Shown piece by piece: positions 1 through 64,000 of a DNA stretch of 64,000 nt. A program made the translations under genes and the position numbers. The DNA lies in assembly GCA_015061625.1 (NCBI GenBank), contig SUWG01000006.1, positions 1 to 64,000 of the forward strand, in the 5' to 3' direction. Source of the DNA: Lentisphaerota bacterium (GTDB lineage: Bacteria; Verrucomicrobiota; Lentisphaeria; Victivallales; Victivallaceae). How positions within the stretch are numbered: the stretch's first letter is position 1; each line of letters opens with the position of its first letter. The notes below the pieces were generated by a model. It was not told the origin of the DNA and did no database searches. It saw nothing but the letters and a program-made list of their open reading frames with translations.

Positions 1-10
1 CGAATGCACT

Positions 11-134
11 TTTACTTTGCATTGTGAGGCAAGGTCGAAGCCAAGTCAAGGCGGCAACGAGGGAGTGTACGACCGTACTCGACCGAGTTGACGACCGATG
101 ACTTGGCAAGAAATTGCCCACAAGGTAAAGTAAA
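11..134. repeat. IR1 palindromic element, copy a
   Basis: A long imperfect palindrome. The ends TTTACTTTGCATTGTG and its near-complement CACAAGGTAAAGTAAA pair, and inside lie CCAAGTCA/TGACTTGG arms and a core GAGGGAGTGTAC-n-GTACTCGACCGA. The same core occurs in at least five other intergenic places in the window (near 14.3, 14.75, 14.9, 26.75 and, inverted, 57.2 kb), so this is a dispersed non-coding element of roughly 110-130 bp. It has no open frame of its own. Confidence 0.75.
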
Positions 135-700
135 AGCCGCCGCAACAATTGTTGCAAGGATGAGCAAGCGGTCGAGCAATAGCCGGCATGTGCAGTGGAA
201 AGGCCGCCCAGGCGAGCCGTAAGGCGAAGCCGCTTGACGACCGGCAAAGCCGGTCTGGCGGCCGCCCCACGGAATCGACGGCGTTACTTTTTAAGGAATT
301 CACGCCCGGAGCAACTCTTTGTCACGGGAAATCTCCCGCAAAAGGTGGGGTGTTTGAGGGGAGGAAAAGGCGAAGCGTTTGCCTCCCCTCAAGCGAACAA
401 GAGCAGATAAACGCTCCACCGGGTTATAAGCGGCAACAATACCGGAGCAGGCTTGCACCTCGCTTACGCTCGACATTCGCCCGGTACGGAGGGGTACGGA
501 GTTGTACGGATAAGTACGGAGCAACGCAAGCCGGGAAATGCTCTGCCGGCTATCCGTTTGTTACCGTTTGTTACCGTTGAGCCGAAACAAACAACCCCCC
601 GGCAGACTGCTGTCTACCGGGGGGGTACGGGGGCGCAGCCCCTGTCAAGGGCGGTGTCAACCGCCCGTGAGCCAAACCACGCAAAAAAATTAAAAAAAAT
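135..700. repeat. Gene-free palindrome-rich stretch
   Basis: No credible gene is visible. The stretch is a string of short inverted and tandem repeats: CAACAATTGTTG, GACCGGCAAAGCCGGTC, a hairpin with arms TTGAGGGGAGG/CCTCCCCTCAA (about 345-395), four GTACGGA units near 483-525, two CGTTTGTTAC units near 557-577, a CCCCCCGG/CCGGGGGG hairpin (about 594-624) and, at 619-670, a GC-rich unit (GTACGGGGGCG, then CCCCTGTCAAGGGCG) that recurs at 16.3-16.5 kb. Open frames crossing it are composition artefacts. Confidence 0.6.
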
Positions 701-712
701 TAAAAATAAAAC

Positions 713-741
713 TTGAAAAAAGCACTTCAACAGTGTATTTT
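713..741 (+). promoter_or_regulatory. Sigma70-type promoter of the alpha operon
   Basis: TTGAAA at 713-718, a 17-bp spacer and TATTTT at 736-741, just after an A-rich tract that could act as an UP element. Transcription would start near 748 and give a ~245-nt leader before rpmJ (about 742-994). The leader contains GTGCGG/CCGC arms near 773-797 and GTTAAG/CTTAAC arms near 955-979 beside the rpmJ ribosome binding site. I do not recognise it as a known r-protein leader. Confidence 0.6.
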
Positions 742-994
742 ATGAAGAATAACGGAAGTATAAGCAGTTCCCGTGCGGCATCATTCCACCGCCCGCACCC
801 GATCAGGCCGCTTCCGGAAGACGATGACAAGCTTAGTTTGTACGGCGTCACCTTTCGTCCCGACCACTTCGGAAGGGAAAGGATGGTTACGCTCCTTTTT
901 CGTGTCTGCAAAAACAGCATAACGGCACGGCAAAAGAGAAACAAGTTGCTGAAAGTTAAGACTTTTCAATGAACTTAACACAGGAGAAAGTAAA

Positions 995-1111
995 ATGAAA
1001 GTCAGAGCGTCGGTGAAACGCAGATGCGAATTCTGCCAGATCATCAAACGTAACGGCAAGATCCGGGTCATCTGTTCCCGCGATGCGCGCCACAAACAGT
1101 GTCAGGGTTAA
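995..1111 (+). CDS. rpmJ: 50S ribosomal protein L36
   Basis: A 38-residue protein beginning [15 protein letters not shown], the signature of L36. It is a large-subunit zinc-ribbon protein; the ligands Cys11, Cys14, Cys27 and His33 are all present, so this is the zinc-binding (C+) form. The ribosome binding site AGGAG lies 8-9 bases before the ATG. It is first in rpmJ-rpsM-rpsK-rpoA-rplQ. In many bacteria infA precedes rpmJ; here infA lies 15.6 kb away on the other strand. Confidence 0.95.
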
Positions 1112-1165
1112 TCCCCAGGTAAACAAGGTTTTTCTTAACAAGTTAATCATAGAAGGATAGAAATC

Positions 1166-1564
1166 ATGCCCCGTATCATTGGTGTGGACATCCCCGGAAA
1201 CAAGCGCATCGAATATTCTCTGCGCTATCTCTACGGTATCGGTCCGGCGAAAGCCCTGGAAATCATCGAAAAAGTCGGTATCGACCGTGACCTCATGGCC
1301 AAAGACCTGACCCAGGATCAGATCGCCGCCATTACCAAAATGCTTCAGGACGATCTGCTCGTCGAGGGTGACCTCCGCCGCGCCGTCGCCGCTGATATCC
1401 GCCGTCTTCAGCAGATCAACTGCTATCGCGGCATCCGCCACCGCCGCAATCTGCCCTGCCGTGGTCAGCGTACCAAAACCAACGCCCGTACCCGCAAAGG
1501 TAAGAAAGTTACAATCGGTGCTATCCGTGACAAAACTCAGCGTCGTCTGGCCGCCAAAGGCTGA
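1166..1564 (+). CDS. rpsM: 30S ribosomal protein S13
   Basis: A 132-aa protein with the S13 start PRIIGVDIPGNKRIEYSLRY, the helix-two-turn-helix region YGIGPAKALEIIEKVGID, and the basic C-terminal tail RGQRTKTNARTRKGKK that contacts rRNA at the decoding site. S13 sits in the 30S head and makes intersubunit bridges to L5. The start is set by GAAGGA nine bases before ATG. It lies 54 bp after rpmJ and 65 bp before rpsK, in one operon. Length is slightly above the usual ~118-125 aa, from the C-terminal tail. Confidence 0.97.
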   Translation: MPRIIGVDIPGNKRIEYSLRYLYGIGPAKALEIIEKVGIDRDLMAKDLTQDQIAAITKMLQDDLLVEGDLRRAVAADIRRLQQINCYRGIRHRRNLPCRGQRTKTNARTRKGKKVTIGAIRDKTQRRLAAKG

Positions 1565-1629
1565 TAAACAAGCCGCATGAGTTTTAAGCAAGTTAAAGTA
1601 AATCAATTCAATTTGGAAAGTATAGAAAA

Positions 1630-2067
1630 ATGGCTGAAGAAGTGAAAGTTGCGGAAGTCACCGCCCCGGAAGCGGAAGTTGCCGCTCCCGCCCAGAGACA
1701 GCGCAGCAAAAGCGGTCGCTATATTCCCAGTGGTATCGCCTACATCCTGGCGACATTCAACAACACTAAAGTTACCTTTACCGACCTCCATGGCAATGTG
1801 ATCAGTTGGTCCACCGGTGGCAAAAACGGTTTCAAAGGATCCCGTAAAAGCACCGCTTACGCCGCACAGGTCATCGCCGGCGATGCCGCCAAAAAAGCCA
1901 TGCTGCTCGGCATGAAAGAAGTCGAAGTCCGCATCAAAGGACCCGGCGCCGGTCGTGAATCCGCCGTCCGCGGTATCGCCGCTGCCGGTATGGAAATCAG
2001 CGTGATCAAAGATACCACGCCGGTTCCCCACAACGGCTGCCGTCCCCCGAAACGCCGCCGCGTCTGA
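1630..2067 (+). CDS. rpsK: 30S ribosomal protein S11
   Basis: A 145-aa S11, the platform protein of the small subunit near the E and P sites. The conserved body is [32 protein letters not shown] and the terminal [18 protein letters not shown]. It is about 15 residues longer than usual because of an acidic/alanine-rich N-terminal extension ([20 protein letters not shown]) before the basic RQRSKSGR segment. Weak ribosome binding site GGAAAG. In most bacteria rpsD follows; here rpoA comes next, after a hairpin, as in chlamydial-type PVC genomes. Confidence 0.97.
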
Positions 2068-2073
2068 TGACAA

Positions 2074-2107
2074 CAGTGCGCTGAAATACGGTTTTTTCAG
2101 CGCACTG
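2074..2107 (+). other. Stem-loop between rpsK and rpoA
   Basis: A perfect 13-bp stem (CAGTGCGCTGAAA at 2074-2086, TTTCAGCGCACTG at 2095-2107) with an 8-nt loop, starting 6 nt after the rpsK stop. No U-tract follows it, so it is more likely an RNA-processing or partial attenuation site than a full terminator. It occupies the position where rpsD lies in many other bacteria. Confidence 0.6.
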
Positions 2108-2174
2108 CAGGATGCAGCAAGTTTAGTTGAATAAGTGTCCGCTGCGGCACAAGCAATTTTTGGAGGATAGAGTT

Positions 2175-3191
2175 ATGAGTTCATCAATCGGTTTCCCGAT
2201 GCCCAAGTCGCTCATCGTTGACGAAACGACCGAGACCCCGACTTACGCAAAGTTTACCGCCCAGCCGCTCCAGCGCGGTTTCGGTCACACCCTGGGCAAT
2301 TCTTTGCGCCGGGTGCTGCTCTCTTCGCTCGATGGCGCGGCTATCTCATCCGTGCGGATCGATAATGCGAAACATGAATTTGATTCCCTCGATAACGTCG
2401 TCGAGGATATCACCGAAATCGTACTCAATCTGAAGTGCGTCAAACTCAACACCCATGCCGAAGGTCCCAAAACTCTGGAAATCGTCAAGGATAAAGCCGG
2501 TGTCGTCACCGCCGCTGATATCGTTTGCGACAGCACCGTCGAAGTGCTTAATCCGGAACAGGTGATCTGCACGCTGGATAAAGATAAAAAATTCCACGCT
2601 GTCATCGAGGTCATCAACGGCCGCGGTTATCTGCCCGCCGAGGAAAATACCGCTCCGCGTACCATCGGTACCATCCCCGTTGACTGCCTTTTCAGCCCCG
2701 TCACCCGCGTCAACTATCAGGTCGGCGCCGCCCGTGTCGGTGAAGAAACTGAAATGGATAGTTTGGAATTGGAAATTTGGACCGACGGCCGCATCTCTCC
2801 GCGTTCCGCGCTGGAAGAAGCCGCCAGAATTCTCCGCGACCATCTGCAGCCTTTCATGGGTTCACAGGTTCAGGAGAAAAACGTCGTCCTGACCGAGGAA
2901 GAGGAAAGACAGTTCAAAATGCTGTCACAGGATGTCGAGGTGCTTGACCTCTCCGTCCGTGCCATGAACTGCCTCAACAGCGCGAATATCAAACTGGTAT
3001 TCGAATTGTGCAACAAGACTGAAAGCCGGATGCTCAAATACCGCAACTTCGGCAAAAAGTCACTGGATGAGATCAAAGAAAAAATCGAAAAGCACGGTTT
3101 GGAGCTGGGAATGACTCTCAGCGACCGGCTGCTCGCCGCTCTCGAAGCGGAAGCCGCCAAGGTGAGAGCCGATGCAGAGGAGAGTAATTAA
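2175..3191 (+). CDS. rpoA: DNA-directed RNA polymerase subunit alpha
   Basis: A 338-aa alpha subunit of RNA polymerase. The N-terminal domain carries the dimerisation and beta/beta'-contacting signatures [20 protein letters not shown] and the later [20 protein letters not shown]. The C-terminal domain (about residues 250-315, [16 protein letters not shown] through [15 protein letters not shown]) is the DNA- and activator-binding helix-hairpin domain. I chose the ATG at 2175 because TGGAGG lies 8 nt before it; an in-frame ATG 48 nt upstream has no such site and overlaps the inter-operon spacer. rplQ starts 2 nt after the stop. Confidence 0.97.
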
Positions 3192-3193
3192 TC

Positions 3194-3559
3194 ATGCGTC
3201 ATAAAGTCGCCACTTTCAAAATCGGTCGTTCCGGCGCCCATCGCCGGGCGATGCTCGCCAACATGGCGAACAGCCTGTTCATCAACGGTCAGATCGAGAC
3301 CACTCTCGTCAAGGCCAAAGAACTCCGCCGTTTCGCTGAAAAACTTATCACCACCGGTAAAAAAGGTGACATCCACAGCCGCCGTCTGGCTTTCGCCAAA
3401 CTCCGCAGCCGTGATGCCGTCAAAAACCTTTTTGACGTGGTTGCCCCGGCTTACGCCGAACGCAACGGCGGTTACACCCGGATCTACAAACTCGGTTTCC
3501 GCCGCGGTGATGCTGCTGAAATGTGCCTGATCCAGCTGGTCAAGGACGAGGCCAAATAA
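3194..3559 (+). CDS. rplQ: 50S ribosomal protein L17
   Basis: A 121-aa L17, a large-subunit protein near the exit tunnel. It begins [20 protein letters not shown], the family signature, and continues [22 protein letters not shown] and [20 protein letters not shown]. The GAGGAG site lies at the end of rpoA. It is the last gene of the alpha operon, followed 25 nt later by a strong intrinsic terminator. Confidence 0.97.
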
Positions 3560-3583
3560 GTTTTACGCTTGCCGTAAATTTTC

Positions 3584-3618
3584 AAGGCAGGTTCACCATA
3601 TCGTGAACCTGCCTTTTT
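3584..3618 (+). terminator. Intrinsic terminator of the alpha operon
   Basis: A perfect 13-bp stem (3584-3596 with 3603-3615), six-base loop, then a T run to 3618. It ends the rpmJ-rplQ operon. It also shows that the longer pepD frame, which would start at 3603 inside the stem, is not the true start. Confidence 0.9.
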
Positions 3619-3638
3619 GCTTGAAAGGTTATGTAAAT

Positions 3639-5060
3639 ATGAGCGAAATCAGCAAACTTGAGCCGCAAAAGGTATGGGAAATTTTTGATCTGATCTGTTC
3701 CATCCCCCATATTTCCAAACATGAAGCCGCTCTGGCGGAAAAACTGATGGAACTGGCCGGGAATGCCGGACTGCAAGTCATTCAGGATGAAACCGGCAAC
3801 GTGATCATCAAACGCCCGGCGGCCAAAGGTTTTGAAAATGCCGAACCGGTCATTTTGCAAGCCCATTTGGATATGGTTCCCGCCAGCACCGGAGATTTTG
3901 ACTTCATCAACTGCGCCATCACGCCGCGCATCACCGGCGAATGGGTGATGGCAACCAATACCACGCTCGGTTCAGATGACGGTATCGGTGTGGCTCAAGC
4001 CATGGCGATCGTGCTGGATAAAGATTTCCAATGCGGCCCGTTGACGGTGATTCTGACCGTCGATGAAGAAGCCGGGATGTCCGGTGCGGCCAATCTTGCT
4101 CCGGAGCATCTGCAGGGCCGTTATCTGCTCAATCTCGACGGCAGTGACAATGGTTTCTGCATCGGTTGTGCCGGTGGTGCCAGACAGGAGATAACTTTCA
4201 CTCCGGAATATGAACCGACAGTCACCGGTCAGGCGGTGAAAATCACCGTTGACGGTTTGCCCGGCGGACACTCCGGATTATGTATCCACGAAAACCGGGG
4301 CAATGCGCTGAAAATCATGGCGGAATTCCTCGAACAGAATGATATCCGGATCGCCTCATTCAATGGCGGCACTGCGGATAATGCCATTGCCTATTTCGCT
4401 GAAGCGGTCGGCATTTCCGGCAAAACAGTTGCCGGATTGCAGGCGGCGGCAGATGCATACACATTGCTGACCAGAGCCGAACTGCCCGCCGCAAAAAATC
4501 TGGTAATCCGCGTTGAAGCAATTTCCGATGCTCCGCAAAAAGTGTGGCAAAAAACATTTGCCGCCGATCTGTTGAGTGCCATGATGCTCGTACCCAATGA
4601 AGTGATCGACTTCGATGATGAGCTGGATATCGTCAAAACCAGCAGCAATCTCGCCACGATCCGCACTTATGATGATAAGATCGTCATCCGCACCAGTCAG
4701 CGCAGTCTGGTTGACAGTGACCGGGAAAAAATCAGCGAAACCATCGCCGCCCACTTCCGGTTATTCAACGGCAAAAGCGAAATGGGTGACGTCTATCCGG
4801 CGACCCCGCCGGAAATGGATTCGCAACTGCTGCAAACCGCCGTGAAGTGTGCCGGAAATTTGCAGAAAAATGCCACGCCATACGCCATTCATGCCGGTTT
4901 GGAATCCGGATGGTTCTCCCGGAAAAATCCCGCATTGGAAATCATTTCCTGCGGCCCGGAACACCACGACTACCACACCCCGGAAGAAAAATTGAATATC
5001 GCTTCCGTCGCCCGATTCGACACGTTTCTGCGTCAACTGATCCGGATGCTGGCGGAATAA
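3639..5060 (+). CDS. pepD: Aminoacyl-histidine dipeptidase, M20 family (PepD)
   Basis: A 473-aa cytoplasmic metallodipeptidase of the M20 family, of the PepD type that cleaves Xaa-His and other dipeptides. Metal-site motifs are visible: LQAHLDMV (His76, Asp78), TTLGSDDGIGV (Asp113/Asp114), VDEEAGMSG (catalytic Glu143, ligand Glu144) and near the C-terminus GPEHHDYHTPEE. A lid/dimerisation domain carrying LPGGHSG lies between. The start at 3639 follows GAAAGG at a good distance; the upstream in-frame start lies in the rplQ terminator. It is flanked by terminators on both sides, so it is probably monocistronic. Confidence 0.92.
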   Translation: MSEISKLEPQKVWEIFDLICSIPHISKHEAALAEKLMELAGNAGLQVIQDETGNVIIKRPAAKGFENAEPVILQAHLDMVPASTGDFDFINCAITPRITGEWVMATNTTLGSDDGIGVAQAMAIVLDKDFQCGPLTVILTVDEEAGMSGAANLAPEHLQGRYLLNLDGSDNGFCIGCAGGARQEITFTPEYEPTVTGQAVKITVDGLPGGHSGLCIHENRGNALKIMAEFLEQNDIRIASFNGGTADNAIAYFAEAVGISGKTVAGLQAAADAYTLLTRAELPAAKNLVIRVEAISDAPQKVWQKTFAADLLSAMMLVPNEVIDFDDELDIVKTSSNLATIRTYDDKIVIRTSQRSLVDSDREKISETIAAHFRLFNGKSEMGDVYPATPPEMDSQLLQTAVKCAGNLQKNATPYAIHAGLESGWFSRKNPALEIISCGPEHHDYHTPEEKLNIASVARFDTFLRQLIRMLAE

Positions 5061-5080
5061 TCCTCATTCCGCAATACCCA

Positions 5081-5119
5081 AAAAATCCGTTTGTCTTTAC
5101 CGGACAAGCGGATTTTTTT
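5081..5119 (+). terminator. Intrinsic terminator after pepD
   Basis: Stem AAAAATCCGTTTGTC (5081-5095) pairs with GACAAGCGGATTTTT (5103-5117) with one G-T wobble, then a T run to 5119. Confidence 0.85.
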
Positions 5120-5210
5120 GTTAATTTTTACAACTGCTGTTTGTATTTGAATAAAATTCATTGTACATTATTGTCAAACAGTCAATTTCACCCCAAAGGA
5201 CAAAGCAACA

Positions 5211-6383
5211 ATGGAACAAAAAAACAGCGATCTCCCCGAAGAAGTCACCGAAAAAGTCACCGAAAAAGTTGAAACTGCTCCGGAATCTCCCGCAGAAAAC
5301 AAAGAAAAAAACGTTGAAGAAAAAGTGTGTAAAGCCGGAAAAAGCAGGAAAACTTCCCCCGGCAAGCGGATAACCAAATGGATTTTTCGCAGCATCGCGG
5401 CAATCCTCCTCCTGCTGGTCATTCTCATTACCGCATTGTTTATTTTCATCGATCCGATCGTAAAAGCCGCCATCGTCAACATCGGCCCCAAAGTGGCCGG
5501 AGTCAATATCGAATTGGAAGATATTTCCGTACAGATATTCAAAGGACGGGTGGAAATCACCAATCTGACCGTCGGCAATCCGGAGGGTTACTCCTCGGAA
5601 TACGCCCTGCATCTGGGCGATGTCGCCGTGGAAACCGATATCTTATCATGGCTCAAACCGGGCAAAAAAATCATCAGGGATGTCAGAATCAAAGATGTCA
5701 CCATCAACTACGAAACCGAATTGCCCTTTGAAAACAACTGCAATCTCAATGATATCGTAAACCATATCAAAGGCGTTGCCGGGCAACCGGTTGACGGAAG
5801 TGAAACCACCGCTTTCACCCGGTTCACTCCGGCATTTTTCGCTTCGATATGTCTGTCGGTCATCGCCGATGCCCCGGCAACTGAAGCCACCGACGGTCAG
5901 AAGCGTTTCCAACTGGATAAACTCGTGGTGGAAAATGTGCGGGTCGTGGTGATCCCCAAAAAATTCCCCGATTTCAATGTGCCGATCACCATCACCCTGC
6001 CGGAAATGGGCCCCGTCGGTACCAATCCGGAAGGTTTGACCGGCCCGGAACTTGCCGCCGCTCTGGCAGAACAGGCTTTAACCGGCATCTTTACCAGCGT
6101 GAAAAACTCCAGCGAAGAAATCTATCAGAATCTTTCCACCCAGGGTTTGCAGTTGGCAACCGATATCATCAACCGCACCCAACAGGCGGTGGATAACGCC
6201 CGCCAGGAGGCTGAAAGAGCCGCCGCTGCCGTCGAAGATACCGCCGACAAAATCCGGCAGGAGGCCGAAAGAGCCGCCGACGTCATCGAACAGACTAAAG
6301 AGGATGTGGAAGCAGTAACTCAAAGAGGGAAAGAACTCTGGCAGAATATCCGCAACGGGCGTGACCGCCAGAGAGAAGAATAA
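5211..6383 (+). CDS. AsmA-like membrane-anchored protein
   Basis: A 390-aa protein of uncertain function. Residues 1-55 are charged and cytoplasmic-looking; 58-80 (SIAAILLLLVILITALFIFI) form one transmembrane segment; the following region (NIELEDISVQIFKGRVEITN, then LTVGNPEGY) resembles the start of AsmA/DUF748-type envelope proteins, thought to act in lipid or outer-membrane homeostasis. The C-terminal ~80 residues are a long charged coiled coil with two copies of RQEAERAA. AAAGGA lies 9 nt before the ATG. The gene stands alone and converges with the BtuF-like gene. The AsmA assignment rests on a short match. Confidence 0.6.
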   Translation: MEQKNSDLPEEVTEKVTEKVETAPESPAENKEKNVEEKVCKAGKSRKTSPGKRITKWIFRSIAAILLLLVILITALFIFIDPIVKAAIVNIGPKVAGVNIELEDISVQIFKGRVEITNLTVGNPEGYSSEYALHLGDVAVETDILSWLKPGKKIIRDVRIKDVTINYETELPFENNCNLNDIVNHIKGVAGQPVDGSETTAFTRFTPAFFASICLSVIADAPATEATDGQKRFQLDKLVVENVRVVVIPKKFPDFNVPITITLPEMGPVGTNPEGLTGPELAAALAEQALTGIFTSVKNSSEEIYQNLSTQGLQLATDIINRTQQAVDNARQEAERAAAAVEDTADKIRQEAERAADVIEQTKEDVEAVTQRGKELWQNIRNGRDRQREE

Positions 6384-6408
6384 CTCTATTTGAAAATTTG
6401 ACTTTAAG

Positions 6409-7206
6409 TCAAAACAACCTGCGCCGCAATTCAACTGCGGCGTTTATTATTTCCGGAGTCAAACGGCTCCACCGGTCGGCATCCAGCACGATGATCCTGC
6501 CGTTTTTCACCGCCGGTAACTGCCGCAATAATCCGTGGCGGAACGCCTGTTCCGCCACCGCTCCGGGTATCCCGATGGTCAAGATCCAATCCGGATTTTC
6601 CCGGTAAAGATATTCCACGCTCAAAATAAAATACCCCTGCCCCGCATTACCGGCAATATTTTCCACTCCCGCCAAATGCAGAACGTCGGAAATAAACACA
6701 TCCCCGCCGCAACTTATCACCGGTTCAACACCGAATAACACCGCCGCCCGCACCGGTTTTCCCGGCGGACAAGATCGCAAACGGGCAATTCCCGCCGCCA
6801 CTTCCGCCGCCACCTCTGCCGCTCTTTCCTCCCGGCCCAGCAGCCGCCCCAAACGCCGCAGATTTTCCGGCAATGCCCCGATATCTCCGGTGGCAAAACG
6901 CTCCACCCGGACTTTGCATCGGCTCAATACCGCCCAATTCGCTTCCGGATGCACAGCATCACACAACACCACCGTCGCCCCGCTCTGCAATACCGCTTCC
7001 GGAAACGGACGGCCCAAATCACCAACCACCGGCAAATGACTTACTTCCGGGAAATAACACGCACTGCTCCGGCCGCACAACGACGGCACCCCATCCAGCA
7101 TCATCACCAGTTGGGTCAATGCCGGACTCAAAGATACCACCTTTTCCGCCGCAGTCAACCACCACGGAAAAAATAAAAACAACCATAAAAATTTAATTTT
7201 ATTCAC
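6409..7206 (-). CDS. BtuF-like cobalamin (corrinoid) binding protein
   Basis: A 265-aa periplasmic substrate-binding protein of the BtuF/FhuD class. There is an N-terminal signal peptide ([17 protein letters not shown]), the typical [19 protein letters not shown] first lobe, a long connecting helix (about 110-150) and a second lobe with [13 protein letters not shown] and the final [20 protein letters not shown]. Its start overlaps the 3' end of the upstream pseudopilin gene by 8 nt, so the two are translationally coupled, and the operon leader contains a cobalamin riboswitch, which makes corrinoid the likely ligand. No ABC permease or ATPase gene is adjacent. A small hairpin (6422-6442) lies in its last codons. 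Confidence 0.82.
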
Positions 7207-7981
7207 TGATCCTGTCCCGATTCACCCAGAAATACTCCATCACCGACTGCTGGTCGTCACCGCCGAACCAGCCGAAACCGGAATCTTTCCCGCCGGATTC
7301 AAGCGTGACCGGCCCTTCCGTGGAAGCGTGTCCATCCGCCCAGGTGACATTGACCTTGCTGTTATGCCGGAAATGCATCAGCGATTCCGGCATTCCTCCA
7401 CCGCTTTGCCCGTAAAACCAACTCCACGTCGGCGGCTCGATCGAAATATTTTCCTGCAACTGCCCATTGACATAATAAGCGTTATCCGCAAACATGAGCG
7501 TCTGCGCCGGCCGGTCAAACTGCGACATCTTTGCCGGATGATTCATCCCGCTCCAATCCTGTTTGTTCCATTCCCCGATAACCGAGGAGTAACCGTAGCC
7601 GCCGGTACCGTTGTTGCCCCCCTCACGCAAGGATACAAACGACGGACAACTGCGGACATTTTCATCATTGCCCATATAATCATTCAAGCCGCCGGTCGCT
7701 TCCACATCACCGTAACCCGATGCACTGAATTTGCCGCACCAGTACATCCTGCGCGCCCCCCAGTCGGCATCAAAAATAAAGTAGTCATCATTGCTTTCAG
7801 CATAGAGCAAATTTGCTGTCGCCAATTGACGGATATTGCTCAGGCAACTGGCCATCCGCCCCCGCTCCCTTGCAGAATTCAATGCCGGAAGCAGGATCGC
7901 CGCCAGAATGGCAATTATGGCGATCACGACCAGAAGTTCAATAAGGGTGAACTTCTCCTTTAAAAGAGTACAGTTGTGCAT
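7199..7981 (-). CDS. H-X9-DG pseudopilin in a B12-regulated operon
   Basis: A 260-aa type II secretion/type IV pilin-like protein. After a short lead, residues 11-32 read [20 protein letters not shown], the prepilin cleavage/methylation helix, followed by [12 protein letters not shown]. The C-terminal half is a Trp/Gly-rich globular domain with the processing-associated motif His206-X9-Asp216-Gly217 (in [14 protein letters not shown]). Lys precedes the cleaved Phe rather than the usual Gly. AAAGGA lies 7 nt before the ATG. It is first in an operon with the BtuF-like gene and directly downstream of a cobalamin riboswitch. Its role is unknown: it may be a minor pilin displaying or assembling an uptake machine. 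Confidence 0.9.
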
Positions 7982-8004
7982 GGTTTTAATCCTTTCATGT
8001 TACG

Positions 8005-8110
8005 CGCACTTTGTACCACGGTGAGGAATCTGGCTCTGCCGTTTCCGGCATCACAGTTGCGCGACAGCTCCCGATTCACACGGGATTCACTCATTATTCC
8101 GTGAAGATTG
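8005..8110 (-). promoter_or_regulatory. Cobalamin (B12) riboswitch
   Basis: Read on the minus strand the leader contains, in order, TGAATCCCGTGTGAATCGGG, the invariant core GCGCAACTGTGATG, a GCCGGAAACGGC hairpin and a B12-box-like GAGCCAGATTCCTCACC. These match the order and spacing of the cobalamin riboswitch consensus (GGTGNAANTCC, CGCNACTGT, GCCAGGAGACC). TCACGG near the 5' end can pair with CCGTG near the 3' end as a closing stem. It lies between a good promoter and the pseudopilin start, so it should repress the pseudopilin-BtuF operon when B12 is plentiful. The exact ends are approximate. Confidence 0.85.
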
Positions 8111-8116
8111 TTCCAT

Positions 8117-8145
8117 AATATAGCATCAAAAAACGTTTTTTGCAA
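8117..8145 (-). promoter_or_regulatory. Promoter of the B12-riboswitch operon
   Basis: On the minus strand TTGCAA (8145-8140), a 17-bp spacer and TATATT (8122-8117). The predicted start near 8110 is right at the beginning of the riboswitch. Confidence 0.7.
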
Positions 8146-8215
8146 TTTGCAACACTTGAAAAAATATCCCTTTGACGGTAAGTTATAAACAAAACATTTT
8201 TCAGGGAGATAAACG

Positions 8216-9283
8216 ATGTTCAACAAGACCAGTATGAAGTTCCTGGAGCAACTCATGCGCTCCGCCAGCCCCACCGGATATGAATCGGAAGCCGCTAAAA
8301 TTTTCAAGAATTATTTGAGCGACTGCTGTGACGTGAAATGCGACGTCATGGGCAATACCATTGCCGCACTCAACCCCGATGCCCCCGTGCGGGTGATGCT
8401 CGCCGGTCACTATGACGAAATCGGCTTCCAGATCGTCTACATTTCCGAAGAAGGTCTGCTCTACTTCCGCACCAACGGCGGCATCGATAAACTCAATGTG
8501 CCATCCAGCGAAGTCGATATCCTCTCGGCCAATGGCCGCATCCCCGGTGTGATCGGCAAAAAACCGATCCATCTGCTCACCCCAGCCGAAAGAGAAAAAG
8601 TCATCGAAATCAAGGATATGTGGATCGATATCGGCGCATCTTCACGCAAAGAAGCCGAAAAACTCGTCGCCGTCGGCGACCCGGTGGTCATGCGGGAAAA
8701 CTTCCGGATGCTCAACAAAAACCGGTTCATTTCCAAAGGCACCGATGACAAGATCGGCGCATTCATCGTCGCCGAAACCATGCGCCGTCTGGCGGCAAGA
8801 AAATTGAATGTCGCCGTTTTCGGCGTGGGAACCACCCAGGAAGAGGTCGGCTTGCGCGGCGCAACCGCCGGAGTCTATGCCGTAAATCCCCATATCGGTT
8901 TCGGTATCGATGTCGGTTTCGCCACCGATCTGCCGGATATTTCCAAAAAACAATACGGCGATATCACATTGGGTAAAGGCCCCGCATTGAGCCACAGTTG
9001 CGACAACAATATCGTGCTGGGCAAAATCATCCGGGCAACCGCCAAAGCCCACAAAATCCCCTATCAGGAAAGCGTCGCCCACCGCGCCACCGGCGGCACC
9101 GATACTGCCGCCATGCAGTTGAGCCGCGGCGGCGTGGCAACTGCCTTATTCAGCATTCCCAACCGCTATATGCACAGTCAGGTGGAAATGTGCGATCTGC
9201 GGGATGCCGCCGCCGCCATCGATCTGCTCACTGAAACGATTGCCGGATTCACCGGCAACGAATCCTTTATCCCCGTGGAGTAA
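8216..9283 (+). CDS. M42 family aminopeptidase
   Basis: A 355-aa cytoplasmic co-catalytic metallopeptidase of the M42 (glutamyl aminopeptidase/FrvX-like) family, normally a dodecameric TET aminopeptidase. Metal and catalytic residues in motif context: AGHYDEIG (His65, Asp67), SKGTDDKIGA (Asp177), TTQEEVGLRG (Glu209, Glu210), GIDVGF (Asp232) and YMHSQVE (His320). GGGAG lies before the ATG. The next gene starts 3 nt after its stop. Together with PepD and the M20 enzyme it suggests strong use of peptides. Confidence 0.9.
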   Translation: MFNKTSMKFLEQLMRSASPTGYESEAAKIFKNYLSDCCDVKCDVMGNTIAALNPDAPVRVMLAGHYDEIGFQIVYISEEGLLYFRTNGGIDKLNVPSSEVDILSANGRIPGVIGKKPIHLLTPAEREKVIEIKDMWIDIGASSRKEAEKLVAVGDPVVMRENFRMLNKNRFISKGTDDKIGAFIVAETMRRLAARKLNVAVFGVGTTQEEVGLRGATAGVYAVNPHIGFGIDVGFATDLPDISKKQYGDITLGKGPALSHSCDNNIVLGKIIRATAKAHKIPYQESVAHRATGGTDTAAMQLSRGGVATALFSIPNRYMHSQVEMCDLRDAAAAIDLLTETIAGFTGNESFIPVE

Positions 9284-9286
9284 ACC

Positions 9287-9469
9287 ATGATAACCAACAA
9301 ACAGGGTATCGGCAACTATGTTCACAGCGGCGGATTCAACCGTCTGGCGGGGCGGCCGAGTGCGCCGGGCAGCTGGCGGCCGGAGCGCAGTTCTGCCCGG
9401 TGGCGGATATTTCTGGTACTGTGCGGCATGGGATTTTTGCTGACCGGGATGTTTTTCGTAATCTTTTGA
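9287..9469 (+). CDS. Small single-pass membrane protein (60 aa), unknown
   Basis: A 60-aa protein with a Gly/Arg/Ser-rich N-terminal half and one C-terminal transmembrane segment (residues ~41-60, IFLVLCGMGFLLTGMFFVIF). A GGAG site lies 6 nt before the ATG, overlapping the end of the M42 gene, and the next gene starts 20 nt later, so it looks like a real operon member. I do not recognise the family. Confidence 0.55.
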   Translation: MITNKQGIGNYVHSGGFNRLAGRPSAPGSWRPERSSARWRIFLVLCGMGFLLTGMFFVIF

Positions 9470-9489
9470 AACGGCAAAGGAAATATTTT

Positions 9490-10017
9490 ATGAATGATTT
9501 TGTCACCTCCATCCCGGCTCAAGCCGCCGCCAGATGTATCATCGAAACCGCCCGTTCACTGGAACTCCTCGACCGGCCGATAGCCGTTTCCAACGAATTG
9601 GCCGACGCGGAAAAAATCCTCATTGTCAAGATGTTTAAGAAAATGGATGAACATATAAAATCCCACGGTGAGCAGTTGCCCGCCGATGAGATCAGTTCGC
9701 TTTTCACTTTCGTCTTTGCCAAAGCCGCCGAAGCGGTAACCAATATGTTCAACCACAAAGAACAGAGTTTCGATCTGACCGGAATGTTTGACGGCAGGAT
9801 ACCGCTTTACGCCGATGATGCAATAACTGCGGAATTCAAAAATTCCCAATTCCCCTTCCTCTGTGCGCAGAACTATCTGGATTTCACGGAAAAAGAGGCC
9901 GATGCTCTTGCCGGATGCGATCCGTTGCTGCTGCTCTTTGAGGCTTTGAAGTGGTGCTTCCGCTTGAGTTGCCATCTGGCGATAACCGTCATTGAAAATC
10001 ACCACGCCATATCCTGA
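9490..10017 (+). CDS. Hypothetical protein, 175 aa
   Basis: No family recognised. The protein is soluble-looking and mostly helical by composition (AEKILIVKMFKKMDEHIKSH, SLFTFVFAKAAEAVTNMF) and ends in a Leu/Trp/Cys-rich segment. I chose ATG 9490 because AAAGGA lies 8 nt before it; the longer in-frame start at 9400 lies inside the 60-aa gene. It is the third gene of the M42 cluster and is followed by a terminator. Confidence 0.6.
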   Translation: MNDFVTSIPAQAAARCIIETARSLELLDRPIAVSNELADAEKILIVKMFKKMDEHIKSHGEQLPADEISSLFTFVFAKAAEAVTNMFNHKEQSFDLTGMFDGRIPLYADDAITAEFKNSQFPFLCAQNYLDFTEKEADALAGCDPLLLLFEALKWCFRLSCHLAITVIENHHAIS

Positions 10018-10047
10018 AATACGGCGTTACACCGCATAAAAATATTT

Positions 10048-10097
10048 AAGATGTTATGACAGCCTTGCAAAGCAATTCATAACATCTTTTATTTTTT
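10048..10097 (+). terminator. Intrinsic terminator after the M42 cluster
   Basis: Perfect 12-bp stem AAGATGTTATGA (10048-10059) with TCATAACATCTT (10077-10088), then a T-rich tail to 10097. Confidence 0.85.
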
Positions 10098-10254
10098 TGA
10101 CAGGCTGAAACCAACCATTTTTTCAGGGGTAAAATGAAAATTCCGGAAAAAAGTTCTTAAAATGGCGTTTTTTTCAAAAAAAAACAATGCAAAATCATTT
10201 TTGTCAGGTATATTATACTCCAGACCAAAATCTAACTTTTCCGGAGTGTCAAAT

Positions 10255-11868
10255 ATGAGAAGAACTGTGCTTAAAGGTGCGCTGGGTGAAGCATTGAACC
10301 TCACCGTCGCCAAACGTCTGAAAACTGTCGATTACGATCAGTTGGTCGAACCATTCGCCAAACGTTATGAAAATGACGGTGCGTGGCGGTGCGAATTCTG
10401 GGGAAAAATCGTCCGTTCCGCGATCACGGCGGCATTCCATACCGGTGATGCGGAATTGCGCGCGATGATCGATAAAACCGTCAAAGATCTGATGGCGACC
10501 CAGACCCCCGACGGCTGTATCAGCTCCTATCCGGAAGATAAACAGTTGAGCGGCTGGGATCTCTGGGGCAGAAAATATGCCCTGCTGGGGCTGATCCGTT
10601 ATTATGAAGTCCTCAATGCCGATCCGGCGGTGCTGCAGTGCTGCTGCAAAATGGTCGATCACCTGATGACTCAAGTCGGTGAAAACCAAGCCGATATCCG
10701 CAAATGCGGTTTCCACGGCGGTCTGGCTCCGGCGAGTATCCTGGGAGCGATCGTGGCGGTGTGGCGTTTGAGCGGCATTCAGAAATACCGGGATTTTGCC
10801 CAATACATCATCGACACGGGTTGTTCCAGTGACGGCAATATCTTTGAAAGTTCCCTTTCCGGGGCAGTTCCCGCTGCGCTGGGCAACGGCAAAGCCTATG
10901 AAATGACCAGTTGTTTCCAGGGTATCGCCGAATTGCTTCAAGTGGAAAATGATCCGCATAAAAAAGCGATCGTTGAGGGCTACTATGCCGCCGTGCGCGA
11001 CCGGGAAATTTTCGTTACCGGTGTCGGCGGCCTGAAAGACAACTGGGGCGAATTCTGGTATGAAGGCGCATTGCGCCAGACCAGAGGCGATTGCGGCGGT
11101 CTGGGTGAAACCTGTGTGACCGCCACCTGGATAAGATATTGTCTGCGGATGCTGGAACTCAACGATGATTCCACCATCGGTGACGAATTGGAAAAATCCC
11201 TTTACAACGGTATCCTTGGTTCCATCGCGCCGGATTATTCCCACTGGATGCACGTCAACCCGACCCCGTTGACCGGCAAAGGCTTCAAACAGTGCGCCGA
11301 CGACCAGATCGGCCGCGGTTTCGGCACTCCTTACGGTGGAAACGACTGCTGCCGGGCGCAGGGACCGGAAGGTTTGAGTGTGGCGGCGACCATCGCCGTT
11401 ATGGAAAAACCGGGCAAATTGCTGCTCAATATCTACGAACCGCTGGAATCCGGCAATGTGACCGTTTCCGGCAACTATCCTTTTGAACCGGAAGCCAAGG
11501 TGCGCTTCACCGCTCCGGAAAAGTGCATCCTGGCCTTGCGTACTCCGGAATTTCTCAAGGAAGTCAGACTCAATGGCGAAATCATCCCCTTTACCGCCGG
11601 AAAATATCTGGAGATCGACCGGGCATGGAGTTGTGATGACGAGATCGTGCTGACCTTTGACTTCACGCTCAAAGAGATCACCGCTCCGGGCGATGCCGCC
11701 TTTACCGCCGTCAAACGCGGCCCGCTGGTGCTGGCGGAAGATTCACAGGGCGATCTGCCCGATGCCAGAGTGCATGAAGTGTGGCAGGGCAGAAAACTTT
11801 GCGAATATGCCGCCTGCGGCAAACTTATGACTCCGGATAACACGCTGACCGTCTGGTTCCGGAAATAA
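10255..11868 (+). CDS. GH127-family beta-L-arabinofuranosidase-like enzyme
   Basis: A 537-aa cytoplasmic-looking protein (no signal peptide) of the DUF1680/GH127 type, which removes beta-L-arabinofuranose from glycans using a cysteine nucleophile held by zinc. The first part is an (alpha/alpha)6 barrel (ATQTPDGCISSYPEDKQL, then GWDLWGRKYALLGLIRYYEV). The metal/catalytic set fits the family: Glu285-x-Cys287 (GGLGETCVTAT) and the Cys365-Cys366 pair (GGNDCCRAQG). A beta-sandwich follows. The CC pair is followed by RAQ instead of the common PPN, so the substrate may differ. The start at 10255 follows CCGGAG at 8 nt; a longer frame from 10162 lacks a site. Confidence 0.85.
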   Translation: MRRTVLKGALGEALNLTVAKRLKTVDYDQLVEPFAKRYENDGAWRCEFWGKIVRSAITAAFHTGDAELRAMIDKTVKDLMATQTPDGCISSYPEDKQLSGWDLWGRKYALLGLIRYYEVLNADPAVLQCCCKMVDHLMTQVGENQADIRKCGFHGGLAPASILGAIVAVWRLSGIQKYRDFAQYIIDTGCSSDGNIFESSLSGAVPAALGNGKAYEMTSCFQGIAELLQVENDPHKKAIVEGYYAAVRDREIFVTGVGGLKDNWGEFWYEGALRQTRGDCGGLGETCVTATWIRYCLRMLELNDDSTIGDELEKSLYNGILGSIAPDYSHWMHVNPTPLTGKGFKQCADDQIGRGFGTPYGGNDCCRAQGPEGLSVAATIAVMEKPGKLLLNIYEPLESGNVTVSGNYPFEPEAKVRFTAPEKCILALRTPEFLKEVRLNGEIIPFTAGKYLEIDRAWSCDDEIVLTFDFTLKEITAPGDAAFTAVKRGPLVLAEDSQGDLPDARVHEVWQGRKLCEYAACGKLMTPDNTLTVWFRK

Positions 11869-11886
11869 GCCGGATAACAAACGGTC

Positions 11887-11940
11887 AAAAAAACAGCCGT
11901 TGCGAATCTTTTTCAAGATTTGAGCAACGGCTGTTTTGAT
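11887..11940. terminator. Bidirectional terminator
   Basis: Perfect 13-bp stem AAACAGCCGTTGC (11891-11903) with GCAACGGCTGTTT (11924-11936), an inner AATCTT/AAGATT stem, A-rich before and T-rich after. It separates the GH127 gene from the convergent serine-hydrolase gene. Confidence 0.9.
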
Positions 11941-11957
11941 TGATCCGGTTTAAGTTG

Positions 11958-13178
11958 TCACTCCATTCTGCCGGTGTAGGCATCGGCGGCGGAGTTATCC
12001 AGTTGCATAGAGAAGAAGCGGTTGGCAGCCGCATGGCGGGCGGCATTAAGCACCCGCAAATTGCCGGTCAACTGCACGACCCACAAATTGAGTTGTCTGG
12101 TATCCGGATTGACCATACAGCTGGTTCCCCATGCTCCGCCGTGGCCGAAAAATCCGCTCCGGGGATCGACCGTAAGCCCCAGAGAATAGTGACCGAGATG
12201 GGGCGGACGGCTGGAAGTCGCCAGCAGATTTCTGACGGTTTCCTCCTGCAATATGCGCACTCCATTGTCACCGATACCGAGATTCATCAGCATCTTGTAA
12301 AATTTCAACTGGTCAAGCGCAGTCGTCCACAAACCGGCTCCGGCAGAGGGATTGATCTGCGGACCGTTATGCGGCAGCGGCATGGAAGGATGAAATTCCC
12401 GGAATACCGCCTGCTGACCGGGAGCAACATTATACATCAGGATCGATCTTGCCAGTTGTTCATCAGTGGGGTTGAAAGTGGTACTGGTCATACCCAGCGG
12501 GTCAAGCACTCTTTCTTTGAGAAAAACATCCCAGCTCTGACCGGTGACGACTTCCACGATAGCGGCACCGATATCGATACCGGTGTTGGAATATTTCACC
12601 GCAGTACCCGGCTCGAAAAGCAATGGGATCGATGCCGCTTCTCTGGCCGTGTCACGCAGAGAAAGTGCCGGCCAGCCGCCACGGCTTTTGGTGGGGATCT
12701 CAAAATTGAATCCGCCGGTATGGTTCATCACCATGCGGATCGTCAGAGTGTTTTCCGCCGGTTTGGTGCCGGTAACTTTGCCGGAAGCATCTTTGACCAC
12801 CACTTTGAGGTCTTTGAATTCCGGCAGATATTTGGCAACCGGATCATCGAGGGAAATTTTGCCCTCTTCCACCAGAATAGCAATGGTCACGCCGCAGAAT
12901 CCTTTGGTCTGGGAACACTGCATAAAGGGCAGATCCAGAGCCATCGGCCGCTGGTTGGCGACATCGGCATAGCCGAGACAGGCGACCTCCTGCCAGCCGT
13001 TGTTGTAAAGAATGCTGATCGCACCGGGATATTCACCGGAATCGATCAGCGGCCCGATCGCATCGCGCATACAGGTCGTGTTGCTCGGTTTCGGTTCGAC
13101 CATTGAGGAACAACCGGCAACCATTATTCCGGTCAGCAATATGCTGAAACACGACAGCAAAAAACGTTTGAACTTCAT
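11958..13178 (-). CDS. Beta-lactamase-fold serine hydrolase, lipoprotein
   Basis: A 406-aa class C/penicillin-binding-type serine hydrolase (beta-lactamase-related esterase or peptidase family). The lipobox IMVAGC puts the lipidated Cys at 23, so it is probably membrane-anchored in the periplasm. The active-site set is complete: Ser89-Gln-Thr-Lys92 (SxxK), Tyr196-Ser-Asn198 (YxN) and His346-Gly-Gly (HGG in place of KTG). These families include D-aminopeptidases, esterases and cell-wall hydrolases; the substrate cannot be told from sequence, and drug resistance should not be assumed. It lies 12 nt downstream of the DUF805 gene in one operon. Confidence 0.85.
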   Translation of the reverse strand: MKFKRFLLSCFSILLTGIMVAGCSSMVEPKPSNTTCMRDAIGPLIDSGEYPGAISILYNNGWQEVACLGYADVANQRPMALDLPFMQCSQTKGFCGVTIAILVEEGKISLDDPVAKYLPEFKDLKVVVKDASGKVTGTKPAENTLTIRMVMNHTGGFNFEIPTKSRGGWPALSLRDTAREAASIPLLFEPGTAVKYSNTGIDIGAAIVEVVTGQSWDVFLKERVLDPLGMTSTTFNPTDEQLARSILMYNVAPGQQAVFREFHPSMPLPHNGPQINPSAGAGLWTTALDQLKFYKMLMNLGIGDNGVRILQEETVRNLLATSSRPPHLGHYSLGLTVDPRSGFFGHGGAWGTSCMVNPDTRQLNLWVVQLTGNLRVLNAARHAAANRFFSMQLDNSAADAYTGRME

Positions 13179-13190
13179 AAAATCTCCTTT

Positions 13191-13961
13191 TTAAACAGCA
13201 TAATTAAGCAATACGGATATGAACAGAAGTAAAATACCGACGACTGCCGGCCACGCTTCATCCGGATATGCGCCATTGGGATTGGGACCGTACTGGTTAT
13301 TATAAACATCTGACGGCAAAGCAAGCAGAATCAAAAGCCAGATCGGTCCGATACAGGGAACCAGCGCAATAAGAAGCCACCACCCGGAGCGGCCGATATC
13401 ATGACAGCGGCGCACACCGACTGCAAGATTGGGAATCAGCGTAAAGAGGCCGAAAAGCATAACCAATCCGCCGATGATTATGAGCGTTTCATCGGAATAA
13501 CCTAAAAATAATCCGCAAACAAAGCCGATACCGAACTGCACCAGTTGGGTGAATATGACGAAGAGCCAAAATTCCCGGCGGGAGGCACGGCCGGAAAAAT
13601 CCGCATATTTCTGCAACGCAGTGAACATCGTCGCCCGCGGCTGTTGCGGCGCATTGAAATTGCCATAGGGATTCTGATACGGATTGCCGTATGGATTCTG
13701 ATATGGGTTCTGATATGGGTTGCCGTAAGGGTTGCGGGCATTACCGTAGGGGTTTTGCGGGGGCGGCGGCGCAAATCCGCCCATCCCCGGCGGTGGAGGC
13801 GGCGTAAATCCGGTATTTTTATACGAATCGGCATACTCTCCACCGGCCGGACAGGTAAACCGCTGGTGACAATCCGGACACTCAAGCATATGTCCGACCC
13901 ACTCATATTCAGCGGCGAGAGCGGCATTGCAATATGGGCAATTCACTTGCATTTTTCCCAT
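13191..13961 (-). CDS. Zinc-ribbon DUF805 membrane protein
   Basis: A 256-aa protein with three parts. First is an N-terminal zinc ribbon (Cys8/Cys11 and Cys28/Cys31). Second is a Pro/Gly/Tyr/Asn-rich linker with PPPPPGMGG and tandem NPYQNPYGN units. Third is a C-terminal DUF805 membrane domain with about four transmembrane segments and the diagnostic SGRASRREFW and GVRRCHDIGRSGWW. The function of DUF805 is unknown; the soluble ribbon suggests a regulatory or tethering role. I chose ATG 13961 because AAAGGAG sits 7 nt before it; the longer start seven codons upstream overlaps that site. Confidence 0.88.
   Translation of the reverse strand: MGKMQVNCPYCNAALAAEYEWVGHMLECPDCHQRFTCPAGGEYADSYKNTGFTPPPPPGMGGFAPPPPQNPYGNARNPYGNPYQNPYQNPYGNPYQNPYGNFNAPQQPRATMFTALQKYADFSGRASRREFWLFVIFTQLVQFGIGFVCGLFLGYSDETLIIIGGLVMLFGLFTLIPNLAVGVRRCHDIGRSGWWLLIALVPCIGPIWLLILLALPSDVYNNQYGPNPNGAYPDEAWPAVVGILLLFISVLLNYAV
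13662..13750. repeat. In-gene tandem repeat (NPYGN/NPYQN codons)
   Basis: A run of ~15-bp units (ATTGCCGTATGG/ATTCTGATATGG variants) inside the DUF805 gene codes for the NPYGN-PYQNPYQN-PYGN linker. All changes keep frame, and the linker length could vary between strains. Confidence 0.7.
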
Positions 13962-14090
13962 GGCATTTCTCCTTTTTTTCAACTGCAGTTGACTGAAAAA
14001 TCATCCATTGTCAACTATACAACCAAAGCGGGAAATTTGCAATCGGAATTTGCTTGAATATCTTAATTTTTGCCCAAAATCTTTATTGCG

Positions 14091-14250
14091 GTCAACCACG
14101 GGCCGCCGCCGGGGTGTTGATTTGCGTGCCGCAAATCAACGTGAAGTGCCGGGAATTCTTCCCGGCGTGAAGCATTGCTTCGCAATATGAAGCTTTTCGC
14201 CTTGCGGCGAAAGTGAAGCGCTCGCTTGCGCGAGTAAGGATGTGTTGATT
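14091..14250. repeat. GTGAAG-punctuated hairpin array, copy 1
   Basis: At least five short perfect hairpins in a row, most joined by GTGAAG or TGAAG: GTTGATTTGCG/CGCAAATCAAC, GCCGGGAA/TTCCCGGC, ATTGC/GCAAT, TTTCGCC/GGCGAAA and CTCG/CGAG. The arms vary between units while the spacer is constant. A second copy about 95% identical lies at 14395-14551. No open frame is supported; the 14063-14614 minus-strand frame simply runs through both. Confidence 0.75.
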
Positions 14251-14291
14251 TATAAAAAATAATTGTTATCCTGATTTTTTGGATAATCCAT

Positions 14292-14400
14292 ACGGCGGAT
14301 GGAGCGTGAGTTGAGGTCGAAGTCAAAACAAGGCGAAAGTGAGGAAGTGTACTATGTACTCGACCGAACTTGAGTCCGCCGGTTTGACAAGAGATCAACC
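14292..14400 (+). repeat. IR1 palindromic element, copy b
   Basis: The element runs from CGGCGGATGGAGCG through GAGGTCGAAGTC, the core GAGGAAGTGTAC-n-GTACTCGACCGA, to GTTTGACAAGAGATCAACC. It lies exactly between the two hairpin arrays. Confidence 0.8.
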
Positions 14401-14551
14401 ACGGGCCGCCGCCGGGGTGTTGATTTGCGTACCGCAAATCAACGTGAAGCGCCGGGAATTCTTCCCGGCGTGAAGCATTGCTCCGCAATGTGAAGCTTTT
14501 CGCCTTATGGCGAAAGTGAAGCGCTCGCTTTGCGAGTAAGGATATGTTGAT
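14395..14551. repeat. GTGAAG-punctuated hairpin array, copy 2
   Basis: Near-identical to 14091-14250; differences are mostly in loops (for example CTTGCGG to CTTATGG), so stems are kept. A partial inverted IR1 end (GGGCAATCTCTTGCC) follows at about 14628-14645, inside 14552-14713, where I see no gene. Confidence 0.75.
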
Positions 14552-14713
14552 TATTATTCTGATTTTGGGTGAAAAATCAAACCTTCCGGCTTCGTTTACA
14601 CTACGCCGTGACAAGGCGGTGGCGCATTACGGGCAATCTCTTGCCTCGCACTGCATCCACCGGTCGGATCGCACCTTTTGCAGTTGCGGAAAGCGTATTT
14701 TTTGGAGAATCCG

Positions 14714-14838
14714 TCCGGGGGATGGATCGTGCGTTGAGGTCGAAGTCAAACCGAGGCGAAAGTGCGGGAGTGTACTATGTACTCGACCGCACTTGAGTCC
14801 GACAGTTTGACAAGAGATCAACCGCGAGCCGCCCCCGG
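14714..14838 (+). repeat. IR1 palindromic element, copy c
   Basis: Same structure as copy b with core GCGGGAGTGTAC-n-GTACTCGACCGC and end TTTGACAAGAGATCAACC. Compensating changes on both arms (GTGCGGG/CCGCACTT) suggest that the secondary structure is what is conserved. Confidence 0.8.
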
Positions 14839-14840
14839 AA

Positions 14841-14966
14841 ACCGGCGGATGGATCGTAAGTTGAGGTCGAAGTCAAAACAAGGCGAAAGTGAGGGAGTGT
14901 ACTATGTACTCGACCGCATTTGAGTCCGACAGTTTGACAAGAGATCAACCACGGGCCGCCCCCGGA
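14841..14966 (+). repeat. IR1 palindromic element, copy d
   Basis: A further tandem copy after copy c. Its right end overlaps the 3' end of the M20 hydrolase gene and supplies that gene's last codons and stop. Confidence 0.8.
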
Positions 14967-16249
14967 AAGCCGGAGATGTGGTCGATTATTCCGATATATT
15001 CATCGATGGACATCAAATCAGCCTTGCGCCCGGCGATTCTGCGACCTTTCTCTGCATCATCGATCAGCAATGATATCGCCAGCCGGGCATTGATCTTTGC
15101 CGGAGCGATACAAGCCATCTGCCAGTCGGCGACAAAGTAATCTTTGCCGTGAGAATTGCCGGTCATACCGGGCACATAGCCGTGAACCGCCGGGATCACC
15201 GTGCCGACATCGCCCATATCCGTGCAACTGGCATAGAAGGTTTTATTGAAGTCGAAGTCGGCATCGGGATAAAGTTCTTTTACCGTATTTTCCAATTCTT
15301 TACCCAATTCAAGATCATCGTAAAGGGGCATGGAGTAGTGCATTGTTTCGATTTCGCAACCGCATTCAGCGGCGAGGGCGGAATATTTTACCGCATTATC
15401 GAAACGGTCGTTGACTTCGACCAGTTTTTCAACGGTTTCAGCCCGGAGCATATAGTCCATAACGATCCGATCCGGCAAAATGTTGACCGATTGCCCGCCA
15501 TCGGAAACGATACCGTGGAAACGGACTTTATCGGAATTGCTGTAAGATTCCCGCAAAAGAGCGATGGCGTGAAGAGCTAAATTCATGGCATTGAGGGCAT
15601 TGATGCCTTTTTGCGGAGCGGAAGCATGACAGCTTTTGCCGGTAAAAATGATCTTTTTGCAGACGGAACCGTTGTGGTCATTGAAGCCGAATTTGCCGGA
15701 TAGATGATGCATAAAGGCGATATCTATATCGTCAAGGACACGCTCACGGATAAGTTGGGATTTGCCGGAAATGGAACGGATCTTGCCGGATCTGATAAGT
15801 TGCTGGCGGTATTCCAGTTCGATACCTTCTTCAGCGGGAGTGCCGATAAAGGCGATTTTTCCGCAGAGTTCACCGGATTCAACGGCGGCTTTAAGGCCGA
15901 TGGCAGTACCGATCAATCCGGCGGCACTGGTATTGTGTCCGCAGGAGTGGGCAACGCCATTGACCGCTTCCGGATGACTGGGGATGAGCAACGCATCATA
16001 TTCCCCCATGATGGCGATGGTCGGGCCGGGTTTGCCGGTATCCAGATCGGCACGGAATCCGGTAATTGCCAGATTTTTGCGGACAGAGAACCCCAGATTT
16101 TCCAATGCGGAAATCAACAATGCCGAAGAACGGACTTCCCGGTAGCCGGTTTCAGGATTGCGCCACAAATCTTTGGCGATATCAATGATCTGTGATGACC
16201 GGTTTTCAATAGCAGAATCACTAAGGCAGAAGAGGTTTTCTTTACTCAT
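14945..16249 (-). CDS. M20 family amidohydrolase (AbgB-like)
   Basis: A 434-aa metallohydrolase of the M20D/AbgB type, which hydrolyses amide bonds of acyl-amino acids such as p-aminobenzoyl-glutamate. Motifs: WRNPETGYREVRSS at 30-42, AHSCGHN (Cys103, His105 metal site), GTPAEEG (Glu140/Glu141), a dimerisation domain with SCHASAPQKG, and the late GNSHGKDYF. No signal peptide is seen. The last ~8 residues (GFPGAARG) and stop are encoded by the IR1 element. The leader has the ATGAGACAATAAC motif found before two glycan genes, then a GC-rich repeat block upstream. Confidence 0.88.
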   Translation of the reverse strand: MSKENLFCLSDSAIENRSSQIIDIAKDLWRNPETGYREVRSSALLISALENLGFSVRKNLAITGFRADLDTGKPGPTIAIMGEYDALLIPSHPEAVNGVAHSCGHNTSAAGLIGTAIGLKAAVESGELCGKIAFIGTPAEEGIELEYRQQLIRSGKIRSISGKSQLIRERVLDDIDIAFMHHLSGKFGFNDHNGSVCKKIIFTGKSCHASAPQKGINALNAMNLALHAIALLRESYSNSDKVRFHGIVSDGGQSVNILPDRIVMDYMLRAETVEKLVEVNDRFDNAVKYSALAAECGCEIETMHYSMPLYDDLELGKELENTVKELYPDADFDFNKTFYASCTDMGDVGTVIPAVHGYVPGMTGNSHGKDYFVADWQMACIAPAKINARLAISLLIDDAEKGRRIAGRKADLMSIDEYIGIIDHISGFPGAARG

Positions 16250-16268
16250 GATACATATCCCATTCGAT

Positions 16269-16283
16269 TGTTATTGTCTCATT
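16269..16283 (-). promoter_or_regulatory. ATGAGACAATAAC leader motif
   Basis: On the minus strand the M20 leader carries CAATGAGACAATAAC about 20 nt before the ATG. The same word lies before the CBM9-like gene (26862-26874) and the GH78-like gene (36170-36182). It is a shared 5' leader segment of unknown role. Confidence 0.45.
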
Positions 16284-16290
16284 GCTAATG

Positions 16291-16490
16291 CCTATCCGGG
16301 GTGTGGGGCAGAGCCTCACATGGGGGTACGGGGGCGAAGCCCCTGTCAAGGGCGACAGCCCGTATCCGGGGCGTGGGACAGAGCCCCACATGGGGGTACG
16401 GGGGCGACAGCCCCTGTCAAGGCCGCAAGGCCGCTCCGGGGGTACGGGGGCGACAGCCCCTGTCAAGGGCGACAGCCCGCAGAGCCGAAC
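16291..16490 (+). repeat. GC-rich hairpin repeat block
   Basis: Three direct units, each starting GTACGGGGGCG (near 16326, 16396, 16443) and continuing AGCCCCTGTCAAGG; two are preceded by CCGGGGYGTGGGRCAGAGCC. Each holds short hairpins such as GGGGCGAAGCCCC and GGGCGACAGCCC. The same unit, in the same orientation, occurs at 619-670 before the alpha operon. No gene is visible from 16250 to 16626. Confidence 0.75.
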
Positions 16491-16503
16491 CATCCCACGG
16501 CCA

Positions 16504-16626
16504 TTTTGCGAAGCAGTGCGAGGCAAATTCGGGTTTTGCAAGGAGCGAGCGAGGGAGCATACCATCGTATGTGACCGAGCGAGCGACGCCCGCAAGGCCC
16601 GAATTTGCCCGCAATGCAAAGCAAAA
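16504..16626. repeat. Long palindrome abutting infA (divergent IR1-like, copy e)
   Basis: TTTTGCGAAGCAGTGCGAGG at the left and TTGCCCGCAATGCAAAGCAAAA at the right are near inverted repeats, and CAAATTCGGG/CCCGAATTTG, GAGCGAGCGAGGGAGCATAC and its partner fill the centre. The core GCGAGGGAG-n-TAC-n-GTA-n-GACCGAGCG resembles IR1. It ends one base before the infA stop codon, so it may also serve as that operon's terminator. Confidence 0.65.
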
Positions 16627-16845
16627 TTATTTTTTGCGGAAGACAATCCGGCCTTTGGAAAGGTCGTAGGGGGACATTTCCATAGTGACATTGTCACCGG
16701 GCAGGATGCGGATGAAATTCATGCGCATTTTGCCGGAAATGTGGGCGTTGACAATATGTCCACCCTGAATTTCCACACGGAACATGGTGTTGGGGAGCAA
16801 TTCACGCACAACACCTTCAACTTTGATTACATCATCTTTTGCCAC
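16627..16845 (-). CDS. infA: Translation initiation factor IF-1
   Basis: A 72-aa single OB-fold protein beginning [20 protein letters not shown] and ending in KGRIVFRKK, standard length and sequence for IF-1, which binds the 30S A-site during initiation. Its start overlaps the 3' end of map by 19 nt, so they are translationally coupled. It is last of hisS-adk-map-infA. In the common bacterial order rpmJ-rpsM would follow directly; here a palindrome follows and the rpmJ operon lies 15.6 kb away on the other strand. Confidence 0.97.
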
Positions 16846-17597
16846 GTTAAGATCTCCGGTTCATTTTCGGTTATAAGGATCATGTGTTCGAAGTGCGCGC
16901 TGAGTTTACCATCGGCGGTGCGCACAGTCCAGCCGTCTTTTCGGTCGATTTTTACGGAATCGGTTCCCAGATTGAGCATGGGTTCGATGCAAATGACCAT
17001 ACCCGGCTCAAGTTTGGGGCCTTTGCCCCATCCGGTATAGTTGGGGATTTCGGGCGGTTCATGGAGTTTGATACCGCAACCATGGCCGACGAAATCGCGG
17101 ACGATGCCGAGTTTATTGCGTCTGGCGCATTTTTCGACAGCGGCACTGATATCGCGGATGAATGCACCGCAACGGGCGGCGGCGATACCGTCAGCGAGGG
17201 ATTGTTGAGTACCGTTGAGCAGACGTTTCACTTCGGCGGATGGTTCTTTGAAGCCGAAAGTCAATGCGGTATCCCCCATGGCTCCGTCGAGAGTGACACC
17301 GACATCGATGCTGACGATATCGTTTTCGGTAAGGATCACATCGGGTGAACCGATACCGTGGATAACGACATCGTTGACAGAGATGCAGATATTACCGGGG
17401 AAGCCGTGGTAATTTTTGAATGCACTTCTGCCGCCGGTGGCATTGATAAGCTGACCGGCGAGTTGATCGAGGTCAAAGGTGGTCATCCCCGGATGAGCCA
17501 GTCGTGCAAGTTCGTCGCGCACCTGTGCGGTAACGGCGGCGGCACGGCGGATGCGGCTGATTTCATCCGGGGTGTGGATGATCCGGTTTCCGGACAT
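16827..17597 (-). CDS. map: Methionine aminopeptidase, type I
   Basis: A 256-aa cytoplasmic pita-bread metalloprotease that removes the initiator Met. The conserved blocks [40 protein letters not shown] (Asp ligands), [18 protein letters not shown] (His ligand), [10 protein letters not shown] and HFEHMILIT are all present. There is no N-terminal zinc extension, so it is the type Ia form. It starts 6 nt after adk stops and overlaps infA. Confidence 0.97.
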
Positions 17598-17603
17598 GAT
17601 AAA

Positions 17604-18254
17604 TTACTCCAGCACCGTGGCCAATTCAGCGACGATTTCATTAAGTTCGGTGCTTTGGCAGCTGTAAAGCAGACCGAGTTTTTCATAGAAATCGATCAGG
17701 GGCTGGGTCTGTTTGTGGAAAACGGCCAGACGGCTCTGGGCAGTTTCGAGGGAATCATCCGCGCGCTGATAGAGTTCAGAACCGCATTTATCGCAGATGC
17801 CTTCGGTTTTGGGCGGCATGAAAATTTTGTTGTAAATAGCATCGCAACCGCGGCAATTCATCCGGGCGGTCAGACGTTTGAGAATGATATCATCGGCGAC
17901 ATTGAGGTAGATGACGGCATCGATTTTTTTGCCCATTTTAGCGAGGATATCGGCGAGAGTTTCGGCCTGGGCGATAGTACGGGGGAAGCCGTCGAGGATG
18001 AAACCATTGTCGCAATCGGCTTCTTTGAGACGTTCACCGACCATACCGCAGACCATGGCATCGGGAACGAGGCCGCCGGATTTCATGATGGCCCCGGCTT
18101 CTTTACCGGCGGGGGTGCCTTTGGCGACTTCCGCGCGGAGGATATCACCGGTGGAAATGTGGGCGACGCCGTATTTTTTGATCATTTCGTTGGAAACGGT
18201 TCCTTTACCGGCACCGGGGCCGCCGAGGAAAATCAGATTTTTTTTGGTAAGCAT
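17604..18254 (-). CDS. adk: Adenylate kinase
   Basis: A 216-aa kinase (ATP + AMP to 2 ADP). P-loop GGPGAGKGT at 11-19, the AMP-binding segments HISTGDILRAEV and DGFPRTIAQAE, and the LID domain with four Cys (NCRGCDAIYN and ICDKCGSEL) typical of the zinc-binding long form. It lies 21 nt after hisS and 6 nt before map. A 352-aa frame on the opposite strand is its shadow. Confidence 0.97.
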   Translation of the reverse strand: MLTKKNLIFLGGPGAGKGTVSNEMIKKYGVAHISTGDILRAEVAKGTPAGKEAGAIMKSGGLVPDAMVCGMVGERLKEADCDNGFILDGFPRTIAQAETLADILAKMGKKIDAVIYLNVADDIILKRLTARMNCRGCDAIYNKIFMPPKTEGICDKCGSELYQRADDSLETAQSRLAVFHKQTQPLIDFYEKLGLLYSCQSTELNEIVAELATVLE

Positions 18255-18275
18255 TTTGATAGACTCCTTGTTTTG

Positions 18276-19535
18276 TTATCTGATATTATCCAAAAGATAG
18301 TTCAAAATTTCACTGTCGGCGACTTCGCACTGCGAACCGTCGGCCATATTTTTGACGATGGCGATATGTTTTTCCATTTCGCTTTCACCCCGGATCAAAG
18401 TGAGCGGGGCCTGTGAACGGTTGGCGGAACGCATCTGCGCTTTGAAAGAGCGTTCTTCCAGTTCCAGAGCGATATTTTTACCGGCTTTACGCAACGCATC
18501 GGCGAGGATGAGGTTCTCCATCCGGGCGGCGGCACCGAGACCGATAAGGTAACAATCGCACTTGTCATTTTCCGGAGCGGGGGCATTGAGAGCTTCACGC
18601 ACCATGAGCAGCCGCTCGACCCCGGTGGCAAATCCGACACCGGGGATGGGTTTTTTCTCGCCGGGCAGGAAAAGTTCATAGCGGCCGCCGCCGGCGATAG
18701 CGATCTGCTCACCGAGGGCGTTGTGGGTGACTTCAAAGACGGTGTGGACATAGTAGTCCAGACCGCGCACCAGCCGGGAAGAAACTTTGAATGGCACATT
18801 CAAGCGGGTCAAAGCGGATTTGACTTCTTCAAAATATGCTTTGGATTCATCGCTGAATGAATCGATGTAACTGGGCGCATGGTTGATGATATCCTGACAG
18901 CACTCCTGTTTGCAGTCAAGGATGCGCCAGATGTTGCGCTCGAGGCGGTTTTTGCAATCCGGACACATGGAATCGATGTGTTTGGAAAAGTATTCGCGCA
19001 GAAATGCTTCCGCCGGGATGCGGTCGGCGGCAACGCCACGGGTGTTGATGGTGAAAGTCGCCCCGGTGATACCGGCAGAGAGCAGAAAATTATGCAGCAT
19101 GGCGATACATTCAGCATCAATAAGAGCGGCACAGCGGCCGACATTTTCCACGCCGATCTGGTGGAATTGACGGCGGCGGCCGGCGGAGGGGCGTTCCCCG
19201 CGGAACATGGGGCCGTAGTAGAATACCCGCTGTTCAGTGCCGTTGGCGACATCGGTATTGGTCAGAGCGCGCATGACCCCGGCGGTACCTTCCGGACGCA
19301 GAGTCAGACTGCGGCCGCCGCGATCTTCAAAGGTATACATCTCTTTCTGAACGACTTCAGTTTCGCCGCCCAAACCGCGCTGAAAGACTTCGGTATATTC
19401 AAAAACGGGAGTGCGCAATTCGCCGTAACCGTAGCCGGAAAAGACTTTGGCGGCGGTATTTTCCAGAAAACGCCACGAACCGGCTTCAGCGGGGAAGATA
19501 TCCGCAGTACCCGGCGGGGGAGCAAAAGCAGCCAT
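18276..19535 (-). CDS. hisS: Histidine--tRNA ligase
   Basis: A 419-aa class II aminoacyl-tRNA synthetase. Motif 1 region FSGYGYGELRTPVFEYTEVF; motif 2 region MFRGERPSAGRRRQFHQIG; His-A block LVRGLDYYVHTVFEV; then AIAGGGRYE and motif 3 GVGFATGVERLLMV; the C-terminal anticodon domain is about 330-419. GGAGG lies 8 nt before ATG. It heads a minus-strand operon with adk, map and infA, where secY would often precede adk; this pairing is unusual. Confidence 0.96.
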   Translation of the reverse strand: MAAFAPPPGTADIFPAEAGSWRFLENTAAKVFSGYGYGELRTPVFEYTEVFQRGLGGETEVVQKEMYTFEDRGGRSLTLRPEGTAGVMRALTNTDVANGTEQRVFYYGPMFRGERPSAGRRRQFHQIGVENVGRCAALIDAECIAMLHNFLLSAGITGATFTINTRGVAADRIPAEAFLREYFSKHIDSMCPDCKNRLERNIWRILDCKQECCQDIINHAPSYIDSFSDESKAYFEEVKSALTRLNVPFKVSSRLVRGLDYYVHTVFEVTHNALGEQIAIAGGGRYELFLPGEKKPIPGVGFATGVERLLMVREALNAPAPENDKCDCYLIGLGAAARMENLILADALRKAGKNIALELEERSFKAQMRSANRSQAPLTLIRGESEMEKHIAIVKNMADGSQCEVADSEILNYLLDNIR

Positions 19536-19567
19536 AGCAGACCTCCAAAAAATATTGTTTTATTCTG

Positions 19568-19617
19568 AAAAAAAGCAAGACGCCCGACGACAACGTTGTT
19601 TTCGTCAGGCGTGCTTT
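19568..19617 (-). terminator. Terminator after the HU-like gene
   Basis: On the minus strand GCACGCCTGACGAAAAC pairs imperfectly with GTTGTCGTCGGGCGTCTTGC, followed by a run of seven T (19574-19568). It separates the HU-like gene from hisS. Confidence 0.7.
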
Positions 19618-19639
19618 GGCAATTTTATTCAACTCCGGA

Positions 19640-19939
19640 TCAACGGAAGTCGGCGGGGTTGAGTTTCTCAACCTGTTCTTTGAGTTCTTTACCGGCGCGG
19701 AATTTGATCACAGTGCGCTCCGGAATGATGACTTCGTTTTTGGTATCGCGGGGGTTGCGGCCCTTGCGGCTCTTGCGGACTTTGATTTCAAAAACGCCGA
19801 AGTTGCGCAATTCGATATCGTTTCCGGCGATCAATTCTCCGGCGATGCTGTCGAGGGTGCGCTGGACGATATTGGCAACATCACTCTGGATGATTCCGGT
19901 TTCTTTGGCAATTTTGACGACGAGGTCACGTTTGGTCAT
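19640..19939 (-). CDS. HU/IHF family DNA-binding protein
   Basis: A 99-aa nucleoid protein that bends DNA as a dimer. It has the family start MTKRDLVVKIAKETGI, the core IELRNFGVFEIKVRKSRKGR, the beta-arm tip GRNPRDTKNEV (with the intercalating Pro) and the FRAGKELKEQV helix. Ribosome binding site AAGGAG lies 7 nt before ATG. The arm GRNPRD is common to HU and IHF-alpha, so I cannot say which. It is monocistronic with its own terminator. Upstream (19940-20139) is AT-rich with TTGACA on the minus strand at 20035-20030. Confidence 0.93.
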   Translation of the reverse strand: MTKRDLVVKIAKETGIIQSDVANIVQRTLDSIAGELIAGNDIELRNFGVFEIKVRKSRKGRNPRDTKNEVIIPERTVIKFRAGKELKEQVEKLNPADFR

Positions 19940-20139
19940 TTTTTCTCTCCTTTATTTTTGAACATGAAATTTATGTAAATCGCCTATTTTTCGCATGAAA
20001 TAATATAATGTGCCACAGAAAAGCGGTTTTGTCAATAGCCGTCTGACACAAAAAAAGCTTTTTTTTGCAAAATATCGCTAAACTATGTATTTTCAGGTAA
20101 AAATTATGTATTTATAACGATGCACAGATAATTTCCGGA

Positions 20140-20793
20140 TCAACAGGCAATGGCGATATAAACCGCGGCGGAAAGTACTCCGCCGACACAGAGCGGAATG
20201 GAAAAGTTATCATCCAGCCGGATCTGTTTTTCAAAAAGTTCCGCAATGGCGGCCAGGATCACCGCCGGAATGCCCGCCCAGTAAAAAAGTGCCGGGGAGG
20301 ATATGCAGAAATTCACCAGAGCCAAAGCAGCGTAACCGACCACGATAAAAGCGGCAACTCCTTCATAAGATTTGCCGTTGGGCGCTTGGTGGCGGCCGAA
20401 TTTACGGCCGATCAGTGCGGCGGCGGCATCACCGGTGAGCATCACCGCCAGTGACGGAGCAGCAATGAATGGCGGAAACAGCAGATTGACCAGCAAAGCG
20501 GCCGCCAGCACAAAGGCACCGCCGGAAACGATCCACATCCCCGGATGGACCTCTTTACGCAACATCCTGCCGAAAAGCATACCATACAGACGGCCGAGAT
20601 ATTTGCCGCCATTGGCAAAGGAGTGTTCCGAAAAGAGAGTCAGCAGCAGCAAGGCGGCAAACAATACACAACTGATCAGACGGCCGTAATCAAAAAAGTA
20701 AGGCAAAAGCAAAGTGGCCGCCACCATCCACAAACTCGACAGGTGGACTGCTTTGCGTTTAAGTTCTTCTTTGTAAGATATTTCTATACTCAT
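20140..20793 (-). CDS. CTP-dependent polyprenol/diacylglycerol kinase-like membrane protein
   Basis: A 217-aa integral membrane protein with about six hydrophobic segments. The start ELKRKAVHLSSLWMV and the motif LTGDAAAALIGRKFGRH followed by NGKSYEG mark the dolichol kinase/phytol kinase/Dgk1 branch of the CTP-transferase superfamily. Such enzymes phosphorylate isoprenoid or diacylglycerol lipids with CTP. It starts 22 nt after the S24-like gene, last of the mutM operon. The lipid substrate is not predictable here. Confidence 0.82.
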   Translation of the reverse strand: MSIEISYKEELKRKAVHLSSLWMVAATLLLPYFFDYGRLISCVLFAALLLLTLFSEHSFANGGKYLGRLYGMLFGRMLRKEVHPGMWIVSGGAFVLAAALLVNLLFPPFIAAPSLAVMLTGDAAAALIGRKFGRHQAPNGKSYEGVAAFIVVGYAALALVNFCISSPALFYWAGIPAVILAAIAELFEKQIRLDDNFSIPLCVGGVLSAAVYIAIAC

Positions 20794-20815
20794 TACACTT
20801 TTCCTTTTATTTCAA

Positions 20816-21781
20816 TTATTTTTCCGCTTCCGGCAACTTGCCTTTTTCATTATCTTTCTGACGGCGCCAAATGCCGAAGGGGAAATTGTCATCTTTTTCC
20901 GTATCATCATCGTCAAAAGAGGCTTCATAGGCGGCCATTTCCGCTTCATAACGCTTTTTTCTTTCCATAACGCTTTCCGGAGTGTCGGAAACATAGGTCG
21001 GCACTTCCCGCACCGGTTCCCACTTGCGGGGCATCTTTTTCGGCCAGTAATCCCGGACGACATTGACCACCACCCCCTGAATCAAACCTTCCGTTTCCAA
21101 TGACCAGAATGGATTGAGCGTGCCGCCCTCATAAAGGTCGAAAAGAAACGGGTTGCAGGTTTCAGCATAACGGCGCACCGTCACCGTGCGGGTGTTGGGC
21201 ATCCGGCAGGCGACCAGATCGCCGTCACAGGGATTGATGTTGCGAACCGCCACGATCCGGTCACCTTTGCACACCCCATCCATAAGCATACAGTTATCGG
21301 GCATGATAAAGCCGAAATAGTGCAGATATTTGCCGTATTTCGGTTCCCGGATGATGGGAAATGTTTCCATCACATCTTTCCGCACCGGCGGAAATTCCCG
21401 GTTGAGTATCTGCTCCGAGGTGAGAATGGGAATGCAGGAGATCAATTCCCTTTTGCAGAAGTTGCGGTCGATCTTCTCCTGACGCTCCCGGTTATCCACA
21501 TTATCCTGCGGATCGGAATAGCCGAATGCCGTGGTCATGGTGTTGACACAATAGGGTTTGAAGCCCAATGCGGCGGCAAATTCTTCACGGGTGAAACGTT
21601 TACCGCTGTCTTTCAACCTTTTTATCCGGCTCATAAAAAGCAGTCTTTTAAGATCGACTTTGCCTTTGGGCCGACCCCGTTTTTTCGGCAGTTTGACCGG
21701 ATTTTCAAGTGGCTTGGGCTGACGATCCTGCGGGGCAGTCGATTCCTGCTGGGTAATAAATTTTTTCTTCCGTATGCTCAA
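20816..21781 (-). CDS. S24/LexA-like protein with AT-hook, catalytic dyad apparently lost
   Basis: A 321-aa protein. Residues 33-41 (KKRGRPKGK) are an AT-hook; 44-95 are a helical DNA-binding-like segment (RLLFMSRIKRLKDSGKRFTR, EEFAAALGF). Residues ~155-247 align with the LexA/S24 fold: DNCMLMDGVCKGDRIVAVRN, then DGDLVACRM, TRTVTVRRY and the final IQGVVVNVVRD. The nucleophile Ser of GxSM aligns with Cys164 and the general-base Lys of TVKR with Arg203, so self-cleavage is doubtful. The C-terminus is acidic. ATGA overlap with the lipoprotein gene upstream. Alternative: an S26-like fold unrelated to cleavage. Confidence 0.62.
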   Translation of the reverse strand: MSIRKKKFITQQESTAPQDRQPKPLENPVKLPKKRGRPKGKVDLKRLLFMSRIKRLKDSGKRFTREEFAAALGFKPYCVNTMTTAFGYSDPQDNVDNRERQEKIDRNFCKRELISCIPILTSEQILNREFPPVRKDVMETFPIIREPKYGKYLHYFGFIMPDNCMLMDGVCKGDRIVAVRNINPCDGDLVACRMPNTRTVTVRRYAETCNPFLFDLYEGGTLNPFWSLETEGLIQGVVVNVVRDYWPKKMPRKWEPVREVPTYVSDTPESVMERKKRYEAEMAAYEASFDDDDTEKDDNFPFGIWRRQKDNEKGKLPEAEK

Positions 21782-22257
21782 AATATTTTCACTCCGAATC
21801 CGCTGACCGCCGGATTTTCACCGTCGGCACAAAATACTTTAGTGTAAAAGACGACTTCCCGGATGACCGTTTTACTGTTTTCTTCACGGGAAAAGCGGAA
21901 TTTCCACAGATAACTGCGCAAGTTGCCGGTTATCAGAAATCCGAGATATTCCGCCCCCTCAAATCTGCCGAATGCGTTGTTCAATTCGGCTTTCATACGC
22001 ACAAATTTTTCTTCCGTGATCTCGGTTGCCCCATTGGCAGTCAGAACCGGCTGCCAGTGGACAAATTCCCCGGTTTCCAATGCCCGGACGAAGCCATCCA
22101 TATAATCAGTGGCGGCTTTCTGCGCCAAAGCATCATCACCGGCAGTAAAATCGCGCAGTTGGATCTGCGGCACATCAGTTTCACCGGAACGGCACCCGGC
22201 AAGGAAAAACACCGCCAAGGCGACCGGCAGAAGAATGTTCTTTTTATTCATTTTCAT
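21778..22257 (-). CDS. Small lipoprotein, unknown
   Basis: A 159-aa protein with a signal ending in the lipobox FFLAGC (lipidated Cys near 21) and a mature domain rich in charged and aromatic residues (KFVRMKAELNNAFGRFEGAE, then YLGFLITGNLRSYLWKFRF). This resembles DUF3887/DUF4019-like small alpha-beta domains, but I am not sure. The start is fixed by the ATGA overlap with mutM and a GGAG site; a longer upstream frame overlaps mutM. Its stop overlaps the S24-like gene start. Confidence 0.65.
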   Translation of the reverse strand: MKMNKKNILLPVALAVFFLAGCRSGETDVPQIQLRDFTAGDDALAQKAATDYMDGFVRALETGEFVHWQPVLTANGATEITEEKFVRMKAELNNAFGRFEGAEYLGFLITGNLRSYLWKFRFSREENSKTVIREVVFYTKVFCADGENPAVSGFGVKIF

Positions 22258-23075
22258 TTTTGACACTCCGGACAATAACAACTTGATCTGCCGCCGAGTC
22301 TGACACACTCGACAACTGTCGAACAAACCGGACACGGCAGGCCCGCTTTACCGTAAATTTTCAAATTCAACACAAATTTCCCCTCACTACCGTCAACATG
22401 GCGGAAGTCGGAAATGGTCGTGCCGCCGCATTCGATGGATTCCCGCAGTATCCGCCGGGCATTTTCCACGATTCTGCCGCACTCATCAGGCGTAAGTTTA
22501 TTACCGGGCCGCCGGGGATCAATGCCGGAAGCAAAGAGCGTTTCGGCGGCATAAATATTGCCGATGCCGGTAACAATCAGATTATCCATCAGTAAATTTT
22601 TCACCGGAGCGGATTTTTTGCGGCACTTTTCATAAAAATATCCCCCCGTGAAATCATCGCTCAAAGGTTCGACACCGAGATGAGAAAGAACCGGCGGCAC
22701 GGCATCCGGAGCGCATTCATGCAACTCAAACATACTGAAGCGGCGGGTACACTCAAACCGGAAAATATTGCCGTCGGAAAGGTGGATGAAAAGATGTTCA
22801 TGCTTGCGCTTCGGCACGCTTGCCGGCTCGACCCGCACCACGCCGGACATACCGAAATGCATCAGAAAACAGCGGTTGCCGGTCAGGTCGGCAAGCAGAT
22901 ATCTGCCCCGGCGGCGGACACGGAGAAAAGCGGCTCCTTCCAACCCGGCATCCAGCAACGGCGTAAGCGGTGTGCGCATGGCGGGGGAAAAGACCTGCAC
23001 TTTGACGATCTGTTTACCGGCAAGAGCCTTATCCAAAGCCCGGCCGATAGTTTCTGCTTCCGGTAATTCCGGCAT
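22254..23075 (-). CDS. mutM: Formamidopyrimidine-DNA glycosylase
   Basis: A 273-aa bifunctional base-excision repair enzyme (removes 8-oxoguanine and formamidopyrimidines, then cuts by beta,delta-elimination). The N-terminal PELPEAE carries catalytic Pro1 (after Met removal) and Glu2; Lys and the H2TH segment (LLMDNLIVTGIGNIYAAETL) are present; the C-terminal zinc finger has CPVC and CYCPEC. It heads a minus-strand operon with the lipoprotein, S24-like and kinase-like genes, and is divergent from lpxK. Confidence 0.95.
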   Translation of the reverse strand: MPELPEAETIGRALDKALAGKQIVKVQVFSPAMRTPLTPLLDAGLEGAAFLRVRRRGRYLLADLTGNRCFLMHFGMSGVVRVEPASVPKRKHEHLFIHLSDGNIFRFECTRRFSMFELHECAPDAVPPVLSHLGVEPLSDDFTGGYFYEKCRKKSAPVKNLLMDNLIVTGIGNIYAAETLFASGIDPRRPGNKLTPDECGRIVENARRILRESIECGGTTISDFRHVDGSEGKFVLNLKIYGKAGLPCPVCSTVVECVRLGGRSSCYCPECQK

Positions 23076-23157
23076 ATTTATTCTCTGCTCCTCTGAAAAA
23101 ATCCTCTTCCACGTTTGTTAATGTAACACCGAATCGGCAAAATTTCAACTCTTTGCC

Positions 23158-23186
23158 TTGCACTTGGGGTAATTATGTTATATATT
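23158..23186 (+). promoter_or_regulatory. Promoter of lpxK
   Basis: TTGCAC at 23158-23163, a 17-bp spacer and TATATT at 23181-23186, 34 nt before the lpxK ATG. Confidence 0.65.
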
Positions 23187-23219
23187 ATTATAATAACCGT
23201 GGCAAAGTGGTGAAATATC

Positions 23220-24392
23220 ATGCATAAATTCAAACTCGATACAGAACATCTGGAACAATACTTCCTCGAAGTCATGTCCGGCAGACGCCGGAAATGGTTC
23301 GACCGGGCATTGATCAATCTGCTCTTTGTCGCCTCGCGTTTTTACCGGATGGCGGTACAGTTCCGGGTATGGATGTATGACAAACGGGTGATCCGCAATC
23401 ATGCTCTGGGCTGTCTGGTGGTCAGCATCGGCAACTTGAGTTGCGGCGGCACCGGCAAAACTCCGGTGGTGGAAGTCTTTGCCCGCACCCTTTCCGCCAA
23501 CGGACGAAAAGTGGCGATCCTCAGCCGGGGGTACCGGAGCAAAAAACGTTCTTTCGGCGAAAAACTGATGCACGTTTTCCGTCACCGCAAGATCGAAACT
23601 CCGCCCAAGGTGGTTTCCGACGGCAAGAATCTGCTGCTCAATTCGGCCTATGCCGGCGACGAACCGTATATGCTGGCATCGAATCTGCCGGATGTGGCAG
23701 TGGTCGTGGATAAAGACCGGGTGAAATCGGGCATTTATGCCATTGACAACTTTCAAAGTGACGTGATCATCCTCGATGACGGCTTCCAGTATCTGATGCT
23801 CAAACCGCACATCAATATCGTGCTGGTGGATTCCACCGACCCATTCGGCAACGGTCATGTACTGCCCAGAGGTATTCTGCGGGAACCGATCAAAAACATC
23901 CGCCGCGCGGACTACATCTTTCTGACCAAATCTGACGGCAGTCACAAGATCGAACATCTCAAACGCTTTCTCCGCCGTCACACCCGTCGCGCCGAAATCA
24001 TCGAATGCTGTCACAAACCGCAGCATCTGGTCATGCTGGCCAATAAGGAGGTTTTGCCCCTTTCCGCACTGAAAAAGGCTAAAGTCGCCGCCCTTTCCGC
24101 CATTGCCCGCCCGGATAGTTTCGAGCGTTTTCTGGAAGATTTCGGTGCGGAACTGGTTCTGAAAGATCACTTCGCCGACCACCACCGCTACACCCAGCAG
24201 GAGATCATCGACTTTGTCAATCAGGCCAAAGCCGCCGGAGCGGAAATGATCGTCACCACCGAAAAAGATGCCGTGCGCATCCCCCGGCTCGACCGCTGTG
24301 ATGTGCCGATCCTTTATTTGCGTATCCAGATCGACATTTTGAGCGGTCAGGAGAGTTTCAACCAGTGTATTTCAAGAATCTGTTTCATGTGA
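23220..24392 (+). CDS. lpxK: Tetraacyldisaccharide 4'-kinase
   Basis: A 390-aa inner-membrane-associated kinase that phosphorylates the lipid A disaccharide at the 4' position. N-terminal membrane anchor (about 29-55), P-loop variant [15 protein letters not shown] at 71-85, then [20 protein letters not shown] and [11 protein letters not shown] (Walker B-like), [11 protein letters not shown] and the late [12 protein letters not shown]. It is longer than E. coli LpxK (~328 aa) because of N-terminal and internal additions. The gene shows that the cell makes lipid A. galK starts 13 nt later. Confidence 0.94.
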
Positions 24393-24405
24393 AAGGACTT
24401 TTTTC

Positions 24406-25557
24406 ATGCAGAAATTGATCGATAAATTCACCGCCTTTTTCCACACCTCCCCGGCAGTTGCCGCCATGGCACCGGGCAGATTGGAAGTGCTGGGCAACCA
24501 CACCGACTACAATGAGGGATTTGTTCTCTCCTGTGCCGTGGAGCAGACCACCGGTTTCGTGCTGGCTCCGGTCAGCGGAACCAAGTGTACGGTCAAAGAT
24601 TTCCGGGATGGCAGTGAAATGCATTTCGATCTGTCGGCTCTCGACAGCAAACCGCCGCGCAACGGCAGTAAATACATTATCGGTATGCTCAATGAATTGC
24701 GCAAAAGAGGATTCAAACCCTTTGCCTTTAATGCGGCTCTGGAAAGCCATGTGCCGCTGTCAGCGGGCATGAGCAGTTCGGCGGCTCTGGAAGTGGCTTG
24801 CGGCATGGCATTCTGCCACTTTGCCGGATTCGACATCAGCAAGGCGGATATGGCCAGAGCCGGTCAGGGGGTGGAAAACAACTTCCTCGGTCTGAAAACC
24901 GGATTGCTGGATCAATTCAGTTCACTTTTCGGCAAAAAGGATTCGATCATCATGAGCGACTTCCGCACCGTGGAAGTGATCGGCACCCACGCCCTGCCCG
25001 CCGGGTACTGCTTTGCGGTGATCAATTCGATGAAAAAACATACGCTGGTCGATTCAGATTACAATGTGCGGCGGGAAGATTGCGAAAGTGCCGCCAAAAA
25101 ACTTGCCGCCATTTACGATGGAGCCAAAACGTTGCGGGATATCACTCCGGAGCAGCTGCTGGCGGCAAAAGATCAACTTGGAGAACGGGAGTTCCGCCGG
25201 GCATCCCATGTGGTGCAGGAGTGCTTCCGGGTGAAAAAAGCGGCGGAATTGCTGGCGCAGAACGATGTAAAAAGTTTCGGTCAACTGCTCTTTGATTCGC
25301 ATGATTCAAGCATCAATAATTTTGAGAACAGCACCGGCGAACTGGATATCCTCGTGGATATCGCCCGGCAGGATGAAGCGTGTCTGGGCGCGCGCCTTTC
25401 CGGCGGCGGCTTCGGCGGCATCACCATCCATCTGGTCAAACAGACCGATGCCCCGGAATATGCCCAACGGGTCAAAGCAGAATATTTCAAACGCACCGGC
25501 ATCGAAGCGGAAGTATTCATCTGTTCGCTGGGTGACGGAGCCAGAGTGATCGAATAA
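24406..25557 (+). CDS. galK: Galactokinase (GHMP kinase)
   Basis: A 383-aa GHMP-family sugar kinase. The galactokinase signature is GRLEVLGNHTDYNEG (24-38), with Asn where the E. coli-type enzyme has Glu (GEHTDYN). The ATP loop is VPLSAGMSSSAALEV (116-130); the catalytic Asp lies in GLLDQFSS (Asp169); motif 3 is GARLSGGGFGGITIHL. It phosphorylates galactose at C1 for the Leloir pathway; a related sugar is possible. It sits in lpxK-galK-trpS. Confidence 0.88.
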   Translation: MQKLIDKFTAFFHTSPAVAAMAPGRLEVLGNHTDYNEGFVLSCAVEQTTGFVLAPVSGTKCTVKDFRDGSEMHFDLSALDSKPPRNGSKYIIGMLNELRKRGFKPFAFNAALESHVPLSAGMSSSAALEVACGMAFCHFAGFDISKADMARAGQGVENNFLGLKTGLLDQFSSLFGKKDSIIMSDFRTVEVIGTHALPAGYCFAVINSMKKHTLVDSDYNVRREDCESAAKKLAAIYDGAKTLRDITPEQLLAAKDQLGEREFRRASHVVQECFRVKKAAELLAQNDVKSFGQLLFDSHDSSINNFENSTGELDILVDIARQDEACLGARLSGGGFGGITIHLVKQTDAPEYAQRVKAEYFKRTGIEAEVFICSLGDGARVIE

Positions 25558-25604
25558 ATTATACAGAAATTTGCGACTGCAAAAAGTTTTCAAGGGAACA
25601 AAAA

Positions 25605-26567
25605 ATGAGAATTCTTACCGGTATACAGCCATCCGGCACCCCCCATCTGGGCAATTACTTTGGCGCGATGCGTCAGGTTTGCGATCTTCAGGAAAAAGGT
25701 GAATCCTTTCTCTTCATCGCCGACTACCACGCCTTGACCACCAATCCTGAACCGCAACAGCTGCGGGAACGCATCATGAATCTGACTCTCGACTTCCTCG
25801 CCTGCGGCGTGGATACGGAAAAGACCGTCTTTTTCCGCCAGTCCGCCGTGCCGGAAGTTTGCGAATTGATGTGGATACTCAACACCGTCACCCCGCTGGG
25901 CTTCCTCGAAAGGGCGCACAGTTACAAAGACAAGATCGCCAAAGGTTTTCTGCCCAACAACGGTCTCTTTTCCTACCCGGTGCTGATGGCGGCGGATATC
26001 CTGCTTTACAATGCCAACCTCGTGCCGGTGGGCAAAGATCAGAAACAACATCTGGAGATCACCAGAGATCTGGCGATCAAATTCAATAACGAATACGGCG
26101 AAATTTTCACCATCCCCGACGGTTACATTCCGGAACAGGTGGCGATCGTGCCGGGGCTGGATGGGCAGAAAATGTCCAAAAGTTACAACAACACCATTCC
26201 GATTTTCGGCAAGGAAAAGGCGTTGCGCAAAACCGTGATGAGCATCGTCACCGACTGCAAAGGTCTGGAAGAACCCAAAGATCCGGAATCATGCAACGTG
26301 GTCGCCCTCTACAAACTTTTCGCCTCGGAAACTGAACTGGCGGCGATGAAAGAAAAATACCGCGCAGGCAATTACGGTTACGGCCATGCCAAACAGGAAC
26401 TTTTTGAAAAAATGTGGGAATTTTTCGCTCCGATGCGCGCCCGCCGGGCAGAGTTGGAGGCCAATCTGGATTTTGTGGAAGAACTGCTGCGCAAAAACGG
26501 CGAAAAAGCCAGAGCCGCCGCCAGCGTGACTTTGGATAAAGTGCGCACCGCCGTCGGACTCAAATAA
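25605..26567 (+). CDS. trpS: Tryptophan--tRNA ligase
   Basis: A 320-aa class I synthetase of typical bacterial length. ATP-binding motif TPHLGN at 12-17 (HIGH class) and KMSKS at 189-193, with the Trp-pocket segments LFIADYHALT and SYPVLMAADILLY. No leader or T-box is visible in the 47 nt between galK and trpS. Confidence 0.96.
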   Translation: MRILTGIQPSGTPHLGNYFGAMRQVCDLQEKGESFLFIADYHALTTNPEPQQLRERIMNLTLDFLACGVDTEKTVFFRQSAVPEVCELMWILNTVTPLGFLERAHSYKDKIAKGFLPNNGLFSYPVLMAADILLYNANLVPVGKDQKQHLEITRDLAIKFNNEYGEIFTIPDGYIPEQVAIVPGLDGQKMSKSYNNTIPIFGKEKALRKTVMSIVTDCKGLEEPKDPESCNVVALYKLFASETELAAMKEKYRAGNYGYGHAKQELFEKMWEFFAPMRARRAELEANLDFVEELLRKNGEKARAAASVTLDKVRTAVGLK

Positions 26568-26594
26568 ACCGGCAACAAATGTTACATAAAGGAA

Positions 26595-26712
26595 AGGTAA
26601 TGTCTCAAATCTTGTGAATTTCAAAAATGAGTTTGTAAACACTCCTTCTTTAACGCATAGAACATATCACGCAAGTCGTGATTTGTCGCTCCGGGCCTAC
26701 ACGGGTTTGATC
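26595..26712 (+). repeat. Leader repeat L1 (left part)
   Basis: This segment (ATCTTGTGAATTTCAAAAAT, GAGTTTGTAAAC, then a 17-bp inverted repeat ATCACG-N5-CGTGAT at 26666-26682 and ATTTGTC) matches the GH78 leader at 36058-36135. In this copy an IR1 element follows; in the GH78 leader it does not. The 320-bp spacer 26568-26888 has no gene. Confidence 0.65.
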
Positions 26713-26845
26713 CACACGGCGGATGGATTGCGAGCCAAGGTCGAAGTTAAACCAAGGCGAAAATGAGGGAGTGTAGTAAACCTACTCGACCGAATTTGAG
26801 TCCGACGGTTTGACAAGAGATTGGCCGCAAGACGCCGCCGCAAGT
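26713..26845 (+). repeat. IR1 palindromic element, copy f
   Basis: CGGCGGATGGATTGCGAGCC to GATTGGCCGCAAGACGCCGC, with core GAGGGAGTGTAG-n-CCTACTCGACCGA and GTTTGACAAGAGATTGG. It interrupts leader repeat L1. Confidence 0.8.
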
Positions 26846-26888
26846 TTGATTTTTCACAGAAATGAGACAATAACAAAGGAAATAAAAA

Positions 26889-27542
26889 ATGAAAAGTTAC
26901 ACCATCAAAAAGTCAGCCGCCCCTGTCAAACTGGATGCCGGTTGGGATTCTGAAGTCTGGGGCAATGCCAATGAGGTCAAAGTTGAGTTCGGTTTCGACC
27001 GCAACAGCGATCACACGCCGGATGTGCGGATCAAAATGCTCCATGACGGCGACAACATCTGCGGGCTTTTCCGGGTGGAAGACCGCTACATCCTCGCCAA
27101 AGCCCTCAAAGATCAGGATATGGTCTGCCGGGACAGCTGCGTGGAATTTTTCGTCAAACCCGCCGGTGCCGACTGCTACTTCAATTTTGAGATGAATTGC
27201 GGCGGCACGTTCCTGCTTTACTGCTGTAAAGACCTTTTCACCAAAGATTATCTGGTCATTCCGGATGAAGATATGAAAACTTTCGGCCGTTACCACACGC
27301 TGCCGCACATCATCAACGAGGAGATCACCGAACCGACGACCTGGTATCTGGGCTTCGCCATTCCGGTTGCGTTCTTTGAGAAATATGCCGGCAGTAAAAA
27401 GCCCCTTTCCGGTCAGAAGTGGACGGGCAACTTCACCAAATGCGCCGACTGCACTTCCCACCCGACCTGGTTGAGCTGGATGCCGCTGACCAAATGCAGT
27501 TTCCATATGCCCGAACAATTCGGCGAATTCATCTTTGAGTGA
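26889..27542 (+). CDS. CBM9-like carbohydrate-binding protein, cytoplasmic
   Basis: A 217-aa protein that is a single CBM9-like beta-sandwich: DAGWDSEVWGNANEVKVEFG (the strand that opens the fold), RIKMLHDGDNICGLFRVED, SCVEFFVKPAGADCYFNFEM and the late TKCSFHMPEQFGEFIFE. CBM9 modules bind reducing ends of glycans. No signal peptide is present, which is odd for a binding module; it may bind oligosaccharides inside the cell. AAAGGA site. It is followed 12 nt later by the Nudix gene, and shares its leader with the GH78-like gene. Confidence 0.78.
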   Translation: MKSYTIKKSAAPVKLDAGWDSEVWGNANEVKVEFGFDRNSDHTPDVRIKMLHDGDNICGLFRVEDRYILAKALKDQDMVCRDSCVEFFVKPAGADCYFNFEMNCGGTFLLYCCKDLFTKDYLVIPDEDMKTFGRYHTLPHIINEEITEPTTWYLGFAIPVAFFEKYAGSKKPLSGQKWTGNFTKCADCTSHPTWLSWMPLTKCSFHMPEQFGEFIFE

Positions 27543-27554
27543 GGAGTTCCCCCC

Positions 27555-28133
27555 ATGAAACCGGTGATCGACCGCAGTGAATTGCTTTGCAGCGGGAAAT
27601 TTCTCGCTTATAAAAAACTTTACTATACCGATGCCAGAGGCGTGGCCCGGCATTGGGAAGCGGTCGATCGCACCGGCAGCACCGGAGCGGCGCACGCCGT
27701 TTTCATCGTGGCAAAGATCGTGCCGGATAATGAAGTGGTTCTCGTGCGCCAGTTCCGTCCGCCCGCCGGAAAACTGATGGTGGAATTCCCCGCCGGTTTG
27801 ATCGATCCGGGCGAAAGTGCCGGATCCACCGCCATCCGGGAACTTTATGAGGAAACCGGATTTGAGGGAAAAGTGCTTTCCTGTACTGCGGGCGGTTACA
27901 GTTCACCGGGCATGACCGGGGAATCGATCATTCTCGCCGCCATGGAGATCGACGGGGAAAAATATCCCGGCGGCATGATCCCGCCCAACCATCAGGAAGA
28001 GTGCGAAAATATCGAAGTTTTCCGGGTGAAGATCGGAGAACTTGACCAATTCATCCAAAAAATGGAAAGCGAAAATTGCGGTATCGACAGCAAAATCTAT
28101 ACCGCATTGGCGTTCCGCAGTTTCGGTTGGTAA
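27555..28133 (+). CDS. Nudix hydrolase (ADP-ribose pyrophosphatase-like)
   Basis: A 192-aa Nudix protein. The Nudix box GX5EX7REUXEEXGU reads GLIDPGESAGSTAIRELYEE followed by TGFEG, preceded by VVLVRQFRPPAGKLMVEFPA, the ADP-ribose/sugar-nucleotide subfamily pattern. It probably cleaves ADP-ribose or nucleotide sugars to monophosphates. The stop is one base before the uvrA ATG. Confidence 0.88.
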   Translation: MKPVIDRSELLCSGKFLAYKKLYYTDARGVARHWEAVDRTGSTGAAHAVFIVAKIVPDNEVVLVRQFRPPAGKLMVEFPAGLIDPGESAGSTAIRELYEETGFEGKVLSCTAGGYSSPGMTGESIILAAMEIDGEKYPGGMIPPNHQEECENIEVFRVKIGELDQFIQKMESENCGIDSKIYTALAFRSFGW

Positions 28134-28134
28134 G

Positions 28135-30975
28135 ATGATCGAAAATATCATTATCAAAGGCGCAAGTCAGCACAATCTGAAAAATGTGGATCTGACGATC
28201 CCCCGCAATCAACTGGTGGTCATCACCGGGTTATCCGGTTCGGGGAAATCTTCATTGGCTTTCGACACGCTCTACGCCGAGGGACAGCGGCGTTATGTGG
28301 AAAGTTTATCCGCCTACGCCCGGCAGTTCCTCGACCTGATGCAGAAACCCAAAGTCGAACATATCGAGGGTCTCGCTCCGGCTATCGCCATTGAGCAGCG
28401 CAGTGCCGGCGGCACCCCCCGCTCCACCGTGGCGACCGTAACGGAAATCTACGATTATCTGCGTCTGCTTTACACCCATTGCGGCACTCCGCACTGTCCG
28501 GAATGCGGCAAAGAACTCGCCTCGCAATCCGCCGAAGCGATCACCTTGCAACTGCTGGCTCTGGATGAGGGGATCAAACTTTCCATCCTCGCTCCGGTGG
28601 TTTCCGGACGCAAAGGCGAACACCGGGATATTCTGGAAAAGTTGCGCTCCGACGGCTTCGTCAGAGCAAGGATCGACGGCAAGATCGTGGTGCTGGAAGA
28701 TTTTGAAGATATCCCGGAAAAAAATCTGCGCCACACCATCGAAGCGGTCGTTGACCGCTTGAAAACCGGCAATATCGACCGTTCACGCCTGACCGATTCC
28801 GTGGAAACTGCCTTGAAACACGGCAACGGCGTTTTGACTGCGGTGATGGAAAAAGATGGTGAAACAACTGAAAAAAGTTTCTGTGAAAAACTGGCCTGTA
28901 TCGATTGCGGCATTTCTTTCGGTGAAATGCTGCCGAGAAACTTCAGTTTCAACTCCCCTTACGGCGCGTGCAAATGCTGTAACGGGCTGGGTATCCAACT
29001 GTGTATGGATCCGGAAAAGGTGGTTCCCGACCCCAAACTTTCCATAAAAAACGGAGCGATCCCCGGCTGGCGCAGAGGGCCCCGGCATCTTATCATATAT
29101 TACAATATGATGTTGCGCAAATTTTCCGAACAATTCGGTGACACTTCGCTATTGAGTGTGCCGTTTGAGAAACTGCCCGCCGACTTCAAAAAACAACTGC
29201 TTTTCGGCACCGGGGATAAAAATCTGGAATTCGACTACTATATGCACGGCAAAAAATATCACTGGGCCAAACCATTCGAGGGAGTGCTGGAAAATTTGCG
29301 CCGCCGCATGATCGAAACCGAGTCGGAATCGGTGAGGGAAAGACTGGCGGCTTACCAGAGTCCGCGCACCTGCCCGGAGTGTCACGGGGCAAGACTCAAT
29401 CCGGCGGCTCTCGCCGTCACCGTCGGCGGCAAAAATCTGGCGGAATTCAACGCCATGAGTATCGTTCAGGCCAGAGAATTCATCGGAAGTATGCAATTAT
29501 CCGCCGAACACACCGTGATCGCCGCCGATATCGTCAAAGAGATCCACAGCCGTCTGACCTTTCTCTGTGATGTGGGGTTGAATTATCTGACCCTTGACCG
29601 GGTGAGCAGTACCCTTTCCGGCGGCGAGGCCCAAAGAATAAGATTGGCTACTCAACTGGGGTGCGGTCTGGTCGGCGTATTGTATATTCTGGATGAACCA
29701 TCCATCGGTCTGCATCAGAAAGATAATGATATGCTCCTTGCCACGCTGGAAAAACTCCGCGATCTGGGCAACAGCGTAGTTGTGGTCGAGCATGACCTTG
29801 ACACGATCGCCAGAGCCGATTTCCTCGTCGATCTGGGCCCCGGTGCGGGAGTCAACGGCGGAGAGATCGTCGCCATCGGTACTCCGGCGCAGATCCCCGG
29901 ATTTCCCCGGTCGCTTACCGGAGATTTCCTCGCCGGCAGACGGCAGATCGCCATTCCGGAGCAGCGGCATCCGGGCAACGGCAAATTCATCACCGTCAAA
30001 AAAGCGGCGTTTCACAATTTGAAAAATGTGACCGTCAAATTCCCCCTCGGCACGCTGACTTGTGTCACCGGGGTTTCCGGTTCGGGGAAATCCTCGCTGG
30101 TCAATGGTATTTTAGTGCGTGCGCTCAATGCGGCCATGGATATCAAGGATGAGCCGGTCGGCAAATGTGAAGCCGTCGAAGGGCTGGAAAATGTGAATAA
30201 AGCGATCGTGATCGATCAAAGTCCCATCGGCCGCACACCCCGCTCCAATCCGGCGACTTACACCGGAGCATTTGACATTATCCGCAAACTTTTTTCGGAA
30301 TTGCCCGAAGCCAAAATGCGCGGATATTCCCCCGGCAGATTCAGTTTCAACGTCAAAGGCGGCCGCTGTGAGGAGTGTTCCGGTGACGGCATCAAGCGGA
30401 TCGAAATGCAGTTCTTGGCCGATGCCAATGTCACTTGCACCGCCTGCGGCGGCAAACGCTTCAACAATGAAACATTGATGGTGCGCTACAAAGGGTTGAA
30501 TATCCACGAAGTGCTGGAACTTTCCATCGATCAGGCCGTGGAATTATTTGCCACGATCACGCCGTTGAAACGCAAATTGCAGACCTTGCAGGATGTGGGG
30601 CTGGGATACTTGAAACTCGGTCAGAGTGCCACCACCTTATCCGGCGGCGAGGCCCAGAGAGTGAAACTGGCCGCCGAACTTTCCCGGATCCCCAGAGGAC
30701 ATACGGTATATATTCTGGATGAACCGACCACCGGACTGCATCTGGCGGATATCGACCAACTGCTCAAAGTGCTTTTCCGCCTGCGGGATATGGGCAACAG
30801 CGTGATCGTCATCGAACACAATCTGGATGTGATCAAAACCGCCGACCATATCATCGATATCGGTCCGGATGGCGGCGATGAGGGCGGCAGGATCGTGGCC
30901 ACCGGTACGCCGGAGGAGATCGCCGCCAAAAAGAACTCCCATACCGGGCGTTTTCTGAAACAGTATTTCAAGTAA
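28135..30975 (+). CDS. uvrA: UvrABC system protein A
   Basis: A 946-aa ABC-type DNA damage sensor for nucleotide excision repair. Walker A (1) [20 protein letters not shown] near the start; first zinc module CPECGK; signature [16 protein letters not shown] with [13 protein letters not shown]; Walker A (2) [13 protein letters not shown]; second zinc finger CEECSGDG and CTACGGKRF; signature (2) [16 protein letters not shown] and [14 protein letters not shown] chose ATG 28135, which follows the Nudix stop by one base; an upstream in-frame start lies inside the Nudix gene. Confidence 0.97.
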
Positions 30976-31053
30976 AATAAGGCACTTTTTACATAAATCT
31001 GCCAAACAGCCGTCGGGAAATTCAATTTTTTTCAAAAAATTTCATTTTTGCTC

Positions 31054-31082
31054 TTGCAAATTCATACTTCCGTGTGTATAAT
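31054..31082 (+). promoter_or_regulatory. Promoter of the frameshifted pseudopilin gene
   Basis: TTGCAA at 31054-31059, 17-bp spacer, perfect TATAAT at 31077-31082. The words CTCTTGCAAA and TATAAT are shared with the promoter of the second GntR-like gene at 61485-61516. Confidence 0.75.
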
Positions 31083-31132
31083 TAATCCAGGTTCCCTTCA
31101 AACAACCCTATTTTAAGAAAGGACAATGAAGC

Positions 31133-31892
31133 ATGTATTTACTCTCCAATTGGAGAGTAAACCTGCGCAGGTTTACTCTCCAATTGGAGAGTAAACCTGC
31201 GCAGGTTTACTCTGATCGAACTCCTCGTCGTCATCGCCATCATTGCAATTCTGGCGGCGATATTGCTCCCGGCCCTCAATTCCGCCCGTGAACGCGGCCG
31301 TGCTGCCAACTGTGTCAGCAATACCAAACAGATGGGTACGATGCTGCAAAACTACACCGCCGATCACGATGATTATGTGGTGACTGCCAAGCGTTACAAC
31401 AACTATACCTGGGCGGCACTCACCGTGGCTTATGGTTACCTGGAGCGCAATCTGCTCGTCTGTCCGTCAATCACTGATGGTGAATATGTTTCAACTCTTA
31501 CTCAATCCACGCCGGGAAAAAGCGGGGCGATGTGGCAGTGGAATTATGCGTTTTACGGCATAAACTGTGCCATAGGCAGCAATTCTGTTGAAACCAATGA
31601 TGAAACAACCGTACCGACATTGAAACTCAGCAGTGCCACTGTTCCCACTCAAACCATGGCGTTTGCCGACAGCTACTGCAGAGACATCGGTCAAACCCAC
31701 GGGTGGAGTCTGTTGTCGAAAAACGGTCTCGGCAGTGGCGGTATCGCAGAAAGGCACAACAATCAGGCGGCACTCGTTTTCCTCGATGGTCACACCGAGT
31801 TATGGGAAAAAGCCGACACCCGGGTACGTGGAGAAAGCAGCAGCGTTACCTATAAAGACCTCAAACATATGAATCCGCATTACTCCAATTGA
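31133..31892 (+). pseudogene. H-X9-DG pseudopilin, out of frame (possible phase-OFF state)
   Basis: The frame from 31211 on encodes [28 protein letters not shown] and the H-X9-DG motif ([14 protein letters not shown]) intact to the stop at 31892. At its N-terminus two 34-bp repeats (31146-31213) put the start codons out of frame. From ATG 31126 the frame stops at 31192-31194. ATG 31133, 9 nt after AAAGGA, also reads the wrong frame past the second repeat. With one repeat, ATG 31133 would give [20 protein letters not shown] in frame. No ATG, GTG or TTG serves the pilin frame as it stands. The promoter is perfect, so this looks like a recent or reversible event. The GH42-like gene starts 4 nt later. 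Confidence 0.8.
31138..31213. repeat. 34-bp tandem repeat made of alternating palindromes
   Basis: Arms TTTACTCT and its inverse AGAGTAAA alternate (three and two copies) around two self-complementary spacers, CCAATTGG and CCTGCGCAGG. So 31138-31161 is a perfect 24-bp palindrome and 31154-31179 a perfect 26-bp palindrome overlapping it, and the whole is duplicated (31146-31179, 31180-31213). The repeat lies in the codons just before FTLIELL. Confidence 0.9.
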
Positions 31893-31896
31893 TACT

Positions 31897-34800
31897 ATGA
31901 AAAAGTTTCTTTTTCTCTCTGTTTTTGCTGTTTTGACCGCGGCGGCGGCTGATCTTTCGGTTTTTCCGGAAAAAATGATCCATCCGATGACCGGATTCGA
32001 GCGCTGGCAGTGCGGCAAAGATGCCATTACCATGCTCCAAAACAAACCTTATGCGTGGAGTGCCACCGTGCCGGTGGCATTTGACGCTCCGGAGTACCGT
32101 TACTTCAATATGGAATTATCCGGCGACCGCGATGTCACCGACGGTATTCTTGCCATCTATTTCCTCAATGAGGGCGAGAGAAGTTTCCGTGATAACAAGT
32201 ACTGCCGCACCCGCTTTTCTCTGACCAAAGATAATAAAGCGGTCGTTTCGGTACCCCTGACCGGCAATGCATGGCAGGGCAAAATCACCGGATTCCGCTT
32301 CGATCTGGGCGGCGGCAAGAATGTGAATTGGCGGATCACCCGGATGTGGTTTTCCGAAGCACTCTCGCCGGATGCCAATGGGGACTTTTCAGTATTTCCC
32401 GGTTCAAGCCCCGTCCGGGCGATGGTGGGATTCAAAAGTTTTGTGCTCAGAGACGGTGCGATCCATGCCGAGCAGAGTCAGGCCTACTCCTACACTGCCG
32501 CAGTCACCCTGGGTATCAAGGCCGGAGATTACGGATTTTTCAACATCCTGGTCGAAAGCCCCACTGACGCTTCCGGTGAAGTAAGCCTTTACTTTACCCA
32601 TCCGGGCGAAAAAGGATTTTCCGCGGCAAACTATCTGCGGAGTGCTTTCAATGTGGAAGCCGGCAGATTGCAGGTAATTTCCATTCCGCTGAATAAATCC
32701 CAGTGGCAGGGGATCATCGCTTCATGCCGTTTTGACCTTTCCACCAAACCGGGGCAGCAGTGGATCATCCGCCGGGTGTGGTTTTCCAAAGACCGCCCGA
32801 TAGCATTCCGCAATACCCGGATGTATCTGCCGGTTGCCTCCGGGCAATCGGTGACGGAATTACGCTACGACTTGCTCTTTTCCAGACGTTACAGTTTTTC
32901 ATGGGATACTGCCGGGGCCCCCGGCAGTTGCACAGTAAAATTTTACGATGCCAATGACCGGTTGCTCGGTCAGGTAAACAATTCCGGAAAACCGGAACTT
33001 TTTTTTTCACCGCCTGATACCGCCACTTACTGCCGTATAGAAGTCACCGCCGGCAATGGCGAATTGAGCAATTTCAAACTCAAAGATGCCGGCAAAGCTC
33101 CCGGTGATGCCTGGCAATCAAACTGGATCTGCCATCCGCAGATACGCTCCACCAAAGGGGTCACTTACTTTGCCTACCGCCGTGACTTCGATCTGACTGC
33201 TCTGCCCGCAGAAGCGAGGATCCAGCTGACTGCCGATGACGGTCAATATATTTATATCAACGGGCAATACATCGGCGGCAGGGACTCCGGCTGGCAGCAG
33301 ACCGCACTTTATACGATCACCCCGCTGCTCAAAACCGGTAAAAACACCATCGAAATAAGAGTCCGTAACGAAAACGGCCCGACTGCTCTGATCGCCGAAG
33401 TGCGTCTGGATATGCCCGATGGTCAGACCGTGGTGATCCCCAGCGACAAAAATTACATAGTTGTCCCCATTGAGGATAAAATCGTGCCGGGCGGCGTGGA
33501 TTATTCCGGAGCCGTTGCCGCTTGTGAACTGGGCATCCCCCCGATCGCCCCGTGGCACAGCGTGGCATATTTCGCTTTGAAACGGCGCATACCGTTTCAG
33601 ATGACGGAGCAGAATTTGAAGTTTGAAAACGGCAGGATCACCGGTTCGATCAAACTGCAGAATCTCAATGACGGTACTATCCAACTGCAGATTTCCGGCG
33701 GAAATACCGTTTACGGCCGCTATCAGGCAAATATCCGGAATTCCATAGCGGAAGTGGATATCGATGTGGCGGATCTGCATCTTTTCCCCGGCGATTACAC
33801 GCTCTTTCCCGATCCGCAGTCTTTTGCCTGCGATACGCCGGTACTGACCTTTACGGTTCCCCGGTCTCCGGTAGAAACCGTGCCCCGTTTCAGTATGGAT
33901 AGTTCCCGCGGCTATGTGCAGTTGATGCGTAACGGCGAACCGGTGTGGATGGGTTTATTCAAATCCGCCCGCGAAAGCCAGTTGTCAGGTGCTTACTGGC
34001 AGGCGAATTACCGGATACTCTTTTTCGGCACCGCCATGGGGGGATCCAGCGGTTCCAATTCCGGCAGATACTGGCTCGGCCCGCAAAGGTACGATTTCAC
34101 TGACATCGATACCCGGCTTGAAGCATTCTTACGCAGATATCCGGATGCACTGCTGATCGTCACCGCCGGTATCGACGGACCGAAGTGGTGGTGCGATGCC
34201 CATCCGGAAGAGTGCGTCTGTTTTGAGAACTCCGGTCACCCGGAAGGCTTGACCAGTCCGGCATCCGCCCAATGGCGGCAATCCAGTACGGCGGCTTTCC
34301 GGGAACTGATCCGGCACATGGAAAAAAGTCCTTATGCTTCACGCATCATCGGCTACCGCATTCAGGCACATTGCGACGGCGGCGAATTTCAATATCTGGG
34401 TACCTGGCAGAATAAATATGCCGATTACAGTCCGGCAATGTTAAGTTATTTCCGGCAATTCCTCCGTGACCGCTATCAAACCGATGCGGCGTTGCAACAG
34501 GCCTGGCACAACCCATCCGTCACGCTGGATACGGCTCAAATCCCCACCGGCAGAGAACGGGCCGCAGCCGAGTTTTTCGTTTTCCGTGACATGGATAAGG
34601 CCAGAAATGTGATGGACTTCACCGACTGTCTCTCCGATGCGATGGTCACAGGAGCGATGCTCCATTTGCAGGTGATCCGGGATGAAGCACCGGGCAAACT
34701 GGCCGGACTTTACGGCGGATATGTATTCTTTTACGGCGGCTTCCAATTGCTCAACAGTTCCCATGCCAACTACGGCAAACTTTACCGCTCAAGACTGGCG

Positions 34801-35955
34801 GATTTCATCTGTTCACCGCAGGATTACTTCCAGCGGCGGGTCGGCTGGCCCGGTGGTCATCACGGCCCATCCGTGGGAACCCAGCTTTACAATTTGAGTT
34901 ACATGGATGAAAATGACACCCGTACCATCCTCTGTGCCCCCGGAGGATACCGGCACGTCGATTCCATGCACGAAACCATCGGCGTTCTGAAACGGGATTT
35001 CATTCTGCAATTGACCAAAGGTCTGGGCAATATTTTCTACGATCTGGCCGGCGGCTGGTTTGAGAATGATGCCATGCTCGATGCCATGCGGGTCATGAAT
35101 GAGATCGGGACAATGGCACAGAATATCCCCGGTTTCCGCCGGGGACAGGCGGCATTTCTGTACGATGCCGGTTCCATCCACCGTTTGAGTCTGCCCAATA
35201 CTCCCATCATCGACGCCATCCGCCGGGATATGCGGCGCAATCTGGGCTGGTCGGGCATCACCACCGATCAGTATCTGCTTGAGGATCTCATGCAGGACAA
35301 CTTCCCGGAATACGACTGCTATATCCTGCCCAATGTATTTGCCCCATCCGAAGCCATGCGGCAATTGATCGCTTCCAAACTCAATAAACCGGGCAAACTG
35401 ATAATTTTCGGTTATGCTCCGGGGGCATTCCGGGAAAATGCGGGCAGAATCGACCTTGAGGCCATGCGTGAATTGACCGGAATCAACTTCGGCGTGACCA
35501 TGGAAGAAGAAAAACGGCAGGTGCGTTTGAATGACGGTACGTCATTCGGTGACGGCAGTCAATTCGGTCCGGCCTTTTATATCGACGATCCCTCGGTGGA
35601 GGTGTTGGGCAGATTCACCCGGAATAACCGGGTGGCCATCGCCCGTAAACAACTGCCTTCCGGAGCGACGGTGATCGTAACGATGCTGCCGGAAATGACC
35701 CCGGCACTTTTCCGGAGCATTTTCCGTCAGCATAATATACACATATTCTGCGAGACAGAAGATCCGGTCTATTACGATGGCCGTTTCATTGCGATCCACG
35801 CCAATATCAGCGGCAAAAAAGTGTTGCGTCTGCCGGAGAACCGGCCGGTCTACGACCCGTTCCGCAAAAGGGTGGTCAGCAACGGCACGCAGGTCATCGA
35901 ATTGGAAATGGAGCGTGGACAAACGGAAATATTCATGCTTTCGCTCCCGCAATGA
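31897..35955 (+). CDS. Giant secreted GH42-like (GH-A clan) glycoside hydrolase
   Basis: A 1352-aa exported enzyme (signal peptide 1-18). Two tandem ~130-aa beta-sandwich repeats (about 19-153 and 161-297: SVFP...FRFDL...ITRMWFS and SVFP...CRFDL...IRRVWFS) are followed by a rhamnosidase-N-like lectin domain (about 410-530, ADDGQYIYINGQYIGG). A TIM-barrel catalytic region (about 650-1290) has GH42-like landmarks: RNGEPVWMGL, GPKWWCDAHPEE, IIGYRIQAHCDGGEF, FLRDRYQTDAALQQAW. The usual acid/base Asn-Glu after the IIGYxI strand is not present as NE; Glu in GGEF may replace it. It follows the frameshifted pseudopilin by 4 nt. Likely acts on galactoside- or rhamnose-containing glycan. Confidence 0.78.
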   Translation: MKKFLFLSVFAVLTAAAADLSVFPEKMIHPMTGFERWQCGKDAITMLQNKPYAWSATVPVAFDAPEYRYFNMELSGDRDVTDGILAIYFLNEGERSFRDNKYCRTRFSLTKDNKAVVSVPLTGNAWQGKITGFRFDLGGGKNVNWRITRMWFSEALSPDANGDFSVFPGSSPVRAMVGFKSFVLRDGAIHAEQSQAYSYTAAVTLGIKAGDYGFFNILVESPTDASGEVSLYFTHPGEKGFSAANYLRSAFNVEAGRLQVISIPLNKSQWQGIIASCRFDLSTKPGQQWIIRRVWFSKDRPIAFRNTRMYLPVASGQSVTELRYDLLFSRRYSFSWDTAGAPGSCTVKFYDANDRLLGQVNNSGKPELFFSPPDTATYCRIEVTAGNGELSNFKLKDAGKAPGDAWQSNWICHPQIRSTKGVTYFAYRRDFDLTALPAEARIQLTADDGQYIYINGQYIGGRDSGWQQTALYTITPLLKTGKNTIEIRVRNENGPTALIAEVRLDMPDGQTVVIPSDKNYIVVPIEDKIVPGGVDYSGAVAACELGIPPIAPWHSVAYFALKRRIPFQMTEQNLKFENGRITGSIKLQNLNDGTIQLQISGGNTVYGRYQANIRNSIAEVDIDVADLHLFPGDYTLFPDPQSFACDTPVLTFTVPRSPVETVPRFSMDSSRGYVQLMRNGEPVWMGLFKSARESQLSGAYWQANYRILFFGTAMGGSSGSNSGRYWLGPQRYDFTDIDTRLEAFLRRYPDALLIVTAGIDGPKWWCDAHPEECVCFENSGHPEGLTSPASAQWRQSSTAAFRELIRHMEKSPYASRIIGYRIQAHCDGGEFQYLGTWQNKYADYSPAMLSYFRQFLRDRYQTDAALQQAWHNPSVTLDTAQIPTGRERAAAEFFVFRDMDKARNVMDFTDCLSDAMVTGAMLHLQVIRDEAPGKLAGLYGGYVFFYGGFQLLNSSHANYGKLYRSRLADFICSPQDYFQRRVGWPGGHHGPSVGTQLYNLSYMDENDTRTILCAPGGYRHVDSMHETIGVLKRDFILQLTKGLGNIFYDLAGGWFENDAMLDAMRVMNEIGTMAQNIPGFRRGQAAFLYDAGSIHRLSLPNTPIIDAIRRDMRRNLGWSGITTDQYLLEDLMQDNFPEYDCYILPNVFAPSEAMRQLIASKLNKPGKLIIFGYAPGAFRENAGRIDLEAMRELTGINFGVTMEEEKRQVRLNDGTSFGDGSQFGPAFYIDDPSVEVLGRFTRNNRVAIARKQLPSGATVIVTMLPEMTPALFRSIFRQHNIHIFCETEDPVYYDGRFIAIHANISGKKVLRLPENRPVYDPFRKRVVSNGTQVIELEMERGQTEIFMLSLPQ

Positions 35956-35980
35956 TACGACAGTTAAAAAAAGTTTTTTC

Positions 35981-36014
35981 CGGCAGAGGTTGTTTGACAA
36001 CCTCTGCCGTTTGT
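35981..36014 (+). terminator. Terminator after the GH42-like gene
   Basis: Perfect 13-bp stem CGGCAGAGGTTGT (35981-35993) with ACAACCTCTGCCG (35997-36009) and a TTTGT tail. The loop and right arm also hold the -35 box of the next promoter. Confidence 0.75.
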
Positions 36015-36022
36015 GCTATTGT
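35994..36022 (+). promoter_or_regulatory. Promoter of the GH78-like operon
   Basis: TTGACA at 35994-35999, 17-bp spacer, TATTGT at 36017-36022. It is nested in the terminator hairpin of the upstream gene. Confidence 0.65.
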
Positions 36023-36057
36023 ATGTAAATTGAATATATTTTCTGATAATGTCCGGA

Positions 36058-36182
36058 ATCTTGTGAATTTCAAGCATGAGTTTGTAAACAAACTTTTTAA
36101 CGTATAAAATATGCAGTATAAGTTGTGATTTGTCAAATTGGACGCCGCAGGTTTGATTTTTTACAAAAAATGAGACAATAAC
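36058..36182 (+). repeat. Leader repeat L2
   Basis: ATCTTGTGAATTTCAAGCAT, GAGTTTGTAAAC, AGTTGTGATTTGTC, CGCCGCAGGTTTGATTTTTT and AATGAGACAATAAC follow in the same order as in the leader of the CBM9-like gene (26595-26876), but without the IR1 element between GATTTGTC and CGCCGCA. The 252-bp spacer before the GH78 gene has no open frame. Confidence 0.65.
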
Positions 36183-36208
36183 TATTTTCTCAATCCGAGG
36201 TAAACAAA

Positions 36209-38380
36209 ATGCTCAATACCCCTTTCATGGAAGCCAAATGGCTCTGGTTGCCCCAGGAACAACGTGATGAACGTGACCGACGGGTGCGCTTCCGCAAAGT
36301 TTTTGAACTTGACCGCATTCCGGAAAAATTTGAAGCGGTCATTTCTGCCGATGCCAAATATAATTTGTATGTCAACGGGCAATTCGTCCATCACGGCCCG
36401 GCCCGCAGCACCCATCCGGTATGGAGTTTTGACCGCATCGATCTGGCGGCTTGGCTGCAGCCGGGCAAAAATCTGATCGCCATTCTGGGTTATCAATTCG
36501 GGGTTTCCAACTATACCTATATGTATTCCGGTGCGTCTGGGGTGATCTTCAATGCTCCCGGCGTGCCAAGCAACGGAACATGGAAAATCTCTGAAGATCC
36601 CGGCTATATCCGGGCAGTCGCCAAAGGTTCAGCTCAATACGGTTTTCAGGAATTTTTCGACTGCCGCAAAAGTGACCGGCAGTGGTTGAGCCAAATCGAT
36701 TACGATGACAGCCAGTGGGAAAGCACCCCCGGCCGGGTCGCCGGAGTGATGCCGTGGCATGAATTTGAAGAACGGAATATCCCGTTGTTGACCAATAAGA
36801 TGCTGCCGCCGGCCCAAGTGGTCAGTGCCAGCGGCCATGAAGCCACATCCGACTGGCGGGAAGTCAGAAGTGCCATCATCTCCTATCACCGGGAAACTCC
36901 GGAATATCACGAGCCGCAGGAGGTGGAAAACCCCACCTGTCTGGTCTATGATTTCGGTCGTGAGGTGGTCGGTATGCTCCACTTCACCTTTGAAGCCGAT
37001 GATGCCGTGGATTTTCTGGTGTGCGAAAAACTTGACGGCCTTACCCCCCGTATCACCTGCCCCGGCGAACTGCATACCGCTTACGGCGGCAGACTCTATC
37101 CGGTGCCGGGCGAGGTCAATGAACATGAATTGACCCTGCCGTGGGGAATGCGTTATGTGGTGGTTTTCAACCGTTCCCACGGTCACTTCAAGTGTGAAGT
37201 AACTTTGCGTGAATGCCGTTATCCGCTGGATATCCAGGGTAAATTCACCTCATCCGATGAAAAGATACAGCGGATATGGGATATGTGCGAACTTACCCAG
37301 CAGTGCTGCATGGCCGACAGTTACATCGACTGCCCGACCCGTGAATATGCCCAGTGGTGGGGCGATGCACTGGTGCAGAGTCAGAATACATTCCGCTTAT
37401 CCGATGACCCGGCACTTTTGCGCCGGGGATTGGTCAGTATGTCCCGGCAGTTGACCCCGGAAGGCTTGACCTACGGAGTGACCCCCGGTTGCGCCCATAT
37501 GTGTATATTGCCAGATTATTCAGCGATGTATCTGGTAACTCTGCTCGCCGATTATGAACAGACCGCTTCACTGGCAATGTGGAAAAAATTGCGGAATACC
37601 GCTTCGGGCATCATCTCTTATTTTGAAAAATATATCACGCCGGAAAACACCATTGCTTTCGATGAGCGTTACTGGCTCTTTGTCGATTGGTGCAATACGC
37701 TCAACAAGGTGGAGCCTTACAACCTCATCGTCCTGTGGGGCATCCGCAGTGCGGCCAAACTGGCGGCATTATCCGGAGAGGAGGCCGACCGGGCGATCCT
37801 TGACCGGTGCAATGCGCTGGATGCCAAATTGAGCAAAGGCGTGAAAAAACTGCTGGATGATCCGTCACCGCATTCAGCGGCTCTGGCGATCCTGCTGGAT
37901 ATCCGGCCGGAAAACCATGACTTGTGGCTGAAAAACATCCTGCTGCCGCTGCTTGCCGGCAACCATGATCACCCGGTGCAGCCGGATGCCTACTTCATGT
38001 ATTATGTGTTTGAAGCCTTGAAAAAAGCCGGTTACGGCAAGGAGATCATCGACTGCATCAGCCGCTGGTGGCAGGAATTCATCGACGCCGGATGCAGTAC
38101 CGCCCCGGAACACTTTTTCAGTGAAAAAGTTCGTTATACCAGTATGTGTCATGCGTGGAGCGCGCATCCTTTAAAGTTCTTTTCGGAATTGCTTCTGGGA
38201 GTCCGGCAGAATGCTCCGGGCTGGGCGGAAATATCATTCCAGCCGCTCTGTATACCCGGAGCAAAATTTTCGGGTATCGTGCCTCTGCCGCAGGGCAATG
38301 CGGCAGTCGAAGTGGATTGGAGCGCAAATCCGCCGGTAAAAAAAATCACCCTGCCCGACGGGGTAAAATTGATTGGTTGA
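36209..38380 (+). CDS. GH78-type alpha-L-rhamnosidase-like protein
   Basis: A 723-aa protein without a signal peptide. An N-terminal beta-sandwich (KWLWLPQEQRDERDRRVRFR, ADAKYNLYVNGQFVHHGP) leads into an (alpha/alpha)6 barrel with the family block SYIDCPTREYAQWWGDALVQ (about 371-390) carrying acidic residues at the catalytic site, then ERYWLFVDWCNT and the final beta domain GWAEISFQPLCIPG. It releases terminal L-rhamnose or a related sugar, presumably inside the cell or periplasm from imported oligomers. GAGG lies 9 nt before ATG. It heads GH78-PfkB-PHP-YhcH. Confidence 0.85.
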   Translation: MLNTPFMEAKWLWLPQEQRDERDRRVRFRKVFELDRIPEKFEAVISADAKYNLYVNGQFVHHGPARSTHPVWSFDRIDLAAWLQPGKNLIAILGYQFGVSNYTYMYSGASGVIFNAPGVPSNGTWKISEDPGYIRAVAKGSAQYGFQEFFDCRKSDRQWLSQIDYDDSQWESTPGRVAGVMPWHEFEERNIPLLTNKMLPPAQVVSASGHEATSDWREVRSAIISYHRETPEYHEPQEVENPTCLVYDFGREVVGMLHFTFEADDAVDFLVCEKLDGLTPRITCPGELHTAYGGRLYPVPGEVNEHELTLPWGMRYVVVFNRSHGHFKCEVTLRECRYPLDIQGKFTSSDEKIQRIWDMCELTQQCCMADSYIDCPTREYAQWWGDALVQSQNTFRLSDDPALLRRGLVSMSRQLTPEGLTYGVTPGCAHMCILPDYSAMYLVTLLADYEQTASLAMWKKLRNTASGIISYFEKYITPENTIAFDERYWLFVDWCNTLNKVEPYNLIVLWGIRSAAKLAALSGEEADRAILDRCNALDAKLSKGVKKLLDDPSPHSAALAILLDIRPENHDLWLKNILLPLLAGNHDHPVQPDAYFMYYVFEALKKAGYGKEIIDCISRWWQEFIDAGCSTAPEHFFSEKVRYTSMCHAWSAHPLKFFSELLLGVRQNAPGWAEISFQPLCIPGAKFSGIVPLPQGNAAVEVDWSANPPVKKITLPDGVKLIG

Positions 38381-38384
38381 AATT

Positions 38385-39374
38385 ATGGATAAAAAAATCA
38401 TCGAAAATCTGCTCGCCGCAATGCCTCAAGGAAAAATCGGCGTGATCGGCGACTTCTGCACCGATGTTTACTGGGATATCCAACCGGAAAAGGGGGAAGT
38501 TTCTCTGGAAACCGGTCTGACCACCATCCCGGTAACTGCCGCCCGTTATTCGCCGGGCGGAGCCGGAAATATCGTGGCCAATTTGCGGGGCTTGCAAGTA
38601 ACTAAAATCCCCTGTGCCGGAGCGTTGGGCAGTGACCCATTCGGTTTGTGGATGAGGGATGTTTTGATCGGCAATACGCCGGAATATTCTGCGGCACTGT
38701 TGATGATCGACCGCCCGGATTACCATACTCCGGTATATTGCAAGCCGTTGCTCAACAGCGTGGAACAACCCCGGATCGATCTGGGCGACACGCCGCTTAC
38801 TGATGCCGAAGCGGATTGCGTGCTGGATGAACTGGAAAAAATCCTGCCGCAGTTGAAAGTTCTGATCGTCAATGGTCAGTTGACGTGCGGCATCCACCAC
38901 GGAGAGCAATTCCGGGAACGCTTCGCCGGGATCGTCAAAAAGTTTGCCCCGCAAATCAAATTTGTTTTCGACGGCAGGGATTTTCTGGATTCCTATCCGA
39001 AAGCCACGTTGAAGATCAACGCTTCAGCGGCATCGGTTCTGGCATTCGGGAAAAGCGGCTTTGCACCGGAAAAGTCCGGTCGGGCCATTCTGGAGCGCAC
39101 GGGGGATGAATTGGTCATCACCGACGGCGAAAACGGCTGTTACGTCTTTGAATCCGGCGGCACGACCTATATCCCGGCGATCCGTTATGACGGCCCGGTG
39201 GATACCGTGGGTGCGGGCGACAGTTTCACCGCCGGATTCGCTTACGGTCTGGCGGCGGGAGCATCGATGGTGGATGCCGCGGCATTCGGCACTTGCTGCA
39301 GTGCAGTGACGATCCGCAAATTGAATCAAACCGGCACGCCGTCTGCCGCAGAAATCATGGAAATATTATTATGA
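38385..39374 (+). CDS. PfkB-family sugar kinase
   Basis: A 329-aa ribokinase-superfamily kinase. The GGAGNIVANL loop at 58-67 binds sugar; the C-terminal signature DTVGAGDSFTAGF carries the catalytic Asp279. It resembles the heptose/RfaE-like branch (GDFCTDVYWDI near the start). ATG 38385 lies 4 nt after the GH78 stop; the PHP gene overlaps its stop (ATGA). It presumably phosphorylates the sugar released by GH78. Confidence 0.88.
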   Translation: MDKKIIENLLAAMPQGKIGVIGDFCTDVYWDIQPEKGEVSLETGLTTIPVTAARYSPGGAGNIVANLRGLQVTKIPCAGALGSDPFGLWMRDVLIGNTPEYSAALLMIDRPDYHTPVYCKPLLNSVEQPRIDLGDTPLTDAEADCVLDELEKILPQLKVLIVNGQLTCGIHHGEQFRERFAGIVKKFAPQIKFVFDGRDFLDSYPKATLKINASAASVLAFGKSGFAPEKSGRAILERTGDELVITDGENGCYVFESGGTTYIPAIRYDGPVDTVGAGDSFTAGFAYGLAAGASMVDAAAFGTCCSAVTIRKLNQTGTPSAAEIMEILL

Positions 39375-40180
39375 AAAATCAGACCGGAAAAATAAAATTC
39401 ACCTATCCGGAAGTCATTCGGGGGTATTCCTGTCACAATCACTCCGTCTGGAGCGACGGGAGCGGTTCACTGGAAGATATATGCCGTAAAGGTAAAGATA
39501 TGGGCTTGAAAGTGCTGGGCATTTCCGACCACTGGGTAAAACCGCCTTTTCCGGGAACGGATGCTGATACATGGAGCATGGATTTGAGCCGCACCGCCGA
39601 CTATGTGAAAATTTTACAAGGATTGCAAGATGAGTTGAATGATGAAAATTTCCAACTGCTCATCGGGCTGGAAGTCGATGTATTCCCGGAAAATATCGAT
39701 GACGTCATCGCCGAATTGCAGGAGTTTGAACTGGATTACCTGATCGGTTCGGTGCATTACAGCGGCACATTTGCGGTAGACAACTGCATTGAACCGTGGA
39801 AAAATTTGAGTGCCAAAGAGATGGATGATATCTGCAACATCTATTTCGATAAATTGGAAGTGGCGGCCTCCCGCCGGGAATTCGCCTTTATCGGACACCT
39901 CGATCTGCCGAAAAAATTTGGTATGATCGACAATAAAAAGTATTTCAAACGGGCGGAAAAAGTGCTGGATATCCTGAAAGAAAGCGGCGGGGCGATCGAA
40001 TTGAATACCGCCGGATTTTACAAAGAATGTGCCGAACAATATCCGGCATTGGAAATTTTACAGCAGGCATATATGCGGCAGATACCGGTGATCGTCAATG
40101 CCGATGCCCACTGCCCGGAACATTTGATGCGCGGTTTTGATGAAGCATACAGAATTTTACAACAGGCAGGTTACCGTTAA
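39371..40180 (+). CDS. PHP-domain phosphoesterase (histidinol-phosphatase-like)
   Basis: A 269-aa PHP-fold metal-dependent phosphoesterase. Motif I CHNHSVWSDG (His22, His24, Asp29), ISDHW, GLEVDVFPEN, SVHYSG, GHLDLPKKF and the final VNADAHCPEHL are all present, so the trinuclear site is complete. Sequence is closest to the HisK class, but the location in a sugar operon suggests a sugar-phosphate substrate. The start is set by the ATGA overlap with the PfkB gene. Confidence 0.88.
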   Translation: MKNQTGKIKFTYPEVIRGYSCHNHSVWSDGSGSLEDICRKGKDMGLKVLGISDHWVKPPFPGTDADTWSMDLSRTADYVKILQGLQDELNDENFQLLIGLEVDVFPENIDDVIAELQEFELDYLIGSVHYSGTFAVDNCIEPWKNLSAKEMDDICNIYFDKLEVAASRREFAFIGHLDLPKKFGMIDNKKYFKRAEKVLDILKESGGAIELNTAGFYKECAEQYPALEILQQAYMRQIPVIVNADAHCPEHLMRGFDEAYRILQQAGYR

Positions 40181-40204
40181 AACAACCTTATCAGGAGATA
40201 AAAA

Positions 40205-40666
40205 ATGATTTTTGACCATGTTGACAATTTGAAAAACTATTCCGCTCTGGCTCCGGAAGCGATCGAACTGCTGATCCCGGCTCTGGCAGAATTATCCGCC
40301 GATACACCCAATGGCAAAACGATTCTGATCGAAGATAAATTATTCATCCTCATCCAGCGTTATGATACGCACCCCCTCGCTGAAGGAAAATTTGAAACCC
40401 ATTCCAACTTCGCCGATTTGCAGATGCTCTTATCCGGCAATGAAGAAATTTACTACACCGGCGACGAAAATCTGGAGTGCGTTTCCCCTTACGATGAAAA
40501 AAATGATTATGCCCTCTATGCCCAAAACGGCGCATCCACGCCGCTGGCTCTGAAACCGGGCAATTTTGCGATCTTTCTGCCGGAAGAAAAACATCTGCCC
40601 GGCCGGGGCGATACTTCGCCGGTGGTCAAGGCAGTCATCAAGATACACCGCTCTCTGTTTTGTTAA
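40205..40666 (+). CDS. YhcH/YjgK/YiaL family protein
   Basis: A 153-aa cupin-like DUF386 protein with the family block EGKFETHSNFADLQMLLSGN and the metal-site region FLPEEKHLPG. Members lie in sialic acid and other sugar operons and are thought to be anomerases or isomerases. AGGAG lies 7 nt before ATG. It is last in the GH78 operon, before a strong terminator. Confidence 0.9.
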   Translation: MIFDHVDNLKNYSALAPEAIELLIPALAELSADTPNGKTILIEDKLFILIQRYDTHPLAEGKFETHSNFADLQMLLSGNEEIYYTGDENLECVSPYDEKNDYALYAQNGASTPLALKPGNFAIFLPEEKHLPGRGDTSPVVKAVIKIHRSLFC

Positions 40667-40695
40667 AATAAAGTTGCGGACAACTGATAAAACGA

Positions 40696-40735
40696 CCGGA
40701 ACTGGGGTAAAATCGGTATTTTACCCCAGTTCCGG
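40696..40735. terminator. Bidirectional terminator
   Basis: Perfect 18-bp stem (40696-40713 with 40718-40735), 4-nt loop, A/T-rich arms. It lies between the plus-strand GH78 operon and the convergent minus-strand epimerase. Confidence 0.85.
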
Positions 40736-40753
40736 ATAATATTATTGATAAAA

Positions 40754-41554
40754 TCAATTTTCCCAGGAACGCATTTCTGCGCAAACCTGTTTGAAAATAT
40801 CCAGCGCACTGCGTTTGCCGGTGTAATCTTTCGTTTCAGGATTGACGAAAAGTTCGCGCTCTTTTGCGTTGGTCATCTGCCAGAAACTTCTGATATCCAT
40901 ATCGCCCTCACCGATAGTGGCATCGGTGTAATATTTGCCGCACCGTTTGAGATCAGCTCCGGGCGTGGCAGTGTCGGAAACATACCAGTCTTTGACGTGG
41001 AAATGCACCACATAATCCCGCAATTTGGCAAAGGCGGTCAAAGGATCATCGGCAGTAGCGACATTGCCCTGATCGAAAGTCACCCGCAGATCCGGCACCT
41101 GCCGGAGGATTTCCAGACATTCATCCGCAGTGGTAATGGGACTGTTGACAAATCCGGTGCTTTCCAGAGTCAACTGCACTCCGGCCTTTTTCGCCAGTTC
41201 ACAGGCGGCGGCGAAATATTCCGTATAGCGTTTGCGGTCATCGGCAAGCGAAATCTGTTCCTTGCGGGCAAAGGGCGGCAGCATCAACACTTTGGCCCCC
41301 ATCACACAAGCATCATCCAATGAGGATTTGAATGAATCCATATAGTTGGCACAGCCATTGATGAATTCCCATTTGATCATGGTGTGAGCGGCGATCGGCA
41401 AACCGGCATCATCGCAAACTTTTTTCAATTCGCACGCCTTTTTACCATGCAGACCGATCCAGTCGATCGCTTCCATTTTACAGGCAACCGCAGTGGAAAC
41501 GATCTGCTCGACCGGAGCATCATCCATCATCAGTGACATCATACAGATTTTCAT
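40754..41554 (-). CDS. Sugar phosphate isomerase/epimerase (xylose isomerase-like TIM barrel)
   Basis: A 266-aa TIM-barrel protein of the AP-endonuclease 2 superfamily: MEAIDWIGLH, KVLMLPPFARK, LTLESTGF (Glu metal ligand), RVTFDQGN (Asp ligand), VHFHVKDWY (His ligand) and GEGDMDIRSFW. It isomerises or epimerises a sugar, identity unknown. GGAGG lies 7 nt before ATG 41554; a longer upstream frame is not supported. It has its own promoter. Confidence 0.85.
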   Translation of the reverse strand: MKICMMSLMMDDAPVEQIVSTAVACKMEAIDWIGLHGKKACELKKVCDDAGLPIAAHTMIKWEFINGCANYMDSFKSSLDDACVMGAKVLMLPPFARKEQISLADDRKRYTEYFAAACELAKKAGVQLTLESTGFVNSPITTADECLEILRQVPDLRVTFDQGNVATADDPLTAFAKLRDYVVHFHVKDWYVSDTATPGADLKRCGKYYTDATIGEGDMDIRSFWQMTNAKERELFVNPETKDYTGKRSALDIFKQVCAEMRSWEN

Positions 41555-41590
41555 AACAACCTCCTGCATAAACTTTTTTGTCATGCAGAA

Positions 41591-41619
41591 AATATACCAT
41601 GAAAAGCACTTTTTCACAA
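41591..41619 (-). promoter_or_regulatory. Promoter of the epimerase gene
   Basis: On the minus strand TTGTGA (41619-41614), 17-bp spacer, TATATT (41596-41591). Confidence 0.6.
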
Positions 41620-41673
41620 TGGATTATTACGCTCTTTAGTGGACTATCTTGCAAAAATTGAGAATTTATCCAC

Positions 41674-42675
41674 TTATCCCCCGTAATACTCATCGATCAT
41701 CTGCGGGTCTTTGCCGATGATTTCCAGATATCGCGCCAGCAATCTCCGGGCCGAACCCCATTCGGTATTGGGCGAAAGGCAACTGAAATATTCATAGGTG
41801 ATGATCTTTTTCACCAACGGCGATGCTTCAGCCAGTTTCATATACAACGTGCGGTAATCAGCCTGCCGGAAAACACCGGATGGTTCGCCGTGACCGGGGA
41901 AAGGCCGCTGAAATGTTTCCACATTGCTCCATAATTCAATGCCGCACCGGTCAAAAAGTCTGCCGACTTCAGTATACCATTCTTTCAAGCCGTTTTCCTG
42001 AATTTCACCATAAAAACACGCCGGAGCGGCAATACCATCCTGCGGAGCGCAGTAATCAAGTAAACCGGCGACCCGCTCATAAAAATATCTGCCGTAGATA
42101 TCAATCCACTGTTCAATAGTATAGTAACTGGACATATCTCCGCGCAAGTTGGAAAATCCCGGTGACATAAAGGTCTTTTTTTCCGGGAAATTTGCCCGCA
42201 TATATTCCAGCACTTCAGCGCAAATATCCAGAAAATTGAAGTGCCAGGGCAACGCTTCAAGAGTTACATACAACCCTTTGAAACATTTGAAATTACCATA
42301 TTTTGCCACCGTACGGTCATAATAACGTTTATTGTCATCGACCTCTTTTTTCCAGTCGCCCAGATGCAAATTGGTGATATTCTGCGGGCCGCCGAGATAG
42401 ATATCAATGCCGTTTTCCTCGGCCAGCCGGAAGGTCATATCCAATATGGATGCATCTTCCTGCCATGTGGTTGACCGGGGATCTTCAGCGGAAAGCCGCA
42501 CACCGTTTTGTTCGATCTCGGTGCGGATGATGAAAAGCGTATCCATGCCGACAGCCTTGATGAAACGGAAATCCTTTTCCCACTCCCGCAAGCCGTTGTT
42601 ATTGATACCGGTATCGGAAATAAGCATATTCATAAATGTACCGGTAATCGGCTTGATATTACTGTTTTTAAGCAT
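41674..42675 (-). CDS. DUF4434 TIM-barrel protein (putative glycoside hydrolase)
   Basis: A 333-aa protein without signal peptide. The start KPITGTFMNMLISDTGINNN and WEKDFRFIKAVGMDTLFIIR are the DUF4434 signature; acidic residues suitable for catalysis lie at YVTLEALPWHFN (Glu) and ELWSNVETFQ (Glu). DUF4434 proteins are GH-like TIM barrels of unproven substrate. It starts 9 nt after the metallophosphoesterase stop and is the last tightly linked gene of the 48.9-41.7 kb operon; the epimerase 119 nt on has its own promoter. Confidence 0.82.
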   Translation of the reverse strand: MLKNSNIKPITGTFMNMLISDTGINNNGLREWEKDFRFIKAVGMDTLFIIRTEIEQNGVRLSAEDPRSTTWQEDASILDMTFRLAEENGIDIYLGGPQNITNLHLGDWKKEVDDNKRYYDRTVAKYGNFKCFKGLYVTLEALPWHFNFLDICAEVLEYMRANFPEKKTFMSPGFSNLRGDMSSYYTIEQWIDIYGRYFYERVAGLLDYCAPQDGIAAPACFYGEIQENGLKEWYTEVGRLFDRCGIELWSNVETFQRPFPGHGEPSGVFRQADYRTLYMKLAEASPLVKKIITYEYFSCLSPNTEWGSARRLLARYLEIIGKDPQMIDEYYGG

Positions 42676-42684
42676 AATTGAACC

Positions 42685-44367
42685 TCAATAGTAATGTTTT
42701 TGAAAAAATTCTGAACTTGATATTTCTGTGACACTGCCATCCGGCAAAATCTCTATGCGGTCATATTCTCTGCCGGTACGGTCAAAACTTACAACTTCAA
42801 GCATTTCCCTTTCCATTTGCACTCTGATCCCGGATTGCTCCAATCCATCCGGCAGATTTTCCCGCGGTCCGGAAACAGTTATCACCGGAAAATAATATTT
42901 TTCCCCGTTGGCCGGATGCCCGTGCAACGCTTCCGGCAGTGCAGTACGGCAGCAATTTTCCCCCGGAAATGAACGGAAAGGATAATGGACATGACCGCCG
43001 ATAAACAGATGTATTTTACACACCGGATCTTTTCCGGCAAAAAACGGATCGATCAGCTTCCGCACATGGCCGGGCAAATACTCCAGCGGATCGCCCAAAG
43101 GAATACCGTGGCAGAAAACTACCCGGTATTTCGCAGTACGGCACATCGGGTGTTCTATGGCAGTGGCCAGCCATTTGGCTTCGGCTTCAAGGAATGGTTC
43201 AATATCGTGCAGCATCCATACTGACGGAGCCGGACGGCGCGGTGAATCATCTCCGCAATCCAATATAAAAAAACACACTTCCCCGATACGGAAAATACCG
43301 TAAGAATCCTCTCCCGGTTCGGGCATGGAAAAATATTCAAAATAACGGTCGCTGTCATGTCCGTAATATTCATGATTGCCGCGCACCATGACCAGCGGTA
43401 AAGTGCCGCCGGAAACCTCCCGGAATAATTCAGTAAAATCTCCGATCACATTGCGGTCGAAATCCCCGACCCAGCACAAGTCCCCCAGAAAAGCAAAAAA
43501 TCCGGCATCCGGAGTTTGAGCAATGCTCTGTTTCAACATATCCTTACGCAATGCCGGCAACTGCAGATCACCGGTGGCAGTAAAACAGCATTTTCTGCCG
43601 GGAATAACCAAAAAACGGCTCTCTTGCGGCAATTCAGCATAGTTTTGCGCCGTATCGATGAGTTTTGCCCGGTATTCATACTGGCAGTCACACTCCAAAT
43701 TTTTCAACCGGATCAGATGCACCGGGGCATTGCGCCGGATTTTACCGCCGAGATTATCGTAAACAGTATGCCATTGCCTTTCACCGCCCTTACGGTATTC
43801 CACTGCCGCCGGTACAGGAAACGTTGTGGCAAAAGCAATCGTAATTTCTCCACTGTATGAATCAGGATAAAGCAGATAAGGGCCGTATTTCAGTTGGGGA
43901 GCAGCATATTTTTCCAAATTGAATGCGATCTGCGCTCCGGCTCCGCCAAAAAAAACTTCCGCCCGTAATGAATTTTTGCCGGACAACAAATCTACCAGTA
44001 TCTTATGATTCGATGCAGAAACCGGATATTCTGCATTACCATACTCCAGCGAGTTGAAAATTTCCCGGTCGTTAAGAAAAAGACGCATTTTCCAGTCATT
44101 GCCGCAACCGAGTACAGCCTTTCCGCCATCGGTGACGGTGAAATCTGCAGTCAGAATATGCCGCACTTCCGGAGAACGCAATCCGGCACCGGTAAAATCA
44201 TGCAGATCACAACAACCGTATTCATCAAAAAACACCGGTTCACCAATGACTTCTGAACCGTCAGATAAAAACAGTTTCTCCCCGTCAGGAATCGCTCCGG
44301 CAGGGATGTCTGCCGCCGAAAAAAGTCGGCAATTCCACGAGGAAACTGCCGGGAAAAAGTCACTCAT
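42685..44367 (-). CDS. Purple-acid-phosphatase-like metallophosphoesterase
   Basis: A 560-aa protein. About 1-155 is a beta-sandwich; 157-255 is an FN3-like domain as in purple acid phosphatases (KYGPYLLYPDSYSGEITIAF); the rest is a calcineurin-like phosphoesterase with TATGDLQL (Asp267), FLGDLCWVGD (GDxx, 295), VRGNHEYYG (GNHE, 330), FCHGIP and IGGHVHYPF (GHxH). Motif I reads DLQ, compatible with the PAP type. No clear signal peptide. It lies 11 nt after the LamG gene. It may desulfate/dephosphorylate glycan fragments; substrate unknown. Confidence 0.85.
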   Translation of the reverse strand: MSDFFPAVSSWNCRLFSAADIPAGAIPDGEKLFLSDGSEVIGEPVFFDEYGCCDLHDFTGAGLRSPEVRHILTADFTVTDGGKAVLGCGNDWKMRLFLNDREIFNSLEYGNAEYPVSASNHKILVDLLSGKNSLRAEVFFGGAGAQIAFNLEKYAAPQLKYGPYLLYPDSYSGEITIAFATTFPVPAAVEYRKGGERQWHTVYDNLGGKIRRNAPVHLIRLKNLECDCQYEYRAKLIDTAQNYAELPQESRFLVIPGRKCCFTATGDLQLPALRKDMLKQSIAQTPDAGFFAFLGDLCWVGDFDRNVIGDFTELFREVSGGTLPLVMVRGNHEYYGHDSDRYFEYFSMPEPGEDSYGIFRIGEVCFFILDCGDDSPRRPAPSVWMLHDIEPFLEAEAKWLATAIEHPMCRTAKYRVVFCHGIPLGDPLEYLPGHVRKLIDPFFAGKDPVCKIHLFIGGHVHYPFRSFPGENCCRTALPEALHGHPANGEKYYFPVITVSGPRENLPDGLEQSGIRVQMEREMLEVVSFDRTGREYDRIEILPDGSVTEISSSEFFQKHYY

Positions 44368-44378
44368 AACATCCTCTT

Positions 44379-45092
44379 TTATTCACCGCTTTGCAATGCA
44401 GTGATCTCATTTTCATTCAGTGCCCGACCGTAAATTCTGACCTGCGAAATAATTCCGTCAAAACCGTAACCGGCACCGTCACCGGTAGAACCGATCAGTA
44501 AATAACGATGGATCACCGGATTTTCCACCATCATATCCTGCGAAGCAACCAATCGGCCGTTAAGATAAATTTTAGCCGTTTTGCCATCGTAGGTCACCGC
44601 CAGGCGATACCATGAATCCGGTTGAATACTTACATCTGAAGTTCTGCTCTGCAGATCGACGTGTTTGCCATCGATCGCACCCATGCGCACCCATACCATA
44701 TTCCAGTTGCAGAAAATAAATACGCCTTTGCCCCGTGCCATCGCATCGGCAAAACGGAAAAGCGGATAAATGCGCCGCTTGGCAAAATCTTTACCGGTTT
44801 TGATGGTCGCAGTGAAAGAAAAGCCTTTGGTCAGATCAAATCCGGCCGGCATCCGCACATTGACACTGCCTCTGACGGTATTGCCATCAGCGTTTTTGAA
44901 TTCCAACACTTTACCGTCAGCCCCATCCGCCCAGTGGAGAAACTGCGGATTTTTGATCTCCAGTTGATTTCCGGCAGCATCACGAACCGCGGCAACATCC
45001 CCCTCATTCAGCGGCAAATCGATTACCGCATCATTGGCACAGAGAAGCATTGTGATACCAAGAACCGGACAAATCAAAATTTTTTTCATCAT
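44379..45092 (-). CDS. Secreted LamG-domain protein
   Basis: A 237-aa exported protein: signal peptide (KILICPVLGITMLLCANDA) followed by one concanavalin A-like LamG jelly roll with the usual landmarks FSFTATIKTGKDF, WYRLAVTYDGKTAKIYLNGR and GFDGIISQVRIYGRALNENE. Such domains bind glycans or pad larger enzymes. AAAGGA lies 9 nt before ATG. It is 44 nt downstream of the CBM9/CBM32 hydrolase. Confidence 0.85.
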   Translation of the reverse strand: MMKKILICPVLGITMLLCANDAVIDLPLNEGDVAAVRDAAGNQLEIKNPQFLHWADGADGKVLEFKNADGNTVRGSVNVRMPAGFDLTKGFSFTATIKTGKDFAKRRIYPLFRFADAMARGKGVFIFCNWNMVWVRMGAIDGKHVDLQSRTSDVSIQPDSWYRLAVTYDGKTAKIYLNGRLVASQDMMVENPVIHRYLLIGSTGDGAGYGFDGIISQVRIYGRALNENEITALQSGE

Positions 45093-45136
45093 AAAACATC
45101 CTTTCCAGTGTTTAAGTTATACATATTTATCTGTTT

Positions 45137-48010
45137 TTATTCCACAAAAACTTTTATCTCATAAACTTTGCTGTATCTTCCGCGGTTTCCCGTCACCAGC
45201 AATCTGACCGCTGTGGTCATCACGGCATCAAAAGCAACACTCTGCTTGTCTCCGGAAGCATCTTTCACCGAAGCAACGGTAATAAAAGTGCCGTTTTGCC
45301 ACACCTGGATTTCGTAATCTTTCAATGAATCATCCGCCGGATAAATTTCCACCCGGCCGACCGTTACCGCTTCATGGAATGTCAACGCCGCCCAATCGGG
45401 CAATACCCCCGGAGTATTATCCTGCCAAATGCAAATGCCGGTCGATGTCGGTGAAACTGCCGCCGGATTACCCGGTATGCCGATAACTCCGTCAGTCAGA
45501 TGCCACAAACTGTTTTCCGCCCGGAAAATCATGTGTTTGTTACTTGATGCGGTAACCGTCACCCGGAGATTTTCCATTTCCTGATAAGCCAGATTACCGG
45601 CATTTTCCGCCCGTCGTTGAGCATACACGGCGGCGATTTGCGCCTTGATATCAGCAATCGGTGTCAAACCGTAATACCGTGCCGAAGTGGTATAAACATG
45701 AACCTGATAAGGCGTAAAATGCTCTTTTATGGTGCCGTTACCTCCGGCGACCGTACGGTTTTCACTCAAAACCTGAATATCTTTTCCGGCAAACGGAATA
45801 AAGGTAAAAGCATATTCGCCGCTTTCATACGAGGCATTGCAGACCAGCAGCCAATATTCGCGGGTGACCGGATTGTATTTAGCCAGAATCCGCAAATGCG
45901 GATCGGGAGCGGAAACATTTTCCGGAGAATTATCCTGAATTATCGCTTCATTGCCGATAACTTGCTGCTCTCTGGTCAAATGCGGCATTCCCAAATACAA
46001 TTCCGGAAAATTATCCACGCCCCGGTTGTAGTGCATCAGCCCGTTGGCTCCGAGGATCAACGCCAGCAGATTCTGATTGCGGAACTCCTCATAAGTTGGT
46101 ATTCGGGTATCAGTATTGCCGGAATCACTGTAATCAAATCCCTGATGCAGAAATGTCACCGTCGGAGAACAGCCGGTTCGGGAAAAATGCGCCATAGCCC
46201 GATCCATAAAATAGACGATCTTATCAAAATTAGCCATTTCCCGGTGCCGTTCCACTTTGGGATAGCAGTGAAAGCCGCTTATTTCGGCACTGCCGGCAAA
46301 ATCGATCAGACCGCTGCTCCCCGGACTGATCATTACCGGGTGATAAGGATCAAGTTCCTCAAGGTAAGCGGCAATAGCGGCAAAAGTTTCCTGTGTATAA
46401 CCGGCAATGTCCGGTTCATCACAGAGAAAGTGACCGAAAAGCAACGGATGATCTTTGAATTTCTCCACCCCGCTGCGGTAAAAATCCAACACATCCTGCG
46501 TGATTTTTCCCTGCATCAAATCCCCTCTTATGCGCCCCATGCCAAGAAAAGTGTGGATGTTATAAAAAAAGCAATCTCTGCCGGGAATAGGATCACAGGT
46601 GACAATATTGTAAAACTCATTGTAATCGTGCATATAATTCCATCCGGAAAGGATGAATATTTTTTTGCCGTCTTTATACCAGTTGCCATCTTTACCGCGC
46701 CACACTTCTCCGGCTTTGTATGGTAAATTACGCAAATAAACGGTCGCTTCGTCACTTTCATAACGGACAAAAATACTCATTTTTCCCAACGGCAATGCCG
46801 ATACCGGAAATTCAAAATGCACTTTGCCATTCTCATCCATTGCCACTTCGGCAGAAACAATAATCCGTTCCCCCATCCGGATACCGCCGGTAACTTTTCC
46901 CTGCCGCCGCTCCGGCGGCAGATCGAGCAATGCATCAAACTCCACTTTTTCCAGTTTTTGAGTGGCAAAAATGGTGTTGCGATACCACGGCACGGCCAAA
47001 TCAATGCGGATCGGCACATAACGGGCATCGACCGGGAATTCCCGGCGCAGAATTATCCGGTTGGTCGCATGATCCCTTACCGTCAATATCCCGGTGTAAA
47101 TTCCCGGTTCATTCAGCATCAATCCGGAAAAATCCAGCGTTATACTTTCTTTGGCACCGAGAGAGAAACGTTCCTCTTTGCGCACCGGCAGGACTCCCGG
47201 CTGGGGAATAAGGATCTCCGCCCGCAAATCACGGGATATGCCGGCCAGGTCATACAATTGCGGTGTGATGGTCAACGACATATTTTTCCCGTTGATCCGA
47301 CCGGAAACCGGAATAGCCGCAAGGTCAAATTTATAAAATGTCAAATCGACATCTTCCGGTACGGTCAAACTTTTGAAATTCCCGGCAACATTGAATAAAC
47401 CATTGCAAATACTGGAAATTTCCCTCGGAGAAGTGGGGCTGCCGAAACTTTCCCGGCACAAGTTGATCTTCCAGTTACGACCGGAATTGGCCGTGATCCC
47501 CAAACTCCGGTAAGGCAGACGCAATTCACAACTCCAGTGATCGTCATAAACCTGCACGGCACTGGTAAATTCGCCATTCCATTTTTCATCGCCGACAAAA
47601 CCGCCCTGTTCGCAAATCCGGTCGAAAACACCGTTTCCGGCATTGATGATGATATGCTTGTAACCATCGCCGTTACCGGCGCAATCGAGCATCACTTCCA
47701 CACAGTCGATACTGGTGGTCGAGCGGTCACGTTCAGTATGGATTATCCGCAATTCCGAACGGGGAATGAAAGCCTTGAAGCCGAACACCACCGCTTGCGG
47801 AGTAAAAATGATCTGCACCTGGGTCTTCCGCTCAAGCGGTTTGCCGTCAGCACGGGTAAAAGTGCTGATGACCGGAGCATTCTGCCAGACAGCTTCGTCA
47901 AGTTTCCCGTCAATGCGCAACGCTCTGCCGGAAAAAATTCCGGTGATTTCACCGGCGGCGGACGACAGAAACACCGGCAGCAATGCAAGAAACAGCAAAC
48001 ATTTTTTCAT
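45137..48010 (-). CDS. Secreted multidomain glycoside hydrolase (CBM9 - TIM barrel - CBM32-like)
   Basis: A 957-aa exported protein. Signal peptide 1-19 (KKCLLFLALLPVFLSSAAGE); CBM9-like domain about 25-200 (ALRIDGKLDEAVWQNAPVIS, WSCELRLPYRSLGI); beta-sandwich linkers to ~430; a TIM-barrel region about 440-720 (KIFILSGWNYMHDYNEFYNI, LLFGHFLCDEPDIAGY, PVMISPGS, LALILGANGLMHYN); and a C-terminal F5/8-type C (CBM32-like) domain about 820-957 (LKDYEIQVWQNGTF). Glu/Asp of LCDEPD is a plausible acid/base. The substrate family is not recognised. ATG 48010 is 7 nt after the pseudopilin stop. Confidence 0.8.
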   Translation of the reverse strand: MKKCLLFLALLPVFLSSAAGEITGIFSGRALRIDGKLDEAVWQNAPVISTFTRADGKPLERKTQVQIIFTPQAVVFGFKAFIPRSELRIIHTERDRSTTSIDCVEVMLDCAGNGDGYKHIIINAGNGVFDRICEQGGFVGDEKWNGEFTSAVQVYDDHWSCELRLPYRSLGITANSGRNWKINLCRESFGSPTSPREISSICNGLFNVAGNFKSLTVPEDVDLTFYKFDLAAIPVSGRINGKNMSLTITPQLYDLAGISRDLRAEILIPQPGVLPVRKEERFSLGAKESITLDFSGLMLNEPGIYTGILTVRDHATNRIILRREFPVDARYVPIRIDLAVPWYRNTIFATQKLEKVEFDALLDLPPERRQGKVTGGIRMGERIIVSAEVAMDENGKVHFEFPVSALPLGKMSIFVRYESDEATVYLRNLPYKAGEVWRGKDGNWYKDGKKIFILSGWNYMHDYNEFYNIVTCDPIPGRDCFFYNIHTFLGMGRIRGDLMQGKITQDVLDFYRSGVEKFKDHPLLFGHFLCDEPDIAGYTQETFAAIAAYLEELDPYHPVMISPGSSGLIDFAGSAEISGFHCYPKVERHREMANFDKIVYFMDRAMAHFSRTGCSPTVTFLHQGFDYSDSGNTDTRIPTYEEFRNQNLLALILGANGLMHYNRGVDNFPELYLGMPHLTREQQVIGNEAIIQDNSPENVSAPDPHLRILAKYNPVTREYWLLVCNASYESGEYAFTFIPFAGKDIQVLSENRTVAGGNGTIKEHFTPYQVHVYTTSARYYGLTPIADIKAQIAAVYAQRRAENAGNLAYQEMENLRVTVTASSNKHMIFRAENSLWHLTDGVIGIPGNPAAVSPTSTGICIWQDNTPGVLPDWAALTFHEAVTVGRVEIYPADDSLKDYEIQVWQNGTFITVASVKDASGDKQSVAFDAVMTTAVRLLVTGNRGRYSKVYEIKVFVE

Positions 48011-48017
48011 ACCGGTT

Positions 48018-48944
48018 TCACCATGCGCTTGCACCGTAGGAAGTGCGGCATCTCAAATAGTTGGTCTGATCATCCAGATAACCATCCTGCATTACTTCAC
48101 AATGCCCGTCTGCGGCAAGAGTATTCATTTTTCCGGCGTGAGGCGCACCGAGATAATGTTTATAGGGTGAACCGTAACCGAATTCAAACTTCCAATCCGG
48201 ATATTTATCCCCTTCTGCGACCAATATCGCCGTGGTCGGAGATTCCATGCGGCTCATTTTGCGGGGACTGAATGCTTCCTGACCGAATTTTTCACCGCGG
48301 CCGACATAATTGGAATATTGATAGGTGATGTTGTGATAAACTGATCCTCCGGAAAGATTACTGGCGGCCTCGCCCGTACCTTCCAGTGTCGGACACAGGA
48401 AATTACTGTCCGCTTTGTTACTGTCTGCCGTATCATCATCTTTGAACCAGCCGAATTTCCAATAACCGCTGCCGCCGATAAAATCATTGATCGAACTCAC
48501 CCAGTAACGGTAATTATCTCCCCACGGGATCTGCGCCCACGGCACCCAATCATCATAAGCATCGGCATAAAGCATGACCCCATTACCCATGGTTTTGATC
48601 TTGGCTGTACAATCTGCCGCCCGGCCGCGCTCTCTGGCAGAATTGAGTGCCGGAAGCAGAATGGCCGCCAGAATGGCGATAATCGCAATTACCACGAGCA
48701 ATTCTATCAAAGTGAATGCGCTCTTGGGAAGAGGGGAAAAACTTCTTTTCACGGGAAAAGAGGTTTTTCCCCTCTCCCCAAACCCCACTGCTCTTTTCAA
48801 GAAAAGCGGTATTCTTTGTTTAGTTTCAACTGCAGTTTTTTGTGTCAAAAAATGCAATGATGAGATAACTGTGCTTACAAGCAGTTCAATAAGAGTAAAC
48901 CGCATACGGTTTACTCCGGTATACCGGAGACCTTTTTTCATCAT
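48018..48944 (-). CDS. H-X9-DG pseudopilin with duplicated FTLIELL segment
   Basis: A 308-aa pilin-like protein with two prepilin signatures: residues 16-23 (FTLIELLV) and, 61 residues on, 77-96 ([20 protein letters not shown]), which is the complete hydrophobic helix. Between them is a basic insert ([20 protein letters not shown] onward) that breaks the first helix. The C-terminal domain ends with His269-X9-Asp279-Gly. GGAAAGGA lies 8 nt before the ATG at 48944. The codons before the first FTLIELL contain the palindromes CTCCGGTATACCGGAG and GAGTAAACCG/CGGTTTACTC. It is the first gene of a five-gene operon divergent from the AraC regulator. Confidence 0.85.
48731..48774. repeat. 20-bp-arm inverted repeat inside the pseudopilin insert
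   Basis: GAGGGGAAAAACTTCTTTTC (48731-48750) pairs with 48755-48774 with one G-T wobble around a 4-nt loop. It lies exactly in the extra segment between the two FTLIELL copies. Confidence 0.85.
48893..48929. repeat. Double palindrome in pseudopilin N-terminal codons
   Basis: GAGTAAACCG-CATA-CGGTTTACTC (48893-48916) overlaps CTCCGGTATACCGGAG (48914-48929, perfect 16 bp). Same layout as at 31138-31179 and 58194-58229. Confidence 0.85.
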
Positions 48945-48973
48945 CTCTTTTTCCTTTCCATATTGGGGTGATA

Positions 48974-49002
48974 TTGACAAATCCTCCTCTGTCTGCTATA
49001 TT
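48974..49002 (+). promoter_or_regulatory. Promoter of the AraC-type regulator
   Basis: TTGACA at 48974-48979, 17-bp spacer, TATATT at 48997-49002, followed by the palindrome TATATTAATATA (48997-49008), which could serve a divergent promoter on the minus strand as well. Confidence 0.7.
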
Positions 49003-49080
49003 AATATATCGGGAAACACCGCAAAAAACAACCGTGAAAATTTCATATTCTATCGGGATAGTTTCAAAAAAGGGAATTTA

Positions 49081-49989
49081 ATGGGAATTTACGTCGAACC
49101 ATATTCTGATGCCAGATACGAATACGCTTTTCCGGAAGCGGACTTCCCCCTGACGGTAATGCACATGGAAAATGCACTGGATATCAATATGCACCGTCAT
49201 AATTTTTACGAAATGGTCATCGTTACTGCGGGCAATGCAGTGCATGAGGTGGGCAAATGCCGTTATACGTTATCCAGCCGGGATGTATTTTTTCTGCCGC
49301 CGGGGCTGTTTCATGCTTATTTTGAGTGTGACAACTTCTGTTACTTCAATATTCTGATGGATTTGAACAAACTGAAACTGGCATTTTTCGATTTGAAAGA
49401 CACCGCCGGCTGGAAATTTCTGACCGGCACGATGATCAACAGTTTTCTGGCCGGTCAGGAAGCGCACTGCGTGCTTTCACCGGCGATATTTTCCCGGTGC
49501 TGTGAAGACTTGAAAAAAATCATTGCCGGACAACTGGAAACATTTCCCGGTTGCCGTTTTGTCCGCTCTGCCCTCTTGCAGAACACCCTTTTCAATATCT
49601 GTTCTGCCATCGGACAAATGGAAATCGCCACCAGGGAATATTCCGGTGCCGGTTCAGGGAACTTCAGTTTTTCCAATCTGGCCCGAAGTTTGGCCAACAA
49701 CTCCGGCAGTATAATCCCCATTGCAGAATTATGTTCAAAACTGGGACTTTCACGATCGACGCTTTACCGGGAATTCAAACGCCGTTTCGGGATGAATCCG
49801 GTAGAGTTTCAGTTGCGCCACAAATTGCGCAATGCCGCCGCCATGCTGTTGCACAGCAACTCTTCTGTGGGCGATATCGCCATGCAATACCACTTTGCCA
49901 ATCCGGCCCACTTCGCCATGCTTTTCCGTAAAGAATTCGGCATATCGCCCAGAGAATACCGGAATAAAAATCAACTTAAAAATCCATGA
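49081..49989 (+). CDS. AraC family transcriptional regulator
   Basis: A 302-aa regulator. The N-terminal cupin sensor (about 20-110) has NMHRHNFYEMVIVTAGNAVH and SRDVFFLPPGLFHAY; the C-terminal ~95 residues are two helix-turn-helix motifs: IAELCSKLGLSRSTLYREFK and VGDIAMQYHFANPAHFAMLF, ending FGISPREYR. AGGGA precedes ATG 49081; an upstream extension runs antisense through the pseudopilin gene and is rejected. It is divergent from the pseudopilin/hydrolase operon and likely controls it in response to a sugar. Its 3' end overlaps the convergent DUF4037 gene by 14 nt. Confidence 0.92.
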   Translation: MGIYVEPYSDARYEYAFPEADFPLTVMHMENALDINMHRHNFYEMVIVTAGNAVHEVGKCRYTLSSRDVFFLPPGLFHAYFECDNFCYFNILMDLNKLKLAFFDLKDTAGWKFLTGTMINSFLAGQEAHCVLSPAIFSRCCEDLKKIIAGQLETFPGCRFVRSALLQNTLFNICSAIGQMEIATREYSGAGSGNFSFSNLARSLANNSGSIIPIAELCSKLGLSRSTLYREFKRRFGMNPVEFQLRHKLRNAAAMLLHSNSSVGDIAMQYHFANPAHFAMLFRKEFGISPREYRNKNQLKNP

Positions 49990-50899
49990 TGTGCATGGCG
50001 CGCAACTGCTGATCGCCGATACCCCGTAAAACCGCAAAGGCGTGCGGTTCCAGATAGTTTCCGGCGGCATTGCTCAAATTCTGTTCCTGAATGACCCGGA
50101 TGAAGTCGGAAGCGATCTCCTCGATCAAAGTCAGCCGGGGTTGAATGTTTTGCTTTTCCACCAGCAACGCTGCCAGTTTTTCTGCTGCGAACCCAAGTTG
50201 CGGCAGTTGGCGCATCCCCCGGAACATCCATTTATAATACGGCGCGAAACGGAAATTCAGCAGAAAAGCCAGCGACACCGCATGACGGACAAATTCCCCC
50301 AGAGCGATCTCCGCCGCCGCCGTTTCACCATGTTTCAGACACCTTTCAAAGTTATATTGACCGCTTTGCGCCATCATCACCAGATGACCGGCAATCTTTT
50401 TGAGCCGCACATCTTCCGGCATACCATACATGATTTTTTCCCGTATGGCACTGAAAATGCCCGGCCCGTCGGCAAATATTTCGCCATTGACCGCTTCAGC
50501 TAAAGCATATTCCGGAATATCCAGCCATTGACGGCAGGATTCCGGCGCACCGGAAATCCCCAGATGGCGGCGGAAAAATCCGCTGACCGTATCTACGCCG
50601 TGTTCCGCAAAACCGAGTTGACTTTTATGTCCTTTTTCCGGGAAAGAGCGGCGGTGGACTTCCCGGTAAAGACGGCCGAGAGCCAGACCGAAAGTGCGCT
50701 CATCCTCATCGGTCAGCCAGATGCTCACCCCGGTAAGATTATCGTGATCGCCGGAAACTTCATCGTCAAAACCGAAACACTCCGACCCCCGGCCCGCCAC
50801 TCCGACTGCCATGCGGCACAATTCTTCCGGGAAATGTTTTTTCAATTCCGGCAGTAAAATATTTTCGTACCAACGGCGGCTTTTTTCAATGGCTTTCAT
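49976..50899 (-). CDS. DUF4037 nucleotidyltransferase-like protein
   Basis: A 307-aa protein with the DUF4037 signature GVAGRGSECFGFDDEVSGDH near residue 33; the Gly-Ser and Asp pattern resembles the nucleotidyltransferase fold. The remainder is helical. Function unproven. It overlaps the TPR gene by 14 nt at its start. TPR plus DUF4037 is a pairing I recall from other bacteria, so the two may act together. Confidence 0.8.
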   Translation of the reverse strand: MKAIEKSRRWYENILLPELKKHFPEELCRMAVGVAGRGSECFGFDDEVSGDHDNLTGVSIWLTDEDERTFGLALGRLYREVHRRSFPEKGHKSQLGFAEHGVDTVSGFFRRHLGISGAPESCRQWLDIPEYALAEAVNGEIFADGPGIFSAIREKIMYGMPEDVRLKKIAGHLVMMAQSGQYNFERCLKHGETAAAEIALGEFVRHAVSLAFLLNFRFAPYYKWMFRGMRQLPQLGFAAEKLAALLVEKQNIQPRLTLIEEIASDFIRVIQEQNLSNAAGNYLEPHAFAVLRGIGDQQLRAMHIMDF

Positions 50900-51605
50900 A
50901 GAATTCTCCGGCTCTGGCGGTCAAAACTTCAGCGTAATCAACTTCCCCCGCTCCGGCAAATGCGGGAGCGCACTTCAAACAGGTGTGGGCATAATAACCA
51001 TCCCGCACGATCCCGGCATCATCGAATATCGCCCTGGCCCGCTCAAGGCAATTTGCCGTATCTCTGCCCAGTTGCGCCAGATTGACCCACGTCACGGCCA
51101 TATCCATCGCCTTGCCGGAATCCCGCAAAACTTCCATCGCTTCCAAATAGTACGCTTCCGCCGTGTCGATGTCGCCTTTTGCCGCATAAATCGATGCCAT
51201 ATTGTTGAATAATCCGGCAAAACGCCCATCTTTATCCGGCAGATGCAAAGTGTATGCCCGGTAGGCTCGCAAATAGAGTTCTTCCGCTTCATCATATCGG
51301 CCGAATGCCTGCAATGCCGTTGCCGCATTGAGCAGGATCGTGCCTCCGGAAACCGTTTCCGCCTGATGCAATTCATCGAGCAACTTCACTCCGGCAGCGA
51401 CCGCTTCCAGACCTCTTGCCGGATCATTACTCATCCGGTAATGGCCCATCAATTCATTCAGGATGCTCAATTCGCTTTCCCGGTCGCCCGCCATTTGCGC
51501 CTCATTGAGCCAGTGGCGCAGATGCGTTCCGATTCCGGCACGTTTTCCGGCATTAAAAAGGTGATCGCTCAATGCGATCACCTCATGTAACGGTATCTTA
51601 CTCAT
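50886..51605 (-). CDS. Tetratricopeptide repeat protein
   Basis: A 239-aa cytoplasmic protein made of about five TPR units (for example TALQAFGRYDEAEELYLRAY, NNMASIYAAKGDIDTAEAYY and LEAMEVLRDSGKAMDMAVTW). It is a protein-interaction scaffold. Its start overlaps the DUF4091 gene end by 8 nt and its end overlaps the DUF4037 start, so the three are translationally coupled. Confidence 0.85.
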   Translation of the reverse strand: MSKIPLHEVIALSDHLFNAGKRAGIGTHLRHWLNEAQMAGDRESELSILNELMGHYRMSNDPARGLEAVAAGVKLLDELHQAETVSGGTILLNAATALQAFGRYDEAEELYLRAYRAYTLHLPDKDGRFAGLFNNMASIYAAKGDIDTAEAYYLEAMEVLRDSGKAMDMAVTWVNLAQLGRDTANCLERARAIFDDAGIVRDGYYAHTCLKCAPAFAGAGEVDYAEVLTARAGEFYESH

Positions 51606-53274
51606 GGCAGAATTGTTTCAACAAAGTGTTGATTTTTTTGCGCATTGCCAGCACATTTTTCTCCCCTTTGGGATAACTGCTCATGCTCATTTTGCCATCG
51701 GGGGCAAATTTATCCAGCATTTTGCAGATCTGCTTGCGGCTCATGAATTTTTCCAGCAGCTGCAATGCCCGCTGATCCTGCAAGGCTTCAAAAAAGACTT
51801 CATGGCGCAAAGAATTCTCCGGCATTCCCCCTTTGCCCGGATAGACCACGAATGGATCGCCCGCCGGGAAAGTGCCGCCGGCATCCGCTGAACGGTACGG
51901 ATCGACCGGTTCCAGAGAAAACTGCGAAAAGTAGAAGTTATATCCCCAATGCAGGAAACCTTTTACATCGTAATAGTAGAGCAAACTGCCCATCACCCGG
52001 TTGCGTGATGAGGGCATCGCCATAAGTTGATTGGAATAAACATCCGCCGGGCCGCAGCAGTAGTAAGTCCACAACTCCGGCACCCCGGCCGCAATAAACG
52101 GGTCAAGGTGCGCTTCCATCGGCACCGGATGGGTGATATACCCCAACTGATAAAACTTCACATCGGAAATCGCATCAAGAATACGGAATCCGGTCAGATG
52201 TTTTTTCAGCAATTCTGCGGCGAAACAGTAACTTTCAAGATGTTTTTCCTGCGGCTCATCCGAGCAGTGGAAATAGACCTTATCCTGTAAGCCATTCGCT
52301 TTGAGATAAGCGGTCAATGCCGGTAAAAAGGCATCGATGAATTGGCCGTATTCAGCAGAATTTGCCCGCACATCCCAGCCGAAAATGCGTTTTTCCACCC
52401 CATCGACCGTGGCGATGATCTTGGGGGTGAATTCCGCTCCCCACTGGGTGAATAAGTGCGACATTTCAAACTCTTTGATGCCGCATTTTTCCGCCATTTT
52501 TATCCACCGGGTCAGCAGGGAAAAGTCAAAAGAATAGCCCCCTTTATCGCAATTAACTCTGACCAGCTGGCAAGTCGGCCGCTCATGACCGACGGCAGTA
52601 TCCAGCGGCAATGTAAACAGCGGCGTGAGCAAAACGGTCACGCCGTGATCGGCGGCACACCGGATGAAATTTTCCAGTATCTGCCAATGCGCTTCGCTGA
52701 AAACTTCCTGCTGATAGCAGACCGCCAGACAATCAGCGTGGAACCAGCGGGTGTACTTCAAACTCTGCTCCGGCAACTGCATGGGGATGACTTCCAGCGT
52801 GAATACCGATTTTTTCACCACCGGCTTGCCTTTATAAAAGGTATCTTCAGGAGCCGGGGCGGCAGAAAGCGTAATGGCGATCTCATATTTGCCGCCGGGG
52901 ATATCCTTGGGCAGAGCCACTTTGATCCAGTAGGCACGCCACTGGCCGAAAAGTGCTTTTGCGCCCTTTTCCGGCACTGCGCCCAGCCGGTCGGGAATAA
53001 GTGCCGGTTTGGTGGTCAGGTAATCATCATCGAAAAGTTGTCCGGGATAATCTGCCGGAGTCAACTCCACATGATAACAACTGATAAAATCTTTCAGTGC
53101 GGATTCGATCCCGATACTGACCTCATACCGCTGAAAATTTTCCGGACAATAAGCCATTTGAAAGGAGAATATTTCCCCTTGCAACGCAGTTGCCGACCGG
53201 TATGCGGCGCCCTCCGGGGCGGTTCCCGGCATAACTTTGGTCAGCGAACTGCACAATTTCGTTTTAAGTTTCAC
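51598..53274 (-). CDS. DUF4091 glycoside hydrolase-like protein
   Basis: A 558-aa protein without signal peptide: an N-terminal beta-sandwich (about 20-170) and a TIM barrel with DUF4091/GH123-like features: KYTRWFHADCLAV, FEMSHLFTQWGAEF, KVYFHCSDEPQEKHLE (Asp-Glu pair, probable catalytic), VPELWTYYCCGP, FLHWGYNFY. GH123 enzymes are N-acetylgalactosaminidases, but DUF4091 substrates vary. It lies 24 nt after the 1269-aa hydrolase gene in the same operon. Confidence 0.82.
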   Translation of the reverse strand: MKLKTKLCSSLTKVMPGTAPEGAAYRSATALQGEIFSFQMAYCPENFQRYEVSIGIESALKDFISCYHVELTPADYPGQLFDDDYLTTKPALIPDRLGAVPEKGAKALFGQWRAYWIKVALPKDIPGGKYEIAITLSAAPAPEDTFYKGKPVVKKSVFTLEVIPMQLPEQSLKYTRWFHADCLAVCYQQEVFSEAHWQILENFIRCAADHGVTVLLTPLFTLPLDTAVGHERPTCQLVRVNCDKGGYSFDFSLLTRWIKMAEKCGIKEFEMSHLFTQWGAEFTPKIIATVDGVEKRIFGWDVRANSAEYGQFIDAFLPALTAYLKANGLQDKVYFHCSDEPQEKHLESYCFAAELLKKHLTGFRILDAISDVKFYQLGYITHPVPMEAHLDPFIAAGVPELWTYYCCGPADVYSNQLMAMPSSRNRVMGSLLYYYDVKGFLHWGYNFYFSQFSLEPVDPYRSADAGGTFPAGDPFVVYPGKGGMPENSLRHEVFFEALQDQRALQLLEKFMSRKQICKMLDKFAPDGKMSMSSYPKGEKNVLAMRKKINTLLKQFCHE

Positions 53275-53298
53275 GGATATTAAATTCCCTATTCTTCA

Positions 53299-56200
53299 TC
53301 ACTCAAGGTCAAGCAGGAAGATCCGGAAATTCTTTCCGGCTACCGGATAGGTGAATTCACCACCGGCAAATGCCACTTCCTGATGGGTGTCACAATCGGT
53401 GACCTTGACCACACTCAAATTGTTGAAGGTAAATATAGCATCGATTTTATCTTTATTCCAGTTGCCGACCAGCAAAAGGGCCTTTTTTCCTTTAACCAGA
53501 ATGGTCGCTTTGATATCGTCATGTGAAACGCTCAAATAATCGCTGTTGTTCCAGTAGGGCAGGAATTGTTCGATCCCGCTGTAACCGCCGAATTGTTCAT
53601 AGGCCCGGTAGACCCGCTGCTGCGGCTCTCTGGCAATGAGCGTATGGAGCATCCACGTCACTGAACCCGGCACGATGATGGAAAAGATCTCTTCGGTAAA
53701 CTTCAAATCCGTACTTCTGGAAGGAATGAAGTTGATCAGCAGACCGAATTGACGGCCGTTCCACTCGGCCCGCCATCTGCCCTCATCGAAGAAATCCAGA
53801 TAAGGTTTCTGCTGATTGACCACGGCGCCCAGATATTCGCCCTCGTTGACCAGCGAGAAAAAGTTGGCATGGGGCAGAATGTATGAGCCGCCGGTGTGAC
53901 CGATAAAGAATATCCGCCGGGTGGGGGTCTCGTACTTCTTGGCAATGCGGTACAATCTCAACTGGATCTCCCGGAATTTGTAGAGGCAGTAGGTCGGATA
54001 ACGTTTGCCATCGCGCACATAACCGGCTCCGTGCAGTTCATTGCTGTCTTTGATCGGGTGACAGAAGTCCTGATACATACCGTGTTCCAGAGTGGTGGCA
54101 AAATAACGGTCAAAACGGTAGCAGAAAAAGTTGGCCCAGCTCTGCGCCATCGGGGAAACTCTGGTTGACGGCACGACTTCCGGCCCGTCAGTACCCCAGA
54201 CATCACTGGGGGAGACGACCCAGTAACTGCGGAAAGCATTGAATTCCGGCAGCGTGATGGCGCACATATTCGGATAGAGATAACGGATCGGCATCATCGG
54301 GCGGCGGTACTGGTTGTCGCTGGTGGTAAGCCGGGTGGTATGCGCCAGATTTTCCCTTTCATAAGCTGCACCAAACATACATCCGTCAAAGCCGGGGAAG
54401 CCCTGATAGTTTTTGCCGACCCGGTTGTGCCAGCCGGAGATGAATATTTTGGCATTGGGGGCGGAGACAAAGGCGTAATTCATCCAATCCTGCGGTTCGG
54501 GGAAAGGTTTGAGCGGAGTGACCTGGAAACCGAAAACATAGTTCAGCACTCCGGGCATTTTCGGATCGGCATGGTCGATGAAATTGATCCGCAAAGTCGC
54601 TTCGCCGTTGCGGTTGCGGGTAAGAGCGATCGCCCGGTCACGGTTGTTGAGGTAGAAAAATTCATCGGATTCGCTGAACCATGTAAAGCCGCGCTCATCG
54701 TTGCCCACCCAGATACCGGGGGTGAAACGCCAGAATTGTTCATCTTTGACGAAACCGATATCGTCACGCTGCACGCCCTGTTCATTGAGGAAGGGAACGA
54801 ATTTCAGCAAAGAAGCCTCTTTGCGCATGGGAAATTCCAGATAGAGCGAATCGATCTTCACATCCTGACGGTCGATTTTGAAGTCCAGCAACGTAAAGCC
54901 GTCGAATTCAAAATTGAGCGAAACTTCGATCTTGCATCCGGCGATTTCGGCATTGCCTTTGAGGATATATTTGCCTTTGCTGGTGTAGACCGGGGTCAGA
55001 CGGATATTGCTCAAATCGTAACGTCTGCCGCCGATGACCGCCCGCAGAACCGCCTTGCTCCGCAACAGCGGATTGCCCGCCTGAAGCAACTGCTCCGGCA
55101 ATGCCCGGCGGGAGAAGTCATATTGACGCTCCCAGCAGCCGAGAATGCCGTCGGCATAGGTCACCGGAGTCCACGGAGTCGGCACATCGTTATCATCCAA
55201 ACCGCCGTTGTAATCTTTCCACGCCTGAAAATCGATATGGTAATATCCGGCGGTACAGCGCATGACCTCCCGGCCGCTCCGGGTAAAGGTCAACTGCACA
55301 TGACCGGAAGCAGAGGGCTGTTCCGCCGGGGTGATGACCACCTCTTTGGCAAAGGCGATGGTTTTGCGGGCGGAAACATTATTATCGCTGTCGAAAAAGA
55401 CCATTTCCAGTTGAGTGCCGGTGAGCATACTCTCGATCTCCGCCGAAGCGGGATAGAGCAATGCGGTCAAATTGCCATTTTCCGGATTCATCCGGAAATC
55501 GACCAGCAGATTGGGTACGGAAGTAAAAGGAATGGATATATTCAGATCACTGCCGGAAATTTTCAACGAGTACTGCATGGGGACATCGGCCCGCTGCAAA
55601 GTCACGGTGCCGCCATTGGCAGTCAGGGCAACTTCCTGAACTTTCTGACCGTTGCAACTTAATTCAGCCTTGCCGCCTTTGGGGAAAGAGCCGGAAATTT
55701 CCAGTCGGGTATCATTCTGAACCACGCTTGCACCGCTGCCGGCTCCGGGCGCACTCAAAATCAGATCGCTGAATTTCTGAAAATCGTGAAAGTGACCGCC
55801 CAGCAGGTTGTTGGAGTAATAGACCCGGCTGCTTCCGGCGTTGCAGAGAGTTTTGCCCAGCGAAAAGATCAGTCTGGTTCCGGCGGTGAATTTTTCCAGA
55901 CCAAGGTCAGCAGCGGGAATGGCGATATCCATGCAGAACATACCGTCAGATAAACTTACCGTATGCCGGGAATTGCCGTTCCAGTTGCCCACCCGGCCGA
56001 TACCGTCATAGACGTCACCGGAACCGTTGAAAACATAGTGGCGGTATTGATCGTTGCGCCCGGTGCCGAGGTAGACTTCCCAGCAGTCATCCCGGTACAA
56101 TTCACCATCCCGTCCGCGCTGGGTCATACTGCGGGTACGGCCGTTGAGCGGCTCCTGAATACGGATATAGAGGTGGTTTTCATCGTAGGTGAGGAAATAT

Positions 56201-57108
56201 ACCGTGCCGTTAAGGTCACTGCTCCAGAGTTTGCGGTTGTTGTAAAAAGTATTGTAGCGTGCCGCATTTTCCCACGGGGTACGGCAATCCATCGCCGGGG
56301 CGGAAGTTGCGGCAGTGGCACTCAAGGTGTTGTTGCCGCCGGTTTCCGGAGTGTAGAAGCGGTAATATTCGGTGCGCACCTGATCGGCGAGCAATTCGCA
56401 GTTGTAGATTTTCAATTCATCAATGACCGTGTGACTGACGGCAGTATTGTTCCAGCGACTGGATGGGCCGATGGTGAAAAGAGCCGGAATGGTCTGCGGA
56501 ATGAATTTATCATCGAGCGTTCTTTCCTGCATCAATTTGCCGTCGATATAGATCCGCTGACGGCTCTCTTTGCCGATGTAGGTCTGCCCGCCTGCGCGCC
56601 AGGTGATGACCACATGATGCCACTGATTTCTTTTCCACTGCGGCACTCTGGCGTGGACGATCTGGATATCGGTCTTGCGCTCGGCCGGATTGATCCGGCC
56701 GCTGGAAAACCAGAAAAATCCGTTGGGGCCGTTATATTTGTAGAAACGGAAACCCTGATTGGATGGTTCTGCGGCATCAAAGAGGAAGACCCAGCCGGGG
56801 GTATTGCCATCGTAATCCAGCGGCTTCATCCAGAATGAAACACTGCCCTCAAGTTTGGAAAAGTTCCCGGCGGTGGGAAATTGCAGATTATGCAGTTTAT
56901 CGTCGTTGCCGACCAGCAATCCTTTGCCGGAAATACCCTCGACGGTGCGGGCATTATTATTCTTTGCCGCTTTACTTCCGGCGGCAAAATCCGCACTCAT
57001 GTCGCTTGATTCAAAGGTGTGATGAAAGATCATTCCATCGCTTCTCGGCGCATCGGCAAAGGCAGCCGCCACCAGAAAAAAGGCACAAAAGGCCCACAGT
57101 TTTTTCAT
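53299..57108 (-). CDS. Giant secreted LamG/CBM9/DUF6067-like hydrolase
   Basis: A 1269-aa exported protein. Signal peptide (KKLWAFCAFFLVAAAFADA); LamG about 25-240 (GSVSFWMKPLDYDG, NQWHHVVITWRAGGQTYIG, RIYIDGKLMQERTL); CBM9-like about 265-460 (AARYNTFYNNRKLWSSDLNG, RDDCWEVYLGTG); beta-rich linkers; then a large C-terminal region (about 620-1269) with a TIM-barrel feel (GIWVGNDERGFTWFSESDEF, YGAAYERENLA, MYQDFCHPIKDSNE, RIFFIGHTGG), like DUF6067-type hydrolases. That last name is from memory and uncertain. ATG 57108 is preceded by AAGGA. Confidence 0.75.
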   Translation of the reverse strand: MKKLWAFCAFFLVAAAFADAPRSDGMIFHHTFESSDMSADFAAGSKAAKNNNARTVEGISGKGLLVGNDDKLHNLQFPTAGNFSKLEGSVSFWMKPLDYDGNTPGWVFLFDAAEPSNQGFRFYKYNGPNGFFWFSSGRINPAERKTDIQIVHARVPQWKRNQWHHVVITWRAGGQTYIGKESRQRIYIDGKLMQERTLDDKFIPQTIPALFTIGPSSRWNNTAVSHTVIDELKIYNCELLADQVRTEYYRFYTPETGGNNTLSATAATSAPAMDCRTPWENAARYNTFYNNRKLWSSDLNGTVYFLTYDENHLYIRIQEPLNGRTRSMTQRGRDGELYRDDCWEVYLGTGRNDQYRHYVFNGSGDVYDGIGRVGNWNGNSRHTVSLSDGMFCMDIAIPAADLGLEKFTAGTRLIFSLGKTLCNAGSSRVYYSNNLLGGHFHDFQKFSDLILSAPGAGSGASVVQNDTRLEISGSFPKGGKAELSCNGQKVQEVALTANGGTVTLQRADVPMQYSLKISGSDLNISIPFTSVPNLLVDFRMNPENGNLTALLYPASAEIESMLTGTQLEMVFFDSDNNVSARKTIAFAKEVVITPAEQPSASGHVQLTFTRSGREVMRCTAGYYHIDFQAWKDYNGGLDDNDVPTPWTPVTYADGILGCWERQYDFSRRALPEQLLQAGNPLLRSKAVLRAVIGGRRYDLSNIRLTPVYTSKGKYILKGNAEIAGCKIEVSLNFEFDGFTLLDFKIDRQDVKIDSLYLEFPMRKEASLLKFVPFLNEQGVQRDDIGFVKDEQFWRFTPGIWVGNDERGFTWFSESDEFFYLNNRDRAIALTRNRNGEATLRINFIDHADPKMPGVLNYVFGFQVTPLKPFPEPQDWMNYAFVSAPNAKIFISGWHNRVGKNYQGFPGFDGCMFGAAYERENLAHTTRLTTSDNQYRRPMMPIRYLYPNMCAITLPEFNAFRSYWVVSPSDVWGTDGPEVVPSTRVSPMAQSWANFFCYRFDRYFATTLEHGMYQDFCHPIKDSNELHGAGYVRDGKRYPTYCLYKFREIQLRLYRIAKKYETPTRRIFFIGHTGGSYILPHANFFSLVNEGEYLGAVVNQQKPYLDFFDEGRWRAEWNGRQFGLLINFIPSRSTDLKFTEEIFSIIVPGSVTWMLHTLIAREPQQRVYRAYEQFGGYSGIEQFLPYWNNSDYLSVSHDDIKATILVKGKKALLLVGNWNKDKIDAIFTFNNLSVVKVTDCDTHQEVAFAGGEFTYPVAGKNFRIFLLDLE

Positions 57109-57129
57109 TTTCTGAAATTCCTTAATATG

Positions 57130-57397
57130 TTTTTGGTTCTTGTGACAAATTTTTACTGCGGTGGCGGCTTGCGGGTAATCTCGCGCCTTGCTCTTGCGCC
57201 GCAACAGTCGAGTACACAGTACACTCCTGTTGCGTACTCATCGCAAAACCCGACCTTCCTCCGCAATCCATCCATCAGTCTTCGCATAAAGCTGCGCCCG
57301 GACAAGCCGGTTGGAACTGACCCATGCAGATCTGGTTGAAAAATCACAACTTCTGTGATATATTTTTGGTTCTTGTGACAAATTTTTGCTGCGGTGG
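57130..57397 (-). repeat. Leader with direct repeats around an IR1 element and an operator-like palindrome
   Basis: A 35-bp segment (TTTTTGGTTCTTGTGACAAA, then TTTTTNCTGCGGTGG) occurs at 57130-57164 and again at 57363-57397 with one difference. Between them lie an inverted IR1 copy (57157-57277) and a 17-bp inverted repeat ATCACA-N5-TGTGAT at 57343-57359, close to the one in leader L1. The 366-bp spacer 57109-57474 has no gene. Confidence 0.6.
57157..57277 (-). repeat. IR1 palindromic element, copy g (inverted)
   Basis: On the minus strand GGATGGATTGCGGAGGAAGG, then CAGGAGTGTACTGTGTACTCGA and ATTACCCGCAAGCCGCC, the same order of landmarks as copy f. Confidence 0.7.
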
Positions 57398-57417
57398 TAC
57401 TGCATCCACCGGATATT

Positions 57418-57466
57418 ACGGGGCGTTACATCAGCGATAAATATTTGCTGTTTCACGCCCCGCAAA
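57418..57466 (-). terminator. Possible terminator/attenuator after the pseudopilin
   Basis: CGGGGCGT and ACGCCCCG arms flank a 30-nt interior with a second small stem, starting 9 nt after the pseudopilin stop. No T-run follows, so it may only slow the polymerase before the 1269-aa gene. Confidence 0.35.
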
Positions 57467-57474
57467 GCAGAGGA

Positions 57475-58239
57475 TCACCAGGTGTGACCCTCTTTGTCAG
57501 CCTCATAGTAATAACATTTGTCGGTACTGGTGGAGTATTTCCATACTTCATCAAGTTTGCGCATGGAAACTGATCCATCGCACCAGGTGAATCCGCTGTT
57601 GCCCTGATGACGCTGATCACGGATCTTGTCACCGGCAGTATGCCGCGGACAGGCACCGGTCGGATGGGTGGTTTCTGAACCGGGAATAGCATAAATATTA
57701 TCCTGAAACATGATCGTTTGACTGGGAGCCTGAATAGTCACCCGTTTACGCGGCGGCTGAACACCATTGGCGACCATCATGTGACGGTTGTATCCGTAAG
57801 TAACTTCCGTTTTGACGGTGTAAGTATCACCGTTACTGCCGATATATCCGTACCAGATACCATAAACCGCCATATCATCAGCCGGCCGGGTCGGTTCGAT
57901 CGTGGCACTCGGACAGGCGGCCAATTCCGAAAAAGAGTAAATCGTGCCGGTGCCGCCATGCAAAAATGAGTACAAAGCACCGACATAATAGAGCGTATTA
58001 CCGGTAATCGTGGATGAGTGCGGCAATACATGATCGTCGTAGGCATCGGCATACATGGCCGTTTGAGTGCCGAGTTGTTTGAGGTTGTTCACGCAACTTG
58101 CCTGACGGCCGCGTTCACGGGCGGAATTGAGTGCCGGAAGCAGAATTGCCGCCAGAATGGCGATGATCGCAATGACCACGAGCAGTTCGATAAGAGTAAA
58201 CCGTCTACGGTTTACTCCACCATGGTGGAACTTTTTCAT
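57475..58239 (-). CDS. H-X9-DG pseudopilin
   Basis: A 254-aa pilin-like protein: [13 protein letters not shown], then [20 protein letters not shown] (14-33) and [12 protein letters not shown]; globular C-terminal part ending in His211-X9-Asp221-Gly ([13 protein letters not shown]). Arg, not Gly, precedes the Phe. The codons for [11 protein letters not shown] are two palindromes (see 58194-58229). AAAGGGAAAG precedes the ATG. It lies 73 nt after the GntR/LacI-like regulator and 366 nt before the 1269-aa hydrolase, all on the minus strand. Confidence 0.9.
58194..58229. repeat. Double palindrome in pseudopilin N-terminal codons
   Basis: GAGTAAACCG-TCTA-CGGTTTACTC (58194-58217) overlaps TCCACCATGGTGGA (58216-58229). 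The TTTACTC/GAGTAAA arms are the same as at 31138-31213 and 48893-48916, although spacers and neighbouring codons differ. Confidence 0.85.
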
Positions 58240-58312
58240 AACTTTCCCTTTCCTGTTTGGTTAAAGTTTTTTGGAGGCAATATTTTTGCGGCGGTTGCCG
58301 CGGTTATAATTT

Positions 58313-59371
58313 TCAACTTGTCTGACGCACCACCAGAGCCGGTGCCATGCGGATACACAACGATTTATCTTCACTGTAAGCCATATTCACCAGTGCTTCA
58401 CCGATCTCTTTGAATGGCAAATGCACCGTCGTCATATTTTCCGGCAGATCATAATAAGCCCGGCCGACATCGTCGATGCCGGTCACCGCAAATGCCGGAA
58501 TACGTCTGCCGGAATCTTCCACCGCCTGCATCACCCCCAACGCCCGCAAATCGGTACTGCAGGCAATGGCTGTCAATTCCGGATCGGCAGCAATCATTTT
58601 CATCGCCGCCTGATAAGCACTCTCATCATCGCCATCCGGCAGAAACGCCATCCGCGATAAGGGGCAGCTCAACCCGGCATCCCGCATCGCCGCACAAAAT
58701 CCCTTGTGACGGCTGGAGTTGCGTTTGTCACCGATAAAACCGATCTGCCGGTGGCCGCGGGCGATCAGATGGGAAACTGCATCATACTGCGCCTGTTCCG
58801 TATCCAGCCACACCTGCTTGATGTTGCGGGTAAGTTTGTGATGCTTGGCATAAATGGCGTAGGAGAGATTCTTTTTGATGCAGTATTCGATCTGTGCTTC
58901 AAAGCGGTCATATTCCAGAAAGATGAATGCGGCATTGGGCATCGTCGCCAGATGACGGAATTCCGGCCCGTCGGAAGGAATGGTGATCAGATTGACACTG
59001 CCGCCGTGTTCACCGGTGGATTTGGCGATCCCGGAAAAAATATCCTGCAAAGCGAACCAGGTACCCGGATTGTAATCCCGGTGAAAAACCTCCTGACAGG
59101 AAACTACACAGAAAATCATCTGCAGATCACTATGCGGGCGTTTCTGCTGTTTTTCCCGCACAAAAGTTCCCTTGCCCGGCACACTGTAAAGCACTCCCTC
59201 ATCAAAAAGCGGCACCATCGCTCTGGTCAACGTCGCCTGACTGACCTGATAATGCTCCATAAGGTATTTGATTGTATGGAAACGATTGCCGGAGAAATGT
59301 CCGGTTTTCAACTCCTCCCGGAGCAGAGCAGTCAACTGCTCATGTTTGCAACTGTTCTGGATGACCGCCAT
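58313..59371 (-). CDS. GntR-type regulator with LacI-like sensor domain
   Basis: A 352-aa regulator. N-terminal winged helix (about 1-72: FHTIKYLMEHYQVSQATLTR, then VPGKGTFVRE) joined to a LacI/periplasmic-binding sensor (about 80-350: ARGHRQIGFIGDKRNSSRHK, GFCAAMRDAG, ELTAIACSTDLRALGVMQAV, VTGIDDVGRAYYDLPENMTT). This is the AraR-type architecture that senses sugars. It lies upstream of, and on the same strand as, a pseudopilin and hydrolase genes, and diverges from the epimerase/phosphoesterase pair, so it probably controls both. Confidence 0.9.
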   Translation of the reverse strand: MAVIQNSCKHEQLTALLREELKTGHFSGNRFHTIKYLMEHYQVSQATLTRAMVPLFDEGVLYSVPGKGTFVREKQQKRPHSDLQMIFCVVSCQEVFHRDYNPGTWFALQDIFSGIAKSTGEHGGSVNLITIPSDGPEFRHLATMPNAAFIFLEYDRFEAQIEYCIKKNLSYAIYAKHHKLTRNIKQVWLDTEQAQYDAVSHLIARGHRQIGFIGDKRNSSRHKGFCAAMRDAGLSCPLSRMAFLPDGDDESAYQAAMKMIAADPELTAIACSTDLRALGVMQAVEDSGRRIPAFAVTGIDDVGRAYYDLPENMTTVHLPFKEIGEALVNMAYSEDKSLCIRMAPALVVRQTS

Positions 59372-59485
59372 AAAAAATAGTTCCCCTGACCGGTGAATTC
59401 ATATCGCATATCGATATAATTTACCACCTGTTTCAATATTTCGCAAGTGCCGGATGAAATTTTTTGCAAATTTTATTTTGACCGC

Positions 59486-59514
59486 TTGATTTAATTTTTT
59501 TTACCGGTTATAGT
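59486..59514 (+). promoter_or_regulatory. Promoter of the epimerase/phosphoesterase operon
   Basis: TTGATT at 59486-59491, 17-bp spacer, TATAGT at 59509-59514. Confidence 0.65.
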
Positions 59515-59560
59515 ATATTCCCTGTCAGATACATAAAAAAAGTGAAAGGTATGTGAAACT

Positions 59561-60457
59561 ATGTATAAATACGCTGGCAGTTTCCCGGTCGATATGATGG
59601 CAGAAAAAAATTGGCAGGATGCTTTCGCCCGTTCCGCTTTGAACCGGGTCGAAATCTCCACCGCCGCCACCCCGGAAAAAGAGGTTTGTTCCAAATTGGT
59701 CAGAGAATTGACCGCCATGAAAAATGACGGCACCTTTGAAGCAGCAAGTCTGCATTTGCCCTACGGTCCGTTTGATGAGATCAACCCGTCGGCATTGGAT
59801 GAATCCCTGCGGAAAAGCACCGTGGCACACTTTTCTGAATATATCCGCCGCTTTGAAGCTCTGGCGATCCCCCTTGTCACCATCCACTGCAGCGGCGAAC
59901 CCAATGAGTCCGATCCCGCCGGCCGCCGGAAACGCATCGATCAGATGCGCCGCAGTTGTGAGGAATTCATGCCGCTGCTCGATGAGTTGGATATGACCTT
60001 GAATCTGGAACTGCTCCCCCGTTCATGCATCGGCAACATCCCGGAAGAATTGATCGCCATGAGCGAAAATTTCCCCGAAAACCGTATCGGTATCATCCTC
60101 GATGTCAATCACGGCATGAACCGGGGAAAAGAGATCCCGGCATGGATAAAGATGTGCGGCACCAGATTGCGGGCGTTGCATATCTCCGATTACGACAACG
60201 TCGATGAATGTCACTGGCAGGTCGGTGAAGGTATGCTCGACTGGGAAGCGATCATCGACGAAATCAAAGTTGCCAAACAGGATTTGACCGTCATTATCGA
60301 AGTGAAGCATCCGGCGATCCCCGGTCACCGCACCTACAAGATCGATCCGGCATACTCCATTCTCAATATTGAACGCAACTGTATGAAACTGGAATACGCC
60401 GGAGAAATGCAGAATTTACTTGATAAGATCAGAATGCAGAATTTCCAAAGTAAATAA
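59561..60457 (+). CDS. Sugar phosphate isomerase/epimerase (TIM barrel)
   Basis: A 298-aa AP-endonuclease-2-fold protein: LNRVEISTAATPE, ASLHLPYGP, LVTIHCSGEPN (His), LNLELLPRS (Glu), GIILDVNHGMNRG (Asp, His), RALHISDYDN (His), and WQVGEGMLDWEAI, then VIIEVKHP (Glu). These are metal ligands typical of xylose-isomerase-like enzymes. The substrate is unknown. The phosphoesterase gene starts 9 nt later; the regulator is divergent. Confidence 0.87.
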   Translation: MYKYAGSFPVDMMAEKNWQDAFARSALNRVEISTAATPEKEVCSKLVRELTAMKNDGTFEAASLHLPYGPFDEINPSALDESLRKSTVAHFSEYIRRFEALAIPLVTIHCSGEPNESDPAGRRKRIDQMRRSCEEFMPLLDELDMTLNLELLPRSCIGNIPEELIAMSENFPENRIGIILDVNHGMNRGKEIPAWIKMCGTRLRALHISDYDNVDECHWQVGEGMLDWEAIIDEIKVAKQDLTVIIEVKHPAIPGHRTYKIDPAYSILNIERNCMKLEYAGEMQNLLDKIRMQNFQSK

Positions 60458-60466
60458 GGTACGTTT

Positions 60467-61420
60467 ATGGCTTCAGTAAAATTTCTGGCATTTGCCGACC
60501 TCCACCACTATCCGCAGGCCTTCTACACTTATGCCCCGGAAAGGCTGGCGGCCATCCGTGGCCGGGCCATTGCCGAAAAGGTCGATTTCGTCATCAGTCT
60601 GGGAGATTTCAGTTGCGGAAAATCGCAGGATCTGCTGATTGAATATGCCGCATTTCCCATGAAAACTTACCATGTTTTCGGCAACCATGACACTGATGAT
60701 ATACCTTTGAGTGAAGCATTGAAAAATTTCAATATGCCGGGCAAAGGGTATTATTTCTTTGACTGCAATGACTTCCGTTTCATCGTGCTGGATAATAATT
60801 ATGTGGAGATCGACGGCAGGATCGTGCATTTTGAGTTGGGCAACTACTATCCACACCCCAATACCAGAGAGATCCTGCCGGCCGAACAGGTGGTATTTCT
60901 GCGGGAAACCATCGCTTCATCGCCGTATCCGTGCGTGTTATTCAGTCACTCCAGCATTGAGCGTGAATGTGATCAGGCCCCCGGCCGTCCATTCCGGTCG
61001 GCGATCATCAACCGTCAGGAGATCATCGACATCATCGATCAGGCCAATGAAAAAACCCCCGGCAAAGTACGCATGGCGGTCAATGGCCACTATCACCGGG
61101 ATTTTCTGCGGATCCTGGATAAGGTGGTTTACATGGATCTGAATTCGGCTTCGATGGAGTGGATCAATAATCCCCACGATTTCTACGATAAAGAGATCAC
61201 AGAAAAACACTCCTACGCAGCCAATACGGTCATTTACAATGAACCGCTTTACGCCGTCATCACCCTTGATTCCGACGGTACCATGCAGATCGACGGCATG
61301 AAAGGCACTTTCTATAAAAATGTCACCCGGGAAATGACCGATAATCCGCCATGCGACCGCTCCGGCAGACCATGCACCGCCAATGTGCAATCGGTTAAAA
61401 TGAAAATGTTCTACGATTGA
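60467..61420 (+). CDS. Calcineurin-like metallophosphoesterase
   Basis: A 317-aa cytoplasmic phosphoesterase with all five motifs: ADLHHYP (Asp11, His13), SLGDFS (Asp47), FGNHDTD (Asn73, His74, Asp75), LFSHSSIE and VNGHYHRDF. It resembles the 3',5'-cAMP/cyclic phosphodiesterase-like branch, but a sugar phosphate is as likely given its operon. Followed by a terminator. Confidence 0.9.
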   Translation: MASVKFLAFADLHHYPQAFYTYAPERLAAIRGRAIAEKVDFVISLGDFSCGKSQDLLIEYAAFPMKTYHVFGNHDTDDIPLSEALKNFNMPGKGYYFFDCNDFRFIVLDNNYVEIDGRIVHFELGNYYPHPNTREILPAEQVVFLRETIASSPYPCVLFSHSSIERECDQAPGRPFRSAIINRQEIIDIIDQANEKTPGKVRMAVNGHYHRDFLRILDKVVYMDLNSASMEWINNPHDFYDKEITEKHSYAANTVIYNEPLYAVITLDSDGTMQIDGMKGTFYKNVTREMTDNPPCDRSGRPCTANVQSVKMKMFYD

Positions 61421-61439
61421 TCGTTTTTTGGTCGGTTAC

Positions 61440-61475
61440 ACCCTGCCATATTTACGGCAGGGTTTTCTTTTTTTT
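61440..61475 (+). terminator. Intrinsic terminator
   Basis: ACCCTGCC (61440-61447) with GGCAGGGT (61456-61463), then a T-rich tail to 61475. Confidence 0.9.
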
Positions 61476-61487
61476 AAGTGTCCACTC

Positions 61488-61516
61488 TTGCAAAACTTAC
61501 TTGGGTCATATATAAT
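61488..61516 (+). promoter_or_regulatory. Promoter of the second GntR/LacI-like regulator
   Basis: TTGCAA at 61488-61493, 17-bp spacer, TATAAT at 61511-61516. AGTATAC overlaps the probable start site and may be an operator for autoregulation. Confidence 0.75.
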
Positions 61517-61542
61517 ACTAGCAGTATACACTCGGGGAAGTC

Positions 61543-62703
61543 ATGATGAAATATTCAGAAATAAAAATCGACCGCAACTCACCGGAACCGCTTTTCTGGC
61601 AGATCGCCTCTGAATTACGCCGGATCGCCGGGGAAAATATGCTTTCCGGTCCGGTCGGACTTCCCAGCGAAAGAAAACTTGCCGCCCTGCTCGGTGTTGA
61701 CCGCTCCACGGTGAATAAGGCCTTTGATGAATTGAGTGCCGCCGGTTTGATCACCCGCACTTCCCCGCGTAAGATGCAGTGGAATACCGGCAAACTGCGT
61801 AAAAAACTCCAGCCTTTTGCCAATGTCGGGATCATTCTGCCGGGAAAATTTTCCGGGCAGGTCGAGGAAGATTATCAAGTGCCTTTGCAATACTTCAAAG
61901 GGATCATCGACCGGGCTTCGGAAAAACAGGTTTCGACCATTATGATCACCTTGCCCGATGCTAATACCCCATCGGCCAAAATCGATGAATTCATTGCCGG
62001 ATTGAGCGGCCGTCTGGCCGGGATCATCCACCTCGGCGACCGGAGCATCCCTCTGGATTCGCCGTTACGAAAACTTATGCGTTGCGAATATCTGCCGCAG
62101 GTGATAATTTCGGCAGATACCAAATACAGCAATATCATGCAGATATTGCCGGATATCCGGCCGGGAGTGCAGGCACTGGCCGCAAGATTGAAAAAATCCG
62201 GTCTGAAAAGCGTCGGAGTGGTTTCACCTTATGCCGGATTTGCTCCGGGAAATGCCGCCCCGTATTTTGCATACAGCAGTTTCAGCCGGGCGGAAAATGT
62301 CCGCAACGCATTGATTGATAACGGCATTGACTGCAATGACAAATATCATTTGTGGGACTGCATGACCTATCAGGCCTGTTTGAAAAATCTGCTGTTGAAA
62401 ATCGAATCCGGTTCTCTGCCGGATGTTTACTGGTGCCACAATGACGAGATCGCCAACTGGTTTCACCGGGCCTGCGAAGAAGCCGGATTGCAAGTGCCGG
62501 AAAATATTTCCATTGTCGGCTTTGACGGGGTGAATATCCCCGGCAACACCGGATTGGCCACGATCAAAATGCCCTTTTACGAGATCGGAGTACAGGCATT
62601 TGATCTGGTCTGGCACGCTTTTGAAAACGGTAACACCACACCGGGCCGCCCCGTTATGGTGAATACCGGATTTATCGACGGAACAACCCTTAAAAACCAA
62701 TAA
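61543..62703 (+). CDS. GntR-type regulator with LacI-like sensor domain
   Basis: A 386-aa regulator: winged helix (about 10-75: EPLFWQIASELRRIAGENML, LPSERKLAALLGVDRSTVNK, then AFDELSAAGLITRT) and a LacI-like sensor (about 90-386: FANVGIILPGKFSG, LAGIIHLGDRSI, PENISIVGFDGVNIPGNTGL, ATIKMPFYEIGVQAF). Distinct from the 58.3-kb regulator. GGGGAAG precedes the ATG. It is followed by a pseudopilin (21 nt) and an Asp-box protein, forming a complete regulator-pseudopilin-hydrolase cassette on one strand. Confidence 0.92.
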   Translation: MMKYSEIKIDRNSPEPLFWQIASELRRIAGENMLSGPVGLPSERKLAALLGVDRSTVNKAFDELSAAGLITRTSPRKMQWNTGKLRKKLQPFANVGIILPGKFSGQVEEDYQVPLQYFKGIIDRASEKQVSTIMITLPDANTPSAKIDEFIAGLSGRLAGIIHLGDRSIPLDSPLRKLMRCEYLPQVIISADTKYSNIMQILPDIRPGVQALAARLKKSGLKSVGVVSPYAGFAPGNAAPYFAYSSFSRAENVRNALIDNGIDCNDKYHLWDCMTYQACLKNLLLKIESGSLPDVYWCHNDEIANWFHRACEEAGLQVPENISIVGFDGVNIPGNTGLATIKMPFYEIGVQAFDLVWHAFENGNTTPGRPVMVNTGFIDGTTLKNQ

Positions 62704-62724
62704 CCAAACAAGGAGGAATCAACC

Positions 62725-63462
62725 ATGAAACATCGCCGGCAACCCAACTTCACCCTCATCGAATTACTGGTGGTCATTGCGATCATTGCGATTCTGGCGG
62801 CGATTTTATTACCGGCACTCAATTCCGCCAGAGAACGGGGCCGCAGTGCCAGTTGCATCAACAATCTCAAACAGTGTTACTCCACCAACCGTTTCTATGC
62901 CGATGACAATGACGGCAACGGCGTGCCGTGGCAGTACAACAGCAAGCCGTGGGCCGAAATTTTCACGATCAATGGCTACATTGATAAAACGGCACAATTC
63001 ATCCATTGTCCTTCGGCCACCTTTTCCTACGGTGATGCGGATGTGAATAATCACCGTCAGTACGACTCCTACGCCATCCACCGGGGCAATGACGGTTTGA
63101 GTATGAGTTTCGACCGCCGCACCATGCTGGCCACTTACGAAAAGACCTACGGCAAACACGGGGTGCATGACTCCTCGATCTCACCGAGTGAAATGACGAT
63201 CTTTCTGGATGGTTCCAAAGAGAAAAGCGGTCAACTGGTCGCTTCCTACACCTCCTTGCGTTTCGGCGGAGATAAAACCGGCGGCTTCCCGCATCTGCGG
63301 CACAGCGACAACGGCAACGTGGCCTTCTTTGACGGCCATGCGGAATCCGCCTCCGAAGGCCGCTGGCACGATCTGCGTTTCCGTTCATGGTTCAAGGCTA
63401 ACGGTTCCTTTACCCAACAAACCTTTACCGATGTCAATATCTATCCGGAAACCTATCAATGA
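62725..63462 (+). CDS. H-X9-DG pseudopilin
   Basis: A 245-aa pilin-like protein: MKHRRQPN, then [20 protein letters not shown] (9-28), NSARERGR, and C-terminal His193-X9-Asp203-Gly ([14 protein letters not shown]). Asn precedes the cleaved Phe. Unlike three of its relatives it has no palindromes in its first codons. AGGAGG lies 7-8 nt before ATG. Its stop overlaps the start of the Asp-box gene (ATGA). Confidence 0.92.
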
Positions 63463-64000
63463 AAAAACTTCTTCTTGCTTTAAGTGCCTTTGTTTTGAGC
63501 GTTTCCGGCGGTCCTGCCGCTCTGACTGCGGTGCAGTGGGGTACGCTTGATGTGCAGTCACGCCGGGATCTGGTGTGGCAGCAGATGGCTCCGGGCGACG
63601 GCGGCACTTCTTGGTATTTGCGGATCCACCCGGCCGATGCGATGTGCATGGTGCAATCATGCGATATGTCGGCTTCTTACATCACCTTTGACGGCAGTCA
63701 GAGTTATCAGTCGACCAATGATCCGGATTGGGGATTTCCCCGGATGCACTATTTGAGTGCGGTCGATTTCTGTGAAACGCATCCGGATACCGGTTTTGCC
63801 GGCAGCGAGAGTAACGGTATATTCAAAACCACCGACCGCGGCCGCAGTTGGCAACGGGTATCCACGGCACAGATCGAAAGGATTTTCGGCGGCAAATTTC
63901 CCCGGGTGCCAATCAGTGCCTTATCGGTCGATCCGACCGATCCCAATGAGGTCTGGGCCGGTATCGGCTTTCCCCGGCGGCTGGAGATCCGTGGCAAACG
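63459..64000 (+). CDS. Secreted Asp-box (BNR/sialidase-like) protein, 3' end outside window
   Basis: At least 180 residues, open to the window end. Signal peptide ([20 protein letters not shown]), then beta-propeller-like sequence with a clear Asp-box ([14 protein letters not shown]) and [12 protein letters not shown]. Such propellers occur in sialidases, xyloglucanases (GH74) and VPS10-like binding proteins; the truncated part decides which. It is translationally coupled to the pseudopilin. Confidence 0.75.

Follow-up and report, generated by a model that had tools for sequence, protein, structure and literature searches.

Duplication of a 34-nucleotide palindromic leader unit closes pilin reading frames in a Lentisphaerota bacterium

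Introduction

A pilin gene of a Lentisphaerota bacterium combines an open body with start codons that lie out of frame, and a short tandem duplication stands between the two. Is such a gene dead, is it a product of faulty assembly, or is it one state of a gene that can be opened again? The gene lies in the window, a stretch of 64,000 nucleotides on contig C26; the draft genome to which this contig belongs has 44 contigs totalling 2,705,441 bases. The original prediction treated it as an oddity of a single gene. This view did not survive the comparison with other genes, because the leader is one of a large palindromic family and at least 12 further pilin genes carry an exact duplication. We describe the anatomy of the leader unit, its distribution and its duplication, and we discuss how the closed state may arise and be lost.

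The leader of the window gene

The leader consists of two identical 34-nt units on the forward strand, each a double palindrome, at 31138-31171 and 31172-31205 (matches to a covariance model of the unit fall in a shifted register, 31145-31178 and 31179-31212). The two copies had been predicted at 31146-31213, which is an equivalent register: the period of 34 is exact over 31138-31213 and extends 8 nt past two copies. Each unit is made up of TTTACTC, a 10-nt palindromic tip, GAGTAAA and another palindromic tip of 10 nt. The array closes in TTTACTC, the first of the FTLIELL codons, which begin at 31206. The duplication produces a perfect palindrome of 60 nt (31154-31213), and a further perfect palindrome of 58 nt occupies 31138-31195. 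The predicted RNA fold of the array has z = -8.61 and was equalled by 0 of 200 shuffles, so it is not due to chance.

The signals upstream read as the original prediction had them. The promoter-like sequence TTGCAA-17-TATAAT (31054-31082, forward strand, with TTGCAA at 31054 and TATAAT at 31077) is a consensus match only. The ribosome-binding-like AAAGGA at 31118-31123 on the same strand precedes two ATG codons, by 2 nt at 31126-31128 and by 9 nt at 31133-31135. By position arithmetic, the second ATG lies 73 nt (34+39) from the FTL codons and is in frame with the pilin body at one unit, which bears out the claim that removing one copy restores the frame. The first ATG, whose frame the earlier account did not consider, lies 80 nt (68+12) from the FTL codons; it is in frame at zero units and out of frame at one. 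With two units both are out of frame, as had been proposed. The FTL frame is open for 15 codons upstream, none of which is ATG, GTG or TTG, and is then closed. A unit of 34 nt is no whole number of codons, so the pilin frame is closed with two units and open with one.

The body of the gene is open for 228 codons from FTLIELL to the stop codon at 31890-31892 (31206-31892, forward strand), with no in-frame start upstream, and it keeps the H-x9-DG motif, so the downstream frame is as intact as was claimed. The Pfam families N_methyl and DUF1559 both score just under their cut-offs. A gene for a GH42-like protein of 1352 aa (31897-35955, forward strand) starts with ATG at 31897 after the expected 4-nt gap, and Glyco_hydro_42 exceeds its cut-off there. 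Two different pilin genes on the reverse strand of the window have one-unit leaders that are in frame, at 48893-48926, with a cassette downstream, and at 58194-58227.

A family of palindromic leaders

The genome encodes FTLIEL at 91 sites, all of which were extracted. A lattice of 34 nt, scored over its 24 possible pairs, is recognisable at 39 of the 91 (score of at least 14), a figure that leaves out 31-nt-spaced versions of the same palindromes (e.g. L032, L077 and L080); the other 52 sites score 10 or less. Out of 14 possible arm pairs, a mean of 6.93 form in register, compared with 3.46-4.42 when the register is slid. The leaders fall into two classes. Class I leaders have a downstream hairpin fully paired with the FTL codons and an upstream tip that is a perfect palindrome, while class II leaders have a complete upstream hairpin and show the perfect palindrome in the downstream tip. 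Class II looks like class I in reverse.

Pairing is maintained although the letters change. In 50 class I leaders, taken from 13 genomes and preselected by their arm pairs and by 3 or more of the 5 first-tip pairs, 93.1% of cells pair, compared with 71.2% in shuffles, and two-sided changes number 194, compared with 60.6. These 50 were aligned from 53 distinct leaders; L052, L058 and L070 were dropped, their tips being less well paired. A second set, chosen without a tip filter, comprises one-unit sites with 6/7 or more arm pairs, 26 of them own and 54 other. In this set, Watson-Crick pairs occupy the three outer positions of the second tip in 73/78 own and 160/162 other cells. In the first tip, a hairpin could not form the two innermost pairs; these are Watson-Crick in 47/52 own and 96/108 other cells, and G-U accounts for only 4/130 own and 3/270 other cells of that tip. 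Since symmetry reaches these innermost pairs and G-U is rare, the strong Watson-Crick covariation favours a DNA palindrome over an RNA-folding function. Such DNA symmetry would be expected if template switching keeps the arms identical. The tips differ freely between leaders, and the sequence is not conserved. A known structured RNA family was also considered and rejected: a search of Rfam over 30900-31500 returned 15 matches at E up to 1, none at gathering score.

The covariance model of the unit has matches in 22 of 34 congeneric genomes, and in 30 of the 78 genomes of the family, where they are spread over 4 of 19 genera. The 63 matches in the window's own genome reduce by reading to 31 loci, many matches being one palindrome on both strands. 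Thirty of these loci adjoin FTLIEL codons. The remaining one (G000:C10:62959; L285:948 onward) opens a non-pilin gene, and the unit is thus not confined to pilins. The product of this gene begins MTKLHHGGVRQYC..., has a hydrophobic stretch and a CBM_4_9 domain, and looks like an exported protein with a carbohydrate-binding domain. Further afield, a search with UvrA gave 79 loci, some of them from Lentisphaerae and Victivallis MAGs; the 38 of these that were scanned contain nine FTLIEL sites, and none of the nine has the lattice. A search with the GH protein for a second assembly of the same species found no relative among records from which those nearest the window's genome may be excluded.

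In many pilin genes there is also a cassette of about 180-186 nt, in frame, in which the FTLIELL codons are repeated, as at 48700-48899 on the reverse strand of the window. The carriers are L007, L012, L014, L026, L030, L040, L041, L054, L058, L062, L064, L072 and L075, and other genomes of the genus have it at L113, L186 and L214. A third leader cassette sits at contig ends (L024, L034, L055, L076 and L292), and its repeats therefore appear to break the assembly.

Recurrence of the duplication

A search for tandem periods of 24-45 over 146 FTLIEL sites yielded ten arrays, every one with period 34 and two copies; in one of them (G003:C73) the first copy is interrupted by the contig start. Adjacent model matches gave three more arrays, G005:C47, G004:C48 and G004:C109. 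At least 13 two-unit pilin genes are therefore present in 7 of the 34 congeneric genomes: three each in G003 and G007, two each in G000, the window's genome, and G004, and one each in G005, G006 and G010. Counted per genome, the model matches total 671 on both strands, and the 13 genes are a lower bound. They do not include the arrays of G004:C72 and G007:C5, which hold 100-N gaps inside their units. The unit letters differ among the 13 genes.

The effect on the frame is uniform. The FTL frame is closed in all 13 two-unit genes, whereas one-unit lattice leaders are open in 92 of 93 cases. In all 37 own leaders among these the inverted repeat lies in frame within open coding sequence; 55 of 56 leaders from other genomes are open, a biased sample partly picked for lattice or tandem matches, from which 11 of the 13 two-unit cases also come. 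An ATG is in frame with the first unit at all 12 two-unit loci that have upstream sequence (the 13th starts at a contig end). Among the 12 bodies that are not cut by a contig end, 11 are open, and that of G003:C2 has an extra frame break in its later part. As in contingency loci, a unit that is not a multiple of 3 stands at the coding start, its copy number sets the frame, and the rest of the gene is intact in the window and in 11 of 12 genes over all.

Within the window's genome, only 2 of the 91 FTLIEL sites have no start at least 6 nt upstream (a stricter rule of 30 nt closes ten further non-lattice sites). These are the window gene and L026, and both are 34-bp duplications. A short body or a missing start is seen in this genome at these two sites, at L021, at four sites that are cut at contig ends and at the non-pilin L073. 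L021 (G000:C5:48261), in which a truncated FTLIDFK reading frame comes after a leader cassette, is probably the remnant of a pilin.

At several two-unit loci the non-palindromic tips repeat in the same orientation, which indicates a direct duplication; growth of the array by fold-back, with an inverted copy, is rejected on the same ground. Direct repeats of 1-8 nt, 34 nt apart, already flank the palindromes of one-unit leaders. They are not significantly longer at two-unit loci (12 compared with 92, p = 0.11), and longer flanking repeats are unsupported as a driver of duplication.

Orthologs and a possible exchange of leaders

Orthologs of the GH gene were found at five loci, at 45-56% identity. 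The neighbouring pilin is visible at four of these (G010, G017, G005 and G022), and in all four it is open behind a unit-type leader, a cassette, or both; at the fifth, in G012, the stretch fetched has no FTLIEL site. The two-unit pilin L198 (G007:C43) has one-unit, open relatives in G000, G021 and G023 and a relative in G004 whose leader is a cassette, and a second G023 match has no FTLIEL site. For L026, the relative in G006 (45%) is open with one short unit, the relative in G007:C11 (44%) has two units with other letters, and the closest, in G021 (84%), lacks its leader since the contig starts inside the body. Copy number differs between paralogs and between orthologs of different species, and no gene of one strain is present with both one and two units; a three-unit array, which the original prediction had envisaged, does not occur among the matches listed. 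Because the orthologous pilins either have an open frame, behind one unit or a cassette, or carry two units of other letters, the two-unit state seems to arise repeatedly and not to be inherited with the gene.

The bodies of L294, L295, L296, L292 and L198 are related (about 41-46% identity to that of L198), and their leaders are variously a class I unit, a class II unit or a cassette, as if leaders were replaced independently of pilin bodies. Two contigs of G010, C17 (L182) and C28 (L183), have exactly 127 nt of promoter and leader in common, ending at arm X, the TTTACTC of the FTL codons. Beyond this point L182 has two units and one pilin body, and L183 has one unit and a different body. Assemblers commonly set their largest k to 127, so the divergence has the look of an assembly-graph fork. 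Its two branches lead to different bodies and do not form a clean ON/OFF pair.

Possible mechanism and alternative explanations

We propose that the palindromic leader is prone to slippage, that its duplication closes the pilin frame, and that the duplication could revert; we give this reading a probability of about 0.6. Slippage and reversal are inferred from the anatomy of the unit. Arm X would pair with the complementary arm Y (GAGTAAA) around a 10-nt tip in each case, and the full or partial copy of X exactly 34 nt upstream would provide a second site of annealing. The unit may fold into hairpins during replication and the strand re-anneal on the other X, and the unit would then be copied twice by hairpin-assisted slippage. 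Two perfect 34-bp repeats could drop one copy through the same slippage, and the closed allele should then be revertible. Gain of a unit would presumably cost the cell the pilin product and its loss would restore it, which would amount to ON/OFF switching of the pilin. Template-switch correction probably keeps the palindromes perfect.

Other explanations account for parts of this picture. The duplication may be an ordinary recent loss-of-function mutation of a dying or dead gene, not usefully reversed. The broken body of G003:C2 and the redundancy of pilins in the genome fit a dying gene, but one exact type of mutation recurs, no other leader-closing mutation is seen in the window's genome, and 11 of 12 bodies are open, even if a recent origin could still account for the intact bodies; we consider this explanation rather unlikely. 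A selected phase-variable switch is also possible, hairpin leaders being kept since random ON/OFF switching of single pilins would benefit the cell. Surface proteins are the usual targets of phase switching, the unit occurs at 39 of 91 own FTLIEL sites, and OFF alleles recur in 13 genes with mostly intact bodies. However, neither a reversal nor a mixture of states is seen in the assemblies, the model has no match in 12 of the 34 congeneric genomes, and a mutational by-product accounts for the same pattern, which makes selection for switching an unlikely, tentative proposal. Its genome-wide form is equally doubtful: a self-homogenising unit on dozens of pilins, each switched independently by gain or loss of 34 bp, would give combinatorial surface variation in gut Victivallaceae.

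The unit could also be a recombination site that swaps leaders and pilin bodies, with two units as a recombined junction. The fork in G010, the different leader types on orthologous bodies and the unit in a non-pilin gene agree with such exchange. The fork is single, however, duplicated upstream regions at two loci would fit it as well, and unit letters differ among genes; recombination at the unit is improbable as the source of the arrays. An artefact, in which the assembler or amplification made the second unit at a palindrome, is still more improbable. All sequences are draft assemblies, contigs start or hold 100-N gaps within such arrays, and the fully palindromic window array could not by itself exclude an artefact, but non-palindromic tips in direct orientation need a real junction and the period of 34 recurs in 7 independent genomes. 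Least credible of all is translation of the two-unit message by ribosomes that bypass or frameshift over the hairpins. The strong predicted fold and the identical X letters on either side of the extra unit would suit bypassing, but the symmetry covers tip pairs that are impossible in RNA, G-U pairs are few, and no Rfam family reaches gathering score in the region around the array.

Relation to known systems

The slippage-prone leader that we favour has counterparts among phase-variable genes. In Streptococcus pneumoniae, cap8E and tts, two genes of the capsule, reportedly undergo phase variation by spontaneous sequence duplication (Waite et al. 2003). As in the pilin leader, a tandem duplication lies in coding sequence, and in S. 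pneumoniae it turns the surface trait off until loss of the copy restores it. The cap8E and tts duplications vary in length and place, whereas one fixed 34-bp palindromic unit serves many paralogs here and its reversal is conjectural. In Moraxella, Piv-type inversion rearranges DNA within the conserved 5' region of pilin genes, the region in which the 34-nt unit lies here. Such a switch would join one promoter to alternative pilin bodies by an invertible segment; what the assemblies offer in this respect is the single 127-nt fork in G010, and no inversion was noticed. The titles and abstract beginnings that were searched do not describe a 34-nt palindromic pilin leader. Frame closure driven by duplication is of a known kind; its palindromic leader-unit version may be new.

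Palindromes inside genes are known from other organisms. In Rickettsia and Wolbachia, protein-coding palindromic repeats occur, and the Rickettsia elements (RPEs) are 105-146 bp long and fused to various genes (PMC2229807). They resemble the pilin unit as inverted-repeat elements within coding sequence. The pilin unit differs from such elements, whose copies, about 100-150 bp long, resemble each other in sequence and are spread over many unrelated genes: it has 34 bp and an unconserved sequence, and 30 of 31 own loci stand beside pilin FTLIEL codons. Mitochondrial genes of Nematomorpha contain coding palindromes of up to 284 bp, for which template switching is discussed as a means of maintenance (PMC6649704). 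These too are perfect palindromes kept in translated genes, but they are mitochondrial and are not described as a common leader unit or as variable in copy number. Template switching reportedly makes and repairs perfect stems and homogenises repeat arms inside genes (PMC8794818, PMC8604942). Upkeep of hairpins by this route would account for the two-sided Watson-Crick changes with few G-U intermediates. The two reports concern RNA genes and yeast genes, and not a bacterial leader family.

Significance

Should the duplication revert, dozens of pilins of this little-known gut lineage would each be switchable on its own via a palindrome, a type of repeat that is not normally listed with contingency loci. 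Even if no switching occurs, the leader is conserved in its DNA symmetry and not in its sequence. It thereby offers a natural test of template switching against RNA selection in the upkeep of palindromes inside genes.
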